Position numbers and translations under genes: made by a program
DNA from: an uncultured Ectothiorhodospiraceae bacterium
Lineage (GTDB): Bacteria > Pseudomonadota > Gammaproteobacteria > Nitrococcales > Halorhodospiraceae
Direction: 5' to 3'
DNA: 32,159 nt
NCBI GenBank assembly: GCA_913055765.1
Contig: CAJXKI010000006.1
Coordinates: 1 to 32,159, forward strand
The notes under the pieces: model-generated
The model's database searches: none
Seen by the model: only the letters and a program-made list of their open reading frames with translations
What the model was told of the DNA's origin: nothing
Shown here: positions 1 through 32,159 of the stretch, piece by piece
Layout: the number at the start of each line of letters is the position of its first letter
Numbering within the stretch: the stretch's first letter is position 1

Positions 1-2
1 CG

Positions 3-77
3 GGGCGGCTAGCTCAGCGGGAGAGCACTGCCTTCACACGGCAGGGGTCGCTGGTTCGATCCCAGCGCCGCCCACCA
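3..77 (+). tRNA. tRNA-Val (anticodon CAC), CCA end encoded
   Basis: Cloverleaf: acceptor GGGCGGC/GCCGCCC, anticodon stem CTGCC-TTCACAC-GGCAG with CAC in the loop, T-arm GCTGGTTCGATCCCAGC, terminal ACCA. Confidence 0.95.
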
Positions 78-83
78 AGCAAA

Positions 84-1049
84 TCAACGGGAGACGTGGG
101 CTCCCCCCTCGATCTCGACCCCGGACAGCGCCTCCCGGAGCGTCTCGGCCGATCGCCTCATGCCCTCGGCCTCGCCCTCATCCAGGGCCGGCGGGACGCG
201 GGCCTCGATGCCGTCCTGGCCGAGGATGCAGGGCACGCTCAGGCAGAGGCCCTCGAGGCCGTAGACCCCCTGCGGATCGACGCTCACGGGCAGCACGCTC
301 TTCTGATCCTCCAGGATGACCCGCACCAGATAGGCGATCACCAGCCCGATGGCGGTGTCCGTGTAGCCCTTGCGGGCGATGATGGCCGCCGCGGCGTCCC
401 GCACCTCCTCGAACAGGGCCTGCATGGCCTCGGGATCGAAGGCGACACCATTGACCGGATGGCCCATGGGATTGAGGCCACCGATGGCCATGCTGCTCCA
501 TATCGGCACCTCGGAGTCGCCGTGCTCTCCGAGGATGTAGGCGTGGACCGAGCGGGGGTTGACGCCGTAGTGGCCCCCCAGGGCCGCCCGGAAGCGGGAC
601 GTGTCGAGCATGGTGCCCGTGCCGAAGACCCGGCGGGAGGGGCGGCGGCTGAGGCGCTGCGCGATGTGGGTCAGGATGTCCACGGGGTTGGTGGCGATGA
701 CGAGCACGGCCTCGGGGGCGTGACGATCCAGCTCGGCGACGATCTCGCGGAAGACGGCGGCGTTGCGGTTGAGCAGGGCGAGCCGCGACTCCCCGGGCTG
801 CTGGTTGACGCCGGCGCTGACCACGATGGCCGAGCACCGGGCGAGGTCCGGGTACCCCCCGGCGCGCACCGTCACGCGCCCGACGAGCGACTGGCCATGC
901 ATGAGGTCCATCGCCTCGCCCTCGGCCCGCTCCCCGTCGCGATCGACCAGCACAAGCTCCTCGGCCGACTGCCGCTGGAACAGGGCATAGGCGGCTGCGA
1001 CCCCGACATTGCCGGTACCGACGATGCCTACGCTATTCGTCGTCACCAT
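84..1049 (-). CDS. ldh: L-lactate dehydrogenase (LDH/MDH family)
   Basis: GxGxxG Rossmann motif (GIVGTGNVG), NQQPGESRL loop with Gln typical of LDH rather than MDH, NPVDI, GEHGDSEVPIWS catalytic His motif. Confidence 0.88.
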   Translation of the reverse strand: MVTTNSVGIVGTGNVGVAAAYALFQRQSAEELVLVDRDGERAEGEAMDLMHGQSLVGRVTVRAGGYPDLARCSAIVVSAGVNQQPGESRLALLNRNAAVFREIVAELDRHAPEAVLVIATNPVDILTHIAQRLSRRPSRRVFGTGTMLDTSRFRAALGGHYGVNPRSVHAYILGEHGDSEVPIWSSMAIGGLNPMGHPVNGVAFDPEAMQALFEEVRDAAAAIIARKGYTDTAIGLVIAYLVRVILEDQKSVLPVSVDPQGVYGLEGLCLSVPCILGQDGIEARVPPALDEGEAEGMRRSAETLREALSGVEIEGGAHVSR

Positions 1050-1182
1050 AGGCCCTCCTCCATCCCAGCGTCGAAGGCGAGGGGCGACAAGGCAAGTGCC
1101 ACAAGCCGTGCGCAGTGCTCGCCGACAAGGTACAGCTACGCAAGCGCGCCCGCATAGTCGACGCGCGACGCACCCGCCCCGA

Positions 1183-3471
1183 TCACCGCGCCTGGGCCCG
1201 CCTGGCCCAGGCGACGAGCCGGTGGATGTCCTGCCAGCTCACGGGCTTGCTGAGGTAGGTATCGTATCCGACCGCGTAGCAGGCCGCCCGGGTATCCTCG
1301 TGGGCATGCGCCGTCAGCGCCACGACCGGCGTGTGCCCGCACTGGTAGAAGGCCTCCCGCGCGCGCAACGCCCCGAGGGCCTGGTAGCCATCCACCCTGG
1401 GCATGTCCAGGTCCAGCACGACGAGATCGGGACGCATGCGCTCCCAGGCGGTGATCAGCTCCTCGCCATCCGTTACGACCTCGGCGACGCACGCCGCCCG
1501 CTCGAAGAGGCTCTGGAGCAGCAGGGCATTGGACGTGTCGTCCTCGGCGGCGAGGACGTGGAGCCCTTCGCCCGACGCCGCCCGGGGGCCCGACTCCGCA
1601 GGGGGATCCGGCTCCGCGACCTCGTAGCGCTGATCCTCGGGCGCCGGCGGCGCCGTCGCGGGCAAGGCCAGGGTGAAGGTGAAGGTCGCCCCTTTGCCGG
1701 GCTCACTATCCACGCTGATCTCGCCACCGAGCAGGCGTACCAGGTCACGGGCGAGCGCCAGGCCCAGCCCGCTGTGATGCTGCCGCGTACCGGCCTCACC
1801 GCGCTCGAAGGGCTCGAAGATCCGCTGCTGTGTCGACGGTGGGATCCCGGGCCCGGTATCGCGGACGGCGATGCGCGCCCGCTCCAGCCCGTCGCGTCGG
1901 ACAGCGACCTCGACGGTGCCTGCCTCGGTGTACTCGATGGCGTTACCGACGAGATTGAACAGCACCTGGGCGAGGCGGTTGGGGTCGGTCTCGGCGTAGG
2001 TCGGCAAGGCCGAGTCGACATACCAGTCCAGCACCAGCCGCTGGGCACTGGCCTGGGGGAGCAGCAGGCCGATCTGCTCGTCGAGGAAGGCGCGCAGCTC
2101 CATGGGCTGCTGGTCGGCGACGACCTCCCCCCTCTGGAGCCGGGATAGCTCGAGCAGCGTGTCGATGAGGCCGAGCAGGCGCTGCCCCGCGGTTCTGCAC
2201 AGCGAGAGGTGGTGGCGCTGCTCCGCGTCGAGCGGGGACTCGGCGAGGAGATCGGTCATCCCCATCAAGGCGTTGAGCGGCGTACGCAGGTCGTGGCTGA
2301 CGGCGCTGAGGGCATCGCTCTTGGCGCGGTTGGCCGCCTCGAGCTCATGCTGCAGGGCCTTGTAGGCGGTGACATCACGGGCGGTACCGGCGCGCAGCAG
2401 GCTGCCGTCGTGCTCATCCTGCAGGGTGTAGCCGTGGGTGTGGAGCCAGCGGACCTCCCCATCGGGCCGGACGATGCGGTGGATCTCGTCGCTCGGCTCC
2501 CCTAGGGCCTCAGCCTCATAGAGCGCTGCCCGGGTGCGCTCGCGGTCCTCGGGAGGGATCATCGCCAGGATATTGCTGAAGCTGGGGTAGAGCGCCTCGG
2601 GCGGTAGGCCGAGGAGGCGCTCGCAGGCGGGGCTGACGTAGAGCAGCTCGTCGCCGCGGCGCAGGCAGAAGATCTCCTCGATGCCCTCTGCCATCTGCCT
2701 GAAGCGCCGCTCGCTCTCGCGGAGCGCCTCCTCGGCCTCGCGCTGCTCTGTGATGTCGAGGCCCACCCCCTGGTAGTGCGTCAGGTCGCCGGCGCCGTCA
2801 AAGAAGCCGCGCACCGTCCACTGGACGGTGCGCAAGGCGCCATCGGACCGGCGGAGCTGGTGCTCATAGGTGCCGAGCGGCGCCTCCGGCGTGAAGCGCT
2901 GCAGGTAGTCGCGCAGATCGGCCCGCCTATCCGCCGACACCAGATCGAGCCAGCGCACCCCTTCCAGCGGCTCGCCCCAGAACTGCGTCAGGGTCGTGTT
3001 GGCGAAAAGGACCGTCGTATCGGGCAGACACTGCCCGATAAAGCCGGGGTGGTGATCGACCAGGTCCCGGAAGAAGGCCTCCTGCTCGGCGAGCCGCTGC
3101 TGCGTCGCCTCCTCCTGCTTGCGCGCCGTGATGTCCTCGGCTGTACCCTCGAAGACCGGGCCGTGGCCGGCGATCTCACGGCACTGGAGGTGGAGGGACA
3201 CCCAGATGGGGCGGGCATCCAGCGTAACCAGCTCGAGCTCTTGCTGGATGTGGCCGTGCTCGAGCAGTGCCTGGCTCAAGGCTGCGCGCTGCTCGGGATA
3301 GCGGTAGAAGGCGGCAGGCTCATGGCCCAGCAACTCCGCGGCGGAGGAGAGCCCCAGCAGGCGGACGAACGCCGGGTTTGCGTCGAGGAAGGCCCCTGCC
3401 GTCCCCGGCTCTGTCCGGCACATCCCCATGGGCAGGCGCGCGAACTGCTCCTGTAGGCTATAGGCTTCCAT
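1183..3471 (-). CDS. Hybrid sensor histidine kinase: three PAS/PAC repeats, HisKA, HATPase_c, C-terminal receiver domain
   Basis: PAS-like segments ending in EDITARK, LDITEQR, ARDVTAYK; SHDLRTPLNAL H-box; DTGPGIP and GLGLALARDL ATPase boxes; receiver DLVVLDLDMPRVDG and KP. Confidence 0.92.
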   Translation of the reverse strand: MEAYSLQEQFARLPMGMCRTEPGTAGAFLDANPAFVRLLGLSSAAELLGHEPAAFYRYPEQRAALSQALLEHGHIQQELELVTLDARPIWVSLHLQCREIAGHGPVFEGTAEDITARKQEEATQQRLAEQEAFFRDLVDHHPGFIGQCLPDTTVLFANTTLTQFWGEPLEGVRWLDLVSADRRADLRDYLQRFTPEAPLGTYEHQLRRSDGALRTVQWTVRGFFDGAGDLTHYQGVGLDITEQREAEEALRESERRFRQMAEGIEEIFCLRRGDELLYVSPACERLLGLPPEALYPSFSNILAMIPPEDRERTRAALYEAEALGEPSDEIHRIVRPDGEVRWLHTHGYTLQDEHDGSLLRAGTARDVTAYKALQHELEAANRAKSDALSAVSHDLRTPLNALMGMTDLLAESPLDAEQRHHLSLCRTAGQRLLGLIDTLLELSRLQRGEVVADQQPMELRAFLDEQIGLLLPQASAQRLVLDWYVDSALPTYAETDPNRLAQVLFNLVGNAIEYTEAGTVEVAVRRDGLERARIAVRDTGPGIPPSTQQRIFEPFERGEAGTRQHHSGLGLALARDLVRLLGGEISVDSEPGKGATFTFTLALPATAPPAPEDQRYEVAEPDPPAESGPRAASGEGLHVLAAEDDTSNALLLQSLFERAACVAEVVTDGEELITAWERMRPDLVVLDLDMPRVDGYQALGALRAREAFYQCGHTPVVALTAHAHEDTRAACYAVGYDTYLSKPVSWQDIHRLVAWARRAQAR

Positions 3472-3501
3472 GGCCTCTATCTCAATCCAGATCCAGTGGG
3501 C

Positions 3502-4131
3502 TCAAGGGATTTTTGCTGCCGGCGGTGGCGGGTAGTTGTGGTAGGCCAGGCGCCAGCGGCCATCCCCGGCCCGCACCAGGAGGGTGCGCGCGGCGTTGGC
3601 CGGGCGCTCGATGGCCTGCGCAGCGGCCCCCTCGCAGCCGAGCAGCGATGCCACCTGGACGCGGACCGGCCCGCCGTGGCTGACGATCAGGAGCGTACCG
3701 CCCGGGCAGGCCTCGACGCGCTCGGCCACGGCGGCGGTCACCCGGGCATGCAGGTCAGCCAGGCGCTCGGCGCCGCCGCGGGGCAGGTCCTCGCCGGCAG
3801 TGATGCGCGCCAGGCGCTCCGGCTCGGCAGCCTCGACCGCCCCACGCAGCTGCCCGGCCCAGCGGCCGATATCCATCTCGCGCAGCCGGGTATCCGTTGC
3901 CGGGGCCACCCCCAGCCGCTCCGCGCAGGCCTCGGCGGTGCGCCAAGCCCGGGCCAGGTCGCTGGCCACGATCTCGGAGATGGCCGCCTCCTCGGCCAGC
4001 GCGCTCGCCACCGCCTCGGCCTGGGACCGGCCCAGCGCGCTTAGGGGCGGATCCAGCTGCCCTTGGCGCCGGCCCTCGGCGTTCCAGGTGGACTCTCCGT
4101 GGCGCAGCAGGATGACGCGATCGGCGGGCAT
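3502..4131 (-). CDS. Histidine phosphatase family protein (phosphoglycerate mutase-like)
   Basis: VILLRHGESTWN catalytic RHG motif near the N-terminus and VSHGGPVR. The tracked ORF starts at 4215; MPADRV at 4131 is the more likely start. Confidence 0.85.
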   Translation of the reverse strand: MPADRVILLRHGESTWNAEGRRQGQLDPPLSALGRSQAEAVASALAEEAAISEIVASDLARAWRTAEACAERLGVAPATDTRLREMDIGRWAGQLRGAVEAAEPERLARITAGEDLPRGGAERLADLHARVTAAVAERVEACPGGTLLIVSHGGPVRVQVASLLGCEGAAAQAIERPANAARTLLVRAGDGRWRLAYHNYPPPPAAKIP

Positions 4132-4244
4132 ATCGGCTACAGGCCCTCGTGACCAAGGGGCCCCCAAGGCTAATCCCAGCTGGGCGCACCCGTCACCTCT
4201 CCGCAGGCTCGGCATCCGCTACAGCCAGGGCCGCGCGGGATCGG

Positions 4245-4859
4245 CTAGAGGGCCCGGATCGCCGCGCGCAGCTCCTCGACCTCCTCCTTCGAGGGGAGGT
4301 AGATCTCGTGGTGGGGCGTCTCCGGGTCCGTCAGCTCGATCCGGGCCTGCTGCTGGCGCCCGACGGGCATGGAGCGCGTCTGGAACCGCTTGATCTCCGC
4401 GGCGTGGATCTGGAGGACGCGGGCGGCGGTCAGGAAGAAGGCGTAGCGGCGTTCGGTATCGAGGACGGCCCACTCCCTCCGCCCCGGGAAGATCTGGCTG
4501 GCCGTGAACCCCTTCCCCTCCAGCCTGCTCAGATTGCGCTGGAGCAGGAACGGCACCAGGAGGAGGTTGTAGAGCATCCCCAGGGCGGTGGACAGCAGGA
4601 TCAGGGCGAAGCCGCCCAGCACGACGTAGAGGAGGCGGAGGCCACCGGCGGCCTGCTCGACGGCCTGCAGGAGGCTGGCAGGCAGCAGCCCCGCGAAGGC
4701 GCCGACCACATAGGCCCACGTCTCGCTGGGGAGGAAGATGCTGGCTACCGAGGCGATCAAGATGAGGAGGAGGCCCAGGACAACCAGCACGAACAGGAGG
4801 CCCTCGAGCGTGACGCCAATGGGGTTCTTGATTACCAGGCGAGCGAAGACGTTGGTCAT
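4245..4859 (-). CDS. Uncharacterised integral membrane protein
   Basis: Long ORF with about three hydrophobic helices and a soluble C-terminal region; family not recognised. Confidence 0.6.
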   Translation of the reverse strand: MTNVFARLVIKNPIGVTLEGLLFVLVVLGLLLILIASVASIFLPSETWAYVVGAFAGLLPASLLQAVEQAAGGLRLLYVVLGGFALILLSTALGMLYNLLLVPFLLQRNLSRLEGKGFTASQIFPGRREWAVLDTERRYAFFLTAARVLQIHAAEIKRFQTRSMPVGRQQQARIELTDPETPHHEIYLPSKEEVEELRAAIRAL

Positions 4860-5161
4860 ACCCAGCTTGCATCCCTAGACAGCGGGTCACTCGCCCCCAC
4901 TAGATCCCAGGCTGTAGGGCGGGAGCGGTCTCGAGTAGACGGCTAATCGTACCTATCGTGGTCGAGCATTGGCCTGCGGCGTAGCACCGCCCCGAGCCCG
5001 CGAAGGCCAGCACGCCCTCGGTTGCCCCCTAGGTTACAGAGCCCTGCCCAAGTTGGTGGGTCCCGGCAGGCGAGGCGCGCCATGCGCTTGCCTTTCCCGT
5101 GACAAGGGTGGGCCTCTATAGTGGGGGCTTCTGCGCAGACCCCTGAGGCCGTCGAGGCGCA

Positions 5162-6244
5162 ATGAGCTATAGGGCACGTATCTGGCTGGCGATCGCAGCG
5201 GCCCTGCTAGGCGGGCTGTACCTGCTGTCGAGCATCCTCTTCCCCTTCGTGCTGGGCATGATCATCGCCTACATGCTCGACCCGGTCTGTGATCGCCTCC
5301 AGGCGCGCGGCATACCGCGCACCGCCGCCACCGCGCTCCTCCTCGGCGGCTTCATCCTCGCAACCGTGGCAGCACTCGCCGTCGCGGTGCCCCTCCTGTG
5401 GTCCCAGGCGGTGCAGCTCATCGAGCGCGCCCCGGAGCTGCACCAGCGCGCCCAGGAGGCCATCGAGCCGATTTGGGCCGAGCTCTCGCCCTACCTCAGC
5501 GAGCCGGTGCGCACCCGCATCGAGCAGACCGCGGCGGCCTACGCGGGGACAGCGGCCGGCTGGCTCGGCTCGGCGCTGCAGGCCATCTTCAGCGGGTCGT
5601 TGGCCGCTTTTGATCTGCTCTCCATGGCCCTGATCACCCCCCTGGTCGCCTTCTACCTGATCCGCGACTGGAACACCCTGCTCGCCGAGATCGATCGCCG
5701 TATCCCGCGCCCAGCGGTCGGCATCGCCCGCGCCCGGGCCCGCGAGATCGACGCCACTCTCGCCGCCTGGATGCGCGGCGTCGCGACGGTGGCAGCCATC
5801 CTCGCTTCCTTCTACACCATCAGCCTGAGCGCCATCGGCCTGTCCTACAGCGTGCTGATCGGCCTCTTCGCCGGCGCGATATCCTTCATCCCCTTCGTCG
5901 GGGCCATCGTCGGCGGCCTGCTGGCGTTCATCTCGGCGCTATTCACCTTCGATACGCCCACGATGTGGCTGATCACGCTGGGGATCTTCCTCCTCGGGCA
6001 GGTCGTGGAGAGCAACTTCCTGACGCCGCGGCTGGTCGGCCGCAACGTCGAGCTCCACGAGGTCTGGGTCATCTTCTCGCTGATGGCCGGCGGGCTGCTC
6101 TTCGGCTTCACCGGGGTGCTGCTGGCCATACCGGTCACGGCCAGCATCGGCGTGCTGGTCCGGGCCGCCGACGACTACTACCTCGGCAGCCGCCTCTACG
6201 ATCCCTTCCAGGCAGGAGAAGACGGGGCCAGCGGGACCGATTGA
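5162..6244 (+). CDS. AI-2E / PerM family transporter
   Basis: 360 aa, multiple TM segments, PLVAFYLIRDW and FLTPRLVGRNVELHEVWVIFSLMAGGLLFGFTGVLLAIPVTA signature region. Confidence 0.9.
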   Translation: MSYRARIWLAIAAALLGGLYLLSSILFPFVLGMIIAYMLDPVCDRLQARGIPRTAATALLLGGFILATVAALAVAVPLLWSQAVQLIERAPELHQRAQEAIEPIWAELSPYLSEPVRTRIEQTAAAYAGTAAGWLGSALQAIFSGSLAAFDLLSMALITPLVAFYLIRDWNTLLAEIDRRIPRPAVGIARARAREIDATLAAWMRGVATVAAILASFYTISLSAIGLSYSVLIGLFAGAISFIPFVGAIVGGLLAFISALFTFDTPTMWLITLGIFLLGQVVESNFLTPRLVGRNVELHEVWVIFSLMAGGLLFGFTGVLLAIPVTASIGVLVRAADDYYLGSRLYDPFQAGEDGASGTD

Positions 6245-6315
6245 CCCCGGCAGCGCCGGCGCCCCTGTACCGAGGCCCTGGCGCGGGGCCAAGCAGCGGC
6301 CGCCCCGCCCCGCGC

Positions 6316-7245
6316 CTACCAGTTGATCCCGAAGCGCACGCCTGCCTCCTCGGTGTCGTTCGCCGGCTCCAAGTAGCCGGCATCGGGCTCGGAGCTATCG
6401 AGATCCCAGTACTGGAAGTACACCTCCGTGCTCAACGCCAGCGCCGAGGTGATTGCGTAACGGGCCCCGGTACGCAAGGCCAGCCCGTGGCCGTCATCCA
6501 TCTCGAACGTCCGCTCATTCAGCGCATTGGAATCCGCGTAGGCCTCCCCCCAGAGGACGACCTGATACTCCGCCTCCAGGTGCACCGTCCATCCGTTCCC
6601 CAGGGAGGGCTCCAGGCGCACCCCGAGGGGGACATAGCCGTAGCGGTGGCCCCGATCGTAGCTGCTGTTTGGGATGGTCTTGCCGGAAGCCTTCAGCTCG
6701 GCGTCCTCAAGGTCCTGATCCCAGAAGCGGAAGCCGAGGCCGCCGTAGAAGAGGGTCGATGCCGGCCCGGCGCCGGTGAGCAGGCGCACATTACCGACGA
6801 TATCGTCGGTATCCGCAACCGCCGGCTTCGAGGGTCCGCCACTGCCAGTAGTGGTAATGACTCCGCGATAATCGTTCTCCCCGTCATAGTCTGTCTCCCC
6901 GACACGTAACCGGCCTTCAAAGCGTAGCGGCCAGCTGCCCGGCGGGGTGTTGGGCTCACCCGTATAGGCGATCGCCAGGCCGAGCAGATCACCCTCCTCC
7001 TCCATCAGTCCTGGATTCTCGTAGTCGAAGTGGCTTGTCACGTCCAGCTGCAGCTCGGCGCCCCGCGGCCACGCCTGCGCCGTGGATAGCCCCGTCAGCC
7101 CGAGGGCCGCCGCTAGGCCCAGTGCGCCGAGCCGCCGCCACGCCCTGCCGGCCCCGGCCGGCCTCTCCGGCCCGCTCACGGACCGGACGTATACGCCTCT
7201 CGCGCGCACCAGCGATGTGGTGGGCATCTCCGTAGCCATAACCAC
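6316..7245 (-). CDS. Predicted outer-membrane beta-barrel-type protein
   Basis: Hydrophobic signal-like region ending AQA, alternating amphipathic strands, Gly/Tyr-rich, C-terminal aromatic residue (FGINW); the exact start is uncertain. Confidence 0.55.
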   Translation of the reverse strand: MVMATEMPTTSLVRARGVYVRSVSGPERPAGAGRAWRRLGALGLAAALGLTGLSTAQAWPRGAELQLDVTSHFDYENPGLMEEEGDLLGLAIAYTGEPNTPPGSWPLRFEGRLRVGETDYDGENDYRGVITTTGSGGPSKPAVADTDDIVGNVRLLTGAGPASTLFYGGLGFRFWDQDLEDAELKASGKTIPNSSYDRGHRYGYVPLGVRLEPSLGNGWTVHLEAEYQVVLWGEAYADSNALNERTFEMDDGHGLALRTGARYAITSALALSTEVYFQYWDLDSSEPDAGYLEPANDTEEAGVRFGINW

Positions 7246-7299
7246 CTCCTTCAGGCTTGCTTGAGCTCGGGGCGGACGTCTCCACCAGACGCCGCTGCC

Positions 7300-8295
7300 C
7301 TACGGGGTATCCTCTGTACCACGGCTGGCCTCCCGATGCATCCCCCCTCCGGGATCGATCCGCCTTGTGATGGTGACTAGCCCGAGCAGCTGGCTGATCT
7401 GTCGATCGCGGCGCTCGAGATCGAGCTGCAATTGCTCCAGCCGCGCCTGCAACTGCGCCCGCTCCTGCTCGCCATGGGCCTGCGCCTGCTCGAGCTCGGC
7501 CAGCCGGGCCTGGGCCTGGGCATAGGCCTGCCGCTGGCCCTCGAGCCCCTCCTGCGCCTCGCTGAGCCGGCGCTCGAGCCGCTGGCGCTCCTCGCTCAGC
7601 CGCCCCTCCGCACGCTCCGCGCGCTCGTGGGCCGCGTCCCGCTCCTTGGCGAGCTCGTTGAAGCGGCGTACGTACTGCGCCTCCTGATCGGCCCAATGGC
7701 TCCGCTCGCGCTCCAGCTGCGCCTGGGCCTCCTGGAGCGCTGACTCCTGCGCGGCGAGCCGTTCGGCCAGGCCCCGCCGCTCGCGCTCGGCCTCCTGCTG
7801 CGCTTCCTGCAGTTGCTGGTCCTTGCGCGTGCGCAGCTGCTCCATCCGCGCCTCCAGATCCTGGTAGGCCGCCTGTAGCGCCTCGATCCGCTCGGCGCGC
7901 TCCTGCGCCTGCGTCAGCGCCGCATCGCGCTCGTGCTGCGCGCGCTCCGACTGCTCGAGGGCCGCGTCGCGCTCGGCTGCATAGGCCTGGCGCTGGCGCT
8001 CCAGCTCCTCGCGCTCGGCGGCGAGCTGCTGGTGGGCGACCTCCTGGGCGGTGTTCCAGAAGGTGATCATGGCCGGGTGCAGATCCTCCGGGATATCCGC
8101 CGGGAGTGAGCCGCCGAGGTGCTCCTGCATCTGCTCGATCACCCGGGCGCGGAGCTTGAGCACCGTCTGCTTGGAGCCGTGGCCGAGGTGGGCCAGCAAC
8201 CGGTCGGCGCTCGGCGCCTGGCCCGAGCTGAGGCAGGCGTAGACGGCGTCGCGGACCTCCGCCTCGGACAGGGGGTGGTGGCGCTGCTCGCTCAT
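7300..8295 (-). CDS. KfrA_N-domain DNA-binding protein with long coiled coil; TnpT-like (cointegrate resolution protein T) candidate
   Basis: N-terminal VRDAVYACLSSGQAPSADRLLAHLGHGSKQTVLKLR resembles KfrA_N (PF11740), followed by a long Glu/Gln/Arg-rich coiled coil; divergent from a tyrosine recombinase. Confidence 0.75.
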   Translation of the reverse strand: MSEQRHHPLSEAEVRDAVYACLSSGQAPSADRLLAHLGHGSKQTVLKLRARVIEQMQEHLGGSLPADIPEDLHPAMITFWNTAQEVAHQQLAAEREELERQRQAYAAERDAALEQSERAQHERDAALTQAQERAERIEALQAAYQDLEARMEQLRTRKDQQLQEAQQEAERERRGLAERLAAQESALQEAQAQLERERSHWADQEAQYVRRFNELAKERDAAHERAERAEGRLSEERQRLERRLSEAQEGLEGQRQAYAQAQARLAELEQAQAHGEQERAQLQARLEQLQLDLERRDRQISQLLGLVTITRRIDPGGGMHREASRGTEDTP

Positions 8296-8309
8296 GGGGC
8301 CTCCCTATT

Positions 8310-8321
8310 CATACCGGTATG
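8310..8321. repeat. Perfect 12-bp palindrome CATACCGGTATG (probable operator)
   Basis: Read directly; sits 15 nt upstream of the KfrA-like start codon. Longer form ATTCATACCGGTATGGAT has one mismatched pair. Confidence 0.7.
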
Positions 8322-8331
8322 GATTTGTGGT

Positions 8332-8361
8332 ACATACCTTAACAGTATGATTGAGGTATGT
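8332..8361. repeat. 8-bp inverted repeat ACATACCT ... AGGTATGT sharing the CATACC half-site
   Basis: 8332-8339 and 8354-8361 are exact reverse complements, 14-nt spacer. Confidence 0.65.
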
Positions 8362-8362
8362 T

Positions 8363-8390
8363 TTGTCTCATAAGAGGCAAAATGTGACAA
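8363..8390. promoter_or_regulatory. Dyad TTGTCTCAT-N10-ATGTGACAA: candidate tyrosine recombinase core site, overlapping possible divergent promoters
   Basis: 9-bp arms match at 8/9 positions, 10-bp spacer. TTGTCT-17-GACAAT can be read on + and TTGTCA-17-GACAAA on -. A second dyad TTTTGTCTC-ATAA-GAGGCAAAA lies at 8361-8382. Confidence 0.45.
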
Positions 8391-8499
8391 TCTTTGCGGT
8401 AACGAGGCCCTCGTGAGCCATCGGGGGAAAGGTAGGAGCCTAGCGCCCTGCGAAGGAGCCCACGAGCGGCCACCATGGGGTCTGAAGGGAGCGGCAACG

Positions 8500-9786
8500 A
8501 TGGGTGGGCAATCCCTGGAGACACGTACCGAGCCCCTTGAGGCAGCAGGCCGTGAGCGGGGATTCTTCCCCTGGTGCCTGGCCGAGTGGGCCCCGGACAA
8601 TGCCGCTACGCCGACCCCGCATCCTGGCGGCTATGGACCCATCCCGCTCGGCGACGGGAGCGGCTACCTGCTCACCGACGATGGCGGCCACCTCGCCGGC
8701 TGCTCGAGCGATCTCGAGGCGGTAGCCCTGTACCTCGCCCGGCATCGGCGCAATCAGCATACCGCTCGGAGCTACCGCAAGGAGGTCGAGCGCTTCCTCC
8801 TCTGGCTCGGGCTGGAGCGGGACCGCGCCCTCAGCGAGGCCCGGCCCGAGGATCTGACCCTCTACGACGATCTGCTGCGCAATCCGAAGCGCTGGGCGCA
8901 CTGGTACACGGACTACCGCCGGCCGCGCACGGATCCGCAGTGGCGGCCCTTCCAGGGGACGCTCAGCGCTGGTGCCCGGCACTACGCCCTGGCCGTGGTG
9001 AACCGGCTCTACAACTGGATGACGGAGCAGGGCTACCTGCGGCTCAATCCGGTCAACGCCTCGGCCGCCGAGATCGAGAGCGCGCGCAAGCCGGCCCGGC
9101 AGGAGCGGTACCTGAATCCGCAGCTGTGGCGGACCCTCATCGAGGCCATCGAGACGATGCCCGTGCGTACGGCGCGCCAGCGGGCGCGCTACGAGCGCGC
9201 CCGCTGGGTGGTCCGCGCCCTATACACCATGCTCGCCAGGGCCTCTGAGTTCGCTGACGCCACCCAGGGCTCGATCTACGCCGTGGAGCGCCCGGAGGGA
9301 CGGCAGTGGTGGTGGACCGTGCGCGGCAAGCACCGGCGCTGGCACGATCCCCCCGATCACGTCCCCTTGCCGCAGGCGCTCATCGATGACCTGGCCCGCT
9401 ACCGGTCTTACCTCGGGCTGCCCCCCTCCCCTGCTCCCGGGGAGACCACGCCGATGATCGTCAGCCTCTACCCGCAGCGCGATGGCTGGCAGCCGGTAAC
9501 GCGGCGGACGGTCTACCGCATCGTCAAGGATGCCGGCGAGCATGCGGCGGTCCTGCTCGAGGAGCGTGGAGAGGAGCAACGCGCCGCCCTGATGCGCCGG
9601 GCCTCCACGCACTGGCTGCGGCATACGGGGATTACCCACCGCGTTGACGCTGGCGTCCGCTTCCACGAGCTGCAGCGACTGTCCCGGCTCAAGACCATCG
9701 AGATGCTGCGGACCTATACCCATGCCGAGGATGACCGCCTTGCGGCCTTGGCTGAGGCGTTCGGCACGGGGCAGCCGGAGGATTGA
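8500..9786 (+). CDS. Tyrosine recombinase / phage-integrase family protein; TnpS-like candidate
   Basis: SAM-like N-terminal domain (HTARSYRKEVERFLLWL), catalytic Arg in ARASEF, Lys in RGKHRRWHDP, HWLRHT, and Tyr in RTYTHAEDDR. ATG at 8500 follows GAAGGGAG; the tracked ORF extends upstream to 8413. Confidence 0.88.
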   Translation: MGGQSLETRTEPLEAAGRERGFFPWCLAEWAPDNAATPTPHPGGYGPIPLGDGSGYLLTDDGGHLAGCSSDLEAVALYLARHRRNQHTARSYRKEVERFLLWLGLERDRALSEARPEDLTLYDDLLRNPKRWAHWYTDYRRPRTDPQWRPFQGTLSAGARHYALAVVNRLYNWMTEQGYLRLNPVNASAAEIESARKPARQERYLNPQLWRTLIEAIETMPVRTARQRARYERARWVVRALYTMLARASEFADATQGSIYAVERPEGRQWWWTVRGKHRRWHDPPDHVPLPQALIDDLARYRSYLGLPPSPAPGETTPMIVSLYPQRDGWQPVTRRTVYRIVKDAGEHAAVLLEERGEEQRAALMRRASTHWLRHTGITHRVDAGVRFHELQRLSRLKTIEMLRTYTHAEDDRLAALAEAFGTGQPED

Positions 9787-9886
9787 TCTTGGTGTTATTT
9801 ATTGTGTGTTGCCCTTTTGGGGTTGGTTCTCTTTTTGAGTTGATTTGGACGGTAGTTGTCTTTGGTTTTGTAGAAGGGGAATCGAA

Positions 9887-9897
9887 TTATGAGACAA
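9887..9897. repeat. TTATGAGACAA, exact inverted copy of TTGTCTCATAA at 8363-8373
   Basis: 11-bp exact reverse-complement match flanking the recombinase gene. Confidence 0.6.
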
Positions 9898-9958
9898 TAT
9901 TGGTTAAAGCGAAGCGTGGCGAAGGCCGCTCGCCTAGCGGTGGACCGAGCCTATCGAT

Positions 9959-10087
9959 GCCGTAGCCGGCTGGCGCAATGCAGCTGCCCCCCTGTGGCCA
10001 CCGATACCCCGCCCTGGGAGATGCCTCCTCAGGCCATCAGGGCCAAGGATGGCCACTGCCGATGAGGCGCCACCAGCCGGCAGCGGC
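9959..10087. repeat. Long-range inverted repeat with nested stem (possible structured RNA or DNA site)
   Basis: GCCGtaGCCGGCTGG (9959-9973) pairs with CCAGCCGGCagCGGC (10073-10087), 13 of 15 positions; inner stem GGCCATC (10032-10038)/GATGGCC (10048-10054). Confidence 0.4.
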
Positions 10088-10233
10088 CAAGCCTCCGTCT
10101 CCCCCACCAGGCAGCCATGGGACTGCCTCGGCCAGGGTAAGCGTTCCTGGCGCTGCTGCGCTGCCCTACCTTCCGGAGCAGCCACTTCCCCTCCCCTGCG
10201 CGGCCCATAGGAGGCTAGGAAGGGCGCACGGGA

Positions 10234-11067
10234 TCAGGCGGCCGTATCCGGCGGGCACAGGACCCCGACCGGGAAAGGCGCCTGACGCACCAGCGCCTGG
10301 GCGACGCTGCCCATGACCAACCGTGCCAGGCCGGACCAGCCAAGGGTGCTCATCATGACCAGGCTGCCGCGCCCGGCGCAGTAGTCACTGATGGCGCGCG
10401 CCGGCTGCCGGTCCTTGAGGACCACCCAGGTCACGCTCCGGGAGAGCTCCGGCTGCAGCCGCTCGCCGACCTGCTCCAGGTAGGCCTCTACCGAGGCCTG
10501 GAAGTCACCGCTATCGGCGTCCTCCCCCTCGGTGTCGATCACGCGCAGCAGGCGCAGCTCCGTGCCTAGCTCCTCGGCGAGCTCGACAGCGTAGGGGAGG
10601 ATCCGCTCCGAGACCTCCGAGCCGTCCAGCGGGACGACAACCCGCAGCACCGGGCCGCTCCAATCGTCCGGCAGCCCAGGGCCAGCCAGGATCATGGGCC
10701 GATGCGCCTCACGGAGGACCGAGGTAGCGACGCTGCCGACGACCGCTTGCCCGACAGCGCCGCGCCCCCGTGTCGCCATGCAGAACAGGGCCCCGTCCCG
10801 CTCACCGAGCGCCTGCGCCAAGAACGCCCTCGGATCGTGGGCCACCTCGACCTCGATCTCCGAGCCAGCGACCAGCGGATTACCCACCTCCCCCAGCGGG
10901 AGGAGGTAGCGGATCTCCCGCCGGCGCTCCTGCTCCTTGCCCTCGTCATCGACCACGGACAGCAGGCGTAGCGGTAGCGAGGCCTGCTGATGGAGCTCGT
11001 GCCCTACCCTGAGACCCTTGAAGACCGACTGCTCGGAGCCGTCTACGGCGACGACCACCTCTTCCAT
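10234..11067 (-). CDS. Universal stress protein with tandem UspA domains
   Basis: Two Usp repeats; ATP-binding-type motif TRGRGAVGQAVVGSVA in the first and LGWSGLARLVMGSVA in the second. Confidence 0.9.
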   Translation of the reverse strand: MEEVVVAVDGSEQSVFKGLRVGHELHQQASLPLRLLSVVDDEGKEQERRREIRYLLPLGEVGNPLVAGSEIEVEVAHDPRAFLAQALGERDGALFCMATRGRGAVGQAVVGSVATSVLREAHRPMILAGPGLPDDWSGPVLRVVVPLDGSEVSERILPYAVELAEELGTELRLLRVIDTEGEDADSGDFQASVEAYLEQVGERLQPELSRSVTWVVLKDRQPARAISDYCAGRGSLVMMSTLGWSGLARLVMGSVAQALVRQAPFPVGVLCPPDTAA

Positions 11068-11085
11068 ACCCCCTCCCTTGCCTAG

Positions 11086-12009
11086 TTAGGCAGCCGAGGT
11101 CTCCACCGGCTGCGAGTCGAGGAAAGCGCGCACCCCCTCCGGGTCGACAATGCCCGGGACGAAGAAGCACGAGCCGTCATCCAGCGTTACCACCAGCCAG
11201 CCGTAGCCGAGTAGCCGGCCGGGCCAGCTGTAGTAGACCCCTAGCGCCTGAATCACGTGGCGTGGCACCACCCGGGAGTGTACGGCCACCAGCCCCGTCT
11301 CGGCGATCAGATGGCCCGGGGTCACCCACAGCTCCGTATCGAAGAATATCCCCATAGCATAGGCCGCCACGCCGGGGAAGACGATGACGTAGAGCATGAT
11401 GGCGGCCACCTGCCCGAAGGTCCCCAGCGGGGCGACCGTAAGGAGGACGCTCAAGGCCAGGACCAGGATGGCGGGGATGAAGACGGCCCAGTGCACCTCC
11501 GCCTGGTAGAGGACACGCTCCCCGGGGTCGGGCTGCTCCTTGCCCAGCTGCTTCCTGGGGTCGAAGGCGGTCCCGCCCAGCCGGATCCGAGCCCCCATGG
11601 ACAGCGCCAGCAGCGACAGGATGATCGTCGGCGGCAGCAGCAGGAGCCCGGCAGTCAGCAGGACGATCCCCACCGCCGTGCCGAACGCCCCGACGCCCAG
11701 GATCAGGCAGATCAGGGTGGTAGCCGCCACGCCGGCGGACACGAGGTAGAGCAGGCGGCGCCAGCCCAGCCGGCTATCCTGGGCGGTGCGGCGCGCGACG
11801 CGGCTCGGCCGCCAGCGGATGAGTAGGGAGATCAGCGTCGCCGGCAGCAGGAGGGTAAAGGCCAGCAGGGCGATGAAGGCCCGCTCCCCCGAGAGGACGA
11901 CGGACAGGGTCAGCGCTAGCGCGGCCGCCAGCAGGAGCAGCTGGGTCGCCCGGCGCCGGAAGAAGCGCACCATGGGGTTCTGCCTGGGGGTCACGAAGGT
12001 ATCCACCAT
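11086..12009 (-). CDS. Multi-TM membrane protein with C-terminal bacterial PH-like domain
   Basis: Several N-terminal TM helices; C-terminal TELWVTPGHLIAETGLVAVHSRVVPRHVIQALGVYYSWPGRLLGYGWLVVTLDDG resembles bPH2. MVDTF start at 12009 preferred over 12051. Confidence 0.65.
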   Translation of the reverse strand: MVDTFVTPRQNPMVRFFRRRATQLLLLAAALALTLSVVLSGERAFIALLAFTLLLPATLISLLIRWRPSRVARRTAQDSRLGWRRLLYLVSAGVAATTLICLILGVGAFGTAVGIVLLTAGLLLLPPTIILSLLALSMGARIRLGGTAFDPRKQLGKEQPDPGERVLYQAEVHWAVFIPAILVLALSVLLTVAPLGTFGQVAAIMLYVIVFPGVAAYAMGIFFDTELWVTPGHLIAETGLVAVHSRVVPRHVIQALGVYYSWPGRLLGYGWLVVTLDDGSCFFVPGIVDPEGVRAFLDSQPVETSAA

Positions 12010-12019
12010 GCGCCTCTCC

Positions 12020-14035
12020 TCACGGACCGTTCCCACGGGCCTCCGGCACACCTATACCGGCCAGGGCGCGGTCCCGCAGCCTCCGGGCCCGCGCTCCGGG
12101 CAACGGGAGCCGGGCCCACCTACCCTGCCAGGCGAGCACCGCCCTGTAGAGCAGGAGCCCCATACCGAGCCAAAAGACCGCAGGCACCCCGGCGACCTCC
12201 GTGCCGAGCAGCGCAACGAGCGCCCATAAGGCGCCAACCGCCACCGAGAACAGCAGCGACTGGGCGGCGTGGAAGCGCACCACCGGATCCTGCCGCCTGA
12301 GCAGCAGCAGCGCCGCCCCGGTAGCTGGCCCACCCAGGTAGGCGACGGCCGCAGCAGCGGGCCTCGGCAGCGCTGCGGCGCATCTTGTGGCCGCCGGCAG
12401 GCGGCGCCGCGGTATAGGCGTACCCTCAAGGGCCAGGACCTGGCGCTCGTGCCGCAGCCCCTGGACCAGGCCGATACCCACCGCCAGCAGCACCGCGGTA
12501 AAGGGCAGCCCGGCGGCCACGGTCCCCGCCTGCAGGGCCTCCAGGGCCGCCTCGCCGCCGATGAAGAGCAGCACCGCCGCCAGCGCCCCCATGAGCACCA
12601 CCCAGAGGACGCGCTGCGCATCCGGGGTATCCAGCCGCCCGCCAGCGCTCACGGCATCGATGACCAGGGATCCGGAGTCCGAAGAGGTGACGAAGAAGAC
12701 CACCACCAGGGCCACCGCTAGCAGCCCCGAGAGGCTCCCCCACGGCAGCTGCTCGAGCATGTAGAACAGCGCCATGGACTCCCGGGCGCCGAGCCCGCCG
12801 GCGAGCGCCCCGAGACCAGACTGGACCTGCTCCAGCCCCTCGCCGCCGAGCGCGCTGATCCAGACCAGGGTGGCCAGGGCCGGCGCCACCAGCACGGCGA
12901 CGAGGAACTCCCGCACCGTGCGGCCACGCGAGACGCGGGCGATAAACATCCCCACGAAGGGGGACCAGGCGATCCACCAGGCCAGGTAGAAGACCGTCCA
13001 CTCCTGGACGAAGCGCTCGTCCTCGCGGCCGGTGGGCTTGCTCAGGGGGATGAACTCGGTGAGGTAGGATCCCGCCGCCGTGGCCAGCGAGCCGGCGAAG
13101 GCCGCCACGCCGCCGGCGAGGATGACGAACACGAGCAGCACCCCGGCGAGCGAGAGGTTGATGTTGCTCAGTACCCGGATGCCGCCGGCGATGCCGCGCA
13201 GCACGGACACTGTGGCGGCCAGGGTCACGACGGCGATGATGGCCAGCTGCGTGACCAGCCCGTCGGGCACCACGGGGAAGACGTAGCTGAGCCCGCTCGC
13301 CGCCTGCCGCGCTCCCAGCCCTAGCGAGGTCGCCAGCCCGAAGGCCGTCGCCACGATCGCCAGGGTATCGACGAGGTGGCCAGCGGCCCCCCAGGCCCGC
13401 TCCCCGAGGAGGGGATAGAGGGCCGAGCGGACCGTCAGCGGCAGCCCTTTGTTGAAGGTGAAGAAGGCGAGCGCCAGGGCCACCACGCTGTAGATGGCCC
13501 ACGGGTGCAGCCCCCAGTGGTACATGGCCGCCCCCAGGGCGAGCCGCGACGCCTCCGGCGTGCCGGGCTCGACACCGAGCGGCGTCCCACGCCACGCGGT
13601 GTAGTAGGCCACCGGCTCCGCCACCGCCCAGAACACCAGGCCGATCCCCATCCCCGCGGCGAAGAGCATCGTCAGCCAGGAGACCAGGGAGAAATCCGGC
13701 CGGGCCTCGGTGCCACCGAGGCGGACACGGCCCAGGGGGGACGCCATCAGGACCAGGCACCCGAGGAGGGAGGCGTTGCCGGCGATGAGGAAGAAGCCGT
13801 CGAAGTGGGCGCGGATCCAGGCGAGCGCGCCGCCGAGGGCCGCCTGGGCCGTATCCGCAAACAGCAGGGCGCCGAGCAGGAAGAGCAGCAAGAGCGCCGA
13901 GGCGAGGGGGAACACAGGGGCGTGGACCTCCAGGCCATACAGCCGCACGGTCTGGTCCTCGCTGCTGCGCGTCACGGCGTACCGCCGCTCCAGCCGACGC
14001 TGCTCCGCCTGCCTCTCCGCGCAGGGATCGGACAC
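12020..14035 (-). CDS. BCCT family (betaine/choline/carnitine) transporter with C-terminal Tic20/DUF4870-like membrane domain
   Basis: GMGIGLVFWAVAEPVAYY, MYHWGLHPWAIYSVVALALAFFTFNKG, WTVFYLAWWIAWSPFVGMFIARVSRGRTVREF, SSDSGSLVID; C-terminal VAYLGGPATGAALLLLRRQDPVVRFHAAQSLLFS. GTG start at 14035 preceded by GGGAGG; the tracked ORF start at 14722 is probably too far upstream. Confidence 0.9.
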   Translation of the reverse strand: MSDPCAERQAEQRRLERRYAVTRSSEDQTVRLYGLEVHAPVFPLASALLLLFLLGALLFADTAQAALGGALAWIRAHFDGFFLIAGNASLLGCLVLMASPLGRVRLGGTEARPDFSLVSWLTMLFAAGMGIGLVFWAVAEPVAYYTAWRGTPLGVEPGTPEASRLALGAAMYHWGLHPWAIYSVVALALAFFTFNKGLPLTVRSALYPLLGERAWGAAGHLVDTLAIVATAFGLATSLGLGARQAASGLSYVFPVVPDGLVTQLAIIAVVTLAATVSVLRGIAGGIRVLSNINLSLAGVLLVFVILAGGVAAFAGSLATAAGSYLTEFIPLSKPTGREDERFVQEWTVFYLAWWIAWSPFVGMFIARVSRGRTVREFLVAVLVAPALATLVWISALGGEGLEQVQSGLGALAGGLGARESMALFYMLEQLPWGSLSGLLAVALVVVFFVTSSDSGSLVIDAVSAGGRLDTPDAQRVLWVVLMGALAAVLLFIGGEAALEALQAGTVAAGLPFTAVLLAVGIGLVQGLRHERQVLALEGTPIPRRRLPAATRCAAALPRPAAAAVAYLGGPATGAALLLLRRQDPVVRFHAAQSLLFSVAVGALWALVALLGTEVAGVPAVFWLGMGLLLYRAVLAWQGRWARLPLPGARARRLRDRALAGIGVPEARGNGP

Positions 14036-14233
14036 GCCTGCCTCCCAGCTCGCTTCCCATCGGCGGGGCCTCACCGCCCGGGGGACGTAACGAGGCCACC
14101 TCTGCCATTGTGGGGGTGATCGACCCGCATTACATTGGGGCTGGGGCATCACGACACATGTCCCACCCCCGAGCGGAGCCACCTCAGCCTCAGGGTGGGG
14201 AGCCGCCCCGCCCACGCCGACGAGCCAGGGAGC

Positions 14234-14866
14234 ATGTGCGGCCGGTTCGCCCTCTACCCACCGCTCGGCGATATCGCCCGAGTGTACCTCGGCACATCCG
14301 GGCCCGACGCCGAGCCGGGCCCCCGGGGCGATATAACGCCCGGCGTCCGTATCCCCATCATCTACACCGATCCGGATGCCGGCGATAGGCCGCAGGTTGC
14401 CGAGGCCCATTGGGGCTACCGGCCGCGGTGGGCCGGCACGGACGCCCCCCGGCCGATCAACGCCCGCGCCGAGCGGGCGGCCACCAGCCCCTTCTTCCGG
14501 GAGGCGTTCGCGCAGCGCCGCTGCCTGATCCCGGCCAGCGGCTGGTACGAGTGGCAACGAACCGAGCACGGCCGGCAGCCGTACTACATCACCCTCGCCG
14601 ACCCGGCGTCGGGGGAGGTCCTCCTCCTCGCCGGGCTGTGGGAGGCCGCCGGCGAGGACGGGACCGGACGCTGCTGCGCCATCCTCACCGAGCCGGCCAA
14701 CGGCGCCCTGGCATCCATCCATCCGCGCCAGCCCGTCGCCCTCGACCCGGCATGCCGCTGGGCCTGGCTGGATCCGGCGCGTACCGAGCGGGCCGCGATA
14801 AAGGCGGCTGCCCGGCGACTCCCCCCGGGGCGGCTCACCGCCCAGCCTACATCCGCCCCCGGCTGA
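14234..14866 (+). CDS. SRAP-domain protein (YedK/HMCES family, abasic-site crosslinking)
   Basis: MCGRFALY with Cys2, INARAE, RRCLIPASGWYEW, IHPRQPVAL. Confidence 0.93.
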   Translation: MCGRFALYPPLGDIARVYLGTSGPDAEPGPRGDITPGVRIPIIYTDPDAGDRPQVAEAHWGYRPRWAGTDAPRPINARAERAATSPFFREAFAQRRCLIPASGWYEWQRTEHGRQPYYITLADPASGEVLLLAGLWEAAGEDGTGRCCAILTEPANGALASIHPRQPVALDPACRWAWLDPARTERAAIKAAARRLPPGRLTAQPTSAPG

Positions 14867-14885
14867 GCGGGGAGCCTAGCAGCCC

Positions 14886-15383
14886 TCAGGGCCAAGGGAG
14901 GTCGGGGCCGGCCGGATGGAGCACCACACTGGCAGCGGCAAGGGCCAGGATCAGACCGGTCAGCGCCCACTCCCCGAGGCCGCCCGTTCGCACCGTGATC
15001 GGCGCCCGGAACCGCTGCCGGGAGGGGTAGAGGAGCGCTATCCCCCGCGTCGTGCAGGCGTCCGCGGCCAGGTGCAGGGTGTAGCCCACCGCGAAGGCGG
15101 TCACGGTGGTCACGACGGCCCCATCGAGGAGCACCACGGCCAGCGCGAGCCCCAGGAGGGCCAGCGCCGAGTGCGTCAGGCCGCGGTGGCCGAAGAGCCG
15201 CGCCAGCGGGTAGCTGATGGGCCACAGCAGCTGGCCAACGCGGGAGCTCGGGTGGTCGATATCCGGGGCCAGGGAGCCGACCACGGCGGCGGTGGTCGCG
15301 GCCATGGACAGTGGCAGCGGCGTATGGAACGCCAGCGCCGCGTAGCCGGCGGCTCCGATGAAGACGTGCGAGGTACTGGTCAT
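14886..15383 (-). CDS. YdjM/DUF457-type membrane-bound predicted metal-dependent hydrolase
   Basis: SLAPDIDHPSS, GHRGLTHS, GYTLHLAADACTTRGIALLYP. MTSTSH start at 15383 preferred. Confidence 0.85.
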   Translation of the reverse strand: MTSTSHVFIGAAGYAALAFHTPLPLSMAATTAAVVGSLAPDIDHPSSRVGQLLWPISYPLARLFGHRGLTHSALALLGLALAVVLLDGAVVTTVTAFAVGYTLHLAADACTTRGIALLYPSRQRFRAPITVRTGGLGEWALTGLILALAAASVVLHPAGPDLPWP

Positions 15384-15575
15384 GGCGACGGCCGGGTCGC
15401 CATAGCAGCCACGGGCTCCTTCCGGGGTAGAGGGGATGCCACGGCACGTGCGCACCCCCCTCGGCGGCACGGCAGGGTGGTTAGGCTCACTAGCTGAGGC
15501 TCCTTGGATCAACGAGATACAGGCACCTTCTAATGTACCACATCGATCAACAGCCGAAGCCCTGACGGTGCACGC

Positions 15576-16118
15576 CTAGCCCCCGCCACCTCCCCAGCCG
15601 AGGGTCACGACCAGGGCCCGGCGCGCCGTGTCGGTGGTCACGTCGGCTACCTGAACGCGCTCCAGGACACCCCGCGGCAGCGGCGAGGCCCACTCCTGGC
15701 GATCGATCCAGCGATCGAGCCGGATCCGGATGGACGAGCCGAGGGGCTCCATCTCCGGCATCTGGCCGAGGGCCCGCAGCACAAAGGGGCCGGCGAAGAA
15801 CGGCGACACCCGCTCCAGGTAGAGGTCCACCGAGGGCCCGGGCGCCCCCGGCGCGGGGGGCACGGCGATGAGGCCGACCGAGAAGGGGATCCAGATCCCC
15901 TTCCTCTTGAGACCCGAGACCCGCAGCCGTCCCCCGGGGCCGAGCTCGAGGGTGAGATCCCGGAGGGAGGGGTCCCCTACCCGCGTGATGCTGCGGGCGA
16001 CGACGCGCTCGGGGATGGGGATGCGGACGCTGCGCTGGCGGAGCCGCTCCACAAGCTGCGAGCCCGCCGTCGCCAGCTCCTCCGGAAGCCACCGCTCTAT
16101 GCCCGCTCCTGCTGCCAC
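15576..16118 (-). CDS. Hypothetical protein
   Basis: Intact 180-aa ORF adjacent to and co-oriented with the DUF2141 gene; family not recognised. Confidence 0.5.
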   Translation of the reverse strand: MAAGAGIERWLPEELATAGSQLVERLRQRSVRIPIPERVVARSITRVGDPSLRDLTLELGPGGRLRVSGLKRKGIWIPFSVGLIAVPPAPGAPGPSVDLYLERVSPFFAGPFVLRALGQMPEMEPLGSSIRIRLDRWIDRQEWASPLPRGVLERVQVADVTTDTARRALVVTLGWGGGGG

Positions 16119-16119
16119 C

Positions 16120-16560
16120 TCAGCGCTCGCTCCCGGGCTCAGTCAGGTCCAGGGTCGCCTCCCCCCCGGAGGCGTCGAGGGTCAGGGCGGCATCGGTGAA
16201 ATCCGGCGGCCCCATCACCCCCATGGCGCCACGGCTGAAGCCGGCCGGCTCCTGGGGGATCCCGAGGAAGTTGGTGGTCAGGTCCTCGCTGCCGTCCAGA
16301 TCCTGGAAGGCCGCTACGGCGTACTCGCCAGGATCGAGGTCCGAGATGACCAGCCGCATCTCACCACCTGCCACCTCGCGGACCTCGCGGACCAGCGCGC
16401 GCCCAGGCTCGGGGAAGGACTCCGCGTCGTCGAAGAGGGCCACGTACAGGCTGCCCCGATCGGGCTCCGGGACCCGGACATGGATCTCCAGCGTCGCCGC
16501 GCCGGCCGGGGCGCTGACCGCTAGCGCCACGATCAGCGCCCCGCGTAGCCACTGCGCCAT
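16120..16560 (-). CDS. DUF2141-type secreted protein
   Basis: Signal peptide MAQWLRGALIVALAVSAPAGA; RGSLYVALFDDAESFPEPGRALV and DLDPGEYAVAAFQDLDGSEDLTTNFLGIPQEPAGFSRGAMG are typical of DUF2141. Confidence 0.8.
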   Translation of the reverse strand: MAQWLRGALIVALAVSAPAGAATLEIHVRVPEPDRGSLYVALFDDAESFPEPGRALVREVREVAGGEMRLVISDLDPGEYAVAAFQDLDGSEDLTTNFLGIPQEPAGFSRGAMGVMGPPDFTDAALTLDASGGEATLDLTEPGSER

Positions 16561-16646
16561 CGGCTCGCCTCCTGTCATCGCTGTGGTATAGCGCCTACCG
16601 ATCCGCTGCAGGCGACCCGCGCCGCAGGCGCCACCTCGGCGCCGGG

Positions 16647-17603
16647 TCACGCCTCGGGCGCGGCCGGTGCCGCTGTGTAGGGGGCCAGGCAGCGCTCCAG
16701 CCACGCCAGCAACCGGGCACGGACCGCGGCCGGCTCGCGCGTGCCCGGCAGCAGGTAGGGCGAGACACGGCGGCGGTCGAAGTACAGCGCCCCGCTCACC
16801 AGCGGCGGGGCCACCACCCCCGGCTCGCCAGGCTCCGGACGAGCCGCCAGCCATACCAGCGTATCCGCGCCCTGCTCCGGCGTACGCAACCGCCCCCGGG
16901 TCCAGCGCCAGAAGCCGGGTAGCGCCTCGCGCACCCCGACGGTATCGACCCATCCCGGGTGCATGGCGTAGCAGCCGATCCCCTGGAAATCCGGCATCCG
17001 GGCCATCTCGGCGTTGACCACCGCCTGCGCGCGCTTGACGTTGGCGTAGGTCGCCACCTTTTCGTAGGCCTCGTTGTCGAACAGGTGCTCCAGGTGGAGG
17101 CGCTGGGTGTACATCCCGCCGGAGGTCATCCACACCACGCGGGCGCCCGGGCGCAGCCGGCCGAGCCGAGCCAGGTTGCGAACGAGGAGGAAGTGGCCGA
17201 AGAGCTGGGAGGCCATCTGCAGCTCGACCCCGTCGGCGTTGCGCGCCAGGCGCTCGGGCATGCCGCCGGCGTTCAGGCCTACGAAGTCCAGCTCCGGGAG
17301 CTCGGACGCAGCCCGCTGCACCGCTGCCCAGTCACCGGTATCCAGGCTCAGGTAGTCGGCCTCCCCACCCCCCGGCGAGCGGCCGCAGGTGATCACCCGA
17401 TGGCCCATCCCGCGCAGCCGTGCCGCCGCCGCGGCACCGATGCCCCGGCTGCCGCCGGTGATCAGGCCGGTCAGCGGCCGGCTGCCACCCTCGCGCAGCG
17501 GATCCGCGAAGCCGGGCCAGCGCCGGGCGTGGCGCTCGTAGCCGCTGCTGTCGAAAGAGAAGTAGATCGAGGCGTCGAGCAGCCACTCGTGGGGCCTTCT
17601 CAT
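16647..17603 (-). CDS. Short-chain dehydrogenase/reductase (DHRS12-like)
   Basis: ITGGSRGIGAAAAARL, GLNAGG, YANVKRAQ (YxxxK), MHPGWVDT. Confidence 0.88.
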   Translation of the reverse strand: MRRPHEWLLDASIYFSFDSSGYERHARRWPGFADPLREGGSRPLTGLITGGSRGIGAAAAARLRGMGHRVITCGRSPGGGEADYLSLDTGDWAAVQRAASELPELDFVGLNAGGMPERLARNADGVELQMASQLFGHFLLVRNLARLGRLRPGARVVWMTSGGMYTQRLHLEHLFDNEAYEKVATYANVKRAQAVVNAEMARMPDFQGIGCYAMHPGWVDTVGVREALPGFWRWTRGRLRTPEQGADTLVWLAARPEPGEPGVVAPPLVSGALYFDRRRVSPYLLPGTREPAAVRARLLAWLERCLAPYTAAPAAPEA

Positions 17604-17800
17604 GCAATCACCGCTCCGCAGGGACCGTGGCGAGCGCCCGCCTACCGGGCGCCCCTTGTACCCTACTGATTGTGGCCGCGCCGGTCACGTGGGCAGGGGG
17701 CATGCCGCCGCCAGGCGAGCGGCTGCAGCCTCGATTGGCGATCGCCTGCAGCTAGCGCTAAGGTAGTGGCATCCCGACTAGAGACAAGGGCCCCGACACC

Positions 17801-19837
17801 ATGCTCCGCCTGCTCAAGTGGCTGCTGATCGGCCTCGCCGCGCTCCTCGGCACCCTCCTCGCGGTGGCGGCCGTCGCCGTGATGGTCATCGACCCCAACG
17901 ACTACCGCGACGAGATCGCCGCCGTCGCCGAGCGCCAGCTCGGCCGTGAGCTGACCATCCAGGGCGAGATCGACTGGACCCTCTTCCCGTGGCTCGGCCT
18001 GGAGGTCGGCCGGGTCACCCTGGCCGACGCCGAGGGCTTCCACGACGCCCCCTTCGTCGAGGCCGAGCGCATGGCCGCCTCGGTCCGGGTCTGGCCGCTG
18101 CTGCGCGGCGAGCTCGAGACCCGAGCCCTGGAGCTGGACCGTCCGGTCATCCGCCTGATGCGAGACGAGCAGGGGGAGCCGAACTGGGCCGATCTCGCCG
18201 AGCGCCTCGGCGGGCCAAGCGCAGCGCAGGGCGGCGCCGCGGCGCCGGAGGAGACGCCTACGGACAGCTCGGCCGGAGGGGACAGCTCGGCCGGGGGCGC
18301 CGGCGCCCTCGCCGACGTGACCATCGGCGGGCTGCGGATCCGCGAGGCCGCGATCCACTGGACGGACCGCAGCGCCGGGCAGGAGATGGTGCTGGACCCG
18401 GTGAACGTGAGCCTCGAGACCTTGCGCCTGGACGAGCCCATCGGGATCCATGCGGATGCCGTGGTCGGCGGCCAGGAGCGGATCGCGCTCGACGGCGAGG
18501 CGCGCCTCACCCTGCCCGAGGGCGAGCCGCAGCTGACGGCCAGCTGGACGCTGGCCCCCCTCGACCCCAAGGGCGTGCTCAGCGCCCTGGGCCTGGAGCC
18601 GCCGGAGACCGCGGACCCTGATGCGCTGCGCCGCCTCACCGGCTCCGGCGAGGTGGTGGCCAACCCGGCGCGCATCGAGCTCCCTGAGCTCACCGTAGAG
18701 CTCGACGACAGCCGGCTCCAGGGCGAGGCGGCGCTGCAGCCCGAGGGGCCGTCCATCGAGCTCGCCCTGGCGCTCGACGCCATCGACGCCGACCGCTACC
18801 TGCCGCCGGCCGCGCCGGACGAGGCCGGCAGCGGCTCCGGCGATGCCGGCGGGTCCGGCGGCAGCGGCGACGACACCGGCAGCAACGAGCCCAGCCTCGG
18901 CGATCTCCGGGCGGTGAGCCTGGACCTCCCGCTGGAGCCGCTGCGCGATCTGGCCCTCGACGGCACGCTGGAGGTCGGTGAGCTGCGTATCGCCGGCCTG
19001 CGCATCGAGGCCCTCGAGGCCTCGCTGGCTGGGGCTGACGGCGAGGTCGGCGCCGACACCCTTGAGGCGCAGCTCTACGACGGCCGCTTCAGCGGCCACG
19101 CCCTCCTCGATGCCCGGGGCGAGGCGCCGGCGTTCGACATCGCCTCGCGCCTTGAGGAGGTGCGCTTCGGCCCGCTGCTCGAGGACCTGGTCGACCGGGA
19201 TTGGCTCCACGGTACCGGGCGCTTCCGCTTCGCCGGCAGCGGGGGTGGCCCCCACCTGCACGCCCTGATCGAGGACTTCGAGGGCGAGGGCCGCCTGGCC
19301 GTGGAGGACGGCGCCCTGCTCGGGCTGAACATCCCCCACGAGATCCGCAAGGCCGTGGCGCAGCTCCGCCGCGAGGAGCCGCCGGAGGCGCCGAGCGACG
19401 AGGAGCGCACCGATTTCACGGAGCTGACCGCGAGCCTCACGCTCAGCGACGGTATCGCCCGCAACGACGACCTGCACCTCACCGCCCCCCTCCTCCAGGC
19501 GCGCGGCGCCGGCGAGGCGGACATCCTCGAGGAGCGGGTCGACTACCGCGTCGAGACCACGCTCGACGAGGGGCTAGCGGCCGCGGAGGTGCCCGTGCTC
19601 CACCACCTAGCGGGCGCCACGGTGCCGCTGACGATCACCGGCCACCTCCTGGACCCGGAGATCGGCGTCGACGCCAAGGGGCAGATCGAGACGGCCCTGG
19701 AGGAGCGGCAGGAGGAGCTGGAGGGGCGCGTCGACGAGGAGCAGGAGGCGCTCGAGGACAAGGCCGATGAGGAGCTCCAGGAGCAAGAGGACAAGGCCAA
19801 GGAGCGCCTGCGCCAGGAGATGGACGACCTATTCTAG
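17801..19837 (+). CDS. AsmA family protein
   Basis: N-terminal TM, IDPNDYRDEIAAVAERQLGRELTIQGEIDWTLFPWLGLEVGRVTLAD, C-terminal AsmA-type repeats. Confidence 0.92.
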   Translation: MLRLLKWLLIGLAALLGTLLAVAAVAVMVIDPNDYRDEIAAVAERQLGRELTIQGEIDWTLFPWLGLEVGRVTLADAEGFHDAPFVEAERMAASVRVWPLLRGELETRALELDRPVIRLMRDEQGEPNWADLAERLGGPSAAQGGAAAPEETPTDSSAGGDSSAGGAGALADVTIGGLRIREAAIHWTDRSAGQEMVLDPVNVSLETLRLDEPIGIHADAVVGGQERIALDGEARLTLPEGEPQLTASWTLAPLDPKGVLSALGLEPPETADPDALRRLTGSGEVVANPARIELPELTVELDDSRLQGEAALQPEGPSIELALALDAIDADRYLPPAAPDEAGSGSGDAGGSGGSGDDTGSNEPSLGDLRAVSLDLPLEPLRDLALDGTLEVGELRIAGLRIEALEASLAGADGEVGADTLEAQLYDGRFSGHALLDARGEAPAFDIASRLEEVRFGPLLEDLVDRDWLHGTGRFRFAGSGGGPHLHALIEDFEGEGRLAVEDGALLGLNIPHEIRKAVAQLRREEPPEAPSDEERTDFTELTASLTLSDGIARNDDLHLTAPLLQARGAGEADILEERVDYRVETTLDEGLAAAEVPVLHHLAGATVPLTITGHLLDPEIGVDAKGQIETALEERQEELEGRVDEEQEALEDKADEELQEQEDKAKERLRQEMDDLF

Positions 19838-19843
19838 CGCCTC

Positions 19844-19911
19844 CCTCGTCGCACGCGCACCCGAGGCCCGGGCAGGCGCCCGGCGGCGTGATCCGCTGGG
19901 TGCGCACGAGG
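19844..19911 (+). terminator. Nested hairpin downstream of the AsmA gene (candidate terminator or processing element)
   Basis: CCTCGT (19844-19849) and GCGCACCC (19855-19862) pair with GGGTGCGCACGAGG (19898-19911); inner hairpin CCGGGC-AGGC-GCCCGG at 19868-19883. No U-tract. Confidence 0.35.
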
Positions 19912-20008
19912 GGCGGCATGGCGCGGGCCGCCGCGTAGGAGGAGCGCACGGGCGTATCGCGGAAGCGGCCCGTGCCAGGATCACAGGAAGCCGATCGAGG
20001 GCAGCCGC

Positions 20009-20251
20009 ATGGGAGAGGATGAGACCCCCCCGCTCAACACCGATCTAGCCCGGCAGGTCCAGAACCTCGGCATCGACGCCGTCGAGGGCGAGCAGCAGGA
20101 CGCCATGGGGACCATCGAGGCGCTCATGCTCGGCACGCTCTCCATGGCCCGCAGCTACATGGACGCCGCAGACCTCGCCGACTACCTGCGCTTCGTCGCC
20201 GACCGTGTCGAGGACACGGACGACGGCGATGAGGGCGATCCCCCAGGCTAG
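20009..20251 (+). CDS. Small acidic hypothetical protein
   Basis: 80-aa ORF, purine-rich stretch GAGGGCAG ahead of the ATG, no competing ORF. Confidence 0.5.
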   Translation: MGEDETPPLNTDLARQVQNLGIDAVEGEQQDAMGTIEALMLGTLSMARSYMDAADLADYLRFVADRVEDTDDGDEGDPPG

Positions 20252-20311
20252 GCGTCCCGGGGGGCGCCCCCAGTCAGCGGGCGCCGCACGCCCCGCGGCA
20301 TAGCACCCGCC

Positions 20312-20794
20312 CTACTGCGTTGCCAGCCGCTCCAGGGCGTCCAGGGCCTGCTCGCCGCCGCCGACGAAGGAGCGGATCTCGCCGGACGCGTCCCGGTAGA
20401 AGACCGTCGGCACGCTGCGCACCCCGAGCTCCCGGGCCAGTGTCATGTTCGCCCGGACCGCCGAGCGGCCATCGACGTCGTGCGCCTCCTCGATCGTCGC
20501 CGCGGCATCGGCCAGGGACTCCTCGCCGAGGAAGGCCACCGGCACCCAGCGCCACTCGACGCTCGGCGTGGCGCCCCCCTCGACGGCCTCCGTCAGGTCC
20601 GTGCAGTGGGGGCAGTTCGGGTCCTTGAAGGCGTAGACCTTGTAGTCGCTGTCCCCGTGCCGGATATAGTGGCTCTCGCTCAGCTGCTCGAACAGATCCG
20701 TCGACCCGGCCTCGGCGGCCCCGCCGACAGGGCAGCCGGCAGCCAGCAGGCCGCCTAACAGGCCCAGGACGACCCCTCTCGCTACGCGTGTCAT
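20312..20794 (-). CDS. Thioredoxin-fold DsbC/DsbG-like exported protein
   Basis: Signal peptide, YKVYAFKDPNCPHCTDL (CPHC redox motif), LGVRSVPTVFYRD (cis-Pro). Confidence 0.8.
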   Translation of the reverse strand: MTRVARGVVLGLLGGLLAAGCPVGGAAEAGSTDLFEQLSESHYIRHGDSDYKVYAFKDPNCPHCTDLTEAVEGGATPSVEWRWVPVAFLGEESLADAAATIEEAHDVDGRSAVRANMTLARELGVRSVPTVFYRDASGEIRSFVGGGEQALDALERLATQ

Positions 20795-21183
20795 TGCGCC
20801 TCCAGTCCCGGTAGCACCGCATTGAGCAGGTGCTCGGCCCGCTCGTGTCCGGCATCCGCCGCCTCCTGCCAAAGCTCAGCGGCGCGCTCCATATCCGGCT
20901 CCGTGGCGTGGCCCTCGAGGTACATCCACCCCAGCTGGACCTTCGCCTCTGCATTGCCTGCCTCCGCCAGCTCGGTGAAGGCCTCGTGGGCGGCCTCCAG
21001 CCTGCCCTGCTCGTGGAGCCTATGGGCCTCCGCCAGCGCCTCCGAGCGCTCCCCCTGCTCGGACGCCGCCGGACCCGCCTCACTGGCCTCGCTCAAGCCG
21101 GCCTCCTCGGCGCCGCACGGGAGGCACAGGGCTACGCCTAGCACAAGGCCGCCGAAGAGCCCGGCCTGCTTGCTCGCTCGCAT
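20791..21183 (-). CDS. Sel1-repeat exported protein
   Basis: Signal peptide MRASKQAGLFGGLVLGVALCLPCGA; AKVQLGWMYLEG and RAAELWQEAADAGHERAEHLL Sel1 repeats; 4-nt overlap with the DsbC-like gene. Confidence 0.75.
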   Translation of the reverse strand: MRASKQAGLFGGLVLGVALCLPCGAEEAGLSEASEAGPAASEQGERSEALAEAHRLHEQGRLEAAHEAFTELAEAGNAEAKVQLGWMYLEGHATEPDMERAAELWQEAADAGHERAEHLLNAVLPGLEAQ

Positions 21184-21286
21184 GGTGCGCCCTCCAGTCA
21201 AGTGTCGAGCCTCGCAGGCTAGGCCCCGCTGGGGCGCAACGCAACGCCCCGGCGCGATAGCCCCTGCAGGGCACGGCCGGCGACCC

Positions 21287-22486
21287 CTAGGCGGCGCGGC
21301 CCGCGGCCACGCCGGAGGACCAGGCCCACTGGAGGTTATGCCCGCCGAGGTGGCCGGTGACGTCGACGACCTCACCGACGAAGAACAGCCCCGGCACCTC
21401 GCGAGCGGCCATCGTCTGCGAGGACAGCCCCCTGGTGTCGACCCCGCCGGCCGTCACCTCCGCCTTGGCGTAGCCGGCAGTCCCGGCCGGCGTCAGCCGC
21501 CAGTCCTGGAGCCCGGCGGCGACGGCGTCCAGCTCGGCGTTGCTGTAGCCCTGCAGGGGGCCGGACCACCCCCCGAGCCGGCACAGCTGACGGGCCAGGC
21601 GGCGCGGCAGGTAGCCGGAGAGGTAGCGCTGCAGGCCTGCCTTGGGGCGGCGCGCCCGCAGCTCGGCCAGCTCGTCGGGCACGGCCACGCCGGGGAGCCA
21701 GTCCACGCTCACGGGGACCGCCTCGCGCCAGTAGCTCGAGGCCTGCAGCGCCGCCGGCCCGCTCAGGCTACCGTGGGTGAGCAGCAGGTCCTCCTCGAAG
21801 GCCGCGTCGCCGCAGCGGATCCGCACCGGCACGCTGATCCCGGCCAGGGCGCCGAGGGGCTCGGCCAGCGCCGGCGGCAGCGTCAACGGCACCAGCGCCG
21901 GCCGCGTGGGCCGGACCGCCAGCCCGAACTGCCGGGCCACGGCGTAGCCGAAGCCGGAGGCCCCCGCCCTCGGCAGCGCCAGCCCACCCGTAGCGACCAC
22001 CAGGGACTCGGCGTGCAGGGTCTCGGTAGCGGTCGCCACCGCGAAGCCCGCCTCCTGGGCATGGATCCCGCGCACCGGGGTGCCGGCCCGGAGCTCCGCC
22101 CCCACCGCCCGGCACTCGGCGAGCAGCATATCCAGGATGGGCCGGCTCGACTCGCGGCAGAAGAGGCGGCCCGGCTCCCGCTCCTCGTAGCGGATCCCGT
22201 AGCGCTCGACCAGGTCCAAGAACGCCAGCGGCGGGTAGCGGCGCAGCGCCGAGAGGCAGAAGCGCGGATTGGCGGAGAGGAAGTGCTCCGGGCCGCTGTC
22301 GAGGTGGGTGAAGTTGCAGCGCCCGCCGCCGGAGGCGAGGATCTTGCGCGCCGGCCTCCGGGCGTGGTCGAGCAGCAGCACCCGCCGGCCACGGGAGCCG
22401 GCGGTAGCGGCGCACATCAGGCCGGCGGCGCCGGCGCCGATGACGATCACGTCGTAGGTGCTCGCCGTCATCCCGCTACCGGACAT
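21287..22486 (-). CDS. NAD(P)/FAD-dependent oxidoreductase, YhiN/HI0933 family
   Basis: YDVIVIGAGAAGLMCAATAG, ILASGGGRCNFTH, TAGGVDTRGLSSQTMAAREVPGLFFVGEVVDVTGHLGGHNLQWAWSSG. Confidence 0.92.
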   Translation of the reverse strand: MSGSGMTASTYDVIVIGAGAAGLMCAATAGSRGRRVLLLDHARRPARKILASGGGRCNFTHLDSGPEHFLSANPRFCLSALRRYPPLAFLDLVERYGIRYEEREPGRLFCRESSRPILDMLLAECRAVGAELRAGTPVRGIHAQEAGFAVATATETLHAESLVVATGGLALPRAGASGFGYAVARQFGLAVRPTRPALVPLTLPPALAEPLGALAGISVPVRIRCGDAAFEEDLLLTHGSLSGPAALQASSYWREAVPVSVDWLPGVAVPDELAELRARRPKAGLQRYLSGYLPRRLARQLCRLGGWSGPLQGYSNAELDAVAAGLQDWRLTPAGTAGYAKAEVTAGGVDTRGLSSQTMAAREVPGLFFVGEVVDVTGHLGGHNLQWAWSSGVAAGRAA

Positions 22487-24866
22487 CTACGACGCGGCTC
22501 GCCCGCTGGAAGCGCACCCGCCAGCCAGGCCAGGCGGGCAGCTCCCAGCGCTTGGGATCGGTACGCCGGATCCCGCCGACCTTCTCGGCCACCACCTCCT
22601 TGCGGCGGACGTTGTAGTGGATGCGCAGCTGCAGGTCGCTAAGCTGCACCCACCGGGGATAGCGCTCGTCGAAATCCGGCCGCTCCCAGTCCGGGATGCC
22701 GGGGAAGCGCAGATCCCGCACCTCCAGCAGGGCCAGGTCCTCCCCGGCTGCGACGCCCAGCTGCGCCAGCCGCTCCAGCAGCCAGTCGCGCGCCGCCGGG
22801 ACCTCCCCGTCAGCGTAGCCGAGGGCCACGTAGAGCGCCCAGGCCTCGAGGTCGTCCTGGAGCTGGCTACCCACCGGGGCCAGCAGCTCGTCGGCGAGGA
22901 TCAGGTCGGCAGCCGCCTCGCGGGCGGCCGCCCCTTGCGGCGCCAGCGCCTCGCTCGCCACCTGCCGGCCGGCGAAGCTGAGCTCCCGCCGGGCGGTGAG
23001 CCGCTCACCGTCCCAGGCCGCGTCCTGGATCCGCTCGGTGCAGGCGCCGCTGCCGGCCACCGCCTCCAGGGACAGCGGCGCCAGGGCGGTGGCCACGGTG
23101 ACCGTCTGCCGCGTCCCCTTGCCGGGGACGCTATGGGCGTCGAGGACCAGCGCCGCCTCCGCTGAGGCGGGGAACCAGGCGCGCTCGCCGACGACGACCT
23201 CGTCGCCGGCGCCGTTGCCCAGCGCCTGGCGGCGGCGCTCACGGCGGACGTAGACCCACGCCGGCAGGGCCTGGGCTGCCGCAGCCAGGGAGCGGTCCGC
23301 GGTGGCGATATCCAGCCCGGGCACCCACTGCGTCCCGGCGTCAGCCACCGGCGCCGGCGGTGCCGGCAGGCCCAGCAGATCCCGCAGCTGCTCGGCCAGG
23401 CGCCGCGCCTCGGCACGGCCACGGTCCTCCATGCGTACCCCGGGCAGCCGCTCGGCGCGCAGCGCCGCCACCCGCAGCAGGCCGTCGCAGCGGCGGCCGA
23501 GGGTCTCCTCCAGCGCCTGGCACGCATCGCTGTCGCCGGTGGCCGGCTGGAGCCATTGCCCCCCCGTTGCGATCCCGGCCACCCAGTCGGCCATGAAGGC
23601 CGCTGTGTCGGTATCGGGCATGGCCGTCACCAGGTGGGCGAGGCCGGGATCCACGGGCATGGCGAACAGCCGGTGGCCGCGCTCCGTGGCTTGCCCTTCC
23701 CCGTCCAGGGCGCCGAGCTCGGTCAGCACCGCCTCCGCCTGCTGCCGGCTCTCCGCCCGGGGCGGGTCGACGAAGGGCAGCCCATCGACACGGTAGCCGG
23801 CACAGGCCGCGGCGAGCACCAGCTCCGTGAGGTCCTCGCGCAGCACCTCCGGGGGCGCGCGCTCGGGCAGCGGCGCCGCCCGGCCCCATAGCCGGTAGCA
23901 GGTCCCCGGCGCCAGGCGCCCGGCGCGCCCCGCCCGCTGCGCGGCGCTCGCCCGCGAGATCGGCTGCAGGGCGAGCACAGTCCGGCCGTTGCGGCGCAGG
24001 GTCCGCCGCTCCAGCCCGCTGTCGACCACGGCGGTGATCCCGGGGACGGTCAGCGAGGTCTCGGCGACGTTGGTGGCCAGCACCACCCGCCGCTGCGCGC
24101 CCGGCTCCAGGGCCCGCCGCTGATCGGCCAAGCGCGCGCTGCCGTGCAGGGGGACCACGTCGGCGTCGACCCCGCGCAGCTCCCGGCGCACCTCCTCGAT
24201 CTCGCCGCGGCCGGGCAGGAAGGCGAGCACGTCGCCGTCGGTCTCGCCGAGGGCTCGGCGCACCGCCCTCGATAGGCGCTCGGCCAGCCCCTTGCGCTGC
24301 GGCATGTCCCGGGGCTGCTCGGCGCAGTAGACGTCGCTGACCGGGTGGCTGCGGCCCGGCGCCTCGAGGTAGGCGGCGCCGAGCCCATCCGCCAGCCGCT
24401 GCCCCGCCAGCGTAGCCGAGGCCAGCACCAGGCGGTGCTCGCCGTCGGCGCGCAGCAGGGCGAGGAGCAGATCGGTATCCCAGCGCCGCTCATGGAACTC
24501 GTCGAGGATGACCGTCTGGAAGCCGCCCAGCCGCCCCTCGGCCCGCCAGCGCAGGGCCACGCCGGGGGTGACGAAGCAGATGCGTGTCCCGGCCCCGTAG
24601 CGGCGGTCCAGGCGCACGGCGTAGCCCACCGTCCCGCCGAGCTCCGTGCCCACCTGCCCGGCCACGAAGTCGGCTAGGCTCGTGGCCGCTACCCGGCGCG
24701 GCTGGATGACCAGCACGGCCCCCCGCTCCGCCGCCCAGACCGGCAGCCGGGTGGACTTGCCGGAGCCGGTGGCCGCGGCCACCACGCAGTGCCCGGCATC
24801 CAGGGCATCGAGGAAGGCGCCGCGGTGCTCGTCGATGGGGAGCGTAGCCGCTGTCTCCCTACCCAT
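22476..24866 (-). CDS. hrpB: HrpB-like DEAH-family ATP-dependent helicase
   Basis: GSGKSTRLP, DEFHER, SATL, ATNVAETSLTVPGI, QRAGRAGRL. Confidence 0.82.
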   Translation of the reverse strand: MGRETAATLPIDEHRGAFLDALDAGHCVVAAATGSGKSTRLPVWAAERGAVLVIQPRRVAATSLADFVAGQVGTELGGTVGYAVRLDRRYGAGTRICFVTPGVALRWRAEGRLGGFQTVILDEFHERRWDTDLLLALLRADGEHRLVLASATLAGQRLADGLGAAYLEAPGRSHPVSDVYCAEQPRDMPQRKGLAERLSRAVRRALGETDGDVLAFLPGRGEIEEVRRELRGVDADVVPLHGSARLADQRRALEPGAQRRVVLATNVAETSLTVPGITAVVDSGLERRTLRRNGRTVLALQPISRASAAQRAGRAGRLAPGTCYRLWGRAAPLPERAPPEVLREDLTELVLAAACAGYRVDGLPFVDPPRAESRQQAEAVLTELGALDGEGQATERGHRLFAMPVDPGLAHLVTAMPDTDTAAFMADWVAGIATGGQWLQPATGDSDACQALEETLGRRCDGLLRVAALRAERLPGVRMEDRGRAEARRLAEQLRDLLGLPAPPAPVADAGTQWVPGLDIATADRSLAAAAQALPAWVYVRRERRRQALGNGAGDEVVVGERAWFPASAEAALVLDAHSVPGKGTRQTVTVATALAPLSLEAVAGSGACTERIQDAAWDGERLTARRELSFAGRQVASEALAPQGAAAREAAADLILADELLAPVGSQLQDDLEAWALYVALGYADGEVPAARDWLLERLAQLGVAAGEDLALLEVRDLRFPGIPDWERPDFDERYPRWVQLSDLQLRIHYNVRRKEVVAEKVGGIRRTDPKRWELPAWPGWRVRFQRASRVVDVR

Positions 24867-24881
24867 ACGGCCCGTATCCCA

Positions 24882-26336
24882 TCAACGGCGCACGCTGCCG
24901 GTCCAGCACGGATCCACGCTCGCCGCGGCGTCCCGAGCCTCCGCCTCGCCGCGGTACCACGCCAGGCGGGGCTGGAGCTGCACAGTCGGGCCGACGATGA
25001 CCAGCGCCGGGCTCGCCAGCCGCGCCGCCCCGGCGCGCTCCGGCAGGGTGCGCAAGGTGCCTGAGACCACGCGCTGCTCCGGCGTAGTGGCCTGGGCCAC
25101 CACCGCCGCCGGATGCGCCTCCGGCAGGCCCTGCTCGCGGAGCTGGCCACAGACGGCGGCCAGATTGGCCAGGCCCATGTAGATCACCAGCGTCTCGTCC
25201 TCCCGGTACGGGGCGTGGGCCGCCATCTGCGGGTGGCCCTGGCGCCGGTGCCCGGTGAGCATGCGGCAGCTCTGGGCGTAGTCGCGGTGGGTCAGCGGGA
25301 TGCCGGCGTAGCAGGCGGTCCCCTGGGCCGCGGTCACCCCGGGGACCACCTGGAAGGGGATGCCGGCGTCGATGAGCCCCTCCAGCTCCTCGCCGCCGCG
25401 GCCGAAGAGGAAGGGGTCGCCCCCCTTGAGCCGGAGCACCCGCTTGCCCTCGCCGGCGAGGGCCACCAGGCGCTCGTTGATCCGCTCCTGGGGCAGCGTA
25501 TGCCGCCCGCGGCGCTTGCCCACCGGGATACGCTCGGCTTCCTTGCGCACCAGGTCGAGCAGCGCCGGGGCGGCCAGGCGGTCGTAGAGGACCACATCGG
25601 CGCGCTGCATCAGGCGCAGGGCGCGGAAGGTGAGCAGGTCCGGATCCCCGGGGCCGGCGCCGACCAGGAAGACCTCCCCCTGCGGCGCGGCGCGCCCCCG
25701 CTCCTGCTCCAGCAGGCGCAGCAGCTGGGCCTCGCCGTCCGCCTCGCGGCCGGCGAGGACCGACTCCGCCGCTGGCCCGTCGAAGACCCGCTCCCAGAAG
25801 CGCAGCCGCCAGTCCCGGTCGGGGAGCGCCGCCCGCACCCGGTCGCGCATGCGCCCGGCCAGGCTGGCCAGCCGACCGTAGGCGGCCGGCAGCAGCGTCT
25901 CCAGGCGGCTGGCGATCTGCCGGGCGAGGACCGGCGCCGCCCCACCGCTGGAGATGGCCAGCTGCAGCGGCGAGCGGTCCACCAGCACCGGGGTCAGGTA
26001 GCTGCTCAGCGACGGCCGGCCGGCCACGTTGACCGGGATGCCGCGCTCGGCGCAGGCGTCGTGGACGGCGCGATCGGTAGCCTCGTCGCCGCTGGCCCCG
26101 ACGGCCAGCGCCGCCCCGGCCTCCATCCCCGGGCGGAAGGGCTCGGCCCGGTGTACCAGCCCCTCGGGCGCCTCCTCGAGGAGCCGCTCGCAGGGCGGCG
26201 CCAGCGCCGGGGCGAGGAGCTCCACCCGGGCGCCGGCGCTGAGCAGGTCCCTGGCGCGGCGCGCCGCCGCCTCGCCGCCGCCGATGACCAGGCAGCGCCG
26301 GCCCTCGAGCTTGAGGAAGATCGGGTAGTGGTGCAT
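24882..26336 (-). CDS. cysG: Siroheme synthase CysG (precorrin-2 dehydrogenase/ferrochelatase domain + uroporphyrinogen-III C-methyltransferase)
   Basis: CLVIGGGEAAARRA, SSGGAAPVLARQIASRLE, VGAGPGDPDLLT, RLKGGDPFLFGRGGEE, PLTHRDYAQS. Confidence 0.93.
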   Translation of the reverse strand: MHHYPIFLKLEGRRCLVIGGGEAAARRARDLLSAGARVELLAPALAPPCERLLEEAPEGLVHRAEPFRPGMEAGAALAVGASGDEATDRAVHDACAERGIPVNVAGRPSLSSYLTPVLVDRSPLQLAISSGGAAPVLARQIASRLETLLPAAYGRLASLAGRMRDRVRAALPDRDWRLRFWERVFDGPAAESVLAGREADGEAQLLRLLEQERGRAAPQGEVFLVGAGPGDPDLLTFRALRLMQRADVVLYDRLAAPALLDLVRKEAERIPVGKRRGRHTLPQERINERLVALAGEGKRVLRLKGGDPFLFGRGGEELEGLIDAGIPFQVVPGVTAAQGTACYAGIPLTHRDYAQSCRMLTGHRRQGHPQMAAHAPYREDETLVIYMGLANLAAVCGQLREQGLPEAHPAAVVAQATTPEQRVVSGTLRTLPERAGAARLASPALVIVGPTVQLQPRLAWYRGEAEARDAAASVDPCWTGSVRR

Positions 26337-26352
26337 GCCTGCCTGCCCGCGC

Positions 26353-27639
26353 TCAAGACCGCCCGGCGCCGGCGAGCCGCTCCAGGGAGAGCAGGGCGTC
26401 CCCGTAGGCATCGACCAGCTCCAGGCTGCAGTGCTGGCAGGCGCCGGCCAGGGCCCAGGCCTCGGCGACCCGGCCCCAGTCCACCTCGACCCGGCCGCCG
26501 CCGGCGCCGAGGACCAGGGCGTCGCCCTCCCAGCGCAGCCCAGCGCCGGTGGCCGAGCAGACCATCCGCGTCCCCCCGGCGCCGTGGACCACGCCCTGCA
26601 CGCGGGGCCACTCGCGGCACTCCTGGAGGTGGCGGGGCAGGTCCGCCGGATCGATGGGGCTGCTCCGGTAGGGGGTCTCCGGCTCAGCCGCCTCATCGGC
26701 AACCGCCGCCAGGGCCGAGCCCCAGGGCACATCGAAGCGCTGCATGGCGGCGGCCAGGCTCGGCTGGGCCTGCTCGCGCAGCCAGGCGCGCAGCGCCGCC
26801 GGCCACTCCGCTAGCCCCAGGCTCAGGGACTGCCCCCGGCGCTCGCCAGCCACCGGCGCGCCGTCCGCGTACTTGGCCGTGTAGCCCCGGGGCGTCACCA
26901 TCAGCCCGGCCTGCCGGAAGGTGGCGCTGCTGCCGACGATCACGGTGGTGAGCATGCTCGCCTCCGCCTCGTGGAGCGTATCCAGGCGCAAGTGCTCGAC
27001 GCGCTGGCGCTGCCGGTAGGCGGAGCGCACCAGGGCCACCGGCGTCTCCCCGGCGCGGTAGCGCAGCAGGATCTCCTGGGCCCGGCGGATGTGCTCGCGG
27101 CGGCGCTTGCTCGCCGGGTTGTAGATCGCCACCACGAAGTCGCCCCGCCCGGCCGCCTCCAGCCGCCGGGCGATCACCGGCCACGGCGTGAGCAGGTCGG
27201 ACAGGGATACCGTGCACAGGTCGTGGGTCAGCGGCGCCCCGACCAGGGCGGCGCAGCTCGACAGCGCCGTCACCCCGGGGACCACCTCCACCGCCACGTC
27301 GCCTGAGGCCGGCGCCCAACCCCGCTGGAGCAGCAGCTCGTAGGTCGGGCCGGCCATGCCGTAGACGCCGGCATCGCCGGAGGAGACCAGGGCCACGACG
27401 TGGCCGTCCCGGGCGTGCTGCCAGGCCGCCTCCACGCGGTCGAGCTCCTCGGTCATGGCCTTGCCGACCACGGTCTTGCCCTCGAGCAGCTCCGGGATGA
27501 GCTTGAGATACGCCTCGTAGCCGATGACCACCTCGGCCTCGGCGATGGCCTCACGGGCCCGCGCCGTCATGTGCGCCGGGTCGCCGGGGCCGATCCCCAC
27601 GAGCAGGATCCGCCCCGGCGCAGCGTCGTTGTCTGTCAT
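26353..27639 (-). CDS. cobJ: Precorrin-3B C17-methyltransferase with about 165-aa C-terminal extension
   Basis: LVGIGPGDPAHMT, VSSGDAGVYGMA, VVPGVTALSSCAALVGAPLTHDLCTVSLSDLLTPW, FVVAIYNPASKRR, LTTVIVGSS. Confidence 0.92.
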   Translation of the reverse strand: MTDNDAAPGRILLVGIGPGDPAHMTARAREAIAEAEVVIGYEAYLKLIPELLEGKTVVGKAMTEELDRVEAAWQHARDGHVVALVSSGDAGVYGMAGPTYELLLQRGWAPASGDVAVEVVPGVTALSSCAALVGAPLTHDLCTVSLSDLLTPWPVIARRLEAAGRGDFVVAIYNPASKRRREHIRRAQEILLRYRAGETPVALVRSAYRQRQRVEHLRLDTLHEAEASMLTTVIVGSSATFRQAGLMVTPRGYTAKYADGAPVAGERRGQSLSLGLAEWPAALRAWLREQAQPSLAAAMQRFDVPWGSALAAVADEAAEPETPYRSSPIDPADLPRHLQECREWPRVQGVVHGAGGTRMVCSATGAGLRWEGDALVLGAGGGRVEVDWGRVAEAWALAGACQHCSLELVDAYGDALLSLERLAGAGRS

Positions 27640-28031
27640 TCGTTCAGCCTCGCTATGGATACCGTGGCGTTGCGCCCGTCCTCGCCCCGCCAACGGCGCT
27701 TCTCGATGATCAGGTCCGCGGCGCAGGCACCGGCGCGGCTCAGGGCCGCCGCCTCGGCCACCGCCGGGGTGCCGGTGTTGCGGCGCACCGCCTCTGAGGG
27801 GTGAGGGACGGGTACCGCCGCCAGCCTCGCCGCTGGGTACCACGCCAGCGGCCAGCCCTGCGCCTGCGCCAAGGCGTGCAGGGCCGGCTCGTCGCGCTTG
27901 AGGTCGATGCTCGCTACGGCGGCCACCGCCGCCGGGCCCAGGCCCGCCTCGCCGAGGGCGACGCGCACCGCCTCGGCCACCGTCTCGGGGGCCGCACCGC
28001 GATCGCAGCCGATGCCGAGGACCACCCGCAT
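27636..28031 (-). CDS. cobE: CobE / CbiG C-terminal domain protein
   Basis: VVLGIGCDRGA, ASIDLKRDEPALHALA, overlap with cobJ start (ATGA) and cbiG stop (TGATG). Confidence 0.85.
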   Translation of the reverse strand: MRVVLGIGCDRGAAPETVAEAVRVALGEAGLGPAAVAAVASIDLKRDEPALHALAQAQGWPLAWYPAARLAAVPVPHPSEAVRRNTGTPAVAEAAALSRAGACAADLIIEKRRWRGEDGRNATVSIARLNE

Positions 28032-28777
28032 CACGCCCCCACCCCGGCAGGCTGGTAGCGTACCAGCCGCTCGCCGAGCCGCGCCTGCCACTCCTCGGGC
28101 GGCGCCTGGGCACGCACCCAGAGGACGGCGGCGTAGGCGTCGGCAGCCAGGTGCCGCGGATGGCTCAGGCGATCCAGGTTCCCCGGCGGCGGCGTCGCCG
28201 CCGCCGGGCGCCAGGCATCGTCCTCCTCGACCAGGGCCACCGGCTCGCCGTTGACCAGGGCCGCCGCCGCCCGGCGCAGGGCGGCCCTGGACGCCACCAC
28301 GCGCCAGCCCTGCTCGCGCCCGATCAGGTCCACGGCGGGCAGCCCGGCGCTGTCCGAGGCGGTGGTCACCACAGGCGTAGCCCCGAGCTCGCCGGCGACC
28401 CGCTGCGCCCAGGCGTTGGCGCCGCCGAGGTGGCCGCCGATGACCGCCACCGCGAAGCACCCCGCCTCATCCACGGCGACGACCCCCGGATCGCGGGCCT
28501 TATCCCCCATATAGGGGGCGAGCAGGCGCACTGTGGCCCCTACGGAGCAGAAGCAGACCAGCTGCGTGACCGGGAGCCGGAAGCGCTCGCCGAGCGCGGC
28601 GCCGAGCGCCCCGGACTCCACGGCGGTCCGGGGGTTGGGGAGCTCCGCCAGCCGGGGGGCCAGGCGTGCCGGGACGATGAGCTCGGCGGCAGGCCAGGCG
28701 GCGGCCAGGCGGGCGGCCTGGGCGGCACCGCCGCGGGTCACGGCAGCCAGGACCAGGCCGTGGCCGGTGCCGCTCAC
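28031..28777 (-). CDS. cbiG: Cobalt-precorrin-5A hydrolase CbiG, N-terminal and middle domains only
   Basis: CFCSVGATVRLLAPYMGDKARDPGVVAVDEAGCFAVAVIGGHLGGAN, VVTTASDSAGLPAVD. GTG start overlaps the cobI stop. Confidence 0.88.
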   Translation of the reverse strand: MSGTGHGLVLAAVTRGGAAQAARLAAAWPAAELIVPARLAPRLAELPNPRTAVESGALGAALGERFRLPVTQLVCFCSVGATVRLLAPYMGDKARDPGVVAVDEAGCFAVAVIGGHLGGANAWAQRVAGELGATPVVTTASDSAGLPAVDLIGREQGWRVVASRAALRRAAAALVNGEPVALVEEDDAWRPAAATPPPGNLDRLSHPRHLAADAYAAVLWVRAQAPPEEWQARLGERLVRYQPAGVGA

Positions 28778-29517
28778 GCCCCACCCTCCCCTTGGCGCCG
28801 ATGGGCGTTGTGGACCAGCAGCAGCGACAGGTAGTGGACCGAGCCGCCGCGCAAGGCGCGTAGATCGGTCACCACCCGCTCCTGGGGCGTGCCCGCCCGC
28901 TCGACGAAGGCGCTGCTCGCCAGCAGCCCCCGGCCCTCGAGCAGGTCGATCAGCGGCTCGAGCAGCGGCTTGACCTTGAGCAGGACCAGGGTATCCACCT
29001 CCGGCAGGAGCCGCTCCACGGTCGCCATCCCGTAGCCGCCGGGCAGCACCGCCAGGGCGTCGTCCTGGCTGGCCAGGGGCCACCCTACCCGCGCCGGCGC
29101 GGCGAGGAAGGAGGCCACGCCAGGGATGGTCTCCACCTCGACCTCGGGGAGCTCGGCGCCCACCGCCCGGGCCAGGTGGCCGAAGGTGGCGTAGGTGGAG
29201 GCGTCGCCCTCGACCAGGAAGGCCACGTCCCGCCCCTGGCGCAGGGTCGCCGCCACCGTGGCGGCCGCCCGGGACCAGTGCCAGGCCAGGGTCGCCGGGT
29301 CGCGGGTCATGGGGAAGGTCAGCGGCGCGGCGTCCGCCGGCGGGGCGAGGCCGCCGCGCTCGGCGATATCCAGGGCGTAGCTGCGCTCGCGCTCGGCGCG
29401 GACGGGGTAGGCCCACCGCGCCGGCCCCTGCAGCACCGCCCACGCCCGCCGCGTGATCCACCCCGGATCGCCGGGGCCTAGCGAGACGCCGATCAGCCGG
29501 CCAGGCGCCGCCGTCAT
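28774..29517 (-). CDS. cobI: Precorrin-2 C20-methyltransferase
   Basis: LIGVSLGPGDPGWIT, VAFLVEGDASTYATFGHL, ETIPGVASFLAAPA, tetrapyrrole methylase fold. Confidence 0.9.
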   Translation of the reverse strand: MTAAPGRLIGVSLGPGDPGWITRRAWAVLQGPARWAYPVRAERERSYALDIAERGGLAPPADAAPLTFPMTRDPATLAWHWSRAAATVAATLRQGRDVAFLVEGDASTYATFGHLARAVGAELPEVEVETIPGVASFLAAPARVGWPLASQDDALAVLPGGYGMATVERLLPEVDTLVLLKVKPLLEPLIDLLEGRGLLASSAFVERAGTPQERVVTDLRALRGGSVHYLSLLLVHNAHRRQGEGGA

Positions 29518-30803
29518 GCCGCCTCTCCCTGGGTAGCGGTGATGATCCACACCGGATTCTCCGCCCGGAAGGCGCGCATGCCCGCCAGCTCGTGGCTGCG
29601 GTGCGCCTGCAGCTGCACCGCCTCCCAGGCCGCGCCCGCAGCGGCCTCCAGGCGTGCCGTCGCCCGCTGGAGGTTCTCCAGGGTGACCACGTTGACCACC
29701 AGGCGCCCGCCGGGGCGCAGCCGCTGCAGGCACAGATCGATGAGCTCGCCGAGGGCCCCGCCGGAGCCGCCGATGAACACCGCGTCCGGATCCGGCCACC
29801 CGTCCAGCCCCTCCGGCGCGCAGCCGTGCTGCAGGGTGACATTGCCGGCGCGGCGCCGGCGCCGGTTCACCTCGGCCACGGCGAGGTCCTCGGCACGGCG
29901 CTCCACGGCCCACACGTGGCCCCGCGGGCACAGGCGCGCCGCCTCCAGCGCCACCGCGCCCGAGCCGGCGCCGATGTCCCAGACCCGGCTCTCCGGGGTC
30001 AAGGCCAGCCCCGCCAGGGCCACGGCCCGCACCTCCCGCTTGGTGATCAGCCCGCGCTGCGGGCAGCGCTGCTCGAACGCCCCGTCCGCCGGGGCGAAGG
30101 GCGGCCCGGCGGACGGCGTGGTGCGCCGCAGCAGGGCGACGTGGGGCTGCGGGTATGTCCCCTCCGCCGCCGCGGAGAGCGGCATCGGCGGCTGGATCAG
30201 CTCGTCGCTCCGGCCCAGCCGGGCCGCAACGGCCACCTGGAGCTCGGCATCGGTGTAGCCGACGGCCTGCAGCTGCCGCGCCAGCCAGCCGGCGCCGGTG
30301 GCGGCCGCGGTGTAGGCCGCCACCCGCTCACTCCCCTCCAGGGCGCGCAGGACGCCGCTGAGGGGGTGATCCGGCCCCGCCGCCTGGGCCGACCACTCGG
30401 TGGCGGCCCCGCCATGGACCGAGGCCACGGCCGTCTCCGCCACCGGCCACCCCAGCCGGGCGCAGGCGAGCTGCACCAGCGACGGCGCCGGCAGCACCCG
30501 GCAGCGCTCGGCGCCGAGGGCGGCGACCAGGCGCTCACCGATGCCGTGGCAGAGGGGATCGCCGGAGGCGAGGACCACGGCCCGCCGGCCGGCCGCCGCA
30601 GCCGCCGCCACCCAGGCGGGGACCTCGGCCACCGCCCCGGTGAGGTCGCGCCGCTCCGCCGCCGTCGCCAGGGGGGCGTAGAGCGCCAGGGCCCCGCGCC
30701 CCCCGATGAGCAGGTCCGCCTCGGCGATGGCTGCCCGCGCCGCCGGGGGCAGGGCCTCGGGACCGTCGTCGAGGACCCCGACCACGGTGCAGGCCACGCT
30801 CAC
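29514..30803 (-). CDS. cobL: Precorrin-6Y C5,15-methyltransferase (CbiE-CbiT fusion)
   Basis: VLASGDPLCHGIGERL (CbiE half) and ITKREVRAVALAGLALTPESRVWDIGAGSGAVALEAARL (CbiT half). Confidence 0.92.
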   Translation of the reverse strand: MSVACTVVGVLDDGPEALPPAARAAIAEADLLIGGRGALALYAPLATAAERRDLTGAVAEVPAWVAAAAAAGRRAVVLASGDPLCHGIGERLVAALGAERCRVLPAPSLVQLACARLGWPVAETAVASVHGGAATEWSAQAAGPDHPLSGVLRALEGSERVAAYTAAATGAGWLARQLQAVGYTDAELQVAVAARLGRSDELIQPPMPLSAAAEGTYPQPHVALLRRTTPSAGPPFAPADGAFEQRCPQRGLITKREVRAVALAGLALTPESRVWDIGAGSGAVALEAARLCPRGHVWAVERRAEDLAVAEVNRRRRRAGNVTLQHGCAPEGLDGWPDPDAVFIGGSGGALGELIDLCLQRLRPGGRLVVNVVTLENLQRATARLEAAAGAAWEAVQLQAHRSHELAGMRAFRAENPVWIITATQGEAA

Positions 30804-31465
30804 GCCTCGCCCTCCTCGGCGAGGCGCAGCAGGGCGTGGAGGCAGGCGACCACCGGCGGGCTGCCGCCCTTGCGCCCGGCCGTCGCGATCCAGGGTACCC
30901 TCTGCTGGGCCATGGCCTCATCGGTGGCCTCGGCGGCGGCGACGAAGCCTACCGGCATGGCGATGAGCAGCCGCGGCGCCGCCTCACCGTCCTCGATCCG
31001 CCGCAGCACCGCGCGCAGGGCGGTGGGGGCGTTACCCACGGCGACGATGCCGTCGAGCTCCCCGGCCTCGGCGGCGAGGGCCACGGCCTGCTCGGCCCGC
31101 GTTCCCCCCTGCGCCCGGGCGCGCTCGGCAGCCGCTGGATCGCCCATCCGGGCGGTGGCGCGCACCCCGAAGCGGTCGAGGCGCCGCGTCGACAGGCCGG
31201 CGCGGATCATCTCCACGTCGACGAACAGCGGCGCCCCGGGGCGGATCGCCGCCAGGCCAGCGGGCACCGCCTCAGGATGGAAGCGGGTCAGGCCGTTGAA
31301 GTCGAAGTCCGCCGTGGTGTGGATCAGGCGCCGGACCAGCGCCCACTGCGGTCCGCTGTAGCCGCTACGGTCGCCGGCCTCGGCGTCCACCTGGGCCAGG
31401 GAGGTGTCCTCGATCCGGCGCCCGGAGGCGGTCTGCTGCTCGGTCACCGATGGCTGCCGGGCCAT
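30800..31465 (-). CDS. cobH: Precorrin-8X methylmutase
   Basis: RRLIHTTADFDF (catalytic His region), VDVEMIRAG, AVGNAPTALRAVLRRI, AMPVGFVAAAEATDEAM. Confidence 0.93.
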   Translation of the reverse strand: MARQPSVTEQQTASGRRIEDTSLAQVDAEAGDRSGYSGPQWALVRRLIHTTADFDFNGLTRFHPEAVPAGLAAIRPGAPLFVDVEMIRAGLSTRRLDRFGVRATARMGDPAAAERARAQGGTRAEQAVALAAEAGELDGIVAVGNAPTALRAVLRRIEDGEAAPRLLIAMPVGFVAAAEATDEAMAQQRVPWIATAGRKGGSPPVVACLHALLRLAEEGEA

Positions 31466-31478
31466 GGCCCCTGCCTCC

Positions 31479-32159
31479 TCAGTGGTGGTGGTGATGGTGG
31501 TGGTGCGCCGCCGCGGCGCGATGGGGGCAGCCGTCGCACTCCAGCATACCCTGCCCCTCGACGGCCTCCCGCACCCGCTGCTCAACGAGGTCGAGGACCT
31601 CCGGCTCGAAGCCGAGGTAGTCGGCCAGGGCGAAGGCGGTCTGCGGGTACTGCCGGCGCAGGCGGGCGAGCTGCTCATCGATGCGGTCGATCAGCCGGCC
31701 GGTGTAGAGGTAGTACGGGATGATGATCTGCTGCATGGCGCCCAGCAGGTGGTGGCGCCGGACCACCGCCTCCAACCGTGGGTGCGTCACGCCGGTGAAG
31801 GCGATATCCACCAGCTCGTGCTCGGCGCCCTCGTAGAACCAGCGGGCCAGGCGCGCCACCTCGCCGTTGGCCGTCCGGTCCGAGGAGCCGCGGCCGAGGA
31901 GGATGACCCCGGTGGTCCGCGGGTCCGGCACGGCCAGCTCGCGCATCCCCTCCTTGAGCCGCCGCTGGACCAGGGCGAGCGTCGGCTCGCTGACCCCCAG
32001 GTGGCGCGCGAGGCGGAACGCCACCTGGGGGTGGCGCTCCCGCGCCGCCTCGATCTGCTCGGGCACCTCCAACTTGACGTGCCCGGCGGCGTTGAGGATC
32101 AGCGGCACCGCGATGACCCGGTCGGCCCGGGCAGCGGCGCGATCGAGCCCCTCGCCCAG
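31479..32159 (-). CDS. cbiX: Sirohydrochlorin cobaltochelatase CbiX, N-terminus beyond window edge, C-terminal His tail
   Basis: VILLGRGSSD, IIIPYYLYTGRL, CxxC plus eight His at the C-terminus; the reading frame stays open to the right edge (LGEGLDRAAARADRVIAVPLILNAAGHVK). Confidence 0.87.
   Translation of the reverse strand: MGEGLDRAAARADRVIAVPLILNAAGHVKLEVPEQIEAARERHPQVAFRLARHLGVSEPTLALVQRRLKEGMRELAVPDPRTTGVILLGRGSSDRTANGEVARLARWFYEGAEHELVDIAFTGVTHPRLEAVVRRHHLLGAMQQIIIPYYLYTGRLIDRIDEQLARLRRQYPQTAFALADYLGFEPEVLDLVEQRVREAVEGQGMLECDGCPHRAAAAHHHHHHHH

What the first reader, a model, noticed from the sequence alone, without database searches (positions are those of the whole stretch)
7300..9786. 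Orphan TnpS-TnpT-like cointegrate-resolution module without a transposase
Seen: a KfrA_N coiled-coil protein (331 aa) is transcribed divergently from a tyrosine recombinase, with a roughly 200-bp AT-rich, dyad-rich gap. Established: in Tn4651-type Tn3-family transposons the tyrosine recombinase TnpS and accessory protein TnpT are divergent and their resolution site (rst) lies between them. Inference: this is a chromosomal relative of that module. No tnpA, no Tn3-type termini and no cargo genes are visible, and the neighbours look like housekeeping genes. It may be a transposon remnant, a domesticated recombination switch, or a minimal mobile element in its own right.
Basis: partly seen in the sequence, partly recalled or inferred. 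Interest (0 to 1): 0.72.

Follow-up and report, generated by a model that had tools for sequence, protein, structure and literature searches.

The report
Chromosomal resolvase module without a transposon
Two back-to-back genes, a DNA-cutting recombinase and a rod-like DNA-binding helper, flank their own recombination site on a bacterial chromosome with no transposon around them; relatives of the pair sit beside the chromosome's replication terminus throughout a bacterial family, which suggests that a transposon-type resolution machine was adopted to separate joined chromosomes.

Summary
A KfrA_N coiled-coil protein (T, 7300-8295 -) is divergent from a tyrosine recombinase (S, ORF 8413-9786 +, probable start 8500). 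The gap holds a dif-like 11-6-11 dyad at 8363-8390 and T-operator-like repeats at 8310-8361. In the syntenic relative G001 the dyad arms are identical (22/22) while the flank is about half identical. No Tn3 transposase was found in the window.

The architecture is that of TnpT-rst-TnpS, TnpT is also a KfrA_N protein, and a sister pair (G147) does sit beside a Tn3 tnpA. But S is not of the TnpS lineage; it groups with BimA, Tn4401 'TnpR' and Xer. It is no decaying remnant: S has the lowest dN/dS (0.10) of 11 local genes.

Unexpectedly, chromosomal relatives are terminus-linked. In one gammaproteobacterial family S occurs in 69/81 genomes (20/24 genera), lying 3.7-18.2 kb from XerCD dif in 36 of 36 genomes where dif was found. 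Three further lineages have the pair at the replication terminus.

Best reading: a transposase-free resolution module, maintained on the chromosome and probably resolving chromosome dimers or cointegrates. The window locus itself is not shown to be near dif, and S has Leu at the usual His/Trp catalytic position.

The parts
7300..8295 (-). T: KfrA_N coiled-coil DNA-binding helper, 331 aa
   Evidence: Pfam KfrA_N 2.3e-17; 83% identical syntenic copy in G001; dN/dS 0.31
8500..9786 (+). S: Xer-like tyrosine recombinase, about 428 aa (open frame from GTG 8413, 457 aa)
   Evidence: XerA/XerD models 1e-11 to 1e-10; R276 K306 H400 R403 Y435 (numbering from the GTG at 8413); dN/dS 0.10; start chosen by comparison with G001
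8296..8499 (.). divergent intergenic region, rst-like site
   Evidence: AT-rich, conserved blocks in a diverged background
8310..8321 (.). CATACCGGTATG palindrome, candidate T operator
   Evidence: 8308-8322 is 15/15 identical in G001; TACCG-type repeats upstream of T in G002 and G003; binding inferred
8332..8361 (.). ACATACCT ... AGGTATGT inverted repeat, candidate second T site
   Evidence: binding inferred
8363..8373 (.). core left arm TTGTCTCATAA
   Evidence: 11/11 identical in G001; core unique in G000 and G001
8374..8379 (.). 6-bp central spacer GAGGCA (GACGTA in G001), presumed crossover region
   Evidence: 4/6 identical in G001 while both arms are fixed
8380..8390 (.). core right arm AAATGTGACAA
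   Evidence: 11/11 identical in G001
9887..9897 (-). inverted exact copy of the left arm (half-site) about 100 bp downstream of S
   Evidence: expected 0.01; TTATGAGACCA in a matching block in G001; role unknown

Best explanation
T, the intergenic site and S form a self-contained site-specific resolution module of the TnpT-rst-TnpS kind, kept on the chromosome without a transposase. Shown: gene layout, protein families, catalytic residues, a conserved dyad of recombinase-site shape, purifying selection, fixed position in two species, and terminus linkage of chromosomal relatives. Inferred: S binds the two 11-bp arms and exchanges strands across the 6-bp spacer; T binds the CATACC/GGTATG repeats beside it, controls both divergent genes and helps synapsis, as TnpT is thought to do at rst. 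One site per chromosome becomes two only when chromosomes dimerise or a site-bearing replicon forms a cointegrate, so the expected job is resolving those products. Terminus linkage in relatives points to chromosome dimers; for the window itself that last step is extrapolation.
For: Divergent KfrA_N/S pairs recur in plasmids and chromosomes of many families. T-S gaps carry a dyad with a 6-bp spacer of similar form; in one family its arms are nearly fixed in 26 aligned gaps while the flanks on the S side are random. Window against G001: arms 22/22, palindrome block 15/15, remainder 53/103. S dN/dS 0.10, lowest of 11 genes. A sister pair serves a Tn3 transposon. In family f174 S is nearly always single copy (69/81 genomes, 20/24 genera) and lies 3.7-18.2 kb from dif, always with dif downstream of S, in 36/36 genomes where dif was found. 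G275, G079 and G109 have the pair at the GC-skew switch or between two dif-like sites. Precedent: single-recombinase XerL/dif of Legionellales (PMC9765430).
Against: Leu426 replaces the usual His/Trp, so S may be slow or inactive. The window locus is not shown to be at the terminus: in G001 dif is on another contig and, apart from a 49.9%-identity HI0933 match about 100 kb away, no window gene other than S maps within about 240-280 kb of dif in complete G008. XerC and XerD are present in G000, so another system already covers dimers there. No S match in four of eight congeners. One terminus counter-example, G038. The dyad alone is only weakly above shuffles in most single loci and not at all in the G001 scan with 10-bp arms.
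Confidence: 0.58

Rival explanations
1. Transposon remnant: the resolution half of a Tn3-family element whose tnpA and ends were lost, now drifting.
For: A relative of the pair is adjacent to a Tn3 tnpA in G147; solo and broken S copies in G002 and G008 look like decay.
Against: S dN/dS 0.10 and intact site arms in two species; no tnpA fragments seen; conserved across genera elsewhere.
Confidence: 0.12
2. Regulatory or architectural pair: S has lost strand-exchange ability (Leu426) and both proteins act only as DNA binders at the site and the downstream half-site.
For: Non-standard residue at the His/Trp position in the window, G001 and one G002 copy; single full site per genome; extra half-site at 9887.
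Against: The nucleophile Tyr and the Arg, Lys, His, Arg residues are kept; most relatives keep His; the spacer varies while the arms are fixed, as in recombination cores.
Confidence: 0.13
3. Integrase of a mobile or terminus-integrating element that is carried along at insertion hot spots such as dif.
For: Patchy in the genus; one S copy 2.1 kb from dif in G002; pair between two dif-like sites in G109; many plasmid copies.
Against: Same chromosomal neighbours in G000 and G001 and, beside nfuA, across genera of f174; no second full site around it in the window.
Confidence: 0.1
4. Plasmid multimer-resolution module stranded on the chromosome by plasmid integration, without a chromosomal role.
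For: Many relatives are plasmid-borne divergent pairs.
Against: No replication or partition genes among the window proteins scanned; purifying selection at a fixed locus.
Confidence: 0.07

Closest known systems
TnpS/TnpT/rst of Tn4651-type Tn3 transposons
   Same: Divergent KfrA_N helper and tyrosine recombinase with the site between them, an inverted-repeat core plus a second inverted repeat
   Different: No transposase; S belongs to another tyrosine-recombinase lineage
bimAB bipartite modules of Cupriavidus metallidurans (BIM)
   Same: KfrA_N protein (BimB) plus a recombinase (BimA) that is a profile-level relative of S, 28% identical
   Different: BimB and BimA are co-directional and overlapping, BimA has an N-terminal extension, no site described in the passages read
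XerL/dif of Legionellales
   Same: Single recombinase with its nucleophile at Tyr387, short symmetric core, terminus location (PMC9765430)
   Different: No KfrA partner is mentioned; xerL and dif are far apart in Legionella; membership of XerL in the S family not tested here
XerCD/dif
   Same: 11-6-11 core shape, profile-level kinship of the recombinase, terminus-linked relatives
   Different: One recombinase plus a coiled-coil helper at its own promoter site; coexists with XerCD
Tn4401 TnpR
   Same: Falls inside the S family tree
   Different: 571 aa with an extra DUF3701 domain, beside tnpA, no KfrA gene in the annotated surroundings fetched

Membership tests
Tn3-family Tn4651 TnpS/TnpT resolution module | Divergent KfrA_N helper and tyrosine recombinase | tested here: met
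Tn3-family Tn4651 TnpS/TnpT resolution module | Recombinase of the TnpS lineage | tested here: not met
Tn3-family Tn4651 TnpS/TnpT resolution module | Site with paired inverted repeats between the genes | tested here: met
   sequence form only; activity untested
Tn3-family Tn4651 TnpS/TnpT resolution module | tnpA transposase nearby | tested here: not met
Tn3-family Tn4651 TnpS/TnpT resolution module | Tn3-type terminal inverted repeats | not tested
   no dedicated terminus search was run on the window
BIM (bimAB) module | KfrA_N protein plus BimA-type recombinase | tested here: met
   homologous at profile level
BIM (bimAB) module | Co-directional overlapping genes | tested here: not met
Chromosome dimer resolution system | Site at the replication terminus | tested here: inconclusive
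   met in f174, G275, G079 and G109, not in G038; window not placed
Chromosome dimer resolution system | Resolves dimers in vivo | not testable with these tools
   needs genetics
Prophage or ICE integrase | Phage or conjugation genes alongside | tested here: not met
   housekeeping neighbours
Plasmid KfrA | KfrA_N domain with long coiled coil | tested here: met
   this domain is shared with TnpT and BimB

The most novel reading that the evidence does not exclude
A second, previously undescribed chromosome-maintenance recombination system, built from a KfrA-type helper, an Xer-like recombinase and a site in their shared promoter region. It is conserved beside dif across genera of a gammaproteobacterial family and found at the terminus in other lineages, and it descends from the same stock as transposon and plasmid resolvases.
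Probability: 0.35. Interest if true: 0.85.

Novelty: new variant of a known kind. Interest (0 to 1): 0.66.

Why it matters
Chromosome dimer resolution in most proteobacteria is credited to XerCD/dif alone. A second self-contained recombinase-helper-site unit held within 20 kb of dif in every genome of one family where dif was found would mean either a back-up resolution system or an unknown terminus function, and it would give a clear path from transposon and plasmid resolvases to chromosome maintenance. It also gives the unexplained BIM modules and plasmid KfrA-recombinase pairs a testable role.

Tried and rejected
Integration at the core as a capture mechanism: in pHG1 and C. metallidurans BS1, where T and S are split by inserted DNA, a core-like dyad is seen on the T side only and no duplicated site flanks the insert. 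Second full site in the genome: none in G000 or G001. Site on viral contigs: none. Clean empty site: in G006 the Usp-bPH-BCCT block continues but the other flank is not homologous, so no empty site could be read. Terminus placement of the window through complete G008 failed: apart from S and HI0933, window genes are not within the region sampled. XerC was not found within 200 kb either side of the origin of G275; this is not evidence of absence. Literature searches for a KfrA-recombinase system at dif found nothing (open-licence papers only). No structure prediction was run.

Full report
Observation. T at 7300-8295 (-) is a KfrA_N coiled-coil protein. S at 8413-9786 (+) is a diverged tyrosine recombinase closest to XerA/XerD models. 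Alignment with the syntenic relative G001 places the likely S start at ATG 8500, so the gap is about 204 bp. It is AT-rich for this genome. Surroundings are chromosomal: Mdh/Ldh, histidine kinase, AI-2E transporter, Usp, BCCT transporter and cobalamin genes. No Tn3 transposase match lies in the window or in the other T-S or S loci examined, except G147.

The site. The gap carries CATACCGGTATG (8310-8321), ACATACCT/AGGTATGT (8332-8361) and TTGTCTCATAA-GAGGCA-AAATGTGACAA (8363-8390). Against G001 the palindrome block is 15/15, both arms 11/11, the spacer 4/6 and the rest 53/103. Arms fixed with a varying spacer is what a recombinase core should show. The core is single copy in G000 and G001. Other T-S gaps carry dyads of the same 6-bp-spacer form, with some species pairs again differing mainly in the spacer. 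Single-locus shuffle tests are weak for several of them, so the case rests on comparison. In 26 gaps of family f174 the motif ATTCAAGATTA-N6-TTATCTTGAAT is found with 0-4 mismatches, against averages of 9.4-10.9 in shuffles.

Selection. Between the window and G001, S has dN/dS 0.10, the lowest of 11 genes in the block; T has 0.31, typical of the neighbours. The pair is at the same locus in both, S has no match in four other congeners, and it is present as separated or broken copies in G002, G003 and G008.

Kinship. T shares the KfrA_N domain with TnpT of Tn4651 and with BimB (window T against TnpT, 32% over 100 aa, E 8e-7). S does not share a recent lineage with TnpS: no BLASTP similarity, hhalign probability 18% against 99.9% for BimA and 99.6% for Xer, and a separate long branch in the tree, while BimA is sister to the S family and Tn4401 TnpR falls inside it. 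The same helper type thus accompanies at least two recombinase lineages.

Range of the module. Divergent T-S pairs occur on Paraburkholderia, Azonexus and Rhodanobacter plasmids and on chromosomes or contigs of several families. In G147 the order is T, S, then a 1035-aa Tn3 transposase, so this module type does serve transposons. BIM modules and an Aquicella plasmid have the co-directional arrangement.

Terminus linkage. In the family of G323, S is present in 69/81 genomes and 20/24 genera, nearly always once. A divergent T was found by the automatic test in 26 of 30 loci, usually with nfuA beyond it. Canonical XerCD dif, searched independently, was found in 36 of the 38 f174 genomes tested and lies 3.7-18.2 kb downstream of S in all 36. 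Because the position is inherited this counts as one evolutionary event, but a stable one. Separate lineages agree: G275 has T-S at 0.50 of its genome, where GC skew changes sign; G079 has it at the skew change; G109 has it in a low-skew stretch between two dif-like sites 29 kb apart. A lone S copy in G002 is 2.1 kb from a perfect dif match. G038 is a counter-example. The window locus could not be placed: dif is on another contig in G001, and a complete congener does not carry the same gene block near dif.

Mechanism. A single chromosomal site recognised by a dedicated recombinase can only recombine with a second copy that appears when replicons fuse. Resolution of chromosome dimers or of cointegrates is therefore the simplest function, and terminus linkage in relatives favours dimers. 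This is inference. Leu426 in place of His/Trp is the main biochemical doubt. XerL of Legionellales shows that a single recombinase with a symmetric core can do this job (PMC9765430); whether XerL belongs to the S family was not tested.

Verdict. It is a maintained chromosomal resolution module, a new variant of a known kind. Its terminus-linked relatives are the unexpected part.

Noticed in passing
9887-9897: Exact inverted copy of the core's left arm downstream of S, in a block also seen in G001; purpose unknown.
   Followed up: partly
L055:16582-17070: G001 has a PgpA-like gene between S and Usp that is not apparent in the window; PgpA also lies near the pair in G109.
   Followed up: no
L057:3330-4406 and L061:986-2173: Orphan T genes in G003 and G002 with no S alongside, each with T-operator-like repeats and an ATCGCAACA...TGTTGCGAT dyad upstream.
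   Followed up: partly
G002 contigs C13, C36, C73, C83; G008: S is multi-copy, solo and partly broken in two congeners, suggesting past spread or decay.
   Followed up: partly
L161: Tn3-family transposase directly after a T-S pair; downstream GGGGCTTTGT-type ends at 10288-10317 and 10581-10610.
   Followed up: partly
G109:C1:158085 and 187405: Two dif-like sites in opposite orientation bound a 29-kb low-skew stretch containing T-S.
   Followed up: no
L141:4350-6065: Tn4401 'TnpR' is a tyrosine recombinase inside the S family tree, not a serine resolvase.
   Followed up: partly
L075 and L076: In pHG1 and C. metallidurans BS1 the T and S genes are separated by inserted DNA, a core-like dyad staying with T.
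   Followed up: partly
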